Below, piece by piece: positions 1 to 64,000 of a stretch of 64,000 bases of DNA. Source of the DNA: Leucobacter komagatae. Lineage in GTDB: Bacteria > Actinomycetota > Actinomycetes > Actinomycetales > Microbacteriaceae. The stretch is taken from contig NZ_VFON01000002.1 of the NCBI RefSeq assembly GCF_006716085.1, positions 248,001 through 312,000 of the forward strand, written 5' to 3'. A program made the translations under genes and the position numbers. Position 1 is the first letter of the stretch; each line of letters opens with the position of its first letter. Under the pieces are notes generated by a model. It worked only from the letters and a program-made list of their open reading frames with translations. It searched no databases and had not been told where the DNA came from.

Positions 1-731
1 ATGCCCGCGGAGAGCTCCCCGACTGCCTCTGTGAGCGCGTCTGCTCTCCTCGTGACAACGCCCGCAAGTTCTGCGCCGGGCACGTTCCCGGCTGCGAGCT
101 CCTCGATAACGCGGGCACCGATCGCACCGCTGCCGACGACGGCGACCCGCAGCGCGTCCCGCGACACCGGGGCTCCAAGCTCGATCGAACGCAGCGCAGT
201 GAGGATTTCCGCTTCAAGGTCGGTCGTTCCGGCGCCTCGCTCGGCCCACTGCCAGATGCCCGCAAACACCGCCGCGGATCGCGCCGCGGCGACAATCTGC
301 GCGGCAAGTGAGGCCTTCCCTGGGCTGCGCGCGCCTGCGGCGAGCGCGACCGCCAGCGATGCCTGGCGCAGCGCCCGGCCCGTTCCGAGCTCCTCGCGCA
401 CGCCCATTGCGTCGGCGTTCGCGATTGCCAATGCGAGGGTGTGAGGGGGCGCGGCACCGACTCTGCCAGCCAGGGCTTTGGCTGAGCCAACGCCTTCCCC
501 GGAGGGTCCCGCCGCCGCGAACTCGGCAAGGTGCTCGTCAAGCGCGTACCAAATGGTCGCCGCCTTGCCGTCAAAGTAGTTGAAGAACGAGGATCGGCTC
601 ACGCCCGCCCGTGTCGTAATGTCTGCGACCGTGGTGGTGTCGTATCCCTGCTCGAGAAACAACTCGCTCGCGGCGTCAGCCAGCGTCTCCCGTGACGATG
701 CAGGGGGCCGTCCACGCGATACCGATGCCAT
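1..731 (-). CDS. TetR-type regulator fused in frame to aspartate dehydrogenase-like domain (partial)
   Basis: From the ATG at 731 the minus strand is open for 243 codons to the window edge. Residues 14-55 form a TetR_N helix-turn-helix (ETLADAASELFLEQGYDTTT, then AGVSRSSFFNYFDGK) and residues about 60-190 fit a TetR ligand domain. At residue 194 the same frame reads LRVAVVGSGAIGARVIEEL and then NVPGAELAGVVTR, which looks like the NAD-binding start of L-aspartate dehydrogenase-type enzymes (DUF108/Asp_DH). There is no stop between the two parts. A GTG at 167 could start a separate dehydrogenase, but the regulator would still need a stop. A natural fusion is my first reading; a lost stop or a sequence error is the alternative. 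The start is supported by a leaderless -10 box. The gene continues beyond base 1. Confidence 0.75.
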   Translation of the reverse strand, partial: MASVSRGRPPASSRETLADAASELFLEQGYDTTTVADITTRAGVSRSSFFNYFDGKAATIWYALDEHLAEFAAAGPSGEGVGSAKALAGRVGAAPPHTLALAIANADAMGVREELGTGRALRQASLAVALAAGARSPGKASLAAQIVAAARSAAVFAGIWQWAERGAGTTDLEAEILTALRSIELGAPVSRDALRVAVVGSGAIGARVIEELAAGNVPGAELAGVVTRRADALTEAVGELSAG

Positions 732-737
732 GCCTCA

Positions 738-743
738 ACCATA
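738..743 (-). promoter_or_regulatory. Leaderless -10 box (TATGGT) of the TetR fusion gene
   Basis: TATGGT on the minus strand lies 6 bases before the ATG at 731, with no Shine-Dalgarno in between. This spacing suggests that transcription starts at or next to the ATG. Confidence 0.5.
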
Positions 744-989
744 GTCCGCGGCACGGGCTGCCTCCTCTAGGCTCGGCTGGAGCTCCGCCGGTGGCTCCGC
801 TCGCTGGTGCTTGGCTCGGCACTCCGACACACCGTATGGGATCGGTGGTTCGTATGCAGGTTCTAGGACAAATCGGGCAGACCTTCCACCTTTTGCAGGC
901 GGAAGTGCCGAAAGGGCGGGGTGGAGGATAGGGTGCAGGCGGGTGGAGGGGGTGGAGGCCGGCGCGAAGCTTGTCGGAGGGCTCCACTA

Positions 990-1003
990 GGCTTGCACAA
1001 GCC
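990..1003. promoter_or_regulatory. 14-bp palindrome upstream of the YjbR gene
   Basis: GGCTTGCACAAGCC is a perfect inverted repeat about 25 bases before the ATG at 1027. It overlaps a possible -10 (TAGGCT, 988-993). It could be an operator; no regulator is identified. Confidence 0.3.
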
Positions 1004-1026
1004 AGCGACCACGATCGGAGCCTCGC

Positions 1027-1419
1027 ATGACCCCCACCACACTGCAGGAGTGGGCCGCGGCACGCGCCGATGAGCTGCCCGGCTCGGCACCGGAGCAGCC
1101 GTTCGGGCCCGACGCGACGGTCTACAAGGTTCGCGGAAAGATGTTCCTGCTGCTCTCCGAGGGGTCGACCGAACCGTTTGTCACGCTCAAGGCGAAGCCC
1201 GCCGACGCGACGACACTGCGCGAAGCGTTCGACGACATCATTCCGGGCTACCACATGAACAAGCGGCACTGGATCTCGCTCCGTGCCGGCGGCGCGCTCG
1301 AAGAAGCCCTCGTCCGTGACCTCGTCACCGAGTCGTATCTCCTCGTCGTCGAGTCGCTTCCGCGCGCGCAGCGCCCGGTCGACCCGTCAACATTCGGGCA
1401 GCCGGCAGCCGAAAGCTAG
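1027..1419 (+). CDS. MmcQ/YjbR family protein
   Basis: The 130-residue product has the length and motifs of the MmcQ/YjbR fold: a KVRGKMFLLL strand pair, the FVTLKAKP core strand, and the conserved PGYHMNKRHWISL segment. Family members adopt a double-wing fold similar to some DNA-binding domains, and their cellular role is mostly unproven. The gene stands alone between the TetR fusion gene (divergent) and the AraC gene (convergent, overlapping by 4 bases at the stop codons). The ATG at 1027 follows GGAG at 1017-1020. Confidence 0.8.
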   Translation: MTPTTLQEWAAARADELPGSAPEQPFGPDATVYKVRGKMFLLLSEGSTEPFVTLKAKPADATTLREAFDDIIPGYHMNKRHWISLRAGGALEEALVRDLVTESYLLVVESLPRAQRPVDPSTFGQPAAES

Positions 1420-2258
1420 AGCACCTGCTGCTTGGCCGCCCAAGCGCGCGGCGACAGCCCCTCGCGCTGAGCGAATACCCGCGCGAACGAGCTTCCCGTG
1501 TACCCGAGCGTCGCGGCGACCTCGGAGACCGGCTGCTGGCGCCGCAGGAGTTGCTTGCCGACAGTGATTCGCCATTCAGTGAGGTAGTCGTGGGGCGTGA
1601 CTCCGACGAGCGCCCGGAAACGCGCCGCGAACGCACTGCGCGACATCGCCGCCTCGCGGGCGAGCCCCTCGATGGTCCATGCCTCGCCTGGTTCGGCGTG
1701 GACGGCTCCGAGGGCGCGGGCGATCTGCGGGTCTGCGAGGCCACCGATCATCCCACCGTTGATCCCGTGCTCCCCCGGCCGATCGAGCAGGTGGCGCAGC
1801 AGCTTGAGCAGTACGACTTCGAACAGCCGGTCGACGATGTGGCGGTGGCCGCAAGCAACCCCGTCGATCTCGGTCGCGAGCAGGTCAAGTGTCGCATCGA
1901 GCCCGGCGACCTCGTTGATTGGAACGCTCACGACGTCGGGGAGCGCCGCGACGAGCGGATGACTAGCGCCACCGTCGAACGCAAGCGTCGCGCAGGCCAG
2001 GTCTACTCCCCGGTCTGGCCCCGGAGTGAACGCGTGGTCGTGCGCTCGGGGGTAGAACAGCAGTGTCGGTTCGGTGATCCACCGCGCGTTGCCGGCGCCG
2101 TCGTCGACGGCCATCGCGCCGGCGCGCAGGATGTGGAGGAACCCTCGCCCGGGAATCGGCTCGAACCGGCGCTGGTCGCAGAGGTTGCCGTCGAAGAATT
2201 GCTGCGCCTGCACGCCGAAGCGGCGAAGCAGCGCGTCTAGGCGGTCGATCGAGCTCAT
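1416..2258 (-). CDS. AraC family transcriptional regulator with N-terminal cupin-type sensor
   Basis: The 280-residue product begins MSSIDRLDALLRRF. Residues about 5-170 look like the AraC-binding cupin_6 type (GRGFLHILRAGAMAV, then FYPRAHDHAF). Residues about 185-275 carry two helix-turn-helix units of HTH_18, including WTIEGLAREAAMSRSAFAARF and GYTGSSFARVFAQREGLSPR. Upstream codons keep the frame open to 2636, but the ATG at 2258 matches where the family starts and has CATACT 7 bases before it. The gene is divergent from the decarboxylase-like gene at 2383, which is its most likely target (inference). Confidence 0.85.
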   Translation of the reverse strand: MSSIDRLDALLRRFGVQAQQFFDGNLCDQRRFEPIPGRGFLHILRAGAMAVDDGAGNARWITEPTLLFYPRAHDHAFTPGPDRGVDLACATLAFDGGASHPLVAALPDVVSVPINEVAGLDATLDLLATEIDGVACGHRHIVDRLFEVVLLKLLRHLLDRPGEHGINGGMIGGLADPQIARALGAVHAEPGEAWTIEGLAREAAMSRSAFAARFRALVGVTPHDYLTEWRITVGKQLLRRQQPVSEVAATLGYTGSSFARVFAQREGLSPRAWAAKQQVL

Positions 2259-2382
2259 ACCCTTAAGTATGGACGATCGGGCAGAACACCGGGCTGATAT
2301 GGCGCGAAACATCTTCAAGGAGCGATCAGACTGGGGTGAGCCGGTCAACGCGACCGGCGGCCAGACCGAAGGAGCACTCATC

Positions 2383-2922
2383 ATGTCACTCGTCCCACCC
2401 CTCACCGCCACCGATGCGGCACCGGCCGCCCAGGCGAACCTCGCAAAGATTGAGAAGGCGTTCGGCACGGTGCCGAACATGTTCGCCGTCGTCGCGAACT
2501 CCCCCGCTGCGCTGCAGTCGATGTGGGGCTCGTTCGGCGCGTTCTCGACGGGCGCGCTCGGCGCGGCCCTCACCGAGCAGATCGCCGTCGCCGTTGCAGA
2601 CACAAACGACTGCAGGTACTGCCTCGCCGCGCACACGGCGCTCGGCTCTCAAGCGGGCCTGAGCGCGGAGGAGCTCGCTACCGCGCAGCGCGCGCGGGCC
2701 GCCGACCCCAAGACCGAGGCGCTCCTGCAGTTCGCGCACAGCCTGGTCGAGAACCGTGGCAAGGTCGATCGGGGAGAGATCACGGGCCTTCGCGAGCACG
2801 GCTGGACCGACGGCCAGATCGTCGAGACCATCGCCCAGGTCGGTCTGAACCTGTTCACGAACTACATCAACATCGCGCTCGACGTGCCCGTCGACTTCCC
2901 CGAGGTGCCGTTCCAGCGCTAA
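2383..2922 (+). CDS. Carboxymuconolactone decarboxylase / AhpD-like protein
   Basis: The 179-residue product has the AhpD-type signature DCRYCLAAHTALG, a CxxC with a downstream histidine, preceded by the helix EQIAVAVADTN. These proteins are small alpha-helical peroxidase or decarboxylase-like enzymes that use the cysteine pair for thiol chemistry. The in-frame ORF reaches back to 2074, but AAGGAG at 2369-2374 fixes the ATG at 2383. It is divergent from an AraC regulator, a common pairing for this family. Confidence 0.85.
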   Translation: MSLVPPLTATDAAPAAQANLAKIEKAFGTVPNMFAVVANSPAALQSMWGSFGAFSTGALGAALTEQIAVAVADTNDCRYCLAAHTALGSQAGLSAEELATAQRARAADPKTEALLQFAHSLVENRGKVDRGEITGLREHGWTDGQIVETIAQVGLNLFTNYINIALDVPVDFPEVPFQR

Positions 2923-2939
2923 CCTGCGCGGCTGCATTG

Positions 2940-2971
2940 GCCCGGCGCCTCCGCTCAGCGGGGCGTCGGGC
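2940..2971. terminator. Hairpin between convergent genes
   Basis: GCCCGGCGCC pairs with GGCGTCGGGC (one G-T pair) across a 12-base loop, between two converging genes. It may terminate both transcripts. There is no T-run. Confidence 0.4.
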
Positions 2972-4428
2972 TACAGCAGCAGAAAGCTCAGGCCGCCCAT
3001 GACGAGTGAGATGACACCGAGTTGCAGCAACAGCAGCCGCTGCACCGACCCGCGCTCGTCGGGCACCCGTGCGAGGCTCGTCGCGAGTTCGACGCGGGCA
3101 GGCGATGCCATCATCGCCGTCGCGGCCGCGGCGTTGTGCGCGCCGATCGCGAGCGGCACGTCGAGGCCCAGCGCACGCGCAACGTCGGTCTGTGCCCCCG
3201 CTCCGAGCGCGTTCGCTCCCGAGTTCGAACCGGTGATGAACCCGATGAGCGAGGCGAACAGCGGCAGGAAGAACGGGTAGCCCGCGCCGAGCCGCGCGAG
3301 CATCCCCGCGAGCGCCTCAGTCATGCCGCTCACCCCCATGAGCGCCCCGAGCGCGACGAACAGCACGGTCGCCGGAGCGACCCTGAGCCACGTGCCCGCC
3401 GCCGACCGCACCGCGCCCCGAAGCGCGTCACGGTGCAGTGCGAGCAGCACGCCCGTCGCGACGAACAGCCACAGCGCCGGTGAGGTCAGGATCGCCTGGG
3501 CTACGCCTTCCCCCGCTGAGCGAGCACCTGCTGGTTCGGCACCCGCCGAGCCCGCGGGACCCGATCCTGACCCTGCGAGCGCGAACGCAGCGGTGGCGGC
3601 GAGCATCCCGCACAGCACAATCGCGTAGGGAATGAAAGCCCGCGCGACGCTCGCCGCCATGCGCACCCGCCCGCCGCGAACTGCGCGCAGGCCGATGTGC
3701 AGCGCGAGCACCGTGAGGCCGCCGATCGCCCCGGCGGGGGCGGTTCCGATGAGCACGTTGGCGCCGAACACCGCGAGGGAGAGTGCGAGCGCGGATCCGA
3801 TGGCCGCGAGCACGCTCCCCGCCCTGTGGCCCGGTGCCGCCACGAGCAGCGCGGCTGTCACGCCGACGGCGACGAACACGACAACGTTGAAGATCGCCGT
3901 CGTCACGCCGAGCGCGTCGAAGTCGACCCCCGAGAGGTGTGAGGCGATCAGGGTGCCCGGCCCCATCGAGCCCCACGGCACCGCGCACAGACCGAGCAGC
4001 CCGACAATCGCGGCCTGCTTCCCGGGCAGCCCCAGCCCGAGCAAGAGCGGCACGGCGAGGGCGGCGCCCACTCCGTAGCCGGTGAGCGACTCGGTGAGGG
4101 GCGTGAACCCGTGCACGATCGCGAGCACCGGGACGACGCCGGTGCCGAGCGAGTTCGTCACCCAGTCCGTGATGCGCTGCTGGTTCCCGGTGAACCGCCC
4201 GGCTTCGGCGAACAGGATGCCGCCCGCCAGCACCAGGATCACCTCGGTCACGACGGGCGCCCACTCGACGGCTGCCCGCCCGATCACCGGCCAGGGCGTC
4301 GGGAAGACGAACACGATGAGCGGCACCAGCACCGCGATACCGGCGATCGCGGCCGTGCGCGACGAGCGACCGAGCACGAGGGTCAGGATCACCGCTGCGA
4401 GCGGTGCGACTGCGGCGAGCGCGTGCAT
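2971..4428 (-). CDS. LctP/GlcA-type L-lactate (or glycolate) permease family protein
   Basis: The 485-residue product is an integral membrane protein with about 12-14 hydrophobic segments. Family landmarks include GFTPLTESLTGYGVG in the first half and GFITGSNSGANAL in the second, which match the lactate permease family (proton-coupled uptake of lactate and similar 2-hydroxy acids). It is a little shorter than E. coli LldP. The frame is open back to 4554, but that extension runs through tRNA-Cys, so the ATG at 4428 is used. No lactate dehydrogenase lies nearby, so the substrate is inferred from the family only. Confidence 0.8.
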   Translation of the reverse strand: MHALAAVAPLAAVILTLVLGRSSRTAAIAGIAVLVPLIVFVFPTPWPVIGRAAVEWAPVVTEVILVLAGGILFAEAGRFTGNQQRITDWVTNSLGTGVVPVLAIVHGFTPLTESLTGYGVGAALAVPLLLGLGLPGKQAAIVGLLGLCAVPWGSMGPGTLIASHLSGVDFDALGVTTAIFNVVVFVAVGVTAALLVAAPGHRAGSVLAAIGSALALSLAVFGANVLIGTAPAGAIGGLTVLALHIGLRAVRGGRVRMAASVARAFIPYAIVLCGMLAATAAFALAGSGSGPAGSAGAEPAGARSAGEGVAQAILTSPALWLFVATGVLLALHRDALRGAVRSAAGTWLRVAPATVLFVALGALMGVSGMTEALAGMLARLGAGYPFFLPLFASLIGFITGSNSGANALGAGAQTDVARALGLDVPLAIGAHNAAAATAMMASPARVELATSLARVPDERGSVQRLLLLQLGVISLVMGGLSFLLL

Positions 4429-4489
4429 GGCGATCTGGGCTCCTCCCGGATGGTTCGCGGCCGCGAGGTCGCCCGTCAGTGAGACGGAG

Positions 4490-4560
4490 AGGTGGGGGCA
4501 GGAGTCGAACCTGCATACACGGCCTTGCGAGCCGCAACCTAGCCATTCGGTCACCCCACC
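4490..4560 (-). tRNA. tRNA-Cys (GCA), with C at position 33
   Basis: The minus strand folds into a full cloverleaf: acceptor GGTGGGG/CCCCACC, 3-bp D stem ACC/GGT, anticodon stem GCGGC/GCCGT and T arm GCAGG/CCTGC with loop TTCGACT. The anticodon loop is TCGCAAG, giving anticodon GCA with C rather than the near-universal T at position 33. The discriminator is T, and CCA is not encoded. Confidence 0.9.
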
Positions 4561-4565
4561 GGGTA

Positions 4566-4588
4566 GGCCCGCCTCAGTCGGACGGGCC
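4566..4588 (-). terminator. Weak hairpin downstream of gabT
   Basis: GGCCCG/CGGGCC with an 11-base loop lies between the gabT stop and tRNA-Cys. It is short and has no T-run, so it may be a weak terminator or processing site. Confidence 0.3.
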
Positions 4589-4598
4589 CCGGGTCGCC

Positions 4599-5960
4599 CT
4601 AGGCGCGCGGGCGCGCGAGGGCCTCCCCGATCACCTCCACAGCATACTCAATCTGCTCGCTCGTCACCGCGAGCGAGGGGAGGAAGCGGATGACGTTGCC
4701 GTAGCTGCCTGCCGTGAGCAGCAGCAGCCCCTGGCTCGCGGCGTACGCGGCGATCTCGCCCGCGAGCCCCGCGAGCGGCGTCGTGGTTCCGGGCTCGACG
4801 AGCTCGAACGCGATCATCGCGCCGTGCCCGCGAATGTCGCCGATCTCCGGGAACCGTGAGGCGAGGTCGCGGAGGTTCTCCACGAGCGCGCGCTCAATCC
4901 GAGCGGCCTCGGCGAACGGCTCACCGGTCTCAAGGAGGTCGAGGACCGCGTGGGCAGAAGCGATCGAGACGGGGTTGCCGCCGAACGTGCCGCCGAGGCC
5001 GCCGACGTGTGCGGCGTCCATGATCTCTGCGCGGCCAGTGATGCCCGCGAGTGGCAGCCCGTCGGCGATGCCCTTTGCCGTGAGCACGAGGTCGGGCACG
5101 AGCCCGAAGAGCTCGCTCGCGAACCAGGTGCCGGTGCGGCCGAGGCCTGCCTGGATCTCGTCGGCGATGAAGACGACGCCGTTCGCGGTCGCCCACTCCT
5201 GCAGCGCGGGGAGGTAGCCCTCGGCCGGCACGACGAAACCGCCCTCGCCCTGGATGGGCTCAGCGATCACCGCCGCGAGGTCTTGCACCCCGATGCGCTG
5301 CTCGAGGTACTCGATCGTGCGCGCTGCGGCCTCGGCGCCCGAGAGCCCGTCGCGGAACGGGTACGAGTTCGGTACGCGCTGCACGTCGGGTGCGAACGGG
5401 CCGAATCCCGTGCCGTAGGGAGCCGCGCGGTGGTTCATCGCCATCGTGAGGTTGGTGCGGCCGTGGAACGCGTGGTCGAGGGCTGCGACGACGCGGCGCC
5501 CGGTGTGAGCGCGCGCGATCTTCACCGCGTTCTCGACTGCCTCGGCGCCCGAGTTCACGAAGAAGGTCTTCTTCGCATGGCTGCCGGGAGTGTGCTCGCC
5601 GAGCCGCTCAGCGAGGCGCACGTAGTTCTCGTACGGCGTCACAGTGAAGAGCGTGTGGCTTACGCGATCGAGCTGCTCCTTCGCCGCGGCAACGACCGTC
5701 GGCTGCGTGTGACCGAGGGTCGTGACACCGATGCCCGAGCCGAGGTCAAGCAGCCGGTTGCCATCGACATCGGTGAGCCATGCCCCGTCGGCGTAGTCAA
5801 TGTAGACGGGCAGGGCGCACCCGACGCCGCGCGGCACGGCGGCCTCTCGGCGGGCGTGGATCGCGAGGCTGTTCGGGCCCGGAACCTCGGTGACGAGCTC
5901 GGGGCGCACGCGCGGCCCGGAAGCGGTCGGCGCGGTGGGAGCGTGGACTGTCTGAGTCAT
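4599..5960 (-). CDS. gabT: 4-aminobutyrate aminotransferase (class III, PLP-dependent)
   Basis: The 453-residue product has class III aminotransferase landmarks: the cofactor phosphate motif NSGAEAVENAVKIAR, HAFHGRTNLTMAMNH, the Asp of FIADEIQAGLGRTGTW, and the PLP lysine in LTAKGIADGLPLAG. It most likely moves the amino group of GABA to 2-oxoglutarate, giving succinate semialdehyde and glutamate; related substrates (5-aminovalerate, ornithine) cannot be excluded. AAGGGA precedes the ATG. It lies 42 bases downstream of a MocR gene on the same strand, so the two are probably co-transcribed. No succinate semialdehyde dehydrogenase is in the window. Confidence 0.9.
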   Translation of the reverse strand: MTQTVHAPTAPTASGPRVRPELVTEVPGPNSLAIHARREAAVPRGVGCALPVYIDYADGAWLTDVDGNRLLDLGSGIGVTTLGHTQPTVVAAAKEQLDRVSHTLFTVTPYENYVRLAERLGEHTPGSHAKKTFFVNSGAEAVENAVKIARAHTGRRVVAALDHAFHGRTNLTMAMNHRAAPYGTGFGPFAPDVQRVPNSYPFRDGLSGAEAAARTIEYLEQRIGVQDLAAVIAEPIQGEGGFVVPAEGYLPALQEWATANGVVFIADEIQAGLGRTGTWFASELFGLVPDLVLTAKGIADGLPLAGITGRAEIMDAAHVGGLGGTFGGNPVSIASAHAVLDLLETGEPFAEAARIERALVENLRDLASRFPEIGDIRGHGAMIAFELVEPGTTTPLAGLAGEIAAYAASQGLLLLTAGSYGNVIRFLPSLAVTSEQIEYAVEVIGEALARPRA

Positions 5961-6002
5961 GGCTGGAATTCCCTTCGGTTGTGATGCAGAGCGGTGTCGC
6001 TC

Positions 6003-7373
6003 TTACGCTGTTGCGGGGGCGTGCGGGGCAGCGGGCACTGGCGGCACGGCGGCCACGGCTGCTGCGAGGTCGGCGGCGAGCTTCGTCATCTCGTCGCCGG
6101 AAAGGTCGTGCACGGTGAGCCTGAGGAAGTGTTCGTTCTCCCCCTGCAGCCCGAAGCTCGCGCCGTCACGGGCGATCCACCCGCGACGCATGAGCTGCAC
6201 GAGGACGTCGGCGGAGTCGCCGCGAACGTCGACCCAGGTGTTCAGGCCATCGCGACTCTCAGAAGTGAGCCCCACGCCGCGCAACCGCTCGGCGAACTCG
6301 GCGTTCTGCGCGGCGTAGTGGGCGCCCGCCCGCGCGATGAGGTCTCGCGTCTGTGTATCCGTGAGCATCGCGATGGTGAGCCGCTGGATGAGGTGGCTCA
6401 CCCAGGTGATGCCCCCGCTGATCCGTGAGGCGAGGCGTTCGGCCGTCTCGGAGTCGCTCGCGACGAGCGCGATCCGCATATCTGGGCCGAGCGCCTTCGA
6501 CATCGAACGCACGAGCGCCCACCGCAGCTGCCCCTCGCCGATGATCGTCGCGTATGGTGCGCGGGCGAGCAGCGAGAAGTGATCGTCCTCAATCACGAGC
6601 ACCTGCGGGTAGTCGGCGAGCACGTCGCGGAGCGCCGCGGCGCGAGCTGCGGTGAGGCTCGCGCCGGTCGGGTTGTGCGCGCGCGGCGTGCAGATCACGG
6701 CGCGCACGCCCGCTTCGAGCGCCGCGCGCAGACTCTCGGGCCGCATCCCCTCCGCGTCCATCGCAACGGGCACCGGGCGGTAGCCGTTCTGCCTGATCGT
6801 GCTGATGCTCGTGAGGAAGCACGGGTCCTCGACCGCGAGCGAGTCGCCCGGGGTCAGTGTTTGGGCGAGCAGCCGCTCGATCGCGTCGACAGCACCGGCG
6901 GCGACGGTGAGGCGGAACGGGCGCGGCTGATCCTCCGCGATCCACGACGTCGCCCACTCAGCGAGAGCAGGATCGATGGTCGGCTCGCCGTAGAGCCGCG
7001 GCTCCGCGGGAGCGAGCCGCACGAGCTCGGGGCGCGGAAGCAGCGCGGCATCGGGGTTCCCGTCACCAACGTCGCGCAAGACGGTGTCGCGGGCGAAGCC
7101 CTCCTCCTCGAGCGCTTCGTACGGGTCGACGATGAACGTGCCGGCGCGCCCGCGCGTCTCGGCGAGACCGGCCTGCACCAGCGCCTTGTACGCGGCGGAG
7201 GCCGTGTTGCGGTTCACCCCGAGTCGGTCTGCGAGGCCCCGCATTGGCGGGAGCGAGTCGCCCGGCTGCAGCGCCCCGGCGTCGATGAGGGAGCGGATGC
7301 TCGCGACGATGTCTTCCACCGTGCTCCCAAAGATTTCTGGGATAGCGGGGTGCTCTGCGGTGCGATCAGTCAT
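6003..7373 (-). CDS. MocR family regulator (GntR-type HTH plus class I aminotransferase domain)
   Basis: The 456-residue product has a winged helix-turn-helix at residues about 15-80 (GALQPGDSLPPMRGLADRLG, then VNRNTASAAYKALVQAG) followed by a fold-I aminotransferase domain. PLP-site features are CTPRAHNPTGAS, EDDHF in place of the usual EDDYD, and the lysine of SMSKALGPDMR. MocR proteins sense PLP or amino-PLP adducts; well-known members are PdxR (B6 supply) and GabR (GABA use). This gene lies upstream of gabT and divergent from yggS. A palindrome in the divergent region, repeated upstream of the pyridoxal kinase gene, suggests PdxR-like control (inference). The start MTDRTAEH is chosen over the longer frame. 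Confidence 0.9.
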   Translation of the reverse strand: MTDRTAEHPAIPEIFGSTVEDIVASIRSLIDAGALQPGDSLPPMRGLADRLGVNRNTASAAYKALVQAGLAETRGRAGTFIVDPYEALEEEGFARDTVLRDVGDGNPDAALLPRPELVRLAPAEPRLYGEPTIDPALAEWATSWIAEDQPRPFRLTVAAGAVDAIERLLAQTLTPGDSLAVEDPCFLTSISTIRQNGYRPVPVAMDAEGMRPESLRAALEAGVRAVICTPRAHNPTGASLTAARAAALRDVLADYPQVLVIEDDHFSLLARAPYATIIGEGQLRWALVRSMSKALGPDMRIALVASDSETAERLASRISGGITWVSHLIQRLTIAMLTDTQTRDLIARAGAHYAAQNAEFAERLRGVGLTSESRDGLNTWVDVRGDSADVLVQLMRRGWIARDGASFGLQGENEHFLRLTVHDLSGDEMTKLAADLAAAVAAVPPVPAAPHAPATA

Positions 7374-7396
7374 GCTCGCTTCTCTCTCGTGGGTGC

Positions 7397-7416
7397 GCCG
7401 GGCACGTCTGCCCGGC
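7397..7416. repeat. Inverted repeat in the mocR-yggS intergenic region
   Basis: GCCGGGCA and TGCCCGGC flank a 4-base loop. It would form a hairpin in the mocR leader or serve as a protein site, 30 bases from the yggS operator. Confidence 0.35.
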
Positions 7417-7433
7417 TTCAACACAGCCCATGT

Positions 7434-7454
7434 TACGCTTTGTCCTATGACAAA
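7434..7454 (+). promoter_or_regulatory. Leaderless promoter and 16-bp operator over the yggS start codon
   Basis: TACGCT (7434-7439) is a -10 box 7 bases before the ATG at 7447. TTTGTC-CTAT-GACAAA (7439-7454) is a perfect palindrome that spans the expected transcription start and the ATG. The same 16 bases with the same offset occur at 10566-10581. The best candidate binder is the adjacent MocR protein. Confidence 0.7.
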
Positions 7455-8265
7455 TCAACCCGGCGCAGACGACCTCCCCATTCACGACTTCCCGACGGCG
7501 ACTTCCGTCGCCGAATTCACGCAGAACATCGCCGATGTGCGCGCGAACATCTCGCGGGCCGCTGAGCGGGTTGGCCGCTCCCCCGACGATGTCCAGCTCC
7601 TCCCCGTCAGCAAGACCGTGCCCGAGGAGCGGGTGCGGCTCGCGATCGCGGCAGGCTGCACGCAGCTCGGCGAGAACAAGGTGCAGGAGGCGAAGCGCAA
7701 GGCCACGAACCTCGCCGACCTCGGCGTCGAGTGGTCGGTCATCGGGCACCTGCAAACCAACAAGGCTCGCGATGTCGCCGAGTTCGCGAGCGAGTTTCAG
7801 GCCCTCGATACGCTGCGGGCGGCAGCCGCGCTCGACCGCAGGCTGCAGGCGGCTGGCCGCAGTCTCGACGTCTACGTGCAGGTGAACACCTCGGCAGAGC
7901 CACAGAAGTACGGCCTGCCGCCCGAGGAACTCGAGGCGTTCCTGCGCGAGCTGCCGCAGTACGGTTCGCTCCGCGTGCGCGGGCTCATGACGCTCGCGGT
8001 CTTTACGAGCGATATTCCGCGCGTACGCACCTGCTTCACGCTGCTTCGGACGCTGCGAGACCGCATGCGCGACATCGACCCGGCCCTCGTCGGCGACGGT
8101 GGGCTCTCGATGGGCATGAGCGGCGACTACGAGGTCGCGATCGAAGAGGGCGCTACCTGCGTGCGGGTCGGCCAGGCGATCTTTGGCGCAAGACAGGTAC
8201 CCGATAGCCACTACTGGCCCGACGCTTTCCCCGCCGACGGCGACGCCGTAGCCGCGGAAGCGTAG
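7447..8265 (+). CDS. yggS: YggS/PLPBP-type pyridoxal phosphate homeostasis protein
   Basis: The 272-residue product is a fold-III PLP protein. Family motifs are the PLP lysine in LLPVSKTVPEE, LGENKVQEAKRK, WSVIGHLQTNKAR, and SMGMSGDYEVAIEEG followed by VRVGQAIFGAR. Members hold PLP without a known enzyme reaction and keep free PLP in balance. It is about 35 residues longer than usual, because the N-terminus starts MTNQPGADD at the ATG inside the operator; an internal start is possible, but the -10 spacing favours 7447. The alanine racemase-like gene follows after 3 bases. Confidence 0.9.
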   Translation: MTNQPGADDLPIHDFPTATSVAEFTQNIADVRANISRAAERVGRSPDDVQLLPVSKTVPEERVRLAIAAGCTQLGENKVQEAKRKATNLADLGVEWSVIGHLQTNKARDVAEFASEFQALDTLRAAAALDRRLQAAGRSLDVYVQVNTSAEPQKYGLPPEELEAFLRELPQYGSLRVRGLMTLAVFTSDIPRVRTCFTLLRTLRDRMRDIDPALVGDGGLSMGMSGDYEVAIEEGATCVRVGQAIFGARQVPDSHYWPDAFPADGDAVAAEA

Positions 8266-8268
8266 CCC

Positions 8269-9393
8269 GTGAGGTTCGCCGAGATCTCCGTATCGGCGAT
8301 CCGCCACAACATTGAGACCCTGCGTCGACGCACGGGCGCAGACGTGATTGTCGTCGTCAAGGCCGACGCGTACGGCCACGGCGCCCAGATCGTCGCGCGC
8401 GCCGTGATCGCCGCGGGTGCCAGCATGGTCGCGGTCGCGAGCCTCGATGAGGCGGCCGCGCTCAGGGAGGGCGGATTCACCGCGCCGATCCTCTGCTGGC
8501 TCCACCCGGAGGGTCTCGACGCACGCGCCGCCATCAGCCTCGGCGTGACCCTTGGTGTGAGCCGGACAGACCAGCTCCTTCGGCTGGCAGACGCAGCCTC
8601 CGCACTCGGCCTCACCGCCGGCGTCCACCTGAAACTCGACACCGGCCTGAGCCGAAACGGGGCCGCTCCCGACACGTGGCCGGCACTGTTTCAGGCCGCT
8701 GCCGCGGCGGAGCGTCGCGGGGCGATTCGCGTGTCGGGCCTGTTCAGCCACCTCGCCAACGCCGGCGACGCGGCCGACCGGGCGCAGGCGGCGCGGTTCG
8801 ACGCTGGCGTGCGCATGCTTCGCACGAGCGGGATCAGAGCCCCGATCAGGCACCTCGCCGCCTCGGCGGCCGCGCTCACTTCGCCGCACCTCGCGTACGA
8901 CGCCGTTCGTGTTGGCATTGCCGCTCTCGGGCTGGACCCCGAACAGGGCAGCGCCGCGAGCCGCTTCGGCCTCCGCCCCGCCATGTCGCTGAGCGCCGAG
9001 ATCGTCGCGCTGCACCGCTCAGACAGGCTGCGCGCCGTCGTTCCCATCGGCTTCGCCGACGGCATGCCCCGTGCGCTGAGCGGCTCGGGACTCACGGTGA
9101 GCGTTGCGGGCGAGCGCGCCCCACTCGTCGGCGCCATCGACATGGACGAGTGCGTGCTCGACGTCACCCACCTTGCTGGGCGGGTTCACGTCGGCGACCG
9201 CGCCGTGCTCTTCGGCGACCCGGCCCGCGGCGAACCCGCCGTCGAGGAGTGGTCGGGGCGCCTCGGCACGATTAACTACGAGATCGTGGCCCGTTTAGGA
9301 GCGCGCGTGCGGCGCAGGGCGGTGGATTGGGGCTACCCCCCACGAGAAACCCCAACCCACCTCTCCCCCTCGGGCCGCGAGGGGGAGTTCTAG
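8269..9393 (+). CDS. Alanine racemase-like fold-III PLP protein lacking the catalytic tyrosine loop
   Basis: The 374-residue product matches the alanine racemase family: the PLP lysine in VVVKADAYGHGA, LKLDTGLSRNG (substrate arginine), and GTINYEIVARLGARV near the C-terminus. True alanine racemases have a loop with a catalytic tyrosine (GYGxTY type) between the AEI strand and VPIGYADG. Here AEIVALHRSDRLRAVVPIGF passes straight across, so about 16 residues including that tyrosine appear to be missing. Racemase activity is therefore doubtful; a changed reaction or a PLP-binding role fits better. It starts at a GTG 3 bases after yggS. The stop overlaps the convergent DegT gene by 4 bases. Confidence 0.85.
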   Translation: MRFAEISVSAIRHNIETLRRRTGADVIVVVKADAYGHGAQIVARAVIAAGASMVAVASLDEAAALREGGFTAPILCWLHPEGLDARAAISLGVTLGVSRTDQLLRLADAASALGLTAGVHLKLDTGLSRNGAAPDTWPALFQAAAAAERRGAIRVSGLFSHLANAGDAADRAQAARFDAGVRMLRTSGIRAPIRHLAASAAALTSPHLAYDAVRVGIAALGLDPEQGSAASRFGLRPAMSLSAEIVALHRSDRLRAVVPIGFADGMPRALSGSGLTVSVAGERAPLVGAIDMDECVLDVTHLAGRVHVGDRAVLFGDPARGEPAVEEWSGRLGTINYEIVARLGARVRRRAVDWGYPPRETPTHLSPSGREGEF

Positions 9394-10508
9394 GAGCCCG
9401 CGGCGGTGACCGCCACTAGGCCAGCAACGATGCGCTGCAGGTCACCTTCGCTGAGCGACGGGTGAACCGGCAGCGACAGCACCTCGGCTGCGGCCCGGTC
9501 GGACTCGGGCAGCTCACCGGCCGGCGCGTAGCCCGTGAGTGACGGCAACCGGTGGTTCGGGATCGGGTAGTACACGCCCGTCGCGACGCCGTGCTCCTCG
9601 CGAAGCGCGAGGCGAATGCGGTCGCGCTCGCTTGCGGCGACCCGGATCGTGTACTGATGGTAGACGTGAGTGGCCTCCGGGGCGACGCGCGGCGGCGTTA
9701 CGCCCGGCACGAGCGCAAGCTCGCGGTCAAGGAAGGCGGCGTTCCGCTGCCGGATCTTTGTCCACCCATCGACCTTCCGCAGCTGCGCGCGGCCGACCGC
9801 GGCGTGCACATCGCTCATTCGCGCGTTGAAGCCCACGACCTCGTTTGCGTACTGGGTTTCCATGCCCTGGTTGCGCAGCAACCTGATGCGCCTCGCCGTG
9901 TCGTCGGCGCGGCACACGACCATGCCGCCCTCGATCGCGGTCATGTTCTTCGTCGGGTAGAGGCTAAACATCGCAAACTCACCGATCGTGCCGACTGGCC
10001 TATCGAGCCAGCTCGCGCCGTGCGCCTGCGCGGCATCCTCGTAGATCGCGAGCCCGTGCTCGCGGGTGATCTGCTCGATCGCGTCGACCTGAAACGGGTG
10101 GCCGTAGAGGTGCACGGGCATGATGCCCTTCGTGCGCTCGGTGATCGCCTCGCGAACTCGCACAGGGTCGAGCGTGAAGTGGTCGGGCTCGATGTCGGCG
10201 AAGACGGGCGTCGCGCCGGTGAGCGCGACCGAGTTTGCGACCGCGGCGAACGTGAACGAGGGCACAATGACCTCATCGCCGGGCCCCACCCCGCTCGCGA
10301 GCAGCCCGAGGTGCTGACCACTCGTGCCCGAGTTCACCGCGACGGTCGGCCGGCCAAGCACGAAGTGGGTGGAGAACTCCGCTTCGAAGGCCGCGACCTC
10401 CGGCCCCTGGGCCAGGTTGCCTGAGCGCAGCACGGCATCGACCGCGAGCCGCTCCTCGCTCCCTATCAGCGGGCGGGCGGCCGGAATGAGTGTGGGGGCC
10501 TGTGTCAT
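9390..10508 (-). CDS. DegT/DnrJ/EryC1/StrS family aminotransferase
   Basis: The 372-residue product shows the fold-I sugar aminotransferase pattern: GNLAQGPEVAAFEAEF, AVNSGTSGQHLGLLA, VIVPSFTFAAVANSV, YEDAAQAHGA, the PLP lysine in YPTKNMTAIEGG, and GFNARMSDVHAAVG. Family members usually aminate keto-sugars on nucleotide carriers. No sugar-nucleotide genes are nearby, and every neighbour is PLP-related, so the substrate is open. GGAGGT precedes the ATG. It is divergent from the pyridoxal kinase gene, so the palindrome at 10566-10581 could affect it too. Confidence 0.85.
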   Translation of the reverse strand: MTQAPTLIPAARPLIGSEERLAVDAVLRSGNLAQGPEVAAFEAEFSTHFVLGRPTVAVNSGTSGQHLGLLASGVGPGDEVIVPSFTFAAVANSVALTGATPVFADIEPDHFTLDPVRVREAITERTKGIMPVHLYGHPFQVDAIEQITREHGLAIYEDAAQAHGASWLDRPVGTIGEFAMFSLYPTKNMTAIEGGMVVCRADDTARRIRLLRNQGMETQYANEVVGFNARMSDVHAAVGRAQLRKVDGWTKIRQRNAAFLDRELALVPGVTPPRVAPEATHVYHQYTIRVAASERDRIRLALREEHGVATGVYYPIPNHRLPSLTGYAPAGELPESDRAAAEVLSLPVHPSLSEGDLQRIVAGLVAVTAAGS

Positions 10509-10560
10509 GGGGTCTACCTCCGCGCCGATGGCGCCGATCGAATCATTGTCACCACCATGA

Positions 10561-10581
10561 TAGCGTTTGTCCTATGACAAA
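10561..10581 (+). promoter_or_regulatory. Leaderless promoter and 16-bp operator over the pyridoxal kinase start codon
   Basis: TAGCGT (10561-10566) lies 7 bases before the ATG at 10574. TTTGTC-CTAT-GACAAA (10566-10581) is identical to the yggS site in sequence and in position relative to the ATG. Because of this site both proteins begin Met-Thr-Asn. An extra TTGTC lies about 20 bases upstream (10549), which could be a further half-site. Confidence 0.7.
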
Positions 10582-11470
10582 TGTTGCGGGTGGGGAAAAT
10601 CACCGATCATCGCGGGTGTTCGAGCACATCGGCGAGGCCCGCAGAGCCGTGCAGGTCACCGACGCACGCGAGCTTGAACTCGAACGCAGGCCGGCGCAGC
10701 TCCTCGCGCTCGGCTCCCAACTCGCGCACGGTTCGGTTGGCCTCAATGCCGCCGAGCGAGTCTTCGCCGCCCGCGGGGTGCGCGCGATCCGGATCCCGAC
10801 GATCCTGCTCAGCGTCATGCCCCACTACGCGTCGGCGCACGACGTGCGGGTGCCCCCGGCCTGGCTTTCCAGCGCGCTCGGCGATCTCGAGGCGGCCGAC
10901 GCGCTCGGCGACCTCACCTGGGTCATGACGGGCTACTTCGCGACGCCCGGGCAGCCTGCCGCCGTCGCCTCCTGGCTCGCCGCGCCCCCTCTGACCTCGC
11001 GCCCAGCGCTGCTCGTCGACCCGACGCTCGGGGACACCGAGCTCGGGTTCTACACCGACCCCGGGCTCGTCGAAGAGCTCCGCGCAGAGCTACTGCCGCT
11101 CGCCACCGGCATCGCCCCCAACACATTCGAGCTCGCCCACTTGAGCGGCCGCCCGCTCTCCGGCCTCACCTCTCGTGCCGCCATCGAAGAGGCCGCCCGA
11201 TCAATCATGGGTCCCCGAACCGAATGGGTGGTCGTCACTGGAGTCAGGCTGGATCGCCGCAAGGTCGCGCCCGGCCAGCCCGCCGACATCTGCGAAATCG
11301 TCGTGACCCCCACGTGGAGCAGCGTGCACCGTCAGCCCGACCGCAACATCGCCGCGAAGGGGCTCGGCGACACCTTCGCCGCGGCCCTCGCGACGGCCCT
11401 CCTTGACCGCTACGGCATTGGCGAGGCCGTCGAGTTCGCAGCGGCAGAGGTGCGGGCGCTCCACACCTGA
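10574..11470 (+). CDS. pdxY: Pyridoxal kinase (PdxK/PdxY-type)
   Basis: The 298-residue product is a ribokinase-fold B6 vitamer kinase. Visible features are SQLAHGSVGLNAAERVF, the LSVMPHY segment after the first lid, TGYFATPGQ, LLVDPTLGDTELGFY, IAPNTFELAHLSGRP and the catalytic Asp loop KGLGDTFAAALATALL (GLGD in place of GTGD). It phosphorylates pyridoxal, pyridoxine or pyridoxamine with ATP. The start lies in the shared palindrome, so control together with yggS is likely. It is the salvage enzyme of this B6 island; no de novo pdxST genes are present. Confidence 0.85.
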   Translation: MTNVAGGENHRSSRVFEHIGEARRAVQVTDARELELERRPAQLLALGSQLAHGSVGLNAAERVFAARGVRAIRIPTILLSVMPHYASAHDVRVPPAWLSSALGDLEAADALGDLTWVMTGYFATPGQPAAVASWLAAPPLTSRPALLVDPTLGDTELGFYTDPGLVEELRAELLPLATGIAPNTFELAHLSGRPLSGLTSRAAIEEAARSIMGPRTEWVVVTGVRLDRRKVAPGQPADICEIVVTPTWSSVHRQPDRNIAAKGLGDTFAAALATALLDRYGIGEAVEFAAAEVRALHT

Positions 11471-11554
11471 CTCGGCGCCGCGCCCCGAGCGCCGCCAGAA
11501 CAGCACCGCATTATCAGCACCGCACAGTTTCGATTCGAAAGGAGCACTCCTACT

Positions 11555-13222
11555 ATGTCAACCCGCAGCACGATCGTCTCCTGGGTGACGTCAACCGATC
11601 ACAAGGTGATCGGTTACATGTACCTTGTCAGCTCAGTCGCCTGGTTTCTGATCGGCGGCGTCCTCGCACTCATCATTCGCGCGCAACTGTTCGCCCCGGG
11701 CCTCGAGGTCGTTGCCACGAAAGAGCAGTACAACCAGCTCTTCACCATGCACGGCACGATCATGCTGCTCATGTTCGCGACGCCGCTCTTCACGGGGTTC
11801 GCGAACGTCATGATGCCGCTGCAGATCGGCGCACCCGATGTCGCGTTCCCCCGCCTCAACGCGTTCTCGTTCTGGCTGTACACGTTCGGGTCGCTCATCG
11901 CTGTCGGCGGCTTCCTCACCCCGCAGGGCGCCGCGTCGTTTGGTTGGTTCGCGTACGCTCCGCTCTCGTCAGAAACCTTCTCGCCGGGCGTCGGCGGCAA
12001 CCTGTGGGTGCTCGGGCTCGGCATCTCGGGCTTCGGCACGATTCTCGGCTCGGTGAACTTCATCACGACGATCATCACCATGCGCGCACCGGGCATGACG
12101 ATGTGGCGCATGTCGGTATTCTCCTGGAACATCCTCGTCACGTCGCTGCTCGTGCTCGTCGCCTTCCCCGTCCTCGCGGCAGCACTCTTCGCGCTCGCGA
12201 TGGACAGGGTGTTCGGCGGCCAAATCTTCTCCGGCGAGGGCGGCGCGATTCTCTGGCAGCACCTCTTCTGGTTCTTCGGCCACCCCGAGGTCTACATCAT
12301 CGCGCTGCCGTTCTTCGGCATCATCTCCGAGATTCTTCCCGTTTTCAGCCGCAAGCCGATCTTCGGCTACAAAACGCTCGTGTACGCGACCATCGCGATC
12401 GCGGCGCTGTCGCTCACTGTGTGGGCGCACCACATGTACGTGAGCGGGTCAGTGCTGCTGCCGTTCTTCGCGCTCATGAGCATGCTCATCGCGGTGCCAA
12501 CCGGGGTGAAGATCTTCAACTGGATCGGCACGATGTGGCGCGGCTCGATCACATTCGAGACCCCAATGCTCTGGTCACTCGGGTTCCTCGTGACCTTCGT
12601 GTTCGGCGGGCTCACCGGCGTCATCCTCGCCTCGCCCGCGCTCGACTTCCATCTCTCCGACACGTACTTCGTTGTCGCGCACTTCCACTACGTCGTGTTC
12701 GGCACGGTCGTATTCGCAATGTTCGCGGGTTTCTACTTCTGGTGGCCGAAGTGGACCGGCAAGATGCTTGACGAGCGCCTCGGCAAGGTCCATTTCTGGG
12801 TGCTGTTCATCGGCTTCCACACGACGTTCCTCGTGCAGCACTGGCTCGGCGTCATGGCGATGCCCCGCCGATACTACAGCTACCTCCCGGAAGACGGGGT
12901 GCTCTGGGGCAACCAGCTTTCGACTATCGGAGCGATGATCCTTGGGGTCTCGATGATCCCGTTCTTCCTGAACGTGTACCTCACCGCGCGGCGGGGCGAG
13001 CGCGTGACGCAAGACGACCCGTGGGGGTTTGGCCGGTCACTCGAGTGGGCCACATCGTGCCCGCCGCCGCGGCACAACTTCGTCTCGATCCCACGCATCC
13101 GTTCGGAGTCCCCCGCCTTCGACGTGAACCACCCCGAGGCGGCCCCGTCGTGGGCCAGGCGTGATCGAGATTCCGGGGAGCGTGCGCTCGGCGAGCCGGT
13201 GCCCGACGAGCGCGACGGCTAG
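11555..13222 (+). CDS. ctaD: Cytochrome c oxidase subunit I (aa3 type), isolated copy
   Basis: The 555-residue product has 12 predicted membrane helices and the heme-copper oxidase signatures: [23 protein letters not shown], the CuB and Tyr motif [25 protein letters not shown], and [11 protein letters not shown]. It is the catalytic core that reduces oxygen with electrons from cytochrome c and pumps protons. GAAAGGAG lies before the ATG. No ctaC, ctaE, ctaF or qcr gene is adjacent, so this is probably a second or displaced subunit I. Confidence 0.95.
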
Positions 13223-13289
13223 TCGAAGCGCACTGCTCCCCCGATGGTGTTGTTCGCACGGATCCTCCTACCGCCCCGCGCGTACCTTG

Positions 13290-14543
13290 TCAGCGCTTTG
13301 CCCAGAGCAGCACGGGAACAAGGAGAAGCGAGAGGAGGCCTCCAATAATCGACAGGGTAACGAAGCTCGTCGCCGCCATGAGCACGCCTGAGAGCGCACC
13401 GCCAACCGCACCGCCGAGCGCGATGAACACATCGATCGCCCCCTGCGTTCGCGGGCGGTTCGCCGGTACCGTGGCGTCGACGACAAGTGCGGTGCCAGAG
13501 ATGAGCCCGAAGTTCCACCCGAACCCAAGCAGCACGAGCGCCACGATCAGCAGCCCAACCGAATCGCCCGGCGCGAGCGCAGCGATCACGCCCGCCGCGA
13601 GCAGCGTGATGCCAGACAACACGGCCATCTGCGTGCGACCCCACCGATCGACAAGCCTGCCGGTGACCAGCGAGGGGAGATACATGGCTCCGACGTGCAG
13701 TCCGATGACCAGACCGACCGCGCCAAGGCCGTGGTGGTGCGCCCGCATGTGCACGGGGGTCATGGTCATGATCGCGACCATCGAGATCTGTGTGACAACC
13801 ATCACGACCGCCCCAACGTAAGCCCCCATTCCCACTCGCGGCGTCGCGGCGGGTGCTTCCCCACCGGCTCCTTGCTCGCGCTGCCGCACAGCCTCGATCC
13901 CCCTGGCGAGCAGGTAAGGGTCCGGCCTCAGCAGCGCAAGCAGGGCTGCTGAGGCCGCGAGATAGGCCACCGCGGCGAGTAAGAACGGGCCAGACAGCGA
14001 CGGGAGGCCAAGACCCTCAGCGAGGCCACCCAGGGGCTCAACCAGGTTAGGCCCGGCAACTGCGCCGAGCGTCGTCGAGACCATCGCAATACTCACCGCC
14101 GTCGCCCGACGGTTCGAGGGCGCAAGGTCGGTTCCCGCATACCTTGCCTGCAGGTTGGTCGCGGTGCCCGAGCCGTACACAAACAGCGCCGCGAACAATA
14201 GCGGCGCATTTCCTAGGGCCGCCGCGGCGACAACCCCGATCGCGCCGAGACCGCCGGCGGCGAAGCCGAACCCCAGCCCGAGCCGGCGGCCCCAGCGCTG
14301 CGTGATGCGCCCCACGAGCATCGCCGCGAGGGCCGAGCCCAGGGTAAAGAGCGCCGCAGGCAGCCCCGCGAGGCCCTCGCTCCCAAGCATGTCCTGCGCT
14401 AGGAGCGCCCCGACGGTGATGCCCGCGGCCAGACCAGCGCCGCCGAGCACCTGGCTCATGACGACGACGGCAAGAGTACGCCGTTGAATTCCGGCGATGT
14501 CGGCTTCGGTGAGTGAACCTGGGTCAGTGGTGGTGCGTGCCAT
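13290..14543 (-). CDS. MFS transporter
   Basis: The 417-residue product has 12 hydrophobic helices in two halves with a charged central loop (residues about 205-230) and MFS motif A-like turns (VGRITQRWGRRLGLG; TGRLVDRWGRTQMAVL). The substrate is unknown. It lies 2 bases after a DsrE-family gene and opposite an ArsR-rhodanese regulator, so a sulfur- or metalloid-linked efflux role is possible (inference). Confidence 0.85.
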   Translation of the reverse strand: MARTTTDPGSLTEADIAGIQRRTLAVVVMSQVLGGAGLAAGITVGALLAQDMLGSEGLAGLPAALFTLGSALAAMLVGRITQRWGRRLGLGFGFAAGGLGAIGVVAAAALGNAPLLFAALFVYGSGTATNLQARYAGTDLAPSNRRATAVSIAMVSTTLGAVAGPNLVEPLGGLAEGLGLPSLSGPFLLAAVAYLAASAALLALLRPDPYLLARGIEAVRQREQGAGGEAPAATPRVGMGAYVGAVVMVVTQISMVAIMTMTPVHMRAHHHGLGAVGLVIGLHVGAMYLPSLVTGRLVDRWGRTQMAVLSGITLLAAGVIAALAPGDSVGLLIVALVLLGFGWNFGLISGTALVVDATVPANRPRTQGAIDVFIALGGAVGGALSGVLMAATSFVTLSIIGGLLSLLLVPVLLWAKR

Positions 14544-14545
14544 GC

Positions 14546-14896
14546 TCAGAACACCAGCGTCTTATCTGCTTCGAGGGTTCGGTCGGTGAGCTCGTCCATC
14601 GTTGATCGCTGTGCCCCGTCGAGCAGCATCCCATCCGTGATTCCGCGAGCATCCATGCACGTGCCACAGCACAGGATCTCACTCCCGCTGCGCCTGGCTC
14701 CCGCGAGCATTCGGTCGAGCTTGTAATAGCCGTCGGGCGTCTTTTGCCCGCGCACTGCCGCCGTAACCCCGTCGCCCATCAGGAAGATCGTCATCTCGAC
14801 ACCATCCCGCTTCGACATGGAGGCGGCAAGGCGAATCGCGTTGTACGTCGAGTCCAACCCGTAGGCCGAACCGTTCACTATCATCAGGGCTTTCAT
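14546..14896 (-). CDS. DsrE/DsrF-family protein
   Basis: The 116-residue product has the DsrE fold pattern: KALMIVNGSAYGLDSTYNA at the N-terminus, MTIFLMGDGV, and the cysteine motif ILCCGTCMDARGI. These small proteins take part in sulfur relay or persulfide handling. It leads a two-gene unit with the MFS transporter. GGAGG before the ATG at 14896 lies inside a 7-bp inverted repeat, which could mask it in the mRNA. Confidence 0.8.
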   Translation of the reverse strand: MKALMIVNGSAYGLDSTYNAIRLAASMSKRDGVEMTIFLMGDGVTAAVRGQKTPDGYYKLDRMLAGARRSGSEILCCGTCMDARGITDGMLLDGAQRSTMDELTDRTLEADKTLVF

Positions 14897-14900
14897 TGGG

Positions 14901-14920
14901 GACCTCCTCCGCCGGAGGTC
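14901..14920 (-). promoter_or_regulatory. Inverted repeat overlapping the dsrE Shine-Dalgarno
   Basis: GACCTCC and GGAGGTC flank a 6-base loop directly before the ATG. The ribosome binding site of the DsrE-like gene is in one arm, so the hairpin could limit translation. Confidence 0.4.
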
Positions 14921-14933
14921 ACACACCCCAGCT

Positions 14934-14961
14934 ATTCAACAAATTAATTGAATAGTATAAT
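14934..14961. promoter_or_regulatory. AT-rich palindrome and TATAAT -10 box between dsrE and arsR genes
   Basis: ATTCAA (14934-14939) and TTGAAT (14948-14953) form an inverted repeat with an 8-base spacer. A consensus TATAAT at 14956-14961 follows and serves the plus-strand regulator gene. The palindrome between the divergent starts fits an ArsR-type operator, probably that of the ArsR-rhodanese protein itself. Confidence 0.6.
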
Positions 14962-15003
14962 TAAGACCGCGGTTGGCACAAGCGCATGACGATTGGAGCA
15001 CCA

Positions 15004-15672
15004 GTGGAACCACGCGATTTCAAGGACGGCATCTTCGCGCAGTTCGCGCGGATCGGCGCCGCGCTCGGGCACGCCAAGCGCGTCGAGATGATCGACGTAC
15101 TCATGCAGGGAGAACGCTCCGTCGAGTCGCTCGCCCGCGAGGTTTCCTCTTCCGTGGCGAACACCTCCCGCCACCTGCAGATCCTCTCCTCCGCCAACCT
15201 TGTCTCCAAGCGAGCCGACGGAAACTCGCGGGTCTACCGACTCGCCGACGAGTCAATCGCTTCGGCCTACCTGGCGCTCGTGGGCGTCGCGGAGGAGCAC
15301 CTCACAGAGATCACGGCGCTCGCCGAGGACTTCTTCTCGGGCGTTGACGGCGCGAAGGCGGTCTCGTTCGACGAACTCGATCGACTACGCAACTCCGACG
15401 AGGCCGTACTCATCGACGTGCGCCCGGCGTCAGAGTTCGAGGCCGGGCACGTCGCAGGCGCCATCAACATCCCACTCCCCGAACTCGAGGCCCGGATCGC
15501 AGAGCTCCCAGCCGACCTCAGCATCGTCGCCTACTGCCGCGGGCCGTACTGCGTCATGGCAGCGCAGGCCGTAGCCAGGCTGCGCGATAGTGGAATGACA
15601 GCCGCAAGACTTTCCGGCGGCTTCCCCGATTGGCGCAGCGAGGGGCGGGCCGTTCGGGCCGCGGCCCACTAG
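15004..15672 (+). CDS. ArsR family regulator with C-terminal rhodanese domain
   Basis: The 222-residue product has an ArsR winged helix at residues about 10-95 (EMIDVLMQGERSVESLAREV, SSVANTSRHLQILSSANLV) and a rhodanese domain at about 115-215 with the active-site loop YCRGPYCVMAA. The helix-turn-helix half has no cysteines, so the signal is probably read through the rhodanese cysteine (sulfane sulfur or related; inference). GGAG at 14995-14998 with 5-base spacing supports the GTG at 15004; an ATG at 14986 is also in frame. It is divergent from the DsrE-MFS pair. Confidence 0.85.
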   Translation: MEPRDFKDGIFAQFARIGAALGHAKRVEMIDVLMQGERSVESLAREVSSSVANTSRHLQILSSANLVSKRADGNSRVYRLADESIASAYLALVGVAEEHLTEITALAEDFFSGVDGAKAVSFDELDRLRNSDEAVLIDVRPASEFEAGHVAGAINIPLPELEARIAELPADLSIVAYCRGPYCVMAAQAVARLRDSGMTAARLSGGFPDWRSEGRAVRAAAH

Positions 15673-15767
15673 GACCCCAACCCGTCAAGCGCGGTCCCGC
15701 CCCGGGCCGAGAATGTCGGCGCCCCGACCTACACTCATCGAACACACTTTCGAATGGGGGTAGAGAC

Positions 15768-16073
15768 GTGTATCGGAACGAGCGCGAGAAAGAGACCGAG
15801 CGCGAGCGCATGCCATACGTGCAGGTCGACACGAACCTGTGGGCCGTCATGCGCTACCCGAAGGATAGGCCGGTCGCGATGATCCAGGGGCTCGCGAACC
15901 GCGAGAACGTGCCGCTCTTCTTCGTCATGACCTGGCACCCGGAGCCCTCACAGCGGCGGGTGGTGTCGCAGCACGACACCCTTGAAGAGGCAAACGGCTC
16001 GGTGCTCTGGGACACGGCGCAGGTCGCGAGGACAGCGCGGGCGTCGGCCGGGCCCGCAAACGGCCAGAGATAG
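15768..16073 (+). CDS. Hypothetical protein, 101 residues
   Basis: I do not recognise the family. The GTG at 15768 follows a G-rich site (GGGGG, about 8 bases upstream); an ATG at 15810 would give 87 residues. The N-terminus is strongly charged (NEREKETERERM), followed by a compact segment VDTNLWAVMRYPKDRPVAMI and FFVMTWHPEPSQRRV with a polar C-terminus. No membrane segment is visible. A TACACT box at 15730-15735 may be its promoter. Confidence 0.55.
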   Translation: MYRNEREKETERERMPYVQVDTNLWAVMRYPKDRPVAMIQGLANRENVPLFFVMTWHPEPSQRRVVSQHDTLEEANGSVLWDTAQVARTARASAGPANGQR

Positions 16074-16077
16074 CGAA

Positions 16078-16113
16078 ACCCCGCCCTGGCGCCGAACATC
16101 GGCGGGGCGGGGT
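16078..16113. terminator. Bidirectional terminator-like hairpin
   Basis: ACCCCGCC pairs with GGCGGGGT across a 20-base loop, between two converging small genes. Confidence 0.4.
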
Positions 16114-16132
16114 ACAGCGTCAGGCGAGGGCG

Positions 16133-16405
16133 CTACTGGCGCTTGCCGATACCAAGATCGCGGGGACTCGAAAGCGATTCCCCTGTGAACGAGTTGCGCA
16201 GCGCAAGCGACAGCACGATACCGTCAGCGAGCTGACGCGCGCCCTCCGGCGTGGTCTTCTCGTTGGCCGCAGCGTCTTCGCTCTTTTGGAACCCGACACG
16301 GATCTCCTCGTCAAGGTATTCGAGAACGCCTTGCTGGACCTGCGCGGGGAGCCGACGGAAACTGTCACTAAGCATGTCGTCAATATTAAGCCAGCATGGC
16401 GACAT
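16133..16405 (-). CDS. Hypothetical protein, 90 residues
   Basis: The product is small and helical, with no cysteine cluster or membrane segment: DSFRRLPAQVQQGVLEYL, then PEGARQLADGIVLSLALRNS. A shorter start at MLSDSF (16375) is possible. The family is not recognised. It lies downstream of the broken cupin gene on the same strand. Confidence 0.5.
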   Translation of the reverse strand: MSPCWLNIDDMLSDSFRRLPAQVQQGVLEYLDEEIRVGFQKSEDAAANEKTTPEGARQLADGIVLSLALRNSFTGESLSSPRDLGIGKRQ

Positions 16406-16449
16406 CCGGGAACCTGCACGCCGATTCTCGGTGACATTCCAATTGATAT

Positions 16450-16860
16450 TTAACCGACAGCGTCTGCCTTCGTCGGGTGAACCGTGCCGTGCGGGTGCTC
16501 GGCTGGCGAGTAAATCGAGTACAGCTTGAGGGGCTCATCGCCCGTATTCACGACGTTGTGTCACTGCCCGGCAGGGACGAACACCGCGAAGCCGTGCGAC
16601 ACGTCCCAGGTCTGCAGCGGGTCTGCGGCGGGGCCCATCTCGGCTCGACCCACCCCGGCTTCGATGCGCAGAAACTGGTCGTGGTCGTTATGAATCTCCA
16701 GGCCAATGTCATCGCCCGGCTGGACCACCATGAGCGTGGTCTGCGAGTGGGCTCCCGTCCACACCGTGGTGCGGAAGTTCTCGTTGCGAACGGTTTCAGA
16801 CTCGATGTCGATCACTGCCGGGGCTGGACCCGCGTCGTTGAGGTGGCTTAGGCTCGCCAC
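16450..16860 (-). pseudogene. Cupin-domain protein gene with in-frame TGA
   Basis: The frame opens at GTG 16860 and reads a small cupin of 136 codons ending in TAA at 16450, interrupted by TGA at 16563-16561. Before the stop are LEIHNDHDQFLRIEAGVG and FAVFVPAGQ; after it the frame continues HNVVNTGDEPLKLYSIYSP and HPHGTVHP. In this family the stop position normally holds Trp (PAGxWHN), so a single TGG to TGA change explains it. Both halves of the metal-binding site are still readable, so the loss looks recent. Confidence 0.75.
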
Positions 16861-16868
16861 AGTACGCC

Positions 16869-16883
16869 CAAATCTCAGATTTG
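16869..16883. promoter_or_regulatory. 15-bp palindrome upstream of the cupin pseudogene
   Basis: CAAATCT-C-AGATTTG is a perfect inverted repeat 9 bases before the cupin start. It is AT-rich against the local background and is a likely operator. Confidence 0.5.
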
Positions 16884-16949
16884 AACAAACTTTGGATTAA
16901 CTTTTACTCAAGCTTGCGTGGGCACTCGGCAAGCGAAGCAACAGATTTG

Positions 16950-17153
16950 CTACTTCTCGCCCCTCACGAGACGCATGATGCTCTGCACCGCCATTGCCAC
17001 CCCGGCGAGGCCAATGAGCCCAGCGAGGGCGCTCGTGACGACGTGCGGATCCATCAGGAGGAACGCAAACACGGCCCCCACGATAAACATGATCCCAACG
17101 GGAAGCAGGATCTTCGGGGAGGGCAGTTGCGGGTTCTGCTGTGGCTCGGTCAT
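16950..17153 (-). CDS. Small membrane protein, 67 residues
   Basis: After a polar, proline-rich N-terminus there are two hydrophobic segments (ILLPVGIMFIVGAVFAFLLM and ALAGLIGLAGVAMAVQSI) and a basic tail MRLVRGEK. The function is not known. It starts at a leaderless ATG with TAGTCT 6 bases upstream, which supports expression. Confidence 0.65.
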   Translation of the reverse strand: MTEPQQNPQLPSPKILLPVGIMFIVGAVFAFLLMDPHVVTSALAGLIGLAGVAMAVQSIMRLVRGEK

Positions 17154-17159
17154 GGCTTG

Positions 17160-17165
17160 AGACTA
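17160..17165 (-). promoter_or_regulatory. Leaderless -10 box (TAGTCT) of the 67-residue membrane protein
   Basis: TAGTCT lies 6 bases before the ATG at 17153 on the minus strand, with no Shine-Dalgarno. Confidence 0.55.
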
Positions 17166-17171
17166 CCGAAG

Positions 17172-17801
17172 TCACCTTCGGTAGTCGGTGCTCAGTACTC
17201 CGCGTTTCACGGTCTCGGTGCGCCGCATCCCCGACGCCCGAAGCCACCCGTCAACCTCGTCGGGCGCCTCGCTCACAAAGCGCTCGACGGTATTGTGCCG
17301 GTGCAGGTGACCAATCGACCAATTGAAGCGATCTTCCCCCGCCCGAACGGCGACCCTCGCGGGCGCGCCATCGTGCACGATTTGGATCCGGGAGACGCCA
17401 GTGAGCGGCACCGTACGCTGCCGATTCCCGTCGCGCACGCTGAGGACTTCCGGGGTGACCGCGATCTTGACCTCTCGCGCCTGGGCGGAAAGCCGGAGGT
17501 AGCCGACAAACACGAGACACAGGCCCCCGAGCAGCACGCCAATGAGCACCGCGCCGGTCAGCGCGAGGCCGCCCAAGAGAGCGATCACGGCGCTTCCGGC
17601 GGCGAGCGCTGTCGAGGCGAGCAGCAGGCCGGGAGACAGCGCCTCTCGGGTGCTCGCAGCGGTAAACCGGAGTTCCATCCCCTCGCCGTTCGATGCCCAG
17701 TGAGCTCGCACTCGTACCCCTGTCCCGGTGTCGTGTTTGGTGTCTCGTCCGTTCCGTTCAACTGTAGCGACGCATCGCTGGGCTACTTCGCGCACGGGCA
17801 T
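17172..17801 (-). CDS. Membrane protein with two N-proximal helices and a PH-like cytosolic domain
   Basis: The longest frame gives 209 residues. Two hydrophobic helices (LLLASTALAAGSAVIALLGG and ALTGAVLIGVLLGGLCLVFV) are followed by a beta-rich region (VKIAVTPEVLSVRDGNRQRT, LTGVSRIQIVHDG, VERFVSEAPDEVDGWL) that resembles bacterial PH-type domains. The start is uncertain: 17678 (MELRFTAAS) would remove a charged N-terminus that looks less protein-like. Role unknown. Confidence 0.6.
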   Translation of the reverse strand: MPVREVAQRCVATVERNGRDTKHDTGTGVRVRAHWASNGEGMELRFTAASTREALSPGLLLASTALAAGSAVIALLGGLALTGAVLIGVLLGGLCLVFVGYLRLSAQAREVKIAVTPEVLSVRDGNRQRTVPLTGVSRIQIVHDGAPARVAVRAGEDRFNWSIGHLHRHNTVERFVSEAPDEVDGWLRASGMRRTETVKRGVLSTDYRR

Positions 17802-17833
17802 AGGTATTCATTGTGCGCCGCCAATGAGTCAAC

Positions 17834-17839
17834 TAGCCT
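17834..17839 (+). promoter_or_regulatory. Leaderless -10 box (TAGCCT) of a 53-residue protein
   Basis: TAGCCT lies 6 bases before the ATG at 17846. It is the main support for this short gene. Confidence 0.5.
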
Positions 17840-17845
17840 GGCGAC

Positions 17846-18007
17846 ATGATGAGCGACACCATGATCTTCACTGCGTTACTGTACTGGGCCGTGATTGCGG
17901 CGGTCATCTCGGCCATCGCGTTCTTCGTGGTTCGAGGGGCCGTGCTCTCGGCGCTTCGCAAGCACGCCGCAGAGCAACGCGCACAGGGGCAGCAACCGCC
18001 CGTTTGA
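17846..18007 (+). CDS. Small single-pass membrane protein, 53 residues
   Basis: The frame ATG 17846 to TGA 18007 encodes a hydrophobic helix (FTALLYWAVIAAVISAIAFF) followed by a basic, glutamine-rich tail (LRKHAAEQRAQGQQPPV). It is too short for most gene finders. A leaderless -10 box sits at the right distance. The function is unknown. Confidence 0.5.
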   Translation: MMSDTMIFTALLYWAVIAAVISAIAFFVVRGAVLSALRKHAAEQRAQGQQPPV

Positions 18008-18052
18008 CGGGGCGTGGCCCGGGCAGTGGTACTCGCTTCGGGCCGCCGGGTT

Positions 18053-18472
18053 TTAGGCCGGCGGCCCGACTCGGACCTCGCCGACCGCGAGCGAAGGCTC
18101 GTACCCCGCCGCCGCACACTGCTTTCCCAGGATGTCGAACCCGTTCTGCAAGCTTGTCACGTGGTCGCGCCTGACATGCTCGTTCTCAGCGATCCAGGCG
18201 GCGAGGAAGCTCCGCGAGATGTTCCGAAGGATGTCCACTTTCGGGCCCCCGGGCCGATCCAGCCCTGAGAGCTCGTTCCACTCCGCGATGAAGGCGTCCC
18301 TGATGACGCCCGCTTCCTCGCGAGTCAGCCCGGATGACTCCATCTCGGCGGCGTATGTTTGCCAGGCCTGATCAGCGCTCGCGCACAGCTGCTCCTCCAC
18401 GCCCTGAGCCGTACAGCCGGTGAGCAGCAGGGTCGCGGCCAGGCATGCCCCTGCGATGTACCGTCCCCGCAC
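18053..18472 (-). CDS. Putative lipoprotein, 139 residues
   Basis: The N-terminus MRGRYIAGACLAATLLLTGC is a lipoprotein signal with lipobox LTGC. The mature part is helical and polar, with conserved-looking cysteines (EEQLCASADQAW, GKQCAAAGYEP). It should be anchored outside the membrane. AGGAGG lies before the GTG start. No enzyme motif is seen. Confidence 0.75.
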   Translation of the reverse strand: MRGRYIAGACLAATLLLTGCTAQGVEEQLCASADQAWQTYAAEMESSGLTREEAGVIRDAFIAEWNELSGLDRPGGPKVDILRNISRSFLAAWIAENEHVRRDHVTSLQNGFDILGKQCAAAGYEPSLAVGEVRVGPPA

Positions 18473-18567
18473 GTACTTCCTCCTGAGCTAACACTGTGGC
18501 GGCCAGTCTAGGTGAGCGCAGCACGACAGATCTAGGTCGCGGTCAGGGTTGGACCTGTTAGCGCCCG

Positions 18568-18984
18568 CTATCCGGCATGTTTCGCCGGCGGCAGGACGAT
18601 GTCGAACAGCCAGGCGAAAGCAAACGTGTAGACGAGGAAGAACACGAGGATGCCGAGTTCGAGGATGAACGCGTCGAGCAGACTGACGTTTAAGATCCAG
18701 GCGAGCAGCGGGATTAGGAAGACGACCAGCCCTCCCTCGAAGCCGATGGCGTGTGCGATCCGCCGTCGAACCGTTCTGGTCTGCGACGCCTGACGACGCT
18801 CCCAGGCTTCAAAGAGTGACGTCCACACGAAGTTCCAGAGCAGCGCGACCGTTGATGAAGCGATCGCTACAAGACCGGAGCCTGCGCCGCTGTGGCCAAG
18901 CGCCATGAGGGCGAGCGACACGAACAAGATTGCGGTCACTTCGTAAGTAACGACGTAGATAATGCGGCGCAAAACGGCAGACAT
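18568..18984 (-). CDS. PACE-type (AceI-like) efflux protein
   Basis: The 138-residue product has four membrane helices arranged as two tandem repeats of the bacterial transmembrane pair domain: RRIIYVVTYEVTAILFVSLA with WNFVWTSLFEAWERR, then RRRIAHAIGFEGGLVVFLIP with FAFAWLFDIV. The family exports chlorhexidine and other cationic biocides and, natively, polyamines. The ATG at 18984 follows GGAGGA; the longer frame to 19137 has no site. Confidence 0.8.
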   Translation of the reverse strand: MSAVLRRIIYVVTYEVTAILFVSLALMALGHSGAGSGLVAIASSTVALLWNFVWTSLFEAWERRQASQTRTVRRRIAHAIGFEGGLVVFLIPLLAWILNVSLLDAFILELGILVFFLVYTFAFAWLFDIVLPPAKHAG

Positions 18985-19148
18985 GAGGTCCTCCTGCAAG
19001 TGAGTCCATGGGAAGTCCTTGCAGGGTTCACGTCCATGAAGTGAATGATTCGGTAAGCCGGGTGACCGACTCACTGCTGTCCAAGGTATCGGGGCTGGCT
19101 GATCAAGCGCTGTGCAGGTTCGCGCCCTCGCAAGCAAACGTTGCGTAT

Positions 19149-19379
19149 ATGGGCTGGAATCTCCTGAAGCTTCCCACGGCGCACTGCCACGGGATAGCAG
19201 CAGAGGCGATCCGCCACGCGCTGCGCAACGCCATTCGTCACACCGAGCAGCACGGTCGAATGACCATGTACACCGGCCCCGGCTAGGATGGCACCCCGAT
19301 CAAAGTCGGCGTCGTCAAATGGCACGAGCCCCTCGCTGTCGCACATGCGATGAAACCCGCCAGGCCGAAGTACCTGTAG
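19149..19379 (+). pseudogene. Toxin-like (HGI...HAMxxRPKYL) gene with in-frame TAG
   Basis: The frame from ATG 19149 reads HCHGIAAEAIRHALRNAIRH, reaches TAG at 19284-19286, and then continues in the same frame DGTPIKVGVVKWHEPLAV and HAMKPARPKYL to TAG 19379. The pattern resembles small actinobacterial toxin-like proteins that end in a HAM-x-x-RPK(F/Y)L motif and sit beside a short antitoxin gene (family recall, not searched). Both ends are kept, so one nonsense change seems to have broken it. Confidence 0.5.
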
Positions 19380-19398
19380 CGCCCGAGAGGAGACGACC

Positions 19399-19674
19399 AT
19401 GCCCCGCAGCAGCCTCGAGGACCTTCTCGCACACGCCGAAGAGCTTGCCGACCAGTTCGAGAGCTACGAGCCTCGACCTGAGGATCGCGACGCACCAGTC
19501 AGCCCGTCTCACGAGGTGAAGATGGCAGCCTGACGCCGCGCTGAAGCAGAGCGAGAACTCGCCGCCGCGGTCGTACGGGCGCGGGCCGAGCATGTTTCTT
19601 GGAGGGTACTCGGTGAAATGGTCGGCACCAGCGGAGAGGCCGCGCGCCAGCGATACGCAAGCCGAGGCATCTAG
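19399..19674 (+). pseudogene. Antitoxin-like HTH gene with in-frame TGA
   Basis: The frame from ATG 19399 (AGGAG upstream) reads MPRSSLEDLLAHAEELADQF, stops at TGA 19531-19533, and continues in frame RRAEAERELAAAVVRARAE and VSWRVLGEMVGTSGEAARQR to TAG 19674. The second part is a typical small helix-turn-helix. It follows the toxin-like remnant by 19 bases on the same strand, as a toxin/antitoxin pair would. Confidence 0.5.
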
Positions 19675-19848
19675 CGGCTTCGCCCATGTTCCCGTTGCCG
19701 GCGCGCATCGGCGTTCGACGCCTCGACTCACTCACAGAGAAGGCACATGCCTGGGGCTTCCCCCGAAGCCTCATCGGCAATCGCCGCAATGAGAAGTTGA
19801 GCCGGCGGCTCAGGCCCCTCTCGCGTGCCCTATGTGCCTTTGCGTGGG

Positions 19849-20604
19849 CTACTGAGTGGGCCTCTTTGCCAACAGGTTTGGCACATTCGAGTTGTTGCGG
19901 AGCCAGTCCGCGAGATTGAAATCGATCATGTTTGCCAGCCTGACACACGCAAGATACCCGTCCTCGACCGTGAGCCGTGCAGCACCTTGCCCAGGTAAGG
20001 GAAATCCTCGCAGAAGCGGTTCGTGGTGCGCGACACGATTGCGAGCTGCATGCACAATGTCAATCTGTCGGAGTACCCAGTCCCTGGAATAAGCCTCCCC
20101 CGCGCTCTGAGCGGTGCGACGCCCGCCAGGGAATGCACGATGCAGCACCGCGCGCCAGTTCTGCTCATAGTCGACTTTTACTCGCCTGGGTTCCTTACCC
20201 ACGTATCCACCGGAGTCGAATAAATCACGCCAGAACCCAAACATGAGGCGCGCAACCAGCTTTCCCGGTACGTGTGGCAGGTCGGGGTTCGCCCTGTCTT
20301 GAGCCGGTAGTCGTTCCCAAGCTTTCTGCAAGTTCGTAGTGGCACGCCAATCGAGCGGTATGCCGCCGAGCTCATACCACCGCTCACCCAGGTGTGCGGT
20401 GAGCACACCATGGATCGCGTTACGAAGCGCGACTTCAATAATCGCGATGTCCGCAAACATTGCAGACGCGACGTCCCGATCCCACACATAAAATTCTCGG
20501 GCAAGAGACCGATCGCCATCGGCTTCGCTGAGATAGGTGCCTAGGCGGTCTGGGGAGATGGCAGCCTCGAGTGCTTCAAGCTGAAGATCACCACCTGCCG
20601 TCAT
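19849..20604 (-). CDS. Abi_2 / AbiF-like abortive infection protein (HEPN)
   Basis: The 251-residue product starts MTAGGDLQLEALEAA. It has the Abi_2 pattern: EFYVWDRDVASAMFADIAII, EVALRNAIHGVL, the WYELGG segment, and LVARLMFGFWRDLF. The C-terminal half has RNRVAHHEPLL at residues 188-198, an R-x4-H motif of HEPN ribonucleases. Members block phage growth by cutting RNA, and AbiF-type genes are reported next to a structured RNA. The ATG at 20604 has TAGTAT 7 bases upstream. A putative small RNA runs the opposite way from the same promoter region. Downstream lies the decayed toxin/antitoxin pair. Confidence 0.8.
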   Translation of the reverse strand: MTAGGDLQLEALEAAISPDRLGTYLSEADGDRSLAREFYVWDRDVASAMFADIAIIEVALRNAIHGVLTAHLGERWYELGGIPLDWRATTNLQKAWERLPAQDRANPDLPHVPGKLVARLMFGFWRDLFDSGGYVGKEPRRVKVDYEQNWRAVLHRAFPGGRRTAQSAGEAYSRDWVLRQIDIVHAARNRVAHHEPLLRGFPLPGQGAARLTVEDGYLACVRLANMIDFNLADWLRNNSNVPNLLAKRPTQ

Positions 20605-20610
20605 AGCACT

Positions 20611-20617
20611 TATACTA
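20611..20617. promoter_or_regulatory. Overlapping divergent -10 boxes of the Abi_2 gene and its facing RNA
   Basis: On the plus strand TATACT (20611-20616) is near consensus. On the minus strand TAGTAT (20617-20612) lies 7 bases before the Abi_2 ATG. The two promoters share the same bases, so their firing should compete. Confidence 0.55.
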
Positions 20618-20621
20618 GACA

Positions 20622-20684
20622 CGTAGTCCCCGGATATGGCCTCTCCCGACGTGAGCGGTGAAGCCTCCGGGGTTCTTTTCTTTT
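20622..20684 (+). ncRNA. Putative structured small RNA divergent from the Abi_2 gene
   Basis: After TATACT at 20611 the plus strand holds CCCCGGA (20628-20634) pairing with TCCGGGG (20666-20672), then GGC (20638-20640) with GCC (20663-20665) across a TAT bulge, and an inner TCCCG/CGGTGA hairpin with loop ACGTGAG. A T-rich tail (20673-20684, TTCTTTTCTTTT) ends it like an intrinsic terminator. There is no open frame. The position next to an AbiF-like gene suggests a partner RNA (inference). Confidence 0.5.
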
Positions 20685-20826
20685 AGCCCACTGGCGGAAG
20701 CCTCTGCTTGGCCCCCAGGGACGTTCGGCCAGTAATGCGCCTGCGTCATCAACGGTCGGCATTCCTTTTGAACGGCTCCTCTTTCAGCCGGCGATCATCC
20801 GGTCACGAGCTTTGCAGAAAACGACT
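20685..20826. other. Intergenic stretch without recognised features
   Basis: Between the putative RNA and the tRNA-Pro terminator I see no credible gene, repeat or operator. The short plus-strand ORF starting at 20708 has no family-like content. Confidence 0.4.
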
Positions 20827-20828
20827 AA

Positions 20829-20868
20829 GGCCCGGAACTTCGTTGATATTTCAACGATGTTCCGGGCC
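20829..20868 (-). terminator. Strong terminator downstream of tRNA-Pro
   Basis: GGCCCGGAAC/GTTCCGGGCC continues, after one mismatch, into TCGTTGA/TCAACGA with a 4-base loop. On the minus strand it lies 6 bases after the tRNA and is followed by a T-containing tail. Confidence 0.75.
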
Positions 20869-20874
20869 CTTTCG

Positions 20875-20948
20875 TCGGGATGACAGGATTTGAACCTGCG
20901 ACCCCGTCGTCCCGAACGACGTGCGCTACCAAACTGCGCCACATCCCG
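20875..20948 (-). tRNA. tRNA-Pro (CGG)
   Basis: The minus strand folds into a cloverleaf with acceptor CGGGATG/CATCCCG, anticodon stem CGTCG/CGACG, loop TTCGGGA (anticodon CGG) and T loop TTCAAAT. The discriminator is A. CCA is not encoded. Confidence 0.95.
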
Positions 20949-21044
20949 ATTTACGCTTTCGCGCAATGAATACTCTATCGGGTCGCCACCAAAAAACGAA
21001 AACGAGCGCGACAGTCAGCATGTCGCGGGCGCGTCACGGTCCCG

Positions 21045-21117
21045 AGCCCAGCGACCCCCGCAAGCCCAGCGAACCCCGCGAGCCCAGCAAGTCCCACGAG
21101 CCCAGCGAACCCCGCAA
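21045..21117. repeat. Four imperfect copies of an 18-bp tandem repeat
   Basis: The unit is GCCCAGCGAACCCCGCRA. It lies directly after the stop codon of the CG0192-type gene and outside any credible gene, although both strands read as low-complexity peptide. Confidence 0.7.
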
Positions 21118-21123
21118 GAGCTC

Positions 21124-21762
21124 CTAGTCCAGCGTCGCGATCACGACCGGGGCCTCCTGGCCCGGCCAGGTCGCCGTAAGCGTGCCCGCGGCGCCACGAG
21201 CGGCCGGCGCATCTGCCTGCGGCACGTGGATGACCCTGAGCGTCGCAAAGCCCGTCGAGGCGACGCTCACGCCGTCGGCGAGCGAGACCTCCGCGGCCCA
21301 CAGCTCGGGTACCTGCGCGCCGGGCTCCCCCGACCCGTGAATCGGCATCTCGATCTTCCGCGGCACCGTCGAGCCGTCTGGCTGGTGCACGAGCTCTTCG
21401 CTCCCCGAGCCGCCCTGCGCGATCACCTGGGCGAGCACGGCACGGTAGACGGGGTCGCCGGCCGCGGCGGTCACCCAGCGCGTGCCGAGGATGCCATGCT
21501 CGGTCGTGCCGACGAGGTGCGCCTCGCCACCGTCAAGCGGCGCGCTGCGGTACGTGAGCGGCACATGGTACACCTTCTTCTCCCCCGCAGACACGAGGAT
21601 CCCGTCGATACCGACCTCACCCTCCGGGTCGTCGAGCCGGTAGCCCGAGACACGGGTGAGCTGGGCGATGTCGCCGGTGAACCAGGGCTGCTTCGGCAGC
21701 CACTCTGCGATGAGTTCGAGCTTTGACGGAACGAGCGTGGTGTCAGTGTAAAGGAGTGCCAT
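21124..21762 (-). CDS. Maltokinase N-terminal cap-like (CG0192-type) protein
   Basis: The 212-residue product resembles the N-terminal cap domain of actinobacterial maltokinases as a stand-alone protein: WLPKQPWFTGD, KVYHVPLTYRSAPLDGGE, LVGTTEHGILGTRWVTAAAG, then a beta-rich C-terminus. It lacks any kinase catalytic domain. The role is not established; similar proteins are found across actinobacteria. The gene stands alone between tRNA-Pro and typA. Confidence 0.65.
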   Translation of the reverse strand: MALLYTDTTLVPSKLELIAEWLPKQPWFTGDIAQLTRVSGYRLDDPEGEVGIDGILVSAGEKKVYHVPLTYRSAPLDGGEAHLVGTTEHGILGTRWVTAAAGDPVYRAVLAQVIAQGGSGSEELVHQPDGSTVPRKIEMPIHGSGEPGAQVPELWAAEVSLADGVSVASTGFATLRVIHVPQADAPAARGAAGTLTATWPGQEAPVVIATLD

Positions 21763-21803
21763 GCCCCGATCATACGCGGCTGCCCCGCCAGAGAATACAG
21801 AAA

Positions 21804-21838
21804 CGCCCGCACCCCGAGCTGAGCTCAGAGTGCGGGCG
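21804..21838 (-). terminator. Terminator of typA
   Basis: CGCCCGCAC/GTGCGGGCG encloses a second small palindrome and is followed on the minus strand by TTTCTGTATTCT, downstream of the typA stop. Confidence 0.7.
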
Positions 21839-21856
21839 CGAGGCGCGAAGGCGCGC

Positions 21857-23761
<1,905 letters not shown>

Positions 23762-23800
23762 AGGGGTGGATCCTCACGATCAAAAAATAGCGAACGTTCT

Positions 23801-23806
23801 ATCATA
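23801..23806 (-). promoter_or_regulatory. -10 box (TATGAT) upstream of typA
   Basis: TATGAT lies about 40 bases before the typA ATG on the minus strand. Further upstream, CGCAACTCGCG and CGCGAGTTGCG (about 23818-23852) form an 11-bp inverted repeat that may be part of the control region. Confidence 0.45.
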
Positions 23807-23943
23807 CCCGTTCACGGCGCAACTCGCGACCCGCGCGGGAAATGCGCGAGTTGCGAAGCGGCCCGTGACGGGCCTCGGAGCGACGGCTGCCCCTGGACTC
23901 CGCGCCGCTAACCCCCGGCGCGGGTGCCCCTCTAGCGTAGTAG

Positions 23944-23979
23944 GTCGCCGCCCCGCTCGGGAAAGAGCGGGGCGGCGAC
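23944..23979 (-). terminator. Terminator of the second peptide ABC operon
   Basis: A perfect 15-bp stem (GTCGCCGCCCCGCTC with its complement) with a 6-base loop lies 50 bases after the ATPase stop. It has no clear T-run but is the strongest hairpin between the ABC operon and typA. Confidence 0.65.
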
Positions 23980-24029
23980 ACTGTCACCTTGCGCGGAGCA
24001 GCCCGCGCGGCACGCGAAGGATCCGGCGC

Positions 24030-25748
24030 CTAGTGCCCCTCCTCAGCCTCTCGGAGCGCGCGCGCCAGCGCCCTGCGCTCCGCCTGCTCGGCCGGGTCGG
24101 GCACGGGAAGCGACGCGAGCAGTCGCTGCGTGTACGCTTCCCGCGGCGCTCGGAGCACCTCGGAGGTCGAGCCGCTCTCGACGAGCTCGCCGCGGTACAG
24201 CACGCCGACGCGGTCGGCGAGCGCGTCGACGACGGCGAGGTCGTGCGTGATGAAGAGCGACGCGAACCCGAGCTCGGCCTGCAGCTCGGTGAACAGCTCG
24301 AGCACTCGCGCCTGCACCGAGACGTCGAGCGCGCTCGTCGGCTCGTCTGCGATGAGCAGCTTCGGGTCGAGCGCGAGGCCGCGCGCGAGCGAGGCGCGCT
24401 GGCGCTGCCCGCCCGAAAGCTCGTGCGGGTACCGATCGCCGTACGCGCGCGGCAGCTGCACTGACTCGAGCAGCGCGTCGACGCGCGGCCCCGCCTCCTG
24501 CAGCGAGCGGGAAACGCGGTGCACGATGAGCGGTTCGGCGACGTTCTCGGCGATCGTGAGCAGCGGGTTGAAGCTCGATGCCGGGTCCTGGAACACGAAG
24601 CCGATGCTCTTGCGGAGCGGCTTAAACCCCCGCTCCTTGAAGCCCACCATCTCGTGGCCGAGCACCGTGAGCGAGCCCCCGGTCGCGTCGGTGAGGCCGG
24701 CGATCGCGCGCCCGATCGTCGACTTGCCCGATCCCGATTCGCCGACGAGGCCGTAGACCTCGCCCGCCCTGATCTCGAAATCAACGCCGCGCACGGCCTT
24801 GAAGCCGGGCCGCCCGAGCCTGCCGGGGTACTGAATCTCGAGCCCGCGCGCGGCGACGAGCGTCGGTGCATCCTTCCCCGCAGACGCGAGACCCGAGGCG
24901 GGCGCAGGGTCAGCCGCGGGCCGATCCGCGGCGCGGATCCGGCCGTCGCCGAGCTTGAGCACTGCGCCGAGCAGCTGCTTCGTGTAGTCCTCGCGGGGGT
25001 TCACGAACACCTCCGCGACGGGCGCCTGCTCGACGACCTTGCCCTGGTACATCACGGCGACATCGTCGGCGAGGTCGGCGACGACGCCCATGTTGTGCGT
25101 GATGAGCAGGATCGCGGTGCCGAGGTCGTCCCTCAGCTTCCGCAGGAGGTCGAGGATCTCGGCCTGCACGGTCACGTCGAGCGCCGTCGTCGGCTCGTCA
25201 GCGACGATGAGCCCGGGCTTCAGCGCGAGCGCCATCGCGATCATGACGCGCTGCTTCTGCCCGCCCGAAAGCTGGTGCGGGAAGTAGTCGACGCGCTCCT
25301 CGGGGTCGGGGAGCCCGACGAGCGTGAGCATTTCGATTGCCCGCGCTCGCAGCTCTTTCTTCGAGAGCTTTTCGTGCGCGCGCAGCCCCTCAGCGATCTG
25401 CCAGCCGATCGGGTAGACGGGATTCAGGGCAGTCGAGGGCTCCTGGAACACCATCGCGACGTCCCTCCCCCGCACCGCGCGCAGCGCGTCGGCAGACAGC
25501 TGCAGCACGTCGCTCGTGCCGCTCCCGTCACGGGCGGCGAGCACCACGGAGCCCCGGGCGACCGCGGTCTCGGGCAGCAGCCCGAGCACGGTGCGCGCAG
25601 AAACGGTCTTGCCCGATCCTGATTCGCCGACGACCGCGAGCACGCGGCCCGGCTGCACCGCGAGCGAGACCCCCGCAACGGCCTTGACGTCACCGTGGTC
25701 GGTCGCGAACGTGACCTCGAGGTCGCGAATATCGAGCACATTACTCAT
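24030..25748 (-). CDS. Peptide/nickel-type ABC transporter, fused double ATP-binding protein (operon B)
   Basis: The 572-residue product holds two ABC domains in one chain, equivalent to DppD plus DppF. The first has Walker A GESGSGKTVSA and signature LSGGQKQRV; the second has GESGSGKSTIG and LSGGQRQRA. Each carries an OppC-type C-terminal extension. It powers uptake of oligopeptides or similar solutes. It overlaps the permease gene by 8 bases and ends the operon. Confidence 0.9.
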   Translation of the reverse strand: MSNVLDIRDLEVTFATDHGDVKAVAGVSLAVQPGRVLAVVGESGSGKTVSARTVLGLLPETAVARGSVVLAARDGSGTSDVLQLSADALRAVRGRDVAMVFQEPSTALNPVYPIGWQIAEGLRAHEKLSKKELRARAIEMLTLVGLPDPEERVDYFPHQLSGGQKQRVMIAMALALKPGLIVADEPTTALDVTVQAEILDLLRKLRDDLGTAILLITHNMGVVADLADDVAVMYQGKVVEQAPVAEVFVNPREDYTKQLLGAVLKLGDGRIRAADRPAADPAPASGLASAGKDAPTLVAARGLEIQYPGRLGRPGFKAVRGVDFEIRAGEVYGLVGESGSGKSTIGRAIAGLTDATGGSLTVLGHEMVGFKERGFKPLRKSIGFVFQDPASSFNPLLTIAENVAEPLIVHRVSRSLQEAGPRVDALLESVQLPRAYGDRYPHELSGGQRQRASLARGLALDPKLLIADEPTSALDVSVQARVLELFTELQAELGFASLFITHDLAVVDALADRVGVLYRGELVESGSTSEVLRAPREAYTQRLLASLPVPDPAEQAERRALARALREAEEGH

Positions 25749-26763
25749 CGCGCTCCCCCTTCTCGGTTGTGGTCATCGCGGTGCTCGCGACGACGCCGCT
25801 GCCCGCCTTCGCCTTCCTGCGGCTCCGCAGCCGCGGGTCGGCGAGGTCGTTCAGGCTCTCGCCCGTGAGCGTGAGGCCCATGACGATGAGCACGATCGCG
25901 ACGCCGGGCCAGAGGCTCGTCCACCACACGCCGTTCGTGACGTCGCCGACGGCCTTGTTGAGGTCGTAGCCCCACTCCGCGGCCGAGTTTGGTTCGATGC
26001 CGAACCCGAGGAAGCCGAGGCCCGCGAGCGTCAGGATCGACTCAGACGCATTCAGAGTGAACACGAGCGGCAGCGACCGCGTCGAGTTGCGGAACACGTG
26101 TTTGAACATGATGCGCGACCGGCTCGCGCCGATGACGCGCGCCGACTCGACGAACGCCTCGGCCTTCACCCGCACAACCTCCGAGCGTACGACTCGGAAG
26201 TATTGCGGGATGAACACGACGGTGATCGACAGCGCGGCCGACCAGATGCCGCCCCACAGGCTCGACTGGCCGCCCGAGATGACGATCGACATCACGATCG
26301 CGAGCAAGAGCGACGGGAACGCGTAGATCGCGTCGGTGATCATTACGAGCACCCGGTCGAGCGCGCCGCCGATGTAGCCGGAGACGAGGCCGAGCAGGGA
26401 GCCCGCGAAGATCGACGAAAGTACCGCGATCACGATCGTGATGAGCGCGGTGCGCGACCCCCAAATGACGCGGGAGAGCACGTCGTAGCCGGCGATCGTC
26501 GTGCCGAACGGGTGCTCGGCCGACGGGGGCATGCGCGAGCCGAAGTCGCCATTCGGGCCTGACAGCGCGTGGAAGCTGTACGGCGCGATCAGCGGCGCAA
26601 ACACGGCGAGCACGACGAACAGCGCGATGAGCGAGAGGCCCGCGATGAGCATGCCGCGCTGCAGCCCGACCGACTGGCGCAGCTGCTTGATGAGCGGCCA
26701 CGAGTGCCAGCCGCGCTCGCGCGACGCACCCGCGGAGAGAATAATCGATGTCGTATCTGACAC
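25741..26763 (-). CDS. ABC transporter permease, DppC-type (operon B)
   Basis: The 340-residue product has an N-terminal cytosolic segment, an OppC_N-like first helix (LIAGLSLIALFVVLAVFAPL) and the BPD_transp domain with the EAA-like loop EAFVESARVIGASRSRIMFK. It forms the membrane channel with the DppB-type partner, whose gene lies 1 base upstream. Confidence 0.9.
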   Translation of the reverse strand: MSDTTSIILSAGASRERGWHSWPLIKQLRQSVGLQRGMLIAGLSLIALFVVLAVFAPLIAPYSFHALSGPNGDFGSRMPPSAEHPFGTTIAGYDVLSRVIWGSRTALITIVIAVLSSIFAGSLLGLVSGYIGGALDRVLVMITDAIYAFPSLLLAIVMSIVISGGQSSLWGGIWSAALSITVVFIPQYFRVVRSEVVRVKAEAFVESARVIGASRSRIMFKHVFRNSTRSLPLVFTLNASESILTLAGLGFLGFGIEPNSAAEWGYDLNKAVGDVTNGVWWTSLWPGVAIVLIVMGLTLTGESLNDLADPRLRSRRKAKAGSGVVASTAMTTTEKGERDE

Positions 26764-26764
26764 G

Positions 26765-27856
26765 TCAGTACCTCACTCTCGGGTCAATGAGCGCCGCAAT
26801 CACGTCGACGACGAAGTTCGACAGCGCGACGATAACGGCGAGCAGCGCCACGATCCCCTGCACCGCGATGAAGTCGCGGGCGGCAAGGTAGTGGGCGAGC
26901 TGGAAGCCGAGGCCCTTCCACTCGAACGTCGTCTCGGTGAGCACGGCGCCGGCGAGCAGCATCGCGATCTGCATGCCGATCACGGTGATGATCGGGATCA
27001 GCGCGGGCCGGTACGCGTGCTTCGTGACGAGCCTGAACTCCTTCACACCGCGCGAGCGACCGGAGTCGATGTACTCGCGCCCGAGCGTGCCGATCATGTT
27101 CGTGCGCACGAGCCGGAGGAACACGCCAGCGGTCATGAGACCGAGCGTGAGCGCGGGGAGGATCGCGTGCACAAGCACGTCGCCAACGTTCGCCATGTTG
27201 CCGGTGCGGAACGCGTCGATGAGGTAGAAACCCGACGGGCTATCGAGCATTTGGATCTGCAGCTCGGTGCCGATCGAGGCGCGGCCCGACACGGGCAGCC
27301 AGCCGAGCCAGACGCCGAAGATGAGTTTCATGAGCAGGCCCGAGAAGAACACGGGCGTCGCGTAGGTGAGGATCGCGAAGACGCGCAGCGTCGCATCCGG
27401 GCCGCGGTCGCGGTAGTACGCGGCGAGCATGCCGAGCGGGATGCCGACGGCGAAGGCAACGATGAGCGTGAAGAACGCGAGCTCGAGCGTCGCCGAGCCG
27501 AACGTGACGATCACCTCGGTGACGGGCCGGTGGTCGCTGATCGTCGTGCCAAAGTTGCCGGTGAAGACCTGGCCGAGGTACTCGAAGTACTGGGTGAGCA
27601 CGGGCCGGTCGTAGCCGGCGTCGTGGATGCGCTTCGCGAGCTCGTCGGGCGGCAGTTTGCCGCCGACGGAGGCAGTGATCGGGTCGCCGATGGTGCGCAT
27701 CAGCAGGAACACCATCGTGACGAGGATGAAGACTGTCGGGATGATGAGCACGGCCCGCCACAGAATGTAGCGCCAGAGCCCACCGCCCGAGGGGCGTTTG
27801 GGTGCCTTCGGCGGTGAAGCCACCCCTGAAGTAGCAAGAGATGTCATGATGCTCAC
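26765..27856 (-). CDS. ABC transporter permease, DppB-type (operon B)
   Basis: The 363-residue product has the DppB layout: a first helix LWRYILWRAVLIIPTVFILV, the periplasmic loop with GDPITASVGGKLPPDELAKR, GQVFTGNFGTTISDHRPV, and the coupling loop GREYIDSGRSRGVKEF. It has six membrane helices. The start could be the internal ATG at 27847. The gene follows the binding protein gene by 53 bases. Confidence 0.9.
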   Translation of the reverse strand: MSIMTSLATSGVASPPKAPKRPSGGGLWRYILWRAVLIIPTVFILVTMVFLLMRTIGDPITASVGGKLPPDELAKRIHDAGYDRPVLTQYFEYLGQVFTGNFGTTISDHRPVTEVIVTFGSATLELAFFTLIVAFAVGIPLGMLAAYYRDRGPDATLRVFAILTYATPVFFSGLLMKLIFGVWLGWLPVSGRASIGTELQIQMLDSPSGFYLIDAFRTGNMANVGDVLVHAILPALTLGLMTAGVFLRLVRTNMIGTLGREYIDSGRSRGVKEFRLVTKHAYRPALIPIITVIGMQIAMLLAGAVLTETTFEWKGLGFQLAHYLAARDFIAVQGIVALLAVIVALSNFVVDVIAALIDPRVRY

Positions 27857-27909
27857 ACTGGACAGGGAGGGAACCCGTGGGCCCCCTCCCTGTCACAGCC
27901 GTGTGTGCC

Positions 27910-29532
27910 TTAGTTCTTCGTGATCGTTCCGAGGCGGAACTTGAACGAACCGTCGAGCACGACGCCGTCGATCGCGTCGGTCGTGACCGCGACCTGCGTG
28001 CCCTGGAGCAGCGGGATCATCGGAACATCCTTCGCGACCTCAGCCTGCGTGTCCTCGATGAGCTTCGTGCGAGCGTCGGCGTCGGTTTCGACGCGCTCCT
28101 TCGCGATGAGCTCGTTCGTGGTGGCCGAGTTGTAGTGGTTGTTGAAGAAGCCACCGTTCTCGAAGAACGGGGTGAGGAAGTTATCCGCGTCCGAGAAGTC
28201 GGGGAACCAGCCGAGCTGGTACATCGGGTACGCGTCCTTCGGGAAGTCCTCCGAGTACTGGCCCCACTCGGTCGACTGCAGGTCGACCTTGAAGACGCCG
28301 TCAGCCTCGAGCTGCTGCTTCACGAGCGCGTACTCCTCAGCTGAGGCGTCGCCGTAATGGTCGGGGTTGTACTGCAGCTGCAGGGTGACGGGCTCGGTAA
28401 TGCCTGCCGCCTCGAGGCGGGCCTTCGCCGCGGCAGCGTCGGGGCCGCCCTGCTTGTCACCGTAGAGCTCCTGGAACGCGTCGGTTGCGCCGGTGAAGCC
28501 CTGCGCAACCGGGCTGTAGAGCGGCGTGAACGTGTCTTTGTAGACCTGCGTCGCGATCTTCTGGCGATCGATGAGGTCTGCGGCCGCCTGGCGCACAGCG
28601 AGCGCCTTCGCCGGGTCAGCATCGGGGGTCTTCGCGCCGAACGGCTGCGTATCGAAGTTGAAGACGATGTAACGGATTGCGCCGCCGGGGCCGTCAACGA
28701 GCTTCAGCCCGTCGGTCTTCCCGAGCTTCTCGGTGTCCGTCGCCGACAGGCTGCGGAACGCAACGTCGATCGCCTTCGTCTCCATCGCCTGCGAGAGGTT
28801 CGTCTCGTTGGCGAAGTACTTCACGTTGACGTCGGCGGTCTTCGCCGCGCCCCACTGGCCCTGATAGCCGTCGTACGCCTTGTACGAGGCGAGGTCGTTC
28901 TTCTTGAAGTTCTCGAGCGTGTACTGACCTGCGAACGCCTTGCCCTTGACGATCTCCTCGTCGGTCGCGAGCTTGTCGGCGGGGAACACATCCTCATCGA
29001 CGATCGGCGCGACGGGGGTCGACAGCACCTGCGGGAAGGTCTGGTCGTTGCCGTCCTTCAGGTGGAAGACGACGGTCGTGTCGTCGACGGCCTCGACCTT
29101 GTCGAGGTTCGCGAGGAGGCTCGACGGGCCGCTCGGGTCGGCAATCGCGACCTGGCGATCGAACGAGTGCTTCACGTCGGAGCTCGTGAGGTCGTTGCCG
29201 TTCGCGAACTTCAGGCCGGCCTTGAGCTTCACCGTGTACTCGGTGGGGCTCGTGAACTCGGCCGACTCAGCGATGTCGGGGGCGACGTCGCTCGAGCCAA
29301 TCTCGTGGTTGAGCAGGAACGGGTAGACGTTCGTCATGACGGCGAACGAGCCGTTGTCGTACGAGCCTGCCGGGTCGAGTGCCGTCACGACATCTGTCGT
29401 ACCGACGGTGATCGAGCCCCCGCCCGATCCCCCACCGTTACCGCCGGCGTTGTCGCCGCCAGACGCGCACGAGCTCAAGAGCAGCGCCGCCGCGCCCGCG
29501 AGTGCGACAGAAGTAAAAAGCGTCTTCTTCAA
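27910..29532 (-). CDS. Peptide-type ABC transporter substrate-binding lipoprotein (operon B)
   Basis: The 540-residue product is a family 5 solute-binding protein with a lipobox in LLLSSCASGG. Landmarks are YEVKLKAGLKFANGNDLTSS-like folding (YTVKLKAGLKFANGNDLTS), VKHSFDRQVAIADP and VRQAAADLIDRQKIATQV. The frame opens at 29544, but GGAGGA at 29543-29538 places the TTG at 29532 as the start, giving LKKTLFTSVALAGAAALLL. It captures the substrate outside the cell for the two permeases downstream. The substrate is unknown. Confidence 0.88.
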   Translation of the reverse strand: MKKTLFTSVALAGAAALLLSSCASGGDNAGGNGGGSGGGSITVGTTDVVTALDPAGSYDNGSFAVMTNVYPFLLNHEIGSSDVAPDIAESAEFTSPTEYTVKLKAGLKFANGNDLTSSDVKHSFDRQVAIADPSGPSSLLANLDKVEAVDDTTVVFHLKDGNDQTFPQVLSTPVAPIVDEDVFPADKLATDEEIVKGKAFAGQYTLENFKKNDLASYKAYDGYQGQWGAAKTADVNVKYFANETNLSQAMETKAIDVAFRSLSATDTEKLGKTDGLKLVDGPGGAIRYIVFNFDTQPFGAKTPDADPAKALAVRQAAADLIDRQKIATQVYKDTFTPLYSPVAQGFTGATDAFQELYGDKQGGPDAAAAKARLEAAGITEPVTLQLQYNPDHYGDASAEEYALVKQQLEADGVFKVDLQSTEWGQYSEDFPKDAYPMYQLGWFPDFSDADNFLTPFFENGGFFNNHYNSATTNELIAKERVETDADARTKLIEDTQAEVAKDVPMIPLLQGTQVAVTTDAIDGVVLDGSFKFRLGTITKN

Positions 29533-29605
29533 TTCTTCCTCCATTGGAAACTCATACGAGCATCAATGCCCGTACTAATTGCGTTTCAGATCACTTCACA
29601 CACTA

Positions 29606-29651
29606 GTGGGCCATTGCCCCAAGCGATAAACCGCTTGTAACAATGGCCCAC
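29606..29651. promoter_or_regulatory. Nested inverted repeat between the two peptide ABC operons
   Basis: GTGGGCCATTG pairs with CAATGGCCCAC (11 bp) and encloses AAGCG/CGCTT with a 6-base loop. It sits in the 168-base gap before the operon B binding protein gene, so it may be an operator, attenuator or boundary element. It has no T-run. Confidence 0.5.
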
Positions 29652-29661
29652 GAATTGTGAC

Positions 29662-29694
29662 CTAGGGAAGGCGCTCGGTGTCGCCGCGCCCTAG
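29662..29694 (-). terminator. Hairpin after operon A
   Basis: CTAGGG/CCCTAG starts a few bases after the stop of the operon A ATPase, with part of the loop also able to pair (GGCGC/GCGCC). It may end or process the operon A transcript. Confidence 0.45.
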
Positions 29695-29700
29695 TTTTGG

Positions 29701-31521
29701 CTACGCCTGCGCACCAGCCTGACCGCCGCCGGCGAACGGCGCAGAGCCGCTTCCAGCGACAGGAGTGTGCGGTACGTGGTCTCCGGCTTCGACAATGCCG
29801 AGCTCGATCGAGGCGCCCGGGATCGCGGCGAGGAGGTTCTTCGTGTACTCCTGCTGCGGGTTCTCGAACACTTCCTCGGTCGTCGCCTGCTCAACGATCT
29901 TGCCCTGCTGCATCACGCACACGCGGTCAGCGATCAGGCGCACGACCGCGAGGTCGTGCGTGATGAAGAGGTAGGTGAGCCCCAGGTCGCGCTGCAGCTC
30001 GGCAAGCAGATCAAGGATCTGCGCCTGCACGAGCACGTCAAGCGCGGAGACAGCCTCGTCAAGGACGAGGATCTCGGGCTTGAGCGCAAGGCCGCGCGCG
30101 ACTGCCACGCGCTGGCGCTGACCGCCAGAGAGCTCGTTCGGGTAGCGCGTCGCGAGCTCTCGCGGCAGCGATACCTGGTCGAGCAGCTCAAGCACGCGCT
30201 GCTTCCGGCTCTCGCGATCACCCACGTTGTGGATGTTCAGCGGCTCCATGATCGTGTTGCCGATGTTGCGGAGGGGGTCGAGCGAGCCGTACGGGTCCTG
30301 GAAGACCGGCTGCAGCTTGGAGCGGAGCTCGAACAGCTCGCTCGAGCTCATGCCGGCCGTTTCCTTGCCAGCGATCCGCACCGAGCCACCGCTCGGCTCT
30401 TCGAGCTGCAGCACCATCTTCGCGATCGTCGACTTGCCAGAGCCCGACTCGCCCACGAGCGCGAGGGTCTCCCCCTTGCGGATCGTGAAGGTAGCACCGT
30501 CTACGGCCACAAAGTCTTCGCTGCCAAAGTTCCCCTTGCGCAGCTTGTAGACCTTGCGCAGGTTCTCGACCTCGATGACGGGCTCGCCCGGCTTGCTGCC
30601 GTGCCCTTCTGCCTCGGCAAGCGCAGCGACGTCAAACGTGCTTGTCGGAGCGGCGGGCATGGTTGCCTCCGCACCGATCCTGCGCGATGCGAGGCTCGGC
30701 GCCGCAGCCACGAGCCGCTTCGTGTACGGGTGCTGCGGGCGCTGGAGAATCTCCTTGCTCGGCCCCGACTCGACGATGTTGCCCTTGTACATGACGATGA
30801 GCTTCTCGGCCCGCTCGGCGGCGAGGCCGAGGTCGTGCGTAATGAAGACAACGGCGGTACCCAGCTCGCTCGTGAGCTTCGCGAGGTGGTCGAGCACCAC
30901 GCGCTGCACAGTCACGTCGAGTGCGCTCGTCGGCTCGTCAGCGATGAGCAGCTGCGGGCTCGCGGAGAGGCCGATGCCGATGAGGGCGCGCTGCTTCATA
31001 CCGCCAGAGAACTGGTGCGGGTACTGGCGCATGCGACGCTCTGCGTCCTGCAAACCGGCCTGTTCGAGCACCTCGATCGCGCGGGCCTTGGCTTCCTTCT
31101 TGGTCTTGGCGAGTCCGTTCGCACGGATCGCCTCCTCCACCTGGAAGCCGACGGACCACACCGGGTTGAGGTTCGACATCGGATCCTGCGGCACGAGACC
31201 GATCTCGCGGCCGCGAATGGTCTCCATGTCACGGCGCCCGATACCAACGAGCTCGCGCCCGTTCCACTGCACTGAGCCATCGGTGACGCGGCCGGTGCCC
31301 GGAAGGAGGTTGATCACGGCGTGCATCGTTGTCGACTTGCCCGAGCCCGACTCGCCAACAATGGCGACGGTCTCACCCGGGAAGACATCGAAGTTGATGC
31401 CGTGGATGACCTCGTTCGGCTCCTTCTTCGTGCCGAACGCAACGCGGAGATCGCGAACGCTGAGCAGTGGCTCGTTCATCGCTGCTGCACTCTGCTGCTG
31501 ATTAGTCGTCTGATCGCTCAT
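29701..31521 (-). CDS. Peptide/nickel-type ABC transporter, fused double ATP-binding protein (operon A)
   Basis: The 606-residue product carries two ABC domains: the first with GESGSGKSTTM and FSGGMKQRA, the second with GESGSGKSTIA and LSGGQRQRV. The domain order and length parallel the operon B ATPase, but the sequence is clearly diverged. It overlaps the upstream permease gene by 4 bases (ATGA-type). It drives import by the operon A permeases. Confidence 0.9.
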   Translation of the reverse strand: MSDQTTNQQQSAAAMNEPLLSVRDLRVAFGTKKEPNEVIHGINFDVFPGETVAIVGESGSGKSTTMHAVINLLPGTGRVTDGSVQWNGRELVGIGRRDMETIRGREIGLVPQDPMSNLNPVWSVGFQVEEAIRANGLAKTKKEAKARAIEVLEQAGLQDAERRMRQYPHQFSGGMKQRALIGIGLSASPQLLIADEPTSALDVTVQRVVLDHLAKLTSELGTAVVFITHDLGLAAERAEKLIVMYKGNIVESGPSKEILQRPQHPYTKRLVAAAPSLASRRIGAEATMPAAPTSTFDVAALAEAEGHGSKPGEPVIEVENLRKVYKLRKGNFGSEDFVAVDGATFTIRKGETLALVGESGSGKSTIAKMVLQLEEPSGGSVRIAGKETAGMSSSELFELRSKLQPVFQDPYGSLDPLRNIGNTIMEPLNIHNVGDRESRKQRVLELLDQVSLPRELATRYPNELSGGQRQRVAVARGLALKPEILVLDEAVSALDVLVQAQILDLLAELQRDLGLTYLFITHDLAVVRLIADRVCVMQQGKIVEQATTEEVFENPQQEYTKNLLAAIPGASIELGIVEAGDHVPHTPVAGSGSAPFAGGGQAGAQA

Positions 31522-32483
31522 CGGCGAGCCCTCGCCTTCGGATCAAGCGCGTCTCGCACGACCTCACCAAGCATGATGAAGCCGAGCACCGTGATGGTGA
31601 GCGCGATGGACGGGTAAATAAGGTTCTGCGGACGCGTGCGGAGCTGCGTCTGGGCGGCCGAGATGTCGTTGCCCCAGCTCAGGAACTGCCCGGGAGGCAG
31701 CCCGACGCCCAGGAACGACAGGGTCGCCTCAGCAACGATCGCCGCGGAGAGCGACAGCGTGGTCACCACGATCACCGGAGCGATCGAGTTCGGCAGCACG
31801 TGCTTCACAAGGGTCTTGAAGCGCGAGAGGCCGAGTGCCTCCGACGCCATCACGAAGTCGCTGTTCTTCACGCGCAGGATCTCGGCACGCAAGATACGCG
31901 CCGTAACCGGCCACGAGAAGGCGCCGATCGCGAGCGCGATCACGAAGATGTTGCGGTGCGCGGAAAGCACGCTCATCACGACAACGGCAGCGAGGATGTA
32001 AGGGATCGAGAAGAACACGTCGCCGAGGCGCGAGAGGACGGTGTCGACCCAGCCGCCGAAGAAGCCGGCGAGTGCGCCCATGATCGTTCCGACCACAAAG
32101 GTGAGCACGATCACGGCGATGCCAACGGACACCGACGTCGAGGTGCCGTGGATGACGCGCGAATAGATGTCGCAGCCCTGCTTGTCAAAGCCGAGCGGGT
32201 GGCCCGCAATCGCATCCTGGTTCGAGAACGCAAGCTTGCAGGAGCGGGGATCGATCTGAGTGAAGAGTGTCGGGAAAAGCGACACGACAAGCACGAGCAG
32301 GATGATCGCAGCCGAGATCCAGAACATCGGGCGCTTGCGCATGTCGCGCCAAGCGTCGCTCCAGAGCGTCGCCTTCTTGCTGTCGACCTTCACGGCGTCG
32401 ACGGCGACAACGGGGGTCTCGTCGACGGGAGCAACGAAGTGCTCGAGGCGGGGGTTATGTTCGTTGTTCTTAGGCTCAGGCAT
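31518..32483 (-). CDS. ABC transporter permease, DppC-type (operon A)
   Basis: The 321-residue product begins with a polar cytosolic stretch, then the first helix MFWISAAIILLVLVVSLFPT, and the BPD_transp domain with the coupling loop SDFVMASEALGLSRFKTLVK. The conserved GVGLPPGQFLSWGNDIS turn is present. It overlaps the DppB-type gene by 8 bases, which suggests coupled translation. Confidence 0.9.
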   Translation of the reverse strand: MPEPKNNEHNPRLEHFVAPVDETPVVAVDAVKVDSKKATLWSDAWRDMRKRPMFWISAAIILLVLVVSLFPTLFTQIDPRSCKLAFSNQDAIAGHPLGFDKQGCDIYSRVIHGTSTSVSVGIAVIVLTFVVGTIMGALAGFFGGWVDTVLSRLGDVFFSIPYILAAVVVMSVLSAHRNIFVIALAIGAFSWPVTARILRAEILRVKNSDFVMASEALGLSRFKTLVKHVLPNSIAPVIVVTTLSLSAAIVAEATLSFLGVGLPPGQFLSWGNDISAAQTQLRTRPQNLIYPSIALTITVLGFIMLGEVVRDALDPKARARR

Positions 32484-33402
32484 AGCGAATCCTCGGGTCG
32501 AGCACGGCGTAGAGCAGATCGACGATCAGGTTCACGCCCAGGTAGACAAGCACCATCACCGTCACAAACGAGACGACGGTCGCGTTCTCTCCGCGAGTGA
32601 TGGCCTGGTAGAGCGTGTTACCGACACCGGGCACATTGAAGATGCCCTCGGTAACTGTCGCGCCGACGAGCAGCACGCCGAAGTTGGCGGCGCTGTTCGT
32701 GATCGTTGGGATCAGGGAGTTACGCAGCACGTGCACGGGTACGACGCGCGAACGCGACAGGCCCTTGGCGTAAGCGGTACGCACGAAGTCCTGGTTCAGG
32801 GTGTCGATCACCGAGGAGCGGGTCAGACGCATCGAGGTCGCATACAGGCTGATGCCGAGCACAATGGCGGGCAGCAGCAGCGCCTTGATCGAGGTGTCGG
32901 AGCCAACAGTCGCGGGGAACCATTTGAGGTTCAACCCGAGGGTGTACTGCGCGATGAACGCGACGACGAAGATCGGCACACTCATGAAGATCAGGCCGAT
33001 GATGAGGTTGACGTTGTCGAAGAGCTTGCCCTTGCGCAGGCCCGAGAACAGGCCAATGACGACCGCGAGCACGAGCTCGATGGCGATCGCCATGATCGCG
33101 AGCGTCGCGGTGATCGGGAAGGTCCTCGCAAGGATCTCGCTCACCGGCTGGCCCGAGAAGCTCGTGCCGAAGTCGCCGACGAACACACCCTTGAGGTACA
33201 GGAGGTACTGCACGATGAAGGGCTTGTCGAGGTTATATTGCGCGTGCAGCCGCTCAAGCTGCGCTGCGCTCGGGGTCTTGTCGCCGAACATGGCGAGGAT
33301 GGGGTCGCCGGGCATGGCGAACACCATGAAGTAGATGAGGAAGGTGGTGCCCAAGAGCACAGGGATCACCTGCAGGATACGGAAAAGGATGTATCTCAGC
33401 AC
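32476..33402 (-). CDS. ABC transporter permease, DppB-type (operon A)
   Basis: The 308-residue product opens MLRYILFRILQVIPVLLGTT, followed by FAMPGDPILAMFGDKTPSAA, FVGDFGTSFSGQPVSEIL and the coupling loop FVRTAYAKGLSRSRVV. This is the usual length and layout of DppB. It lies 185 bases downstream of the binding-protein gene, with a strong hairpin between. Confidence 0.92.
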   Translation of the reverse strand: MLRYILFRILQVIPVLLGTTFLIYFMVFAMPGDPILAMFGDKTPSAAQLERLHAQYNLDKPFIVQYLLYLKGVFVGDFGTSFSGQPVSEILARTFPITATLAIMAIAIELVLAVVIGLFSGLRKGKLFDNVNLIIGLIFMSVPIFVVAFIAQYTLGLNLKWFPATVGSDTSIKALLLPAIVLGISLYATSMRLTRSSVIDTLNQDFVRTAYAKGLSRSRVVPVHVLRNSLIPTITNSAANFGVLLVGATVTEGIFNVPGVGNTLYQAITRGENATVVSFVTVMVLVYLGVNLIVDLLYAVLDPRIRYA

Positions 33403-33542
33403 GTCACTCCCCCTCGCTGCTGAATGTGGGTAAACATGTTGCGTAGTCTCTCGCAGTTGTGGCGCGAAGCGAAACGAAAACTCCGGTGTTTTCTCGTTCG
33501 CAAGATTAATTCCTATTCAAACTCTGGCCGAGCCCGAACGGG

Positions 33543-33575
33543 CCGAAGCCCCGGACACGCAGTCCGGGGCTTCGG
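33543..33575 (-). terminator. Intercistronic hairpin after the operon A binding protein gene
   Basis: A perfect 14-bp stem (CCGAAGCCCCGGAC) with a 5-base loop lies 12 bases after the binding-protein stop. It is probably a partial terminator or an RNA-stabilising structure that keeps the binding protein in excess over the permeases. Confidence 0.7.
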
Positions 33576-33587
33576 TGTTGAAGTGCG

Positions 33588-35219
33588 TTACTTCTTGGTG
33601 ATCTCGTTGTACAGGGGTACAGAGTTCCAGCCGAACGTGACATTGTCAACGTCCGTGCCGAAGCCACCAACAACGTTGGAGTACCACAGCGGGATCGCGG
33701 GGAGGTCCTGCAGCAGGATCTCCTGTGCAGCCTCAAACTTCGCGTTCGCTGCATCGACGTCGCTCTCAGCAAGGCCCTCTGCGAGGAGCTTGTCGAACTC
33801 GGGGTTCGAGTAGTCGCCGTCGTTCGACGATGCGCCGGTCTGGTAGAGCGGTGCGAGGAAGTTGTAGAGACCCGGGTAGTCAGCCTGCCAACCGGTGCGG
33901 AACGCGGTCTTGATGCTGCGGCTGGTGACCTCGGTGCGGATCTCCTGGAACGTTGCGTAGGGCTTGCCCGACGCCTCGATGCCGAGGGTGTTCTTCACGC
34001 TGTTGGTGACAGCGTCAACCCAGCCCTGGTGTCCACCGTCACCGTTGTACGCGATCTCGAGCGAGCCCGACCACGGTGCGATTGCGTCGGCCTCAGCCCA
34101 CAGCTTCTTCGCCTGCTCGGGGTCGTACTTCACGCTTGCGACGTTCTTGAGGTCGTCGCTCCAGCCGTTGATCACCGGCGAGGTGAAGTCAACAGCGGGG
34201 GTGCGGGTGCCGTCGAAGATCACGTCGGTGATCTCTTCACGGTCGAACGACATCGAGATTGCCTGGCGGCGGAGCTTGCCCTCTTCGCCGCTGAAGTGCT
34301 CGAAGGTCTCGGGGATGGTGAAGGTCTGCACGATAGCGGCAGGCTGGTTCACGGTGCGGCCGTCGAGATCGGTCTCGTAGCTTGCGAATGCCGACTCGGG
34401 GACAGCGTCGAGCACGTCGAGCTTGCCGTCCTGGAGGTCAACGTACGCAGCGTCCTGCGAAGCGTAGAAGATGATGGTCAGGCCATCGTTCTCAACCTTG
34501 CGCGGGCCGGCGTAGTCCTCGTTCTTGACGAGCTCGATCTGCACGTCGTGCTGCCAAGCCTTCTCGTCAGCGAGCTTGTACATGCCGTTGCCGACAGGTG
34601 CCTCACCGAACTCCTTGGTGACGGCACCCTTGTCGTCAAACGCCACTGCGGGGAGCGGGTAGAACGACGAGTAGCCGAGCTGCAGCGGGAAGTCAGCCTG
34701 GGGAGTGTTGAGCTTCACGACGAAGGTCGTGTCGTCGACGACCTCAAGGCCGGTGAGCTCCGAGTCCTCGGTCTCGTTGAAGCCCTGGATGTTCGCGAAC
34801 CACGACTGGTTCTTACGAGCGTTCGATGCCTGTGCTGCATCGTTCCACGCCTTGGTGAAGGACTCAGCGGTGACGGGGTCACCGTTGGTGAACTTCGTGC
34901 CACCCTTGATCTTGATGGTGAACTCGGTCGAGTCAGCGTTTGCCTCGATCGACTCAGCGAGTTCGTTTGCCGGGGTGCCGTCTGCGCTGTACGACACGAG
35001 GCCGGCGAACATCACGTCAAGAATCTTGCCGCCGCCAACTTCGTTGGTGTCGCTAGGGATCAGGCCGCTTTCCGGCTCCGAGCCGTTCGTCGTAACAAAG
35101 GCGCTGCCGCTGCCCTTGTCTCCACCCTTGTCGCCTCCGCCGGTCGAGCAACCGGTAAGTGCCAGGGAGCCCGCTGCGGCGAGGGCAACAATGCCCAGCC
35201 CGATGCGTGAACGCTTCAC
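33588..35219 (-). CDS. Peptide-type ABC transporter substrate-binding lipoprotein (operon A)
   Basis: The 543-residue product is a family 5 solute-binding protein. AAGGAGGAAA decides the GTG at 35219, giving a signal VKRSRIGLGIVALAAAGSLA with lipobox LTGC. Motifs include FTIKIKGGTKFTNGDPVTAE, GYSSFYPLPAVAFDD and IPLWYSNVVGGFG near the C-terminus. It is the first gene of operon A. The OppA-like features suggest peptide uptake. Confidence 0.9.
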   Translation of the reverse strand: MKRSRIGLGIVALAAAGSLALTGCSTGGGDKGGDKGSGSAFVTTNGSEPESGLIPSDTNEVGGGKILDVMFAGLVSYSADGTPANELAESIEANADSTEFTIKIKGGTKFTNGDPVTAESFTKAWNDAAQASNARKNQSWFANIQGFNETEDSELTGLEVVDDTTFVVKLNTPQADFPLQLGYSSFYPLPAVAFDDKGAVTKEFGEAPVGNGMYKLADEKAWQHDVQIELVKNEDYAGPRKVENDGLTIIFYASQDAAYVDLQDGKLDVLDAVPESAFASYETDLDGRTVNQPAAIVQTFTIPETFEHFSGEEGKLRRQAISMSFDREEITDVIFDGTRTPAVDFTSPVINGWSDDLKNVASVKYDPEQAKKLWAEADAIAPWSGSLEIAYNGDGGHQGWVDAVTNSVKNTLGIEASGKPYATFQEIRTEVTSRSIKTAFRTGWQADYPGLYNFLAPLYQTGASSNDGDYSNPEFDKLLAEGLAESDVDAANAKFEAAQEILLQDLPAIPLWYSNVVGGFGTDVDNVTFGWNSVPLYNEITKK

Positions 35220-35557
35220 TGGTTTCCTCCTTGTATTGACTCTCGACCCGTACCGAAGTGACGTGCGGTGCACACCGGAAAATGGGTCCAGAGTATGTAG
35301 GTATTTCCGCTTCGCAGTTTAGGCCACCGCGATCTGCCTATGCGAATCTTGTGACCCCTCGTGACTTACTCGTAACCGTGGCGCGAGCCTCCGCCAAAGC
35401 AATCGCCAACATGTGCCGGAAACTTGTGTAAATCATGCAATTTCTTCGGCATACCTGAGCTTCTGGCCTCCATATAGCCTAGGTAGCTGACGTGATCCGC
35501 CGTGCTCGCGCAAAATCTCTCAGCCCGGATTTCCCGCTCCCCCGGTAGCCTGGGCAG
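35220..35557. other. Divergent promoter region of operon A and the CPBP gene
   Basis: This 338-base stretch has no gene. It holds the Shine-Dalgarno of the operon A binding protein gene at its left end and the leaderless -10 box of the CPBP gene at its right end. It is less GC-rich than its surroundings around 35280-35480. I see no clear palindrome. Confidence 0.5.
35546..35551 (+). promoter_or_regulatory. Leaderless -10 box (TAGCCT) of the CPBP gene
   Basis: TAGCCT lies 6 bases before the GTG start at 35558, with no Shine-Dalgarno. Confidence 0.55.
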
Positions 35558-36409
35558 GTGGCCCAACATCACCGTCTTCCCGTCCCCCGGGCGCAGCGCG
35601 CGCGGCTGCGGTGGGAGCTCGCGATCGTCCTCGCGCTGTCGTTCGGGTACGCGGGGGCCCGGGCCATCATCACGATCGTCGAGCGCATGGCCCAAGACAC
35701 GGCCCTCGCGAATCAGACGGCCACGATCAACAGGCCGATGTCGGGCCAGCAGTACTTCGACCTCGCCTACCAGCTCCTCGGCATCGTCGGCGGTCTCGCC
35801 CCTGTCGCACTCGTCGTATTCTTGCTCTGGCGGGAGCGCGCGCCGCACCTCGGTGATCTCGGGCTCGGTTCACGCCCGCTCACACTCACCGGAGCTCCCG
35901 GGGGCATGAGCTTCGCTCAGCTCGCGAGCGGCCGCGGCGGTTGGCCGTGGCTTCGCGAATCGGGCTACGGGTTTCTGCTCGCGGCCGCGATCGGCATCCC
36001 GGGGCTCGTCTTCTACGTCTTCGCAAAGTGGATCGGCATCAACACCACTGTCGTCCCGACGGCGCTCGACGCGTACTGGTGGACAGTGCCGATTCTCGTG
36101 CTCCAGGCCGCGCGGGCCGCAATCAGCGAAGAACTCATCGTCGTCGCCTACCTCTTCGACCGGCTCAAGCGGCTGGGAGTCAGCGTATGGGCGACGGTCA
36201 TCACGAGCGCACTGCTGCGCGGCAGCTACCACCTCTACCAGGGCTTCGGCGGCTTCATCGGCAATGTCGTGATGGGGCTCGTCTTCGGATGGGCGTACCA
36301 GCGCTGGGGTCGCTCGCTGCCGCTCATCGTTGCGCACCTGCTGCTCGACATCGTGAGCTTCGTGGGGTACCCGCTCGCGCTCGCGCTGTGGCCCGCGCTG
36401 TTCGGGTAA
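35558..36409 (+). CDS. CPBP family intramembrane metalloprotease-like protein
   Basis: The 283-residue product is a multi-pass membrane protein with the three CPBP (CAAX protease/bacteriocin-processing) motifs in order: AAISEELIVVAYLFDRL with the double glutamate, ALLRGSYHLYQG with the histidine, and LIVAHLLLDIVSF. The family includes prenyl-protein proteases and bacteriocin immunity proteins. It begins at a GTG with a leaderless promoter and is convergent with the membrane-anchored protein at 36598. Confidence 0.85.
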   Translation: MAQHHRLPVPRAQRARLRWELAIVLALSFGYAGARAIITIVERMAQDTALANQTATINRPMSGQQYFDLAYQLLGIVGGLAPVALVVFLLWRERAPHLGDLGLGSRPLTLTGAPGGMSFAQLASGRGGWPWLRESGYGFLLAAAIGIPGLVFYVFAKWIGINTTVVPTALDAYWWTVPILVLQAARAAISEELIVVAYLFDRLKRLGVSVWATVITSALLRGSYHLYQGFGGFIGNVVMGLVFGWAYQRWGRSLPLIVAHLLLDIVSFVGYPLALALWPALFG

Positions 36410-36454
36410 CACCCCAACGACACGCAACAGCCACCGCTGACACCCCATCCCATG

Positions 36455-36500
36455 GCCCACAGGAACGCCCCACAAAAGCCCACAGGAACGCCCGACAAAC
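36455..36500. repeat. Two tandem copies of a 23-bp repeat
   Basis: Copies at 36455-36477 and 36478-36500 share GCCCACAGGAACGCCC and then read (C/G)ACAAA(A/C). They directly precede the long palindrome. Confidence 0.6.
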
Positions 36501-36502
36501 AG

Positions 36503-36560
36503 CTTTGTCTGCGTTTTGACGTAGTTACGGGGTCGCAACTACGTCAAAACGCAGACAAAG
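36503..36560. repeat. 24-10-24 palindromic element, copy 1
   Basis: The left arm at 36503-36526 (CTTTGTCTGCG ... GACGTAGTT) and the right arm at 36537-36560 are perfect complements over 24 bp around a 10-base loop. A related element of the same size is at 61927-61984. Both sit between convergent genes, so a bidirectional terminator or a dispersed palindromic repeat is likely. Confidence 0.75.
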
Positions 36561-36597
36561 TGGTGGATCAGGGCCGGGCCCAGCCCCGGCGTACCTG

Positions 36598-37443
36598 CTA
36601 GAGCGGCTTCGCGCTGTCGGCCACAGCCTGCATGAGGCCCCAGACCTCGTCGTACAGCTTGGTGTCGGCCTCGCAGGTTCCCTCAGGGCGCACAACCGTC
36701 CAGGTGTTCCCTTCGCCCTTCTCGATACCCCAGGGGCTCTTCCCCTCCGGGCTGCGCATCGCGGAGCACGAGTCGGGGAACGAGTTCATGAGGCCTGATT
36801 CGAACATCACACGCTCGGGCGGCCCAGCGTGATAGAACCACTGCGGGTTCGTGAGCTTCTGCGAGGACTGCACGGAGATGCCCGCGTACGAGATGTCCAT
36901 CGAGATCGGGTTCGGGCCTACGTCGACCTTCGGCGCCTCTTCAACCTCGGGCTCCTCCGGCGTGGGCGGGGCTGTCTCAGTCTCGGTGGTTTCCGGCGTC
37001 GTGGTCGTCGGCGCGGGGGCCTCGGTTGTCGGTGCGGGCTTCTCCTCACCGCCGCCGCGCAGGGCGTTCACGACGAGCAGCGCCCCGACAAGCGCGAGCA
37101 CGGCCACACCAGCGACGATAATCCACGGTAGGGCCGCGTTCGAGCGCTTGCCCTCAGCCGGAACGGGCCGAGTCGGCAGCTCTTGCCGAGCCTCGCGGTT
37201 CGTGCGACCGCGCACGGGGGCGGGCGCGAAGGGCGCGGTCTGCGCGTCAGGGTTTACCGCGGAGCGCGGTGCTGGGCCGCGGTCCGCCCGGGGGCGTACG
37301 GCCGGCGCTGGTTCAAAGGCTCGTGTGGCGGCCGAGGTGTCGACGCTGTCCGCCGTCGGGTTCGCCGAAGTTTCGAGGGCGCCGGTCTCGGTGTCATCCG
37401 AGTCAAGCGGTCCAAAGAGTTCTTCCAAAGGGTCTCTGCTCAC
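36598..37443 (-). CDS. Membrane-anchored protein with proline-rich linker
   Basis: The 281-residue product has a cytosolic N-terminal region rich in Pro and Arg (residues 1-100), one helix (ALPWIIVAGVAVLALVGALL), a Pro/Thr/Glu-rich linker with repeated TTTTPETTETE-like runs, and an extracellular domain of about 120 residues with two cysteines (FPDSCSAMRS and RPEGTCEADT) that could pair. The function is unknown. The GTG start has TAGGCT 6 bases upstream. Confidence 0.75.
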   Translation of the reverse strand: MSRDPLEELFGPLDSDDTETGALETSANPTADSVDTSAATRAFEPAPAVRPRADRGPAPRSAVNPDAQTAPFAPAPVRGRTNREARQELPTRPVPAEGKRSNAALPWIIVAGVAVLALVGALLVVNALRGGGEEKPAPTTEAPAPTTTTPETTETETAPPTPEEPEVEEAPKVDVGPNPISMDISYAGISVQSSQKLTNPQWFYHAGPPERVMFESGLMNSFPDSCSAMRSPEGKSPWGIEKGEGNTWTVVRPEGTCEADTKLYDEVWGLMQAVADSAKPL

Positions 37444-37449
37444 AAGAAC

Positions 37450-37455
37450 AGCCTA
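37450..37455 (-). promoter_or_regulatory. Leaderless -10 box (TAGGCT) of the membrane-anchored protein gene
   Basis: TAGGCT lies 6 bases before the GTG at 37443 on the minus strand. Confidence 0.5.
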
Positions 37456-37499
37456 AACGACGATGGCTGAGTCCCCCTGTTTCTCACGCTTCGTGAGGC

Positions 37500-38273
37500 T
37501 CAGAGGAGCGCGCGCAACGCTTCCCTACGCTCAGCGAATCCGGCGACGCGAGCCTCGTGCCTCGCCATGATTCCCGAGTCACGGAGGGCGAGGGTGCCGG
37601 GGTCTCCGCGGTCGATACCGGCCTTCCATCGAGATGCGATGAGCCCCATTCGATGCGTCACCGCGTCAAGGAGCTCGGAGCCATCGACTCCGCCATACGC
37701 GGCAGCCGCGGCCCGGATCCGGGAAGCGGCCTCTCCGATCGGGATCTCCCGAAGTAGCGGCACCCCCGACCACACTAGAAACGCGAGGTCATCGAGTGGA
37801 AGCCCGGGGCCGGCCCGGTCCCAGTCGATCATGCCCGCGAACTCACCCTCGACGACGACCCAGTTGTAGAGACCGGGATCGTTGTGGCAGATAATCTCCC
37901 CGCGTGAGCGGTCGAGCGGCTGCATCCCCTGCCGCCAGTGATCGGACGTCGGCGTGAAGTCTGCGACCGCGACGTGAAAACGCTTCAACCATCGGGCCGC
38001 TGCGGCGAGCGCAGCCTCACTCGGTTGTTCGGTCTCGGGGTCGAGCGTCTCGCCCGGGAGGTAGCTCAGCACCTCGCGGCCCTCGTCGTCGATCCCGATG
38101 ACCGCCGGGATGCCGTCGAGCCCGCGTTCCGCGAGATGCCGTAGCAGTTCGTGCACGGCCGGCGTCCACGGCCCCGTTGGCCGGTGTACTCGCGTCTCAC
38201 CGTCGGCTGCGCGCACGCGCCAGACTCCGCCGGAGCCGCCCGGGAGGTGTTCGCTCTCTTCGCTTCGTTCCAC
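37500..38273 (-). CDS. Aminoglycoside phosphotransferase-family kinase
   Basis: The 257-residue product has the APH/choline kinase-like catalytic motifs ICHNDPGLYNWVVV (HxD...N) and GMIDWDRAGPG (the metal-binding aspartate), and a short N-terminal lobe. The true substrate is probably a small hydroxyl compound or sugar; antibiotic resistance cannot be inferred. It starts at GTG 38273 with TAGGCT 6 bases upstream. Confidence 0.82.
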   Translation of the reverse strand: MERSEESEHLPGGSGGVWRVRAADGETRVHRPTGPWTPAVHELLRHLAERGLDGIPAVIGIDDEGREVLSYLPGETLDPETEQPSEAALAAAARWLKRFHVAVADFTPTSDHWRQGMQPLDRSRGEIICHNDPGLYNWVVVEGEFAGMIDWDRAGPGLPLDDLAFLVWSGVPLLREIPIGEAASRIRAAAAAYGGVDGSELLDAVTHRMGLIASRWKAGIDRGDPGTLALRDSGIMARHEARVAGFAERREALRALL

Positions 38274-38279
38274 GGTTCG

Positions 38280-38285
38280 AGCCTA
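38280..38285 (-). promoter_or_regulatory. Leaderless -10 box (TAGGCT) of the APH-type kinase gene
   Basis: TAGGCT lies 6 bases before the GTG at 38273 on the minus strand. Confidence 0.5.
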
Positions 38286-38328
38286 GGGGTTTCCGGCTCC
38301 CGCGACCCGCTGGGCACGCAGGCGCGTG

Positions 38329-39078
38329 CTAGACCCTGCGCATCCGCTCACGAACCTCGCGAATCTCCCGCAGGTTGATTGGCGATGTCGGCGCCGGTTC
38401 GCCGTGCATCTGCACGTGGAGCCGCTGCATCCGGGTATCGAGCTCGGCCGCGGAGTCGGCGGCCTGCTTCAGCTCGGCCATCATCTCCTCGGGCACCTGC
38501 CGCTGATACTTGTAGTAGATCTTGTGTTCGAGGCTCGCCCAGAAGTCCATCGCGATGGTGCGGAACTGCACCTCGACGGGCACGTCAACGCGCCCGCTCG
38601 ACAGGTAGACGGGTACCGAGAGGATCGCGTGGAGGCTTTTGTAGCCGTTCGGCTTCGGATTCTCGATGTAATCCTCGACCTCGAGCACCGTAATGTCGTC
38701 CTGCTGAGTCAGCAGCCCGAAGAGGCGGTACACGTCGCGGATGAACGCGCAGGTCACCCGAACGCCGGCGATGTCTCGAATCTCGCGCCGGATCGACTCG
38801 ATCTCGGGGTCGACGCCTCTGCGCTGCACCTTCGAGAGCAGGCTCTCGGCGCTCTTCACGCGGCTCGAGACGTGCTCGATGGGGTTGTACTCGTGCATGT
38901 GCACGAACTCCTCGCGCAGGATGGCGAGCTTCGTCTCGATCTCCTGCATCGCGAAGCGATACTCAAGCATGAACCGCTGGAGCTCGCCCCCGAGGCTGTG
39001 TAGCTCGCTCGGCGAAATCGTGATTTCGTCGCCAACGGTGGCGCCCGGAACTCGCGGTAGTGGAGCGGTGTTACTCAT
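38329..39078 (-). CDS. Small alarmone synthetase (RelA/SpoT nucleotidyltransferase domain)
   Basis: The 249-residue product contains only the synthetase domain: SSRVKSAESLLSKVQRRGVD, EIRDIAGVRVTCAFIRDVYR, ENPKPNGYKSLHAI and VEVQFRTIAMDFWASLEHKI. There is no HD hydrolase or regulatory domain, as in RelQ/RelP proteins, which make (p)ppGpp from ATP and GDP or GTP. Helices at both ends would support oligomers. TAGCCT lies 6 bases before the ATG. Confidence 0.9.
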   Translation of the reverse strand: MSNTAPLPRVPGATVGDEITISPSELHSLGGELQRFMLEYRFAMQEIETKLAILREEFVHMHEYNPIEHVSSRVKSAESLLSKVQRRGVDPEIESIRREIRDIAGVRVTCAFIRDVYRLFGLLTQQDDITVLEVEDYIENPKPNGYKSLHAILSVPVYLSSGRVDVPVEVQFRTIAMDFWASLEHKIYYKYQRQVPEEMMAELKQAADSAAELDTRMQRLHVQMHGEPAPTSPINLREIREVRERMRRV

Positions 39079-39084
39079 GATCTG

Positions 39085-39090
39085 AGGCTA
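39085..39090 (-). promoter_or_regulatory. Leaderless -10 box (TAGCCT) of the alarmone synthetase gene
   Basis: TAGCCT lies 6 bases before the ATG at 39078 on the minus strand. Confidence 0.55.
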
Positions 39091-39107
39091 AACCCGACCT
39101 CTCTGAA

Positions 39108-39518
39108 TCAGCTGTGGATCTGCTCGCCGCTGCGGGTCTCCAAGAGCGCGCGCTCAAGGAACTCCCGCAGCACGGACATGTCGATTTTCGTGAGCCTCGT
39201 GAGGTACAGGCACACCTTGCTCGCCTTGTGCGGGCCAAGTGCGTCTACGAGGTCTGGCCACCGGTCGGCGAAGTCTGGCGTGAGGTAGATCGTGTGTCGC
39301 TGGGCGCCTGTTGCGAAGCCGAGCTCGGGCACCCTGCCGCCGCGGCCACTCTCGTAGGTGTACTCGTGCTCGCCAAACCCGATGATGCGCCCGGCCCAGA
39401 CGACGGGGTCTGAACCGCTCACCTCGCGGTGCAGGGCGAGAAGCTCATCGGCCTCTTCACGGCGCGAGCCGACGACCCGGTCGAGCACCTCGGCGACGGG
39501 CATTGCCGATGGCGACAT
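39108..39518 (-). CDS. DUF1801 (YdhG-like) protein
   Basis: The 136-residue product shows the DUF1801 pattern: VWAGRIIGFGEHEYTYESGR, GFATGAQRHTIYL and SKVCLYLTRLTKIDMSVL. Members have a frataxin-like fold and no assigned reaction. AAGGAG 7 bases upstream places the start at ATG 39518 rather than the GTG at 39539. It follows the DUF4287 gene by 20 bases. Confidence 0.75.
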   Translation of the reverse strand: MSPSAMPVAEVLDRVVGSRREEADELLALHREVSGSDPVVWAGRIIGFGEHEYTYESGRGGRVPELGFATGAQRHTIYLTPDFADRWPDLVDALGPHKASKVCLYLTRLTKIDMSVLREFLERALLETRSGEQIHS

Positions 39519-39538
39519 CGCTGGCTCCTTCGCCGCCA

Positions 39539-39748
39539 CTACACGCCGCCCTGCTCTGCCCGGAACACGTGCACGAGCGCGTTCGCGTGACCGTGCCCCA
39601 TGCCGAGTTCTTTGAGGAAGGCAACCTGTTCCATATGCTTTTCACCCGCGTGCGGGCGCAGCAGCTCGAACCATTCGTCGATGCTCTTGCCGTACTTCGC
39701 CTCGATTGAGGGGAAATACGATTTGGGGCCCTTCACCTGCTCGGTCAC
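39539..39748 (-). CDS. DUF4287 protein, 69 residues
   Basis: The product matches the short DUF4287 family: YFPSIEAKYGKSIDEWFELL and the C-terminal GMGHGHANALVHVF. AGGAGG upstream sets the GTG start at 39748; the longer frame to 39943 is spurious. DUF4287 and DUF1801 genes are often neighbours, as here. Confidence 0.8.
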   Translation of the reverse strand: MTEQVKGPKSYFPSIEAKYGKSIDEWFELLRPHAGEKHMEQVAFLKELGMGHGHANALVHVFRAEQGGV

Positions 39749-39831
39749 GGCGCCTCCTCTGGTGTTGTGGTGCGGAATCTGACGGTAGCACGGGGGTCCG
39801 ACACTGCTGCAGCCGGGCCACGTTACCGGTA

Positions 39832-40326
39832 TCACCCGGCTTGGAACGCCCCGGTCGTACGGTAGCGGTGGAACAGTTCGAGTACCAGTCGCGTCGCACG
39901 TTGCAGCCCCTCGGGTGGCGCGGCCAGCGGGAAGACGCCCCACTCACGCACCTCTCCGGGGTCTGGGGCGATCTCGCCGCTCCACTCGGTCGCGAAGAAG
40001 CAGAGTGCGAACGCGTGCACGATGTCGCCGTTCGGGTACACGAGTCGGTGCTCGACGGGGTCGGAAAACGAAGCGAACGCGGTGAGGGCGTCGGGTTCGA
40101 CCCGCAGGCCAAGCTCTTCCAAGACTTCCGCGACAGCGGTATCCGCGAAGCTCTGCCCGGGCTCGGCGCTCCCGGCGGGAATCTCCCACTTTCCCGAATC
40201 CGCGCGACGCTGAAAGATTGCGTGCTCATCGTCGACGAGCAGCAGCACCTGCGCACCGGGCACGAGCATCTCGGCGCTCCCAACGCGTTGGCGCAGCTTC
40301 CCCAGGTAGGAGTCAGCGAATGACAC
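39832..40326 (-). CDS. Nudix hydrolase with altered Nudix box
   Basis: The 164-residue product has the Nudix fold: VLLLVDDEHAIFQRRAD, GKWEIPAGSAEPG, then the box GSAEPGQ...AEVLEELGL. The metal-binding EVLEE is kept, but the usual Glu after the first Gly-x5 is Gln and the usual Arg before EVLEE is Ala. It may hydrolyse nucleoside diphosphate derivatives with reduced or changed activity. GGAG lies before the GTG. Confidence 0.8.
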   Translation of the reverse strand: MSFADSYLGKLRQRVGSAEMLVPGAQVLLLVDDEHAIFQRRADSGKWEIPAGSAEPGQSFADTAVAEVLEELGLRVEPDALTAFASFSDPVEHRLVYPNGDIVHAFALCFFATEWSGEIAPDPGEVREWGVFPLAAPPEGLQRATRLVLELFHRYRTTGAFQAG

Positions 40327-40341
40327 GGCGATGCGCTCCGA

Positions 40342-40764
40342 TCAGATCACGGCGCAGGAGAACGCCCACATGACCCCGTACCGGTCAAACACCTGGCCGT
40401 ACCAGTCGCCCCAGGGCGCCTGCTCGAACGGCATTCCGAGCGAACCGCCGCCCGCGATCAGCCTGTCGATGTACGTCTGCGCTTCCTCAGGGGTGTCGGT
40501 CGTGTAGAGCAGCGAGTAGGCCGTGCCCCGCAGCGGGTACTCGGTGCTGTGATCCATCACGTCGCCGCCCGTGATGATGCCGGCGGGAAGCGTGAGGGAG
40601 GCGTGGGCGACCGCGTTCGGTGGCGGGTCGAACGGGAGGTCCTTGAGCTGCGCCTCCCCGTAGCGGATGATCTCGAGGTCACCCCCGAAGACGCCCTGCC
40701 AGTGTTCCATCGCTTCAGCGGTCGTTCCGGGCAGTGCAATGTAGGTTGCGAGCATGTGTGCCAT
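40342..40764 (-). CDS. PhnB-like VOC family protein
   Basis: The 140-residue product follows the PhnB/glyoxalase-like pattern: TAEAMEHWQGVFGGDLEIIR, VAHASLTLPAGIITGGDVMD and PWGDWYGQVFDRYGVMWAFS. These proteins have a VOC fold and mostly unknown substrates. AAGGA precedes the ATG. It is divergent from a second VOC gene at 40896. Confidence 0.85.
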   Translation of the reverse strand: MAHMLATYIALPGTTAEAMEHWQGVFGGDLEIIRYGEAQLKDLPFDPPPNAVAHASLTLPAGIITGGDVMDHSTEYPLRGTAYSLLYTTDTPEEAQTYIDRLIAGGGSLGMPFEQAPWGDWYGQVFDRYGVMWAFSCAVI

Positions 40765-40883
40765 GAGCGGTTCCTTCGACGGTGACGGGATCCCCCTCAG
40801 TATCCCCCTGTTTGGCGCACACCGCACGTGAATTCTTTGCGCGCGCCGCGCCGCGCGCCGTGGACAGCGCACGGTGCCGCGCC

Positions 40884-40889
40884 TACACT
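40884..40889 (+). promoter_or_regulatory. Leaderless -10 box (TACACT) of the VOC gene at 40896
   Basis: TACACT lies 6 bases before the ATG at 40896, with no Shine-Dalgarno. Confidence 0.55.
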
Positions 40890-40895
40890 TTTCGC

Positions 40896-41300
40896 ATGCA
40901 CGCACCGCTCGCACTCACCCGCACAACGTTCGCGCTCGACTGCCCCGACGCGGCCGCGCTCGCCGAGTTCTACGGCGCGCTGCTGGGCTGGGACGTCGTC
41001 AAAGGCGACGATGACGAGTGGGTCGAGGTGCATCCGCGCGGCGGCGCGGCGGGCTCCCACTTCCTGGCGTTCCAACAGGTCCCTCACTACGTGGCCCCGG
41101 AGTGGCCTGAGGGTTCCGTGCCGCAGCAGGCGCACCTCGATTTCTACGTTCCCGACCTCGAGGTTGCGACAGCGTCAGCCCTCGCAGCGGGCGCGCGAAA
41201 GCACGCCGTGCAGCCGAGCCAGAGCGGCTCGTTCATCGTCTTCGTGGACCCAGCCGGCCACCTGTTCTGCCTCTGCCGCGAGAGCAACCTGGCGTCGTAG
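40896..41300 (+). CDS. VOC (glyoxalase-like) family protein
   Basis: The 134-residue product has one full VOC domain: DAAALAEFYGALLGWDVVKG, HLDFYVPDLEVATASALAAG and FIVFVDPAGHLFCLC. This matches the actinobacterial glyoxalase/bleomycin-resistance-like group. Substrate unknown. The N-terminus comes directly after the leaderless promoter. Confidence 0.85.
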   Translation: MHAPLALTRTTFALDCPDAAALAEFYGALLGWDVVKGDDDEWVEVHPRGGAAGSHFLAFQQVPHYVAPEWPEGSVPQQAHLDFYVPDLEVATASALAAGARKHAVQPSQSGSFIVFVDPAGHLFCLCRESNLAS

Positions 41301-41376
41301 GTCGCAGGATCCCGCTCCCGCGGCGAACGACCGCTTCCCTCCGCGCGTTCTCTCGGTACTATCGCAGCAGAGAGCT

Positions 41377-42540
41377 ATGACACACACCGACCAGACACCC
41401 CTCGCAGAAACCGAGCCCGCCGCGGCGGAGGCACCGGCCGCGGCCACCAGTACCCAAGCCATGTCCGACAGCTGGGGCGCGTCTGCGGTGCTGTTCGGCG
41501 CCGGGTCGCTCTTGTGGCCGCTGGTGTTTTTCCTTGCGTTCTTCGCCCGCGCCGCAATGCTCGCCGCCGAAGAGTCGCAAAAGCCCCACTATGGCGCCGC
41601 GTGGCGGGAAACCATTGAGGTCGTCGCGATCTCGGGCAGCTACGTCGGCTGGGTCGCGCCTTCCCTGCTCGCGCTGCTCGTCGGCCTCGGCTTCCTGGTC
41701 ACGCCGAACGCCGACCTCGACAGCCAGTCAGTGCTGCGCCCCCTCCCCTATGTCGCTGCGCTCATCGGCGGTTTCATGCTCGCGTGGACCGTACTCGCCG
41801 TGGTCGTGCTCTCGACACACGCGCCGACCGCGACGAGTGAGGGCGGCCAGCAGCTGTGGGGGCTATTGTTCATCACCCCCGTGTCTGTCGTGCTCGCGCT
41901 CGTGCTCGGTCGACTCGATTTCCGCCCCGCAGCCCGTCGAGCGGAGCTCCTCCGCCAAGCCATCGCGCGGTCAGAGCGGGAGTACGAGCACCTCGAGAAC
42001 GCCAGCCTGTTCTACGGCGATGCTCGCGTCGCCTCGCACACCCAGCGGTCGCCGTGGCGGCGACCCCTCATCGTGCAGGGCAGCGTCGCCGTTGTCGTGT
42101 TTCTCGCGTTCTGGCTGCTGCACCGCGAACCCATCTCGACGGCTCTCCTCGAGGCGGGCTATGTTGCGGCGATGGGCGCGCTCGTCTTCCTCGTCGTCTC
42201 CCTCATCCAGCGCGAGCTCATCGAGGCGCGGCTGTCGAAGCTCGCGGGCCACGAGGTGCGCAGCAAGCTCGAACTCGTCGGCGGGGTCATTCTCGCTGTC
42301 GGCGTCGCCTGCCTCGTCGCGTACAACCTCTGGTTCGTGCTCGCCGAGATTCGGCCAGTCTTCGTTCCGGTGCTCTACGCGCTGCTCTTCATCGCCGCCG
42401 CGTGGGTGTCGAACCCGTTTACGCTGCGGAAGTCGGCCTGGCCCGCCGAGGTGCTGCGCGAGCGTGGGCGCGCGCTCGCCCGGATGCGCGGCAAACTCGC
42501 CCAGCTCACGCAGCTCACGCAACTCCAGGCGGCCGAGTAG
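41377..42540 (+). CDS. Multi-pass membrane protein of unknown function
   Basis: The 387-residue product begins with a polar Ala/Glu/Thr-rich segment of about 30 residues and then has about eight hydrophobic helices (for example VLFGAGSLLWPLVFFLAFFA and VVFLAFWLLH). A cytosolic loop (residues about 190-215) is rich in Arg and Glu. The C-terminus ends in a repeated QLTQLTQLQ. No family is recognised. The frame extends upstream to 40828, but that part only shadows the VOC gene. Confidence 0.7.
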   Translation: MTHTDQTPLAETEPAAAEAPAAATSTQAMSDSWGASAVLFGAGSLLWPLVFFLAFFARAAMLAAEESQKPHYGAAWRETIEVVAISGSYVGWVAPSLLALLVGLGFLVTPNADLDSQSVLRPLPYVAALIGGFMLAWTVLAVVVLSTHAPTATSEGGQQLWGLLFITPVSVVLALVLGRLDFRPAARRAELLRQAIARSEREYEHLENASLFYGDARVASHTQRSPWRRPLIVQGSVAVVVFLAFWLLHREPISTALLEAGYVAAMGALVFLVVSLIQRELIEARLSKLAGHEVRSKLELVGGVILAVGVACLVAYNLWFVLAEIRPVFVPVLYALLFIAAAWVSNPFTLRKSAWPAEVLRERGRALARMRGKLAQLTQLTQLQAAE

Positions 42541-42591
42541 CGGCCCCTTCCCGCGGGGCAGGATCGCGTTGGGCTCGGCCGACCGGTAGTT

Positions 42592-42987
42592 CTAGGCGCG
42601 CTTCACGACGCTCGACTTCAGCTGCATCTTCCCGAAACCGGGGACCTTCGCGTCGATGTCGTGCCCGCCGGCACCGCCCGGCACCAGGCGAATACCCGTG
42701 ACCTTGGTGCCGACCTTGATCGTGCCGCCGCCACCGCCAGAGACCTTCACAGTCTTCACAAGCGTGACGGTGTCGCCGTCGGAGAGCAGGTTGCCGACGG
42801 CGTCGCGGATGCCTGAGCCGGCGTCGGCCGATCCTCCGCTCTCTCCGTCTGCCGCGTCATCGCCGGGCGCCCACTCGTGCCCGCACATCGGGCAGGCGAG
42901 CAGGGCCCCGAGTTCGTAGGAGAACTCGCCGCCGCACTCGGGGCACGGGGGCGTTTCGGGCTCGTGGGTTGCGACCTGCTCAGACAT
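42592..42987 (-). CDS. YjdM/PhnA-type zinc-ribbon protein
   Basis: The 131-residue product has an N-terminal zinc ribbon (PCPECGGEFSYELGALLACP then MCGHEW) and the PhnA C-terminal domain (DGDTVTLVKTVKVSGGGGGT, VPGFGKMQLKSSVVKRA). YjdM is named after its link to phosphonate operons, but its role is not known. GGAG lies 5 bases before the ATG. Confidence 0.88.
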   Translation of the reverse strand: MSEQVATHEPETPPCPECGGEFSYELGALLACPMCGHEWAPGDDAADGESGGSADAGSGIRDAVGNLLSDGDTVTLVKTVKVSGGGGGTIKVGTKVTGIRLVPGGAGGHDIDAKVPGFGKMQLKSSVVKRA

Positions 42988-43066
42988 GTATGCTCCGATC
43001 TTGCCGGGGGTGGGCTCCGACCAGCCTAGGCCACGGCCGGAACCCGAGCCCCGGGACAGATCTTTC

Positions 43067-44716
43067 CTAGCCCTCGATCATGTCTCGAACGATGTTCTTC
43101 TTCACTTTTCCCGTCGTCGTCTTTGGCAGCTCCGCAAGGAAGACGAATCGTTTGGGTACCTCGAACGTCCCGAGACGCTGCTTAGCATGGGCAATGAGCT
43201 CAGCTTCAAATGCATCCCGCTGGGGCGATGAGGCGTCGTGCCCACCACCCTCAGTTTGTGGCAACGCATCCGTCACAGCGACCAAGGTCACCGCCTCTCC
43301 CCAGCGCTCATGGGGAGTCCCCACGACGCAACACTCGATGATTCCTGGTGCGTCGGACATGGCACGTTCCACTTTCACAGAGGACACGTTTTCCCCTCCG
43401 GTCTTGATGATGTCCTTTGACCTGTCCGTAAACCACACGACACCCTCTTCGTCGACGTGGCCAATGTCCCCACTATGGAACCAACCGTGACGGAAGGCGT
43501 CTGCATTGGCGTCGGCTCGTTTCCAATATCCCGCTGTGACGTGTGGGCCACGGTAGACAATCTCACCGGTCTGACCAGGCGGAAGAATGTTGCCGTCTTC
43601 GTCCATGATCCTCGTGCGTACGGTGGTGGCCGGCATGCCCCACGAGGCGTTTTTGGTGTGGCGATGCTCCGGTCGTTGGTAAGTGGTGGCAGGGATCACC
43701 TCTGTCTGTCCCGAACCAAGAAGTTTGAGCGCGTTCGGCATCATTTGGTCCATGCCCGCAAGCACGCGCTCCGGCATCTGAGCCATCGCATACATCGCTG
43801 TTTCAATGCTGCTGAGGTCACGCGGCTGGCGCGTGTGCTCCGCAATCATTGCTCCCCACATCATGGGGAGGCCCGTGAACATTGTGACTTTCTCCTGTTC
43901 CATCGTGTCAAGCACCGCAGACGGATTGAACCCGTTGTGAAGAACGACCGTGCCACCCACGGCAAGCACCGGCTTCGTGACGGCGTTAAGCGCAGTGACA
44001 TGAAACAGCGGGAGTACCACGAGCACCGTAGGGGGTCTCCGTACCCAGGATTCTCCTACAGTGAGTGCATTCGTCATGACTCCGATGACGACTGCGTTGT
44101 GCGTCGCAATCGCGCTCTTCGGAGCGGCAGTGGTGCCCGACGTATACAGGCATTGAACTGCATCATCGCTATGGATGATGAGTCGCAATTCGGCAGCGGC
44201 TTCAGTTGCGATCAATTCTGAGAGGTCTCGCACACGCACACCGGGAATTGAGATCGTGTCAGTCGACACTCGATGCACCACGATCGTGTCGAGTTCTGCT
44301 CCGGCGGCGAGCGCTGCCTGCACAATTGGCAACAGCGCCTCGTGCACGACAGCGTGCCTGGCCTCGGCATCGGCAAGAATCCAAGCAATTTCTTGCGGCG
44401 ACTGGCCGTAGTTGATCGGCAGAACGACCCTCCCAGACTTCGCTATCCCGAAGTACGTGGCGAGAAATTCGTAGCAATTGGGCATGAAGACGGCGATCGG
44501 GTGGCCCTGCTCGGGCGCACCATCGAGTTCGATCAAGCCGCGGGCGATTGCCTCTGCATCCTGCTCGAACTCCCCGTAGCTGATGCGGCGCTCACCGTCG
44601 ATGATAGCGGTTCGCTGCGCCGAAACATCAGCGGCACGAGTCAGCATGTCGCCGACCGTGTTTCGGGTAGCTATGTTGAGGTCAAACGGGTCGACTGTGT
44701 TGGTAGCTGGTCTCAT
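43067..44716 (-). CDS. AMP-dependent acyl-CoA synthetase/ligase
   Basis: The 549-residue product is an ANL-family enzyme: the P-loop LYTSGTTAAPKSA (Ala where Gly is usual), GWFHSGDIGHVDEEG, the hinge DRSKDIIKTGGENVSS and the A10 lysine in PKTTTGKVKK. It activates a carboxylic acid to its CoA thioester. It lies downstream of an acyl-CoA dehydrogenase gene and opposite the AtuA-carboxylase operon, so it probably supplies the CoA substrate. AAAGGAG lies before the ATG at 44716. Confidence 0.9.
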   Translation of the reverse strand: MRPATNTVDPFDLNIATRNTVGDMLTRAADVSAQRTAIIDGERRISYGEFEQDAEAIARGLIELDGAPEQGHPIAVFMPNCYEFLATYFGIAKSGRVVLPINYGQSPQEIAWILADAEARHAVVHEALLPIVQAALAAGAELDTIVVHRVSTDTISIPGVRVRDLSELIATEAAAELRLIIHSDDAVQCLYTSGTTAAPKSAIATHNAVVIGVMTNALTVGESWVRRPPTVLVVLPLFHVTALNAVTKPVLAVGGTVVLHNGFNPSAVLDTMEQEKVTMFTGLPMMWGAMIAEHTRQPRDLSSIETAMYAMAQMPERVLAGMDQMMPNALKLLGSGQTEVIPATTYQRPEHRHTKNASWGMPATTVRTRIMDEDGNILPPGQTGEIVYRGPHVTAGYWKRADANADAFRHGWFHSGDIGHVDEEGVVWFTDRSKDIIKTGGENVSSVKVERAMSDAPGIIECCVVGTPHERWGEAVTLVAVTDALPQTEGGGHDASSPQRDAFEAELIAHAKQRLGTFEVPKRFVFLAELPKTTTGKVKKNIVRDMIEG

Positions 44717-44780
44717 GGTCCGTGTCTCCTTTGACTGGGATATTGTTGCGCTCCAGCTGCAGTCGGGCCGGAGCTTGGTG

Positions 44781-45920
44781 TTACGTTGTGTAGCCATCCA
44801 TCCGGGCGAGCACCTGGAGCATGACCTCGTCAGCACCGCCACCGATTGAGCTCAGCCGGGCATCGCGATAGAACCTCGCTGTCCAGCTCTCCTCCATGTA
44901 GCCAAGGCCACCGTGGAACTGCATCGCGGCGTCGGCGACCCGGCGAAAGGTGCGGCCAGCGTGGAGTTTACCGACGGTTGCCTCGCGCGTAATGTCTTCG
45001 CCGGCGTTGAGCATCCGGCACATTTTCTCGTTCATGGCTTTCAGTAGCTCGACATCAGCTGAGAGCTCGGTGAGCATGAACACTGGGTACTGGCGATTGG
45101 CGAGCGGCTCACCGAACACCTCGCGAACCTTCAGGTACTCGCGGGTCTTCTCGAGCGCCCATTCCGTGCTGCCAACAATTGAGAAGCAGGCAGAGAGCCG
45201 CTCGATGATGAACTGCCCCATCTGCTGTTGGAACCCGCGCCCGACCTCGCCAATCGTGTTCGTCACAGGTACCCTCGCGTTATCAAGCCGCAGCTCCGCC
45301 GTGTCGCTCGAGCGGTTGCCAAGCTTGTCGAGCTTCCGTACAACCTCGAAGCCCGGGGTACTGGCCGGCACGATGATTTGCGACATCCCACGGTAGCCGC
45401 CCTCATCGCTCGTACGCACAAGCATGCAGAACCAGTCAGCCTGTGTGGCGTTGGTGATAAAAGTCTTCGACCCCGAAATGAGCCAATCATCGCCGTCCCG
45501 CACTGCCCGCGTGGTGATCCCGGCAACGTCAGAGCCGGCGTCGGGTTCCGTGACTGCGATCGCCGCGACGTGCTCGCCACGGAGCGCGGGCTGAAGATAC
45601 CGTTCCTTGAGCTCTGCACTGCCGTACTTCGCGAGTGAGGGCGTCGCCATGTGCATCTGCACGTTGATTGCCATCGAAACACCGGCGGCGTTTCCGCGCC
45701 CAAGCTCTTCAGAAAGCACCATCTGATACTCCAGGGGCGCCCCTTCCCCGCCATCTTCGGGCGCGAAGCCGAGCCCCAGGAGACCGTGTGCCGCGAGCTT
45801 TGGGAAGAGCTCGTGAGCGGGGAATACCCCGGCGGCTTCCCATGCGTCGATGTGGGGCACGATCTCGGTGCTGACGACCGCGCGAACCATCTCCCGGAAC
45901 TGGTCAATTTCACTCTTCAT
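44781..45920 (-). CDS. Acyl-CoA dehydrogenase
   Basis: The 379-residue product has the three acyl-CoA dehydrogenase domains with VTEPDAGSDVAGITTRAVRD (FAD loop), WLISGSKTFITNA, and the C-terminal FHGGLGYMEESWTARFYRDA. It oxidises an acyl-CoA to the 2-enoyl form and passes electrons to ETF. Beside an AtuA and carboxylase cluster, a citronellyl-CoA, isovaleryl-CoA or similar branched substrate is the best guess. It is the first gene of the minus-strand pair. Confidence 0.92.
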   Translation of the reverse strand: MKSEIDQFREMVRAVVSTEIVPHIDAWEAAGVFPAHELFPKLAAHGLLGLGFAPEDGGEGAPLEYQMVLSEELGRGNAAGVSMAINVQMHMATPSLAKYGSAELKERYLQPALRGEHVAAIAVTEPDAGSDVAGITTRAVRDGDDWLISGSKTFITNATQADWFCMLVRTSDEGGYRGMSQIIVPASTPGFEVVRKLDKLGNRSSDTAELRLDNARVPVTNTIGEVGRGFQQQMGQFIIERLSACFSIVGSTEWALEKTREYLKVREVFGEPLANRQYPVFMLTELSADVELLKAMNEKMCRMLNAGEDITREATVGKLHAGRTFRRVADAAMQFHGGLGYMEESWTARFYRDARLSSIGGGADEVMLQVLARMDGYTT

Positions 45921-46005
45921 GGTGGTGTGTCGCTCCTTCGCGAAGTGCTCTACTCGGCCGGGTGCCGCGTGAGCTTGCAGTCACACTAGCGGGTTTTTCA
46001 AAAAA

Positions 46006-46023
46006 AATCATTCATGCTTGATT
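46006..46023. promoter_or_regulatory. Candidate operator 1 in the Atu-like divergent region
   Basis: AATCA-N8-TGATT in an AT-rich stretch between the divergent dehydrogenase and AtuA genes. It is a plausible site for the cluster's TetR regulator. Confidence 0.4.
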
Positions 46024-46038
46024 GTTTATTGGTGAACT

Positions 46039-46062
46039 CTGTGGAAGAGTGATCCACCACAG
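46039..46062. promoter_or_regulatory. Candidate operator 2 in the Atu-like divergent region
   Basis: CTGTGG and CCACAG form an inverted repeat with a 12-base spacer, 34 bases before the AtuA start. Confidence 0.4.
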
Positions 46063-46096
46063 TCACATTCGACGAGCCAAGGAGGGCGCAGCGACC

Positions 46097-47977
46097 ATGA
46101 ATCCCGGAGCAGACCGCGACGGAACGACACTGGTTCCGACACTGAGCGCACCACAGCCGACGCAGGGTGAGCGAACCGTTCGAATCGGAAACGCCTCGGG
46201 TTTCTACGGTGATCGGCTCAGTGGCTTCGATGAAATGGTCGCCGCCGGCGTCGATGTCATCACTGGTGACTACCTTGCAGAGCTCACGATGCTTATCCTC
46301 GCCAGGCAGAAAGCGAACGATCCGGCAGCGGGGTACGCGAAGACTTTCATCACGCAGCTCTCTGGGTCGCTCGAGCAGATCGCGGCCGCTGGCACCCGTG
46401 TGGTCGTGAACGCCGGTGGGATGAACCCCGGTGGGCTCGCCGCCGCGCTCCGCGAGCTCGCAGCTAGCAGGGATCTCGAGATCCCAATCGCCTACGTTGA
46501 CGGCGACGATCTGACCGACCGCGCGGATGAACTGGGCCTTGGCAACCCGCTCGCCGCGAACGCATACCTTGGCGGCTGGGGGATCACCGAGGCGTTGCGA
46601 CGCGGCGCGCAGGTAGTCGTCACCGGACGAGTCACGGACGCGGCTGTGATCACCGGCTCCGCAGCCTGGTTCCACGGCTGGGGTCGGGCTGACTACGACA
46701 AGCTCGCCGGCGCTATGGCAGCCGGGCACGTCATTGAGTGCGGCATGCAGGCCACAGGCGGCAACTTCTCATTCTTCACCGAGCTTTCTGACATGCGAAG
46801 GCCCGGGTTTCCAATCGCGGAGATCGATCAGAACGGCGACAGTGTCATCACCAAGCCCCCTGGCACCGGCGGTGCCGTCACCGTCGAAACGGTGCTCTCG
46901 CAGCTGCTGTATGAAGTTGCCGGTGCACGCTATCCGGGGCCCGACGCGACGCTCCGTCTCGACTCGCTTCGGCTCGCAGACGCGGGGGCCGACAGGGTGC
47001 GCATCGCGGGTGCGCGCGGCGAGGCTCCCCCACCAGACCTCAAGGTCTCAGTGACCGAGATCGGCGGGTATCGGCAGCAGATCACGTTCCCGCTCGTTGG
47101 GCTCCACATCCCTGAGAAAGCAGAGCTCATCACTCGGCAGTTCGAGTACGGCCTCGAACAGTCAGAGCTCCGCCGGCCGGCCTCGCTCGAATGGACCCTC
47201 GCGCGCACCGACCACCCCGGTGCTGACAGCGAGGAGGCGGCGTCGGCCCGACTCACCCTCATCGCGCGCGACACAGACCCCCGGGTGGTCGGGCGCGCGT
47301 TCGCGAACATCGCCGTGGAGTTCGCGCTGGGATCGATCCCCGGTTTCTTCACTGACGGCCCGCCAGGTGATGCGAGCGTCTACGGCAGGTTCAGGCCGGC
47401 TTTCGTGCCACAGCAGACGCCGCCCCACACAGTGCATTTCCACGACGGCGATAGCGCGGCGATCGTGCCCCCAGCAGAGTTCCGTGCCCTTGATGAGACA
47501 GCCCTCGATTCCCGCAGCATCGGCTGGGGCAATGGTGATCGGGCGTGCCCCCAGCGGGCGCGAGCCGGCGAGACCACTGTCGCACTCGGTGAACTCTTCG
47601 GCGCCCGCAGCGGCGACAAGGGCGGCACCGCGAACATCGGCGTGTGGGCACGCAGTGACGCGGGGTGGGACTGGCTCCGCTCTGAACTCACCGCCGACCG
47701 GCTTCGCGAGCTGCTTCCTGAGGCGGCAGCGCACGACATTACGCGGGTCGAGCTTGCGGGCCTACGCGCTGTGAATTTCGTCATCGACGGCCTGCTAGGC
47801 GAGGGCGTCGCATTCGGCGCGAGGTTCGACCCCCAGGCTAAGGGACTCGGCGAGTGGCTCCGTGCCCGGAATGTCTCCGTGCCGTCGGCTCTCGCGGCGG
47901 AGCGAGGCCAGCAACCGACGCCCTTCCCCACCCCACGATCACCATTCACATCACGAGACGCGGAGAACCCACAATGA
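46097..47977 (+). CDS. atuA: AtuA family protein (acyclic terpene utilisation; DUF1446)
   Basis: The 626-residue product has the DUF1446 core (VRIGNASGFYGDRLSGFDEM, VVVNAGGMNPGGLAAALREL, AQVVVTGRVTDAAVITGSAA, HVIECGMQATGGNFSFF) and a C-terminal AtuA-like domain (VALGELFGARSGDKGGTANI). AtuA is essential for citronellol/geraniol degradation in Pseudomonas, although its reaction is not settled. AAGGAGGG precedes the ATG at 46097. Its stop overlaps the next start (ATGA). Confidence 0.88.
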   Translation: MNPGADRDGTTLVPTLSAPQPTQGERTVRIGNASGFYGDRLSGFDEMVAAGVDVITGDYLAELTMLILARQKANDPAAGYAKTFITQLSGSLEQIAAAGTRVVVNAGGMNPGGLAAALRELAASRDLEIPIAYVDGDDLTDRADELGLGNPLAANAYLGGWGITEALRRGAQVVVTGRVTDAAVITGSAAWFHGWGRADYDKLAGAMAAGHVIECGMQATGGNFSFFTELSDMRRPGFPIAEIDQNGDSVITKPPGTGGAVTVETVLSQLLYEVAGARYPGPDATLRLDSLRLADAGADRVRIAGARGEAPPPDLKVSVTEIGGYRQQITFPLVGLHIPEKAELITRQFEYGLEQSELRRPASLEWTLARTDHPGADSEEAASARLTLIARDTDPRVVGRAFANIAVEFALGSIPGFFTDGPPGDASVYGRFRPAFVPQQTPPHTVHFHDGDSAAIVPPAEFRALDETALDSRSIGWGNGDRACPQRARAGETTVALGELFGARSGDKGGTANIGVWARSDAGWDWLRSELTADRLRELLPEAAAHDITRVELAGLRAVNFVIDGLLGEGVAFGARFDPQAKGLGEWLRARNVSVPSALAAERGQQPTPFPTPRSPFTSRDAENPQ

Positions 47978-49569
47978 CTGTCATCACGTCGGCCTTCGAT
48001 GCGGGGTCGCAAGAGTTCCGCGACGCAGCCAACTCTATGCGGGAGAAACTCGCTGAGCTCGATACCGTGTATGCCGAGCTCGCGGCCGCGGGCGGCGAAA
48101 AGGCTGTCGCCCGGCACCGGGGCCGCGGCAAGCTTACGGCCCGAGACCGGATCGAGCTGCTGCTCGATCGCGACACTGCGTTTCTCGAGCTTGGCGCGTT
48201 CGCCGGTTGGGGCTCCGAGTTCCCGGTCGGCGGCAGCGTGGTCGGTGGAATTGGAGTTGTGTCGGGTGTGGAGTGCGTTGTGCTCGCGAACGACCCAACG
48301 ATCGCTGGAGGCACTTCGAACCCAGTGACGCTCAAGAAGCAATTGCGCATCATGGAAATCGCGCTCAAGAACCGGTTGCCTCTGATCTCGCTCGTCGAGT
48401 CAGGTGGCGCGAACCTCCCCACTCAAAGCGAGATCTTCATCCCGGGCGGTGAGACCTTTCGGCGGCTCGCGGAACTCTCGAAAGCAGGGATTCCCACTGT
48501 CGCAATCGTCTTCGGAAACTCGACGGCCGGCGGCGCGTACGTTCCAGGCATGAGCGACCACATCATCATGATCGAGAAACAATCGATGGTGTTTCTCGGC
48601 GGCCCTCCCCTCGTGAAAGCCGCGACTGGGGAAGTGAGCGATGAGGAGTCGCTCGGTGGCGCCGAAATGCATGCACGCACCAGCGGGTTAGCGGACTATT
48701 TTGCGCGCGACGAGCAGGATGGAATCAGGATCGGCCGTAGAGTTGTTGCTCGCTTAGGCCACACAAAGCAGGGCCCAGCCCCCGCAGCCGCGATCCCTCC
48801 CCTTTACGGCGAGGAGGAGCTCATCGGCATCGTGCCCTCCGATTTGAAGATCCCATTCGATCCTCGTGCGGTGATCGCTCGCGTCGTCGATGGCTCAGAC
48901 TTCGACGAGTTCAAGCCGCTCTACGGCTCGGGAATGGTCACCGGGTGGGCACGCATCCACGGTTACCCTGTCGGCATCATCGCAAACTCCAAGGGCGTGA
49001 TCTTCAGCCAGGAAGCCCAGAAGGTCACCCAGTTCATCCAAATCGCGAACCAGCGGGCGACTCCCCTGCTCTTCCTGCACAATACGACGGGCTACATGGT
49101 CGGCAAGAAGTATGAGGAGGGCGGCATCATCAAGCACGGTTCGATGATGGTGAACGCCGTCTCCACTTCAACGGTGCCGCACATCTCAGTGCTTATTGGG
49201 GCGTCCTACGGGGCCGGCCACTACGGCATGTGCGGTCGCGCTTTCGACCCGCGCTTCCTGTTCGCCTGGCCGTCTTCGAAGTCGGCGGTGATGGGCGGGA
49301 CCCAGCTCGCCGACGTCGTCACCTCGGTCGCGAAGGCCTCCGCCGCAGCACGAGGGCTGCCGTTCGACGACGACGCAAACGAGTTGCGCCGTCTGGCGAT
49401 CGAGCGCCAGATCGAGGCCGAATCCCTGCCTTTGTTCCTTTCGGGTCTGGGGTACGACGACGGCATCATCGATCCCCGCGACACGAGAACGGTTGTCGGG
49501 CTCGCACTCTCCGCGGTGTCTTCCGCGCCAATCGAGTCCGACAGGACCTTCGGAATCTTCAGGATGTGA
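47974..49569 (+). CDS. Acyl-CoA carboxylase, carboxyltransferase (beta) subunit
   Basis: The 531-residue product has both halves of the carboxyltransferase: GRGKLTARDRIELLLDRDT, SLVESGGANLPTQSEIF, FGNSTAGGAYVPGMSDHI, and the C-terminal HNTTGYMVGKKYEEGGIIKH and LIGASYGAGHYGMCGRA. This pattern is that of methylcrotonyl-/geranyl-CoA carboxylases rather than propionyl-CoA types. It transfers CO2 from biotin to a branched 2-enoyl-CoA. It overlaps AtuA by 4 bases and precedes the alpha subunit by 5 bases. Confidence 0.92.
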   Translation: MTVITSAFDAGSQEFRDAANSMREKLAELDTVYAELAAAGGEKAVARHRGRGKLTARDRIELLLDRDTAFLELGAFAGWGSEFPVGGSVVGGIGVVSGVECVVLANDPTIAGGTSNPVTLKKQLRIMEIALKNRLPLISLVESGGANLPTQSEIFIPGGETFRRLAELSKAGIPTVAIVFGNSTAGGAYVPGMSDHIIMIEKQSMVFLGGPPLVKAATGEVSDEESLGGAEMHARTSGLADYFARDEQDGIRIGRRVVARLGHTKQGPAPAAAIPPLYGEEELIGIVPSDLKIPFDPRAVIARVVDGSDFDEFKPLYGSGMVTGWARIHGYPVGIIANSKGVIFSQEAQKVTQFIQIANQRATPLLFLHNTTGYMVGKKYEEGGIIKHGSMMVNAVSTSTVPHISVLIGASYGAGHYGMCGRAFDPRFLFAWPSSKSAVMGGTQLADVVTSVAKASAAARGLPFDDDANELRRLAIERQIEAESLPLFLSGLGYDDGIIDPRDTRTVVGLALSAVSSAPIESDRTFGIFRM

Positions 49570-49574
49570 CTCAA

Positions 49575-51698
49575 ATGACAATTTCACCCCTTCCTCGCCC
49601 AATTACGAGAGTGCTCGTCGCAAACCGCGGCGAGATCGCCCGTCGCGTGTTCGCAACCTGCAGGGCTCGCGGTATCGAAACCATCGCCGTCTTCTCCGAC
49701 GCCGACGAGAACGCCGAGTTCGTCGTCGAAGCGGACGCGGCCGTCCGGCTGCCGGGCACCGCCCCGGCAGACACCTACCTGCGGGGCGACCTCATCGTCG
49801 AGGCCGCTGCCCGAGCGGGCGCTGACGCGATCCACCCGGGCTACGGATTTCTCAGCGAGAACGCGGCGTTCGCGCGCCAGGTGATCGCCGCAGGCCTCAC
49901 GTGGATCGGCCCGGACCCGGAGAACATTGACCAGATGGGCTCAAAGGTCGAATCCAAACGACTTATGGAAGCTGCGGGCGTTCCCGTGCTGAGCGAGCTC
50001 AACCCGCGGGCCATTACGGCAGATCAGCTCCCCATACTTGTGAAAGCATCAGAGGGTGGCGGTGGGCGCGGAATGCGCGTCGTCGAGCGGCTCGAGGATC
50101 TCGATGAGACGATCCACACCGCCGGGCTCGAGGCAGCGAGTGCGTTTGGCGACCCAACAGTCTTCTGTGAGCGATACATCCCCGACGGCCACCACATCGA
50201 GGTGCAGGTGTTCGGCGACCGGCATGGCACCGTGTGGGCACTCGGAGAGCGCGAGTGCTCGATCCAGCGCCGCCATCAAAAGGTTGTCGAGGAGGCACCC
50301 GCACCTCTCGTCGAGCGTCACGGTGCGGCGATGCGCGACAGGCTCTACGCCGCCGCGCGCGCAGCGGCCTCCCAAATCAACTACATCGGCGCCGGGACTG
50401 TTGAGTTCCTCGCGAATGATCGCGGAGACTTTTTCTTTCTCGAAATGAACACGCGCCTGCAGGTTGAACATCCGGTAACCGAGTGCACAACCGGGCTCGA
50501 CCTTGTCGGGCTCCAGCTCGACATCGCGGCAGGTGCGGCGCTCATTGGCGAACCCCCGCGCGCGGCCGGACACGCCATCGAGGTGCGACTGTACGCGGAA
50601 GATCCGCAGGAGAACTGGGCGCCCCAGTCGGGCGCCGTGCATACCTTCGACGTGCCCGGCGCACACTCCGCGTTCACGATCCCACGCGACGACACAGCCG
50701 TGAGGCTCGACGCAGGCGTGGGCGCGGGGTCCACAATCTCGACGTTTTACGATCCGATGATCGCGAAGATCATCGGTGTCGGGCCCGACAGGGCGACGGC
50801 CGCGCGCACCCTCGCCGCCGCAATCGAGGGCATGAGTTGGGACGGTCCGGTGACGAACGCCGCCCTACTCACGCACGTGCTCCGTGAACCCGGCTTTCTC
50901 GCGGGCAACACGACGACCGCATACTTCGATGAGCATCCGGAGGTGTTCGCCCCCGCGGTCGCAGCCTTCGAGCTGCGAATCGCAGCTGTCGCGGCTGCGG
51001 TCGCCACAGCGACCGCAGCCGAGAACGGCTGCCCCGCGGGCCCCGACGGAATGATCGTCACCAACGCAATCACTTCGGCAGAGGATGCGCTCGCGGTGAG
51101 CATCGCCAGCGGCAACCCGCGCCCAAACGTTGGTGGCTGGCGGCTCTTCCACCCGGACTACCGATCCCGCAGCTTCGCTGCCGGTCAGGTCGAACTCCCC
51201 GTGAAGTACCGACACACGCGAGCAGGCTGGGAGTTCTCGCCGGAAACCCTCGCCGATGGCCCCGCGGTTACGGTCGTCCAGGCAACACCCACCCTCGTGA
51301 GGCTCGAGATCGACGGCGTCGAGCGGCGATTCAGCGTGACCAGGCGCGGCACAAGCCTCATCGTCGCGTCCGCACGCGGCACGGTAGCACTCAAGGAGCT
51401 CCCCCGGTACACAGATCCGAGCGCCCTAACCGCCCCCGGCAGCCTGCTTGCCCCGATGCCAGGAACCGTCGTGCGGGTCGAAGCCTCGGTCGGCGAAGCG
51501 GTCGAAGCAGGTCAGGGCATTATTTGGTTGGAGGCAATGAAGATGATGCACACCATCAGTTCGGACGCTGCCGGGGTCGTCGAGGCGCTACGCGTGAGCG
51601 TCGGTGACCAGGTCGACGTCGGCATGCTCCTCGCAGTGATCGCGGAAGCAAGCGATGAGGCTACCGGTTCGGGCACAGGAAAGGCGGTGGCCGAATGA
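49575..51698 (+). CDS. Acyl-CoA carboxylase, biotin carboxylase/BCCP (alpha) subunit
   Basis: The 707-residue product has the biotin carboxylase domain (ITRVLVANRGEIARRVFATC, HPGYGFLSENAAFARQ, KASEGGGGRGMRVVE, FFLEMNTRLQVEHPVTE) and a C-terminal biotinyl domain with EAMKMMHTI. It charges biotin with CO2 using ATP for the beta subunit encoded just upstream. The length fits MCC/GCC alpha subunits. The linker region (residues about 500-620) is less conserved. Confidence 0.93.
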   Translation: MTISPLPRPITRVLVANRGEIARRVFATCRARGIETIAVFSDADENAEFVVEADAAVRLPGTAPADTYLRGDLIVEAAARAGADAIHPGYGFLSENAAFARQVIAAGLTWIGPDPENIDQMGSKVESKRLMEAAGVPVLSELNPRAITADQLPILVKASEGGGGRGMRVVERLEDLDETIHTAGLEAASAFGDPTVFCERYIPDGHHIEVQVFGDRHGTVWALGERECSIQRRHQKVVEEAPAPLVERHGAAMRDRLYAAARAAASQINYIGAGTVEFLANDRGDFFFLEMNTRLQVEHPVTECTTGLDLVGLQLDIAAGAALIGEPPRAAGHAIEVRLYAEDPQENWAPQSGAVHTFDVPGAHSAFTIPRDDTAVRLDAGVGAGSTISTFYDPMIAKIIGVGPDRATAARTLAAAIEGMSWDGPVTNAALLTHVLREPGFLAGNTTTAYFDEHPEVFAPAVAAFELRIAAVAAAVATATAAENGCPAGPDGMIVTNAITSAEDALAVSIASGNPRPNVGGWRLFHPDYRSRSFAAGQVELPVKYRHTRAGWEFSPETLADGPAVTVVQATPTLVRLEIDGVERRFSVTRRGTSLIVASARGTVALKELPRYTDPSALTAPGSLLAPMPGTVVRVEASVGEAVEAGQGIIWLEAMKMMHTISSDAAGVVEALRVSVGDQVDVGMLLAVIAEASDEATGSGTGKAVAE

Positions 51699-52486
51699 GC
51701 TCGGCGCGATACGAGCTGCATGGCTCGACGGCGACCATCACCCTTGACAACCCCGAGAAACGTAATGCGATCACCGAGGAGCTCTTGGCCGAGATTTCCG
51801 CGGGCGTGCGCGCCGCAGAAGTCGACCCTGACGTGCGCTCGATCGTGCTGACGCACACCGGAAATACCTTCTGCGCGGGCGCCGACCTGACCGGGCCCGT
51901 CTCGGGTGGCAGCGAGTCCCCGCTCGAGCGCATCAGACGCAGCGGCGAACAGGCTGCCGCGGTATACCGCCTGCTGGCGGAGAGCCCGCGCCCGATCATC
52001 GCCGCGATCCACGGCCATGTACGTGCAGGCGGGATGGGCTTCGTCGCCAGCTCTGACTTCGTCATCGCCGGCCCCCGCGCAACGTTCGGACTAAGCGAGG
52101 TACGCATCGGCGTCGTCGCGGCAATCATCTCGGCGCCCGTGCTGAGCCGCATCGGCGACCGTTTCGCGAGCGACTGGCTACTCCGCGGTGGCGCAGTGTC
52201 CGCTTCCGAGGCGGCCGCCGCCGGATTCGTAACGCGCGCGGTTGACGGCGAGAGCACAACCGTTGACGACGCGGTTGCCGAGATTCTCGCCGATCTCAGG
52301 AGGGGCGCTCCCGCCGCACTTGCGGCCTCGAAACGACTCGTGAATCGTTCTCTCATAGCCCGGATGGACCGCGAGACCGATGAGATGGTGCAGCTCTCGA
52401 CGAGCGCATTCTCGAGCTCTGAGGGGCAGGCCGGGATACAATCCTTCCTACAGCGCACCGCACCACCGTGGGAGCTGAACGCCTAG
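51695..52486 (+). CDS. Enoyl-CoA hydratase/isomerase
   Basis: The 263-residue product is a crotonase: ATITLDNPEKRNAITEELL, NTFCAGADLTGPV (oxyanion hole), GHVRAGGMGFVASSDFVIAG and SEVRIGVVAAIISAPVL. In the Atu/Liu pathways a hydratase acts on the carboxylated glutaconyl-CoA product, which would be its job here. It overlaps the alpha subunit by 4 bases. Confidence 0.9.
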   Translation: MSSARYELHGSTATITLDNPEKRNAITEELLAEISAGVRAAEVDPDVRSIVLTHTGNTFCAGADLTGPVSGGSESPLERIRRSGEQAAAVYRLLAESPRPIIAAIHGHVRAGGMGFVASSDFVIAGPRATFGLSEVRIGVVAAIISAPVLSRIGDRFASDWLLRGGAVSASEAAAAGFVTRAVDGESTTVDDAVAEILADLRRGAPAALAASKRLVNRSLIARMDRETDEMVQLSTSAFSSSEGQAGIQSFLQRTAPPWELNA

Positions 52487-52513
52487 CCCCCACCTTCCTT
52501 TGAATCGATCGGC

Positions 52514-53134
52514 ATGACACTGACTGAGAACGCGCGTGCACCGCAGCAGGACCGTAGCCGCGAGACCCGCGATCTCATCCTTGAGACCACGCTCCGCGCG
52601 CTCGCGCGGATTGGGTGGAACGCGACGACAACGTCGGTTGTAGCTGCGGATAGCGGCGTCAGTCGAGGTGCAATCCAGCATCACTTCCCGACGAAGGAAG
52701 CGCTCATGCGGGGTGTGCTCGAGTACATGTACGAGGGCCGGAATACGAGCGAGTTCTCTATTTCCGCGGAGGTGCCAGAGGGCGTTGACCGGTTCGAATA
52801 CATTTCCGAGCAGGTGCTTGACTACTACGCCTCCGATCACTTCAAAGCTGCGCTGCAAATGTGGACCGCGGCGATCGGCGATGCCGAGTTCAGTGAGCAG
52901 CTACAGATGCACGGCGACAAGCTTGCCCGTGCTGTCTACGACCGAGTCGTTGTCGTGCTCAACGCAGATACAAGCGATAGTCGCACTCACCGGCTGATCC
53001 AAACGACACTCGACCTATCGCGCGGCCTTGGGCTCGCCGACGTATTGCGCGATGACTCGAAGCGTCGCCAGTCGGTTGCGCAGTTTTGGGCTGACGAGCT
53101 CAGATCAATCAAGCAGCTCAACGAGCCTCAATAG
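52514..53134 (+). CDS. TetR/AcrR family regulator of the Atu-like cluster
   Basis: The 206-residue product has a TetR_N domain (ILETTLRALARIGWNATTTS, DSGVSRGAIQHHFPTKEALM) and an all-helical ligand domain. It lies 27 bases after the hydratase gene, in the operon it probably controls; the AT-rich palindromes at 46.0 kb are candidate sites. AtuR of Pseudomonas is also a TetR protein. Confidence 0.85.
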   Translation: MTLTENARAPQQDRSRETRDLILETTLRALARIGWNATTTSVVAADSGVSRGAIQHHFPTKEALMRGVLEYMYEGRNTSEFSISAEVPEGVDRFEYISEQVLDYYASDHFKAALQMWTAAIGDAEFSEQLQMHGDKLARAVYDRVVVVLNADTSDSRTHRLIQTTLDLSRGLGLADVLRDDSKRRQSVAQFWADELRSIKQLNEPQ

Positions 53135-53306
53135 TCCGGCGCCGCCGTGAGCCGATTGCGGCCTGACCGAGAAGCTCCCGATCCTGTCCAGCTTTGTCCA
53201 GACATCCGCCAGGATGCTCGAAACAGGTGCCCGAATGCCTCTGCTCTGAGAGGATTCTGCTCAAGACGCGCTGCACGCGCCGTTTCGAAGGAGCCCCGAA
53301 GAACGC

Positions 53307-54026
53307 ATGAGCACCCAGGCACTCTCAGATATCCCGTCGAACCGTATCCCTGCGGAGGCATTCGATGAGCTTCGTTCGACCCGCCTCGCAATCGCTGAGC
53401 GGCTCATCTGCCGGCTCCCGGCCGGTACTCGGCAGTCAGCCGCGGCCCGTATCCACGCAATGGTCGCCGACCTTCAGGCCGACCTCGGAGTGGCGCCGGA
53501 ATCCGTCGCTGATCTGACGATCGCGTCGGCGGCGCTCACCCCTGTGTCAGGCGACGCCCTGCACGCAGACTTCATCGTGATTGAGGTAGACGGCGGCGCG
53601 GTGTCTTCGCCGCTTGTGCCGGCAGTAGACGGCGCCCCGTTCGCGCCGGAGTACCTCTCGGGTAGCTACCGCACCGAGCTTTACAAGGGGCTCAGCTCCA
53701 CGACCCGTCGAGGGCTCGACGAACGCGCTGGCGAGGTTCTCGGGCCGCTCGTGCTTGAGGTGATGATCGAACTGCTCCACGAAGAGCTGGCCATCGTCGC
53801 GGGAGGGGCCCGGCCCGTGTTGGCCTGCCGTGGGCGCGCTTCTGAAGCTCCCATCCGCACGCACTTCGAGCCGCTGGGGTACGAGGTCGTGTACCTCCCC
53901 CACATCGACGACGTCGCCGTTGGCGCTCAGGGCGCCGCCCCATCCGTTCCTGCGGAAGAGCATCGGCTTGCGCTCACGCTTCTCAACGAGGCGGTCTCGC
54001 GGGCACGCCAGGCTCAGCTGGTGTAG
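53307..54026 (+). CDS. Hypothetical protein, 239 residues
   Basis: No family is recognised. The product is soluble and Ala-rich, with predicted helices (AAARIHAMVADLQADLGV; PLVLEVMIELLHEELAIV) and beta strands (DFIVIEVDGGAVSSPLV; VLACRGRASEAPIRTHFEPL). GAAGGAG lies before the ATG at 53307. It follows the Atu-like cluster by 172 bases and may belong to it or not. Confidence 0.6.
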   Translation: MSTQALSDIPSNRIPAEAFDELRSTRLAIAERLICRLPAGTRQSAAARIHAMVADLQADLGVAPESVADLTIASAALTPVSGDALHADFIVIEVDGGAVSSPLVPAVDGAPFAPEYLSGSYRTELYKGLSSTTRRGLDERAGEVLGPLVLEVMIELLHEELAIVAGGARPVLACRGRASEAPIRTHFEPLGYEVVYLPHIDDVAVGAQGAAPSVPAEEHRLALTLLNEAVSRARQAQLV

Positions 54027-54217
54027 CGAGCGGGGTCGCCCGCCGGGGCTCAGCCCGAGCCGGGCCCGCCCAACGACGGCGCGCCCTCTCCCACCACACC
54101 GTTCTCTCGAGACGACATGTTATTCGCCCCGATAAAGCTGTGTTTACAAGAACTTGATGTGCGCGGGCGCGGTCCTGCGAGCGAGCTGCCAAGAACTTTG
54201 CGAGCAAGCCCCAGGGC

Positions 54218-55243
54218 TCAGTCCGAGTCGGCCCCGCCCCCGGCCCCGTCACCGGGCGCTCCGTCACCGGGCGCTCCCTCCGGCCGTGCGGGGAAGATCC
54301 GTCCAACGAGCGGTACGTGGTCGATCGGCATGCTGAACCAGTACCTGGCAAGCGGGAGCGATACGAGTGCAATGTAGCTCGTGAGGAGCTTGTCGATCAG
54401 CGAGGTGATGACGTTCACAATGGTCACGGCCCACACGAGCGGAAGTCCGTAGCCCAGCAGGGTGTTCGTTGCGCCCGTCTGCCCCGCTCCGAAGCTGCCG
54501 CCGTGGCGCAAGAGCAAGATCGGCACCGCAATCAGCGAGCACACGGCAGCAACAATGAGGCCGAGCAGGAAGAAGCGCACGAACGTGTCGCCCATCCGAA
54601 ATTTCCGAACCCCGTAGCCCCAGATCAGGGCCCCAGCGATACCCGCGAGGGCGAATAGGTAGTCGTGCTGGTCGACGATAACCCCGAAGGCACTCGTCGC
54701 AATCGCGACCGCAACTCCGCTCCACGGCCCAAGCGCGATGGCAGCGATCGCAGTACCCGCCATGTCGAGGAAGATCGGAAGCCCGAGAACGTGCACGATC
54801 ACGCTGCCGAGCAGGTTGCCCGCGAGACACAATACGAGCACCATCAGTGTCGCGCCAAGCGGCACCCGCTGCACCGTCGCGACCACCTGCGTGAGGCCCG
54901 TGTCAATGCGCTCCCGCACACCGCCAGCCGGGACTCGCCTTGCTCTGCGGCAGCGAGCGACCCACGCATCCGCCTCGGCCTCGTCGGCGCCGAGGGCAAC
55001 AACGATGTCTCGGACGAGCTCGGTATCGAGTCGCGCCCTGCCCTCGCTGAACGCGTTGTACACCGTGGAGCGGGGCGGAGCGGCGGCGGCCTCGTGCACA
55101 CCCCGCGCGAGGCGCAGCTCGGTCACGCGCCGAACAATTTCCGCGTACGACACAGGCCCGGCCTGCTCCCGCAGGGTCTGCAGGTCTGCGGCGATCTCGT
55201 CGAATGTTTCGGTCGCGCTGCGGTCAAGGCCTTCAGCCGTCAT
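54218..55243 (-). CDS. HTH domain fused to ECF transporter S-component-like membrane protein
   Basis: The 341-residue product has an N-terminal cytosolic domain (residues about 10-105) like an Xre-type helix-turn-helix (YAEIVRRVTELRLARGVHEA, RSTVYNAFSEGRARLDTELV, IVVALGADEAEADAW). Six or so helices follow with ECF S-component features (LPIFLDMAGTAIAAIALGPW, SGVAVAIATSAFGVIV). The C-terminus has a GAPGDGAPGDG repeat from a 15-bp DNA duplication. GGGGGAG sets the ATG at 55243. A membrane-bound vitamin-uptake or sensor protein is possible; no EcfA/T genes are nearby. Confidence 0.6.
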   Translation of the reverse strand: MTAEGLDRSATETFDEIAADLQTLREQAGPVSYAEIVRRVTELRLARGVHEAAAAPPRSTVYNAFSEGRARLDTELVRDIVVALGADEAEADAWVARCRRARRVPAGGVRERIDTGLTQVVATVQRVPLGATLMVLVLCLAGNLLGSVIVHVLGLPIFLDMAGTAIAAIALGPWSGVAVAIATSAFGVIVDQHDYLFALAGIAGALIWGYGVRKFRMGDTFVRFFLLGLIVAAVCSLIAVPILLLRHGGSFGAGQTGATNTLLGYGLPLVWAVTIVNVITSLIDKLLTSYIALVSLPLARYWFSMPIDHVPLVGRIFPARPEGAPGDGAPGDGAGGGADSD

Positions 55244-55270
55244 CGTCTCCCCCACTCAACTCGTTCCCCG

Positions 55271-55302
55271 CGATATGAAGTGTTGTACCTCACACCATAT
55301 CG
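55271..55302. promoter_or_regulatory. 32-bp palindrome upstream of the HTH-membrane gene
   Basis: CGATATG and CATATCG mark the ends, with partial inner symmetry (GTGT/ACAC). It lies 28 bases before the start, so it could be the site for the protein's own HTH domain or for another regulator. Confidence 0.5.
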
Positions 55303-55356
55303 AGTGCGCGGGGTGAGCCACGAGTCGCGCCGCGCCGCAGCGCAGCGCGGCGGGCC

Positions 55357-55722
55357 TCAGACGTTCTCGTCGACCGGCATGCCGTCCTCGCCGAACTCGA
55401 CGCCGTCCCGCTCAAGCCGCTCGCGGGCCGCATGGTGCACGACACCGCGCTTCGGGGGCTTCGGTTCGAGCATTGACAGCAGCGTGGCGCGCGCGGTATT
55501 CGGGTGCTCGGCGACAGCGATCCGAACGCTCCAGAACCGATCCTTCGCGAACCGCGCGAGCACCGCCTCGCTCGCGTCGGGGTTCAGCGCCGCGGCGTTT
55601 CGGATCGACTGATTGGGGTCAGTGTAGAACGGTTCAAACTCGGCGTCGGTGTGCGCACCGAGCGCGAGGGTGTAGCGCCGGTCCTCATCCGCCCGTTCTT
55701 CGGGCGTCTTCTTTCTTCCCAC
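55357..55722 (-). CDS. Variant leucine-rich repeat (LRV)-like protein
   Basis: The 121-residue product has two LRV-type units: FYTDPNQSIRNAAALNPDAS and FWSVRIAVAEHPNTARATLL, flanked by charged ends. LRV repeats are protein-interaction modules. The GTG start overlaps the stop of the FUSC gene by one base, so it is the last gene of a GNAT-FUSC-LRV unit. AGGAG lies about 8 bases upstream. Confidence 0.7.
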   Translation of the reverse strand: MGRKKTPEERADEDRRYTLALGAHTDAEFEPFYTDPNQSIRNAAALNPDASEAVLARFAKDRFWSVRIAVAEHPNTARATLLSMLEPKPPKRGVVHHAARERLERDGVEFGEDGMPVDENV

Positions 55723-56783
55723 TACGAAACCTCTCCTCGTTGACCTGTGAGTGGCGCGGCGGCCCCGACCGCTCGAAGCCTGCGCCGCTGCAGAAGCTGC
55801 AACCCGAGGCTGCACAGCACGGCGAATGCTGCGGCGACGAGCACCGCCTCGATCCGGTAGATGCCGAGCACCCACACTGGCAGCTCCGAGCTTGTGCTGA
55901 GCAGGATCCCAGGCGTGAGGAACAGCACGAACTGCCGGTACTTCCCGGCCTGAATATATGCCACGCTTGCGACGAGGCACAGCACGGCTACGACGACCGG
56001 GATGGGCGCGGGCAGTAGCGCGAACAGCACCGTGGCGGCGACGCCGGCGAGGGATCCCGCCACGCGGTCGGCCGCCCGCGCGAACTGCGCGTCGAAGCTC
56101 ACTGCGAGAATCACGCAGAACGACAGCATCATCCAGCCCGCGTAGTCGAAGCCCGTGACCTCGGCGAACAGCACGATGAGCACGGCACCGACGGCCGTCG
56201 CGACGCCGTAGTCGAGGCGGTCGCGCACGCTCGCAGCGTGGTCTGCCTCGCGCGTCTTGATGGGCGCGAACGCGGCGGCCGCGAGCACGAGCCCGGTGCC
56301 GAGCACCGTCCCGAGCAGCACCTGCCACAGCTCGCCGCCGCCCTCCCCCACCGCGGCGAAGGCGAGGAGGTTGACGGGCGAGCGGGTGAGGATCGCGATC
56401 TCGCCGAGCTTCAGCAGGCCCTGTACGAGCGACACCGCGACCACGGCTGCGAGCGTCGCCCACAGGCCGAGCGGCCCGACGAAGAAACCGAGCATCGCAA
56501 CGGCGAACGCCCACGCCGCTGCGATGAGGCGTGAGCTCCAGCTCGGGACCCGGGCGATGCCGAGCAACAGCAGCATCGTCAGGAAGCCAGCGTGCGTCGT
56601 GTTCGGGCCGATCCACACCCGGCTCGCGCCGAGCACCAGCACGGCCGCTGCAACCGCGGCGACCGCGAACAGCACGGATCGCCACGGCAGGGCGAAGCTC
56701 CGCCAGAACCCGTCTTGTCTTGCGCTCACGCTCGCCCCTGCTTGCCCATCGCTCAGCCCGACGTCTTCCCGGGCATCCCTCAC
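55722..56783 (-). CDS. FUSC family membrane protein
   Basis: The 353-residue product has two blocks of about five membrane helices separated by a cytosolic stretch, as in fusaric-acid-resistance/aromatic exporter proteins (AVLVLGASRVWIGPNTTHAG; LIVLFAEVTGFDYAGWMMLS; AADRVAGSLAGVAATVLFAL). It may export aromatic acids. It overlaps the GNAT gene by 4 bases. Confidence 0.75.
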   Translation of the reverse strand: MRDAREDVGLSDGQAGASVSARQDGFWRSFALPWRSVLFAVAAVAAAVLVLGASRVWIGPNTTHAGFLTMLLLLGIARVPSWSSRLIAAAWAFAVAMLGFFVGPLGLWATLAAVVAVSLVQGLLKLGEIAILTRSPVNLLAFAAVGEGGGELWQVLLGTVLGTGLVLAAAAFAPIKTREADHAASVRDRLDYGVATAVGAVLIVLFAEVTGFDYAGWMMLSFCVILAVSFDAQFARAADRVAGSLAGVAATVLFALLPAPIPVVVAVLCLVASVAYIQAGKYRQFVLFLTPGILLSTSSELPVWVLGIYRIEAVLVAAAFAVLCSLGLQLLQRRRLRAVGAAAPLTGQRGEVS

Positions 56784-57319
56784 ATCGTATTGAATTTGTG
56801 GGCCCGGGCCCAGCGCTCGCGTGTGAGCCTGAAACGTCGAAACACCGCTTGACCGTGGGTCACCGAGCCATCAGGTTCGAAGCCGTACCTCGAGACTGCC
56901 TTTGCGGGGTTTCTCGTGAGGGGTAGTGCGATCGTCACTGTTTCAATACCGAGGGAGCAGAACCCCTCGTCGAGCGCTGCGATGGTCACGCGGGCACCGT
57001 AGCCCCAATACGCGGGGAAGAGCACGAGGGCAAAGTCCGCTGAGTCAGCCTCGGCTTCGAATCCGCCCCATCCCGCGAACACACCGCCAATGAGTACCGC
57101 CCACGGACCGTACCCATGCTCCTCCCACTGCCGGTCCTTCCCCAGGACCCAAGCAGCGGTTTCCGCAGCAGAAAAGTCCCGCGCCAGGGGCATATGTCGC
57201 CCGTTGCGGGGCTCGTTCAGAAGCGCACGAATATCCGAGATAGGGATCGCAGGAAGTCGGGCGAACGCGACGTCCACTGGCGAAGTCCCCTCAGATGGGG
57301 TGCCCGAGATAGAAGTCAC
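56780..57319 (-). CDS. GNAT family N-acetyltransferase
   Basis: The 179-residue product has the GNAT strand-turn pattern (WAVLIGGVFAGWGGFEAEAD, FALVLFPAYWGYGARVTIAA, IALPLTRNPAKAVSRYGFEP). The acceptor is unknown; the AYWGYGARVT segment takes the place of the usual Q-x-x-G-x-G/A acetyl-CoA loop. It starts the GNAT-FUSC-LRV unit. Confidence 0.75.
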   Translation of the reverse strand: MTSISGTPSEGTSPVDVAFARLPAIPISDIRALLNEPRNGRHMPLARDFSAAETAAWVLGKDRQWEEHGYGPWAVLIGGVFAGWGGFEAEADSADFALVLFPAYWGYGARVTIAALDEGFCSLGIETVTIALPLTRNPAKAVSRYGFEPDGSVTHGQAVFRRFRLTRERWARAHKFNTM

Positions 57320-57351
57320 AGCAGCGATCTAGATCGAAACGCGTCGCAACG

Positions 57352-58425
57352 TTAGACGTTAAAGCGCCATTCGCAGACGTCGCCGTCCTGCATGACGTAT
57401 TCCTTGCCCTCCATGCGGGCCTTGCCCTTCGCGCGAGCTTCAGCGACCGAGCCGGTCTCGACGAGGTCTTCGAACGAGATGATCTCGCCCTTGATGAAGC
57501 CCTTCTCGAAGTCGCCGTGGATGACGCCGGCGGCCTGCGGCGCCGTCGCACCCTTCGGAATCGTCCAGGCGCGAGCCTCCTTCGGCCCCGCCGTGAGGTA
57601 GGTCTGCAGGCCGAGGGTCTCGAAGCCGATGCGGGCGAGCTGGTCGAGCCCGCTCTCCTCCTGGCCGATCGAGGCGAGCAGCTCAGCCGCGTCTTCCTCG
57701 TCGAGTTCGATGAGCTCGCTCTCGAGCTTCGCGTCGAGGAAGATCGCCTTCGCGGGCGCCACGAGGTCTGCAAGCTCGGCGAGCTTCGCCTTGTCCTGCA
57801 GCACGCCCTCGTCGACGTTGAAGACGTAGAGGAAGGGCTTCGCGGTGAGCAGCCCGAGTTCGCGGATCGGCTCGAGATCCACACCCGCGAGCGACAGCGG
57901 CGTGCCGTCGTTCAGTGCGGCGAGTGCGGCCTTCGCAGCGTCGACGACCGACGCGTCGATCTTCTTGCCCTTGAGCTCCTTCTCGTAGCGCGGCAGCGCC
58001 TTGTCGAGGGTCTGCATGTCGGCGAGGATCAGCTCGGTGTTGATCGTCTCCATGTCGCTCGCCGGGTTCACGTCGCCGTCGACGTGGATCACGTCGGGGT
58101 CGGAGAAGCCGCGCACGACCTGTGCGATGGCGTCAGACTCACGAATGTTCGCGAGGAACTGGTTGCCGAGCCCCTCGCCCTCGCTCGCGCCACGGACGAT
58201 GCCCGCGATGTCAACGAAGCTGACGGGGGCGGGCAGGATCCGCTCGCTGCCGAAGATCTCCGCGAGCTTGTTCAGCCGGGGGTCGGGCAGGTTGACGACG
58301 CCAACGTTGGGCTCGATCGTCGCGAACGGGTAGTTCGCTGCGAGAGCATCGTTGTGCGTGAGAGCGTTGAACAGGGTCGACTTGCCGACGTTCGGGAGAC
58401 CGACGATTCCAATAGTTAGAGCCAC
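57352..58425 (-). CDS. ychF: Redox-regulated ATPase/GTPase YchF
   Basis: The 357-residue product starts [20 protein letters not shown] (G1), with [40 protein letters not shown] (G3), YVFNVDEG in place of the NKxD motif as in YchF/OLA1 ATPases, and the TGS domain at the C-terminus ([20 protein letters not shown]). TAGACT lies 8 bases before the GTG at 58425. The frame is open to 58434, but the conserved N-terminus begins here. Confidence 0.95.
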
Positions 58426-58433
58426 GGGGGTCA

Positions 58434-58439
58434 AGTCTA
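58434..58439 (-). promoter_or_regulatory. Leaderless -10 box (TAGACT) of ychF
   Basis: TAGACT lies 8 bases before the GTG at 58425 on the minus strand. Confidence 0.5.
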
Positions 58440-58474
58440 CCCGGCAAGTCGCGTGCGCGCGCCCGCGATCCCAC

Positions 58475-58900
58475 TTACATTGCGGGCGGCCACGCGCCGA
58501 GGATCACGGCCATCACAACGACGGTCACGAGTTCGTGGGCGATGTTCAGCATCGTGAGCTTCACCGGTCGCCCCTCGAACGCGTCGTGGGTCACGAATCT
58601 CGCGGCCGTGAATCCCGCCCAGAGCAGCAGTCCGGTAATGAGGGCCGACGAGAGGAACGATCCGCCGTAGAAGGCGTGCGCGATCCAAATCGCCCCCGCG
58701 AATACCCACGCGGTGATGAAGCTCACGATGACCGTCGTGATGATTGGCCCGACGGCATCTTTCGCATTGCCACTCGGGGTGACGTTCGCGAGCCGCATCC
58801 AGATCGTGCCGAAGACCTTCGGCGTGTACCAGACTGAGCCGACCACCATTGTCGACGCGGTCGCGATGAGCACCGCCCAGTAGTTAATCTCAGGGATCAT
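58475..58900 (-). CDS. DUF1761 membrane protein
   Basis: The 141-residue product has four membrane helices and the DUF1761 pattern (INYWAVLIATASTMVVGSVW, YTPKVFGTIWMRL, ITGLLLWAGFTAARFVTHDA, FEGRPVKLTMLNIAHEL). GGAG 7 bases upstream favours ATG 58900 over 58912. The function is unknown. Confidence 0.8.
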   Translation of the reverse strand: MIPEINYWAVLIATASTMVVGSVWYTPKVFGTIWMRLANVTPSGNAKDAVGPIITTVIVSFITAWVFAGAIWIAHAFYGGSFLSSALITGLLLWAGFTAARFVTHDAFEGRPVKLTMLNIAHELVTVVVMAVILGAWPPAM

Positions 58901-59029
58901 GGCGAACTCCATTCGCGCTATGGTCGGGGCCTGTGCGGCCCCGGTGGGGAGAATATTGTCACACGGTGAGGATCAGAAGCGGAACCCTCACCCGCCGCGA
59001 CTGTCAGACCCGTGTGGGAGGATCAAAGG

Positions 59030-59614
59030 GTGCCAGTTGACTTCACCGCGATCGATTTCGAGACCGCAAACGGGAACCCCGCCTCCGCATGCTCGGTTGG
59101 GCTCGCGCGAGTGCGAGACGGTGTCGTCGTAGACCGCGCGTACTGGCTCATCAAGCCGCCGGCGAGCCACCCGCAGTTCCAGTCGTTCAACGTGAAGATC
59201 CACAACATCACGCCCGACATGGTCGTCGACGCTCCGACCTGGGGCGAGCAGTTCGACGATCTCCTGTCGTTCATTGGCGACGACGTCGCGGTCGCCCACA
59301 ACGCCTCGTTCGACATGGGCGTGATCAGAGCAGCGTGCGCCGACGCCGTGCTCCCCACCCCGCGCCTCAAATACCTCTGCAGCGTGCAGGTCTCGCGCAA
59401 GACCTATGACATCCCGTCGCACCGGCTCCCGCTCGCGGCAGCCGCCGCTGGTTACGGCGAGTTTGCGCACCACGAAGCCCTCGCCGACGCAGAGGCGTGC
59501 GCCTCCATCATTATTGACTCGGCGAGGCGACACGAGGCCACGGACGTGCCTTCGCTTGCCAAGATCGCCGGCGTGAAGCTGCACCAGCTCAAGGCGATCC
59601 CGCTCAAGCTGTAA
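59030..59614 (+). CDS. DnaQ-type 3'-5' exonuclease
   Basis: The 194-residue product is a DEDDh exonuclease: ExoI motif FTAIDFETAN, ExoII VAVAHNASFDMGVI, and ExoIII HHEALADAEACA. It resembles the stand-alone epsilon-like exonucleases of actinobacteria (DNA repair or proofreading). GGAGG upstream sets the GTG at 59030. Confidence 0.9.
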   Translation: MPVDFTAIDFETANGNPASACSVGLARVRDGVVVDRAYWLIKPPASHPQFQSFNVKIHNITPDMVVDAPTWGEQFDDLLSFIGDDVAVAHNASFDMGVIRAACADAVLPTPRLKYLCSVQVSRKTYDIPSHRLPLAAAAAGYGEFAHHEALADAEACASIIIDSARRHEATDVPSLAKIAGVKLHQLKAIPLKL

Positions 59615-59663
59615 CTGCTACGGAGCAGCAGCGGCCTCGCCTGCCTGGGACGGCCAGCACGCC

Positions 59664-60494
59664 CTACGTATCGCCGAACACTCGCCGCAGGAGTCCGGTC
59701 AGCCCACGGTTGCGTCGCTCCGCGGCCTCCTCCGCCAACACTTCGGCTCGCATCGCGTCTTCGAGTATGTACTTCGCCGCAGCCGTTTGCCCTTCAAACG
59801 CTTCAAGCGCTTCTGAAAGCTCACCGACGACGAGCATGTCGATGTGTATTCCGGTGAGCTCACCGTTCTGATCCTTCGTCGCCAGAATCGGGTACTGCAG
59901 TTCACGCGCGATGACCAGGATGAGGCGGTCGTCGTTCTTCGTCTCGGGAAGCGCAGCGTTGAGGGTGCCGCGCGGCCGCGCCTCGTCGCTGTCCATCCGC
60001 TCAAACATCCCACCAGCCGGCGTATCGAAGACGGTGCTGTACCAGGTGTCGGGTGCGCCCGGCATCCCCTCGGGCAACGCGGCAGCATCGGCGAGCGCGA
60101 GACAAGACACCTGCGACATCGTGATGCCGTGAAGCCCGGCGATACCCGCGACCCCGCCCGCCGGCTCGGAGCGCCACCGCACAGTCTCCGGTTCGACCAG
60201 TGCGGGCTCGACAGAGACGGGCTTGTTCTCCGAGAGCAGCACACTCACATAGGCGAACCGGCTCTCCCTGATGTCGTAGTACTCGTCGACTTCTGCGCTG
60301 GTGACCTCAACCCGATATTCCCCGGGCGGCACGTTCACCACGACGGGATTGCCCAAACTACTCGTTTCTCCAATCGCGAGCCGTCCAGAGGAGAGCTTGA
60401 GCCAACCGATGTCGTGCACGACGAACGAGGCGGGTTCACCGTCGGGTAGTGAGTGGCTACCAGTGCGTCCCGCGAGAAATCGTTGAATTTCCAT
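59664..60494 (-). CDS. DUF4241-like protein
   Basis: The 276-residue product has a beta-rich N-terminal half (IGETSSLGNPVVVNVPPGEY, RVEVTSAEV, YVSVLLSENKPVSVEPALVE) and a segment WYSTVFDTPAGGMFER that recalls the DUF4241 signature (family recall). The C-terminus is helical (EALEAFEGQTAAAKYILEDA). Function unknown. TACACT lies 6 bases before the ATG at 60494. Confidence 0.6.
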   Translation of the reverse strand: MEIQRFLAGRTGSHSLPDGEPASFVVHDIGWLKLSSGRLAIGETSSLGNPVVVNVPPGEYRVEVTSAEVDEYYDIRESRFAYVSVLLSENKPVSVEPALVEPETVRWRSEPAGGVAGIAGLHGITMSQVSCLALADAAALPEGMPGAPDTWYSTVFDTPAGGMFERMDSDEARPRGTLNAALPETKNDDRLILVIARELQYPILATKDQNGELTGIHIDMLVVGELSEALEAFEGQTAAAKYILEDAMRAEVLAEEAAERRNRGLTGLLRRVFGDT

Positions 60495-60500
60495 GGCTTG

Positions 60501-60506
60501 AGTGTA
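60501..60506 (-). promoter_or_regulatory. Leaderless -10 box (TACACT) of the DUF4241-like gene
   Basis: TACACT lies 6 bases before the ATG at 60494 on the minus strand. Confidence 0.55.
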
Positions 60507-60555
60507 GCGAGCACGGCCTCTCGAGAATGTCAGAGGCACATGAAACGATGAACTC

Positions 60556-61845
60556 ATGACAGTTTCGCCAGTGGTTCTCACCGTGCTCGCACTCGCCGCT
60601 ATCGGCGTTGCCGGCGCGGCCGGGTACTTCGCCGCAATATACCGTGCCCGTCATTGGCGTGAGCAGCTCGCGGTCGCTGAGACGCGGGTGCAGGGCCTCA
60701 ACGAGCGGCTGCGCGACGCGCACGCGAACACGGAACGCCGCATCGAACTGGATCGCGAGGAGCAGCGCGTGCTGCAACACCTCATGCCGCTGCGAGACTC
60801 ACTCGGCAAACTCGAGCGCACCGTCGTCGGCATCGAGCAGCAGCGCGCCGTGCAACACGGCGAGCTCGCCGAACAGCTCAGGCAGGCCGCGCGCGCCGAA
60901 GAGAAGCTGCGCGGCACCGCCGAGGGCCTCGCGTCTGCCCTGCGCTCAAACAACACGCGCGGGCTCTGGGGCGAGACGCAGCTGCGCCGCATCATCGAGG
61001 CCTCGGGCATGCTCGAGCACGTCGACTTCGAGGTGCAGCAGCACATCAAGACCGAACGCGGGGCGTTGCGGCCCGACATGGTGGTGAAGCTTCCCGGCGG
61101 CAAGTCGATCGCTATCGACGCAAAGGTGCCGTTCGACGCGTACCTCGAAGCACAGCACCTCGGCGCAGAGCGCGGTGGTGATGCTGCGGAGCGGGCGGCG
61201 CGGCAGGAGACCCTCCTCGCCAGGCACGCCCGCGCGCTGCGCGATCACGTGATTGAGCTCAGCGGTCGCGACTACGCGTCAGCCCTCGGCGACTCCCCCG
61301 AGTTTGTCATCGCGTTCGTGCCGAGTGAGTCGCTCTTGTCGGCCGCGCTCGACACCGACCCCGTGCTGCTCGAGTTCGCGTTCGAGCGCCGGGTCGCGCT
61401 CGCATCACCCGTCAGCCTCTGGGCGATTCTGAAGTCCGTCGCGTTCAGCTGGCGGCAGGAGTCGCTCACGAGCGAGGCGCGCACACTCTTCGAGCTCGGT
61501 CGCGAGCTGCACAAGCGGCTCGGCGTGAGCGCGACCCACCTCGACAAGCTCGGGCGCACGCTCTCGCGCGGGGTGCAGGGGTACAACGCGTACGTCGGCT
61601 CGCTCGAACGTCAGGTACTCCCGACTGCCCGCAAGATCAGTGCACTCAATGGCGCCGCGATCGACGAGCCCGTGCAGCTTGAGGACGCGGTGCGGCCGCT
61701 GACGGCACCCGAACTCGCGTCGACGCTTGACCAGCCCGCGGACTCAGAACAGGGGCCCGCGCCGGAGCCGAAACGCGACGCCCCGAGCGAGCGGAGCGAC
61801 TCGAGCGAAGCTGAACAGCCCACGCTCTGGGGCGGCGGCCGGTAG
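60556..61845 (+). CDS. rmuC: DNA recombination protein RmuC
   Basis: The 429-residue product has one N-terminal membrane helix (VLTVLALAAIGVAGAAGYFA), a long coiled coil (residues about 35-130) and the RmuC nuclease-like domain: NNTRGLWGETQLRRIIEASG, RPDMVVKLPGGKSIAIDAKV and FVIAFVPSESLLSAAL. RmuC limits rearrangements at short inverted repeats. The C-terminus is a disordered Pro/Glu-rich tail. Confidence 0.92.
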   Translation: MTVSPVVLTVLALAAIGVAGAAGYFAAIYRARHWREQLAVAETRVQGLNERLRDAHANTERRIELDREEQRVLQHLMPLRDSLGKLERTVVGIEQQRAVQHGELAEQLRQAARAEEKLRGTAEGLASALRSNNTRGLWGETQLRRIIEASGMLEHVDFEVQQHIKTERGALRPDMVVKLPGGKSIAIDAKVPFDAYLEAQHLGAERGGDAAERAARQETLLARHARALRDHVIELSGRDYASALGDSPEFVIAFVPSESLLSAALDTDPVLLEFAFERRVALASPVSLWAILKSVAFSWRQESLTSEARTLFELGRELHKRLGVSATHLDKLGRTLSRGVQGYNAYVGSLERQVLPTARKISALNGAAIDEPVQLEDAVRPLTAPELASTLDQPADSEQGPAPEPKRDAPSERSDSSEAEQPTLWGGGR

Positions 61846-61926
61846 ATCACATACCCATGCAGGTCGCACGCTCACGAGCGCCCGTGCCCAGCAAAAGCCC
61901 GCCTGCGCGCCCGCATGCCCCCAAGA

Positions 61927-61984
61927 CTTTGTCTTCGGATTGACGTAGTTCAGCCACCCCAACTACGTCAATTCGTAGAGCAAG
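61927..61984. repeat. 24-10-24 palindromic element, copy 2
   Basis: The arms at 61927-61950 and 61961-61984 pair imperfectly over 24 bp with a perfect 11-bp core (TTGACGTAGTT/AACTACGTCAA) and a 10-base loop. The left arm matches copy 1 (36503-36526) at 21 of 24 bases and the right arm at 19 of 24. It lies between the convergent rmuC gene and the gene at 62032. Confidence 0.75.
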
Positions 61985-62031
61985 TTGGCGTAGAGAAAGT
62001 TGCTGCAGAGAAAGCTGCGGGGCCCGGAGCG

Positions 62032-62502
62032 CTACCGCGCTGCGTTCTTCAGGGCGAGCTTCGCGGCGCGCTTCTTCGAGTCCTTCGCGCCGAGCAGCAG
62101 GGCGGCCCCGAGGATTCCGAAGGCCGGCCGGTAGTAGCGCCGGTCGAGCTCCTCGAACCGCTTGCCCGGCTCATCAAGCCCGAGCACTTTGAGCGCCGCG
62201 GCGCCCCCAAACGCTGCACGCGCGATGAGCGCGAGACCCGCGACGCGGCGCACCCCGACGATGAGCTTGCCCTCGCCAAGGCCGCCGGCGGCAACAGCCC
62301 CACCCGCGAAGGCGATGCCAGAGACCACCATCGTTGCCTGCGCATCAGGCTGCTGCTTGCCGTTACCGACAACAGCCTCGCCGAGGCGCTTGTGGTTGCG
62401 CTCGGGCCACGACGAGCCCGAGGCCCACACTGCGTGGACCGCTCCTGCCGCGGTCAGCCCAGTCCACGCCACGAGACGTGCCGTTCGTGTAATGAAACCC
62501 AT
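62032..62502 (-). CDS. DUF3995-like membrane protein
   Basis: The 156-residue product has four hydrophobic segments (LVAWTGLTAAGAVHAVWASG, MVVSGIAFAGGAVAAGGL, VAGLALIARAAFGGAAAL, PAFGILGAALLLGA) and a basic tail. The H-x-x-W near the first helix is typical of DUF3995 proteins (recall). GAGGAG lies before the ATG. Confidence 0.65.
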   Translation of the reverse strand: MGFITRTARLVAWTGLTAAGAVHAVWASGSSWPERNHKRLGEAVVGNGKQQPDAQATMVVSGIAFAGGAVAAGGLGEGKLIVGVRRVAGLALIARAAFGGAAALKVLGLDEPGKRFEELDRRYYRPAFGILGAALLLGAKDSKKRAAKLALKNAAR

Positions 62503-62563
62503 GTGGAACTCCTCGCTGTGTGAACTTCAGGTGGTTATCGCTGCGCCGCGGCCACCGCCGGGA

Positions 62564-63547
62564 TTACTCCCAGCGGTTCGGGTCCATATCGCTGATGATG
62601 TGGCGGATGGTGCCCGAGTGTGACCGCATGACGATGCTTTCCGCGCGCACGAACGGCCCGCGGCGCTGCACGCCCTCGACGAACTCGGCGTCGGTGATGC
62701 CGGTTGCGACGAAGTAGCAGTTGTCGCTCGCGACGAGGTCGTTCGCCTCGAGCACGCGGTCGAGATCGTGGCCAGCGTCGATCGCCTTCTGGCGCTCGTC
62801 GTCATCCTTCGGCCACAGCCGGCCCTGGATCACGCCACCGAGTGCCTTCACCGCGCACGCGGTGATGATGCCCTCGGGGGTGCCGCCGATGCCGACGCAG
62901 AGGTCGATGCTCGAGTCCCAGCGGGCAGCGTTCACGCCGCCGGCGACGTCGCCGTCCATGATGAGGCGCGTGCCGGCGCCTGCTTCGCGAATGTCGGTGA
63001 TGAGCTGATCGTGGCGCGGGCGGTCAAGCACTGCGACGCGGATGTCGGAGACGTCGACGCCCTTGACCTTCGCGAGCGCGCGAATGTTCTCGCCGATGGG
63101 CTTGCGAATGTCGACGACGCCGACACCCTCGGGGCCCGCGACGAGCTTGTCCATGTAGAAGACCGCCGACGGGTCGTACATGCTGCCGCGATCAGCCACG
63201 GCGATGACCGAGAGCGCACCGGGGCGGCCCTCAGCGGTCAGGCGGGTGCCATCGATCGGGTCAACTGCGACGTCGCACTCCGCGCCGTGCCCGTTACCGA
63301 CGACCTCGCCGTTGTACAGCCACGGGGCGTCGTCCTTCTCGCCCTCACCGATCACGACGGTGCCGTTCATGTTCACGGTCGCGAGGAATCGACGCATCGC
63401 GTCGACCGCTGCGCCGTCGGCCGCGTTCTTATCACCGCGGCCAATCCACGGGGTGGAGCGCATCGCTGCGGCCTCAGTCGCGCGGACGAGCTCCATCGCG
63501 AGGTTCCGGTCGGGCTGCCATTCGTCGAGCGAAAGAGGATCAGTCAT
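62564..63547 (-). CDS. glpX: Class II fructose-1,6-bisphosphatase
   Basis: The 327-residue product is Glp[74 protein letters not shown] and [20 protein letters not shown]. It removes the 1-phosphate of fructose 1,6-bisphosphate in gluconeogenesis, and is the usual enzyme in actinobacteria. It starts at a leaderless ATG (63547) and is divergent from the aldolase gene. Confidence 0.95.
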
Positions 63548-63554
63548 ACACATA

Positions 63555-63560
63555 AGACTA
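63555..63560 (-). promoter_or_regulatory. Leaderless -10 box (TAGTCT) of glpX
   Basis: TAGTCT lies 7 bases before the ATG at 63547 on the minus strand. Confidence 0.55.
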
Positions 63561-63684
63561 CCGCGTAGACTGGAGGTCGCAGTGCGGCCCGGTGGCGATC
63601 CTCGTGACACGGCTTCCGCGCCGCCAAGACTCATCGTGTGTTGCCCTCCCCTGGTAGGCAACCGCCAGAAGCCAAGGAGCACAT

Positions 63685-64000
63685 ATGCCCGTCGCAACTC
63701 CGGAACAGTACGCCGCGATGCTTGATGCCGCAAAGACAGGCGGATTCGCCTTCCCCGCGGTCAACGTCTCGAGCTCGCAGACCATCAACTCGGCTATCCA
63801 GGGTTTCGCGGAGGCGGGCTCCGACGGCATTCTGCAGGTGAGCTTCGGCGGTGCCGACTACCTCGCAGGGCACACGGTGCAGAACCGCGCGGGCGGTGCG
63901 ATCGCATTCGCGAAGTACGCCGAAGAGGTTGCGAAGGCGTACGACGTGACAGTTGCGCTGCACACCGACCACTGCCCGAAGCAGCACCTCGAGAGCTTCG
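63685..64000 (+). CDS. fba: Class II fructose-bisphosphate aldolase (partial, 5' end)
   Basis: The first 105 residues are in the window: [40 protein letters not shown], and [16 protein letters not shown], whose HTDHC carries catalytic and zinc-binding residues of class II aldolases. It cleaves or forms fructose 1,6-bisphosphate. AAGGAG lies 6 bases before the ATG. The pairing with glpX suggests shared control of glycolysis and gluconeogenesis. The gene runs past the window edge. Confidence 0.93.

Follow-up and report, generated by a model that had tools for sequence, protein, structure and literature searches.

The window, by which we mean the whole stretch of 64,000 nucleotides analysed, carries an AbiF-like HEPN gene on its minus strand (19849..20604; 251 aa from the ATG at 20604) and, divergently on the plus strand, a structured RNA that is a putative antitoxin (20623..20684). 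The mechanical ORF is 19849..20622 on the minus strand, 257 aa from a GTG, with the ATG at 20604 as the alternative. We prefer the ATG as start codon because 251 aa is the length of the protein's database entry and of 4 of the 8 nearest relatives (one of the others has 257 aa, the rest 254 to 295 aa), and because the GTG at 20622 precedes the -10 box that serves the gene.

The preliminary description called this an AbiF-like HEPN gene, and the name is borne out by the predicted fold, which a fold search matches to AbiF toxins (families absent from the match list are not thereby excluded), and by the motif RNRVAHH, whose translated codons lie at 20023..20043 on the minus strand as residues 188-194 of the 251-aa form. 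R188, N189, R190, H193 and H194 are invariant in 99 of 99 rows of alignment A3 and also in the 28 rows of A1, and the HEPN pattern R-polar-x3-H is present in all 99 sequences. Profile scores are less uniform. Pfam Abi_2 (PF07751) scores the window protein below its curated cut-off, at 21 vs 25.6 bits, and matches 91 of the 99 aligned relatives at E ≤ 1e-3. The likeness to known defence genes comes from PADLOC, whose PD-T4-5 profile matches residues 43-203 at E = 3e-11 and whose AbiD profile matches weakly at E = 0.023. A profile comparison with the AbiF of phage phiC2 gives no support (probability 0.3), and identity to PbAbiF (PDB 8vz6) is 16%. A search of genome contigs with the single protein sequence found no relative; the alignment-based search did find relatives. 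The gene product is predicted to be an RNA-cutting defence toxin.

The RNA has a predicted 5' end at G20623 and a U-rich 3' end. Going inward, it consists of a 7-bp outer stem (CCCCGGA at 20628..20634, plus strand, with UCCGGGG at 20666-20672), a GGC/GCC stem, CUCU and a CCG/CGG hairpin, and behind these comes the U-rich tail TTCTTTTCTTTT. The stem, inner hairpin and tail proposed in the preliminary description are thus all present. Within the structure is a core, GCCUCU (20639..20644, plus strand), that is unchanged in 26 of 26 rows of alignment A2. Folded as a single sequence, the window RNA does no better than chance (z = -1.30, with 18 of 200 shuffles equally good), and a scan at the RNA for consensus promoters and terminators found nothing. 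What one sequence alone left unconvincing is settled by comparison with homologues, since the same RNA is found on the opposite strand upstream of the gene in relatives' DNA; on that basis we accept a divergent structured RNA.

Two alignments were made. A2 holds 26 divergent RNAs and is the source of covariance model R1; 88.2% of its cells are paired, and 7 pairs are changed on both sides, including 3 of the 7 pairs of the outer stem. Its covariation score is 0.248 vs 0.111 ± 0.012 in shuffles, with 0 of 500 as high, so the covariation in homologous loci that was named beforehand as a test of the RNA is found. When the structure is slid along the alignment the score is at most 0.047, a comparison that favours the drawn structures, as those of A2 and A4 were both drawn by hand on these alignments. 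RNAalifold, unaided, recovers 11 of the 15 A2 pairs. A4 holds 13 RNAs of shorter length, whose sources include actinobacteria and alphaproteobacteria among others, with the window excluded, and scores 0.269 vs 0.128 ± 0.023 in shuffles (0 of 500 as high). Model R2, built from A4 and so trained without the window, gives the window RNA a score of 36.5 bits (E = 2e-10).

The RNA and the gene appear to share a promoter region. The predicted -10 box of the RNA is TATACT (20611..20616, plus strand), at the -13 to -8 position of a TAnnnT seen in aligned RNAs, and that of the toxin gene, predicted from sequence, is TAGTAT (20617-20612, minus strand); the overlap of opposed -10 boxes in the preliminary description therefore holds. 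The toxin mRNA is predicted to be leaderless from the ATG at 20604. When 47 distinct RNAs, including 9 from Bifidobacterium that are therefore not independent, are aligned on their first letter, A or T stands at -12 in 96%, T stands at -13 and -8 in 60%, and TTG at -36 to -34 occurs in about half at each place. As a sequence pattern this corresponds to a sigma-70 promoter whose spacer measures 17 nt and which ends where a conserved GNA starts. In the window itself, neither the consensus scan nor the alignment of 47 finds a good -35 for the RNA. In several loci the RNA's -35 seems, by eye and with provisional starts, to sit on the toxin start codon. At promoters overlapping in this way the two polymerases may exclude each other.

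To ask how regularly the RNA accompanies the gene, R1 was run on 98 sources, including 78 public loci from the best 80 of 374 confirmed stretches. It matches directly upstream of the gene at E ≤ 1e-3 in 63 of the 78, 23 of the 78 having been in its training set. In type III toxin-antitoxin systems the RNA antitoxin lies upstream of the toxin and is co-transcribed with it; that is not the arrangement here, where the RNA is on the opposite strand in 63 of the 63 matched loci. The 15 loci without an upstream match comprise 2 in which a longer-type RNA is visible (L017, L042), one with a short-type variant (L060), 8 with a different RNA called class B (L059, L066, L068, L074, L075, L077-L079), one in which R1 matches on the far side of the gene (L058) and 3 left unclassed (L054, L071, L073). 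R1 also matches elsewhere than upstream at L076 (2183), L072 (5615), L058 (912 and 829), L027 (5161), L074 (820), L013 (1510) and on the reverse strand of L050.

Whole genomes give a similar answer. Among 398 genomes of the family R1 finds 32 places, of which 12 adjoin an Abi_2 match divergently, and these 12 are among the best 14, the exceptions being in genomes G351 and G244. The place in G028 is a plain hairpin, and the other 17 are weak (E about 3e-5 or more) and adjoin none of the Abi_2 matches listed by the protein search. Among 296 genomes from across the phylum R1 is strong in the window's own genome alone, with four weak matches at E of 3e-5 to 9e-4, and the RNA is therefore not a housekeeping RNA.

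RNA type and protein type go together. The tree draws 60 rows from the 78 public loci and 5 from viral loci and adds the window, 66 in all, with near copies and unresolved loci omitted, and the RNAs were sorted by inner loop into five classes, T1-T4 and B, with labels assigned by the analyst on the protein tree. On that tree five changes suffice to explain the classes, where the minimum is 4 and shuffled labels average 38.5, with 0 of 200 shuffles reaching so low a count. T2 and B each form one starred clade; considered singly, T1 needs 3 changes, T3 needs 2 and T4 needs 3. Five rows are long-branched (L042, L050, L055, L072, L117) and seven contain stops read as X, so their positions are unsure. 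RNA type is in lock-step with protein clade.

Class B RNAs lie upstream of alphaproteobacterial and viral Abi_2 genes, with additional loci at L110, L111, L113 and L114. They have a hairpin GTCGA..TCGAC and a terminator-like CACCAGGT hairpin, with 6 pairs changed on both sides in 10 distinct rows. In the same bacterial family, next to other subfamilies of Abi_2, we sketched, from few loci (L088, L090-L093, L095-L105), further divergent structured elements as classes C, D and E; 8 of 12 loci escaped the search patterns for D and E. The variety suggests that many RNA types accompany Abi_2 subfamilies.

AbiF genes are already associated with an RNA motif, Rfam RF03085, and we asked if the window RNA belongs to it. 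The RF03085 covariance model has no match in the window at the gathering cut-off and none at E ≤ 10 in 20560-20800, nor in 8 relatives' loci (E ≤ 5) or in 101 nt of L064 (E ≤ 10), and it finds the phage phiC2 control at 37.6 bits; on these searches we reject membership. A whole-genome RF03085 search of the own genome gave no match, but its controls were silent too and it carries no weight. In the other direction, R2 on 29 sources (28 abiF-pattern loci and phiC2) gave no true match, the best in register being L144 at 13.9 bits, E = 0.065. The comparison with the published abiF motif that the preliminary description had proposed comes out negative, and a short core is nevertheless common to both. 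The abiF consensus CCCGCC-AAGC-CUCU...GC-UCAAAUC-GGCGGG has the same order of outer stem, GCCUCU, hairpin, ANGC and outer stem. The GCCUCU core, hairpin and ANGC within a C/G stem occur in 21 of 22 distinct abiF-pattern forms and phiC2, and in 45 of 48 divergent RNAs, GCCUCU having been built into both search patterns. The two differ in what is left unpaired about the core: 2 nt on the 5' side and 6-8 nt on the 3' side in 21 of 22 abiF-pattern forms, against 4-5 nt and 2 nt in 31 of 36 divergent RNAs whose stem is exactly CCCCGG. Because GCCUCU was in both patterns, leaving the rest as the test, we grade kinship of the divergent RNA with abiF RNA as likely.

The closest described system is AbiFCd-RCd22 of Clostridioides difficile, in which RCd22 lies upstream of AbiFCd on the same strand, is co-transcribed with it, and binds and neutralises the toxin (PMC12373285). 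The likeness is an Abi_2/HEPN protein with an R-x4-H motif and an adjacent structured RNA. The difference is that RCd22 has two RF03085 motifs, where the window RNA consists of one motif, runs divergently from a predicted promoter of its own and goes unmatched by RF03085. The words "Actino", "divergent", "opposite" and "antisense" are absent from the main text of that paper (PMC12373285). In a second system AbiFr is reported to bind AbiF, the PbAbiF-AbiFr complex being PDB 8vz6 (PMC12737573). In the titles and abstracts that our literature search listed, no RNA divergent to an Abi_2 gene came up; that search did not extend to the 2025 AbiF paper in Cell or the 2017 RNA-motif survey.

The RNA also occurs apart from the gene. 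Two bacterial orphans are the exceptions noted above: L134 in G351 (2669-2727), which shares all but 3 of 59 positions with the window RNA, and L135 in G244 (2189-2248), near two small ORFs that are vapBC-like by eye. Neither genome has Abi_2 similarity in the 2.2-3.3 kb on either side or, at E ≤ 1e-3, anywhere. These orphans could be remnants.

Viral contigs hold more of them. A pattern with 19 fixed bases returned 59 stretches, some tens of which may be chance by base-count arithmetic. R2 scores 22 of these loci, all without an Abi_2 ORF, at 34-51 bits, scores L270, which does carry an Abi_2 gene, at 64.9 bits, and puts the rest below 29. The 22 standalone short-type RNAs are at L221, L234, L235, L237, L239, L240, L246, L247, L250, L252, L255, L256, L258, L263, L264, L267, L269, L274, L275, L276, L277 and L279. 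Whole-locus HMM searches of the 59 found Abi_2 solely in L270, with L227 doubtful at E = 0.09, and detected the positive controls L057, L067, L110, L120 and L122, of which L057 and L067 are within the models; the viral loci are partial, and a gene may lie farther off.

Nine viral loci carry a near-copy of the RNA that lies, in Microcella, beside the Abi_2 gene (L067); conservation covers the RNA and about 45 nt after it, and the preceding DNA is different. Neighbours of the viral RNAs include terminase and portal (L239), head assembly and major head protein (L252), and major head and tail proteins (L258). In L277 the RNA begins 3 nt after a tRNA-Asn, and in L246 and L255 it is near a tRNA-His. 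It overlaps a mechanical ORF of at least 55 aa in 8 of the 13 viral loci inspected. A DNA search of annotated phages for the RNA gave one 25-nt partial match alone, in two records of one phage. The abiF-consensus pattern was also run on viral contigs (L140-L219); 29 of its matches close the outer stem, and an AbiF-like ORF is in L213 alone among the 80 loci. Cyanophage S-CREM1 is reported to carry an abiF RNA, and no role against AbiF came up there (PMC9964418). A model for the phage copies is the pseudo-ToxI of phage PhiTE, an RNA decoy mimicking a type III RNA antitoxin, whose function has been shown (PMC3475682); there the toxin family and RNA are different, and here the function is predicted. 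By this analogy the viral standalone RNAs are possible decoy antitoxins.

Our main reading, to which we give a probability of about 0.72, is that the locus is a two-part defence module, an AbiF-fold HEPN ribonuclease silenced by the structured RNA on the opposite strand. What was observed is the predicted-fold match, the invariant motif, the covarying divergent RNA, the conserved placing of its promoter and the tie between RNA type and protein clade. By analogy with RCd22 and AbiFr, which are reported to bind AbiF, the GCCUCU core and hairpin would be the parts by which the RNA holds on to the toxin dimer, and the facing, overlapping promoters would ensure that the RNA outnumbers the toxin. 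If an infection then halted transcription in the host, or depleted the RNA in some other way, the nuclease would be set free and the cell arrested, and phages with the RNA and not the gene would be using it as a decoy. If the RNA acts in trans, copies that stand alone in bacteria and phages are to be expected. Weighing against this reading are the failure of RF03085 to match the RNA and of R2 to find abiF-pattern loci, the unsupportive profile comparison with phiC2 AbiF, the sub-threshold Pfam score, the poor -35 of the RNA in the window, the hand-assigned class labels and uncertain rows of the tree, the chance that orphans are remnants, and the overlap of viral RNAs with mechanical ORFs.

An alternative, which we consider improbable, is that the act of transcribing the RNA, and not its product, represses the gene by promoter competition. 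The overlapping -10 boxes and the provisional by-eye placement of -35 elements on start codons fit it. The compensatory stem changes, invariant loop letters, orphan and viral copies without the gene, and the lock-step of class and clade all point instead to a selected product.

Also improbable, and a shade more so, is a type I style antisense in which the RNA pairs with the Abi_2 message and blocks translation or triggers decay. The plus strand inside the toxin gene at 20070-20150 resembles the RNA, and the RNA is accordingly complementary to the coding sequence at about that place, at -77 kcal/mol, with 0 of 60 dinucleotide-shuffled coding sequences as low. This pairing is not conserved: the lowest value against the own coding sequence in the other 32 loci is -63.8, and the own sequence beats all 8 swapped ones in 3 of the 32 (L024, L047, L048). 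Over the first 200 nt the pairing is unremarkable, as 277 of 300 shuffles reach an equally low value, and RNA and mRNA do not overlap. With strong complementarity in the window alone, we reject the antisense.

AbiF and its RNA have been proposed as the origin of Cas13 and crRNA, and the weakest reading, that the HEPN protein uses the RNA as guide or sensor, in Cas13 fashion, to recognise foreign RNA, is very unlikely; the guide role is rejected because the own genome has a single R1 match, with no type VI crRNA array or spacers and no long variable unpaired segment. Of the roles of antitoxin, guide or sensor offered by the preliminary description, the first is thus favoured, by analogy and by the orphan and phage copies, and the guide is not.

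As a two-part module, the locus offers a second, divergent arrangement with a different, core-sharing and clade-tied RNA, and with it a natural series for finding which RNA parts silence an AbiF-type nuclease. If the reading is true, RNA-neutralised Abi_2 toxins extend to actinobacteria, and the decoy reading predicts an RNA-based phage counter-defence; R1 and R2 allow the RNA to be detected without the gene. We hold in even balance a wider proposal, that the Abi_2 HEPN genes of actinobacteria and alphaproteobacteria are a large unrecognised class of divergent, clade-specific RNA-toxin pairs, whose RNAs various phages have captured as standalone decoy antitoxins, some by tRNA genes or among head genes.

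The module borders a tRNA gene in the window as well, tRNA-Pro(CGG) at 20874..20948 on the minus strand. Homology with two genomes of the same genus restarts at 20816-20819, between the RNA and the tRNA, and one of the two, G692, retains pieces of an Abi_2 gene (L289, about 10943-11429), which together indicate a variable region adjoining the tRNA gene. R1 gives only a weak hairpin match in the G692 region (17.9 bits), distant from the Abi_2 pieces, and no convincing RNA. The DNA beside those pieces is transposase-like by eye. Beside the module in the window, 18568-19137 on the minus strand encodes a protein with two chlorhexidine efflux transporter (BTP) stretches.
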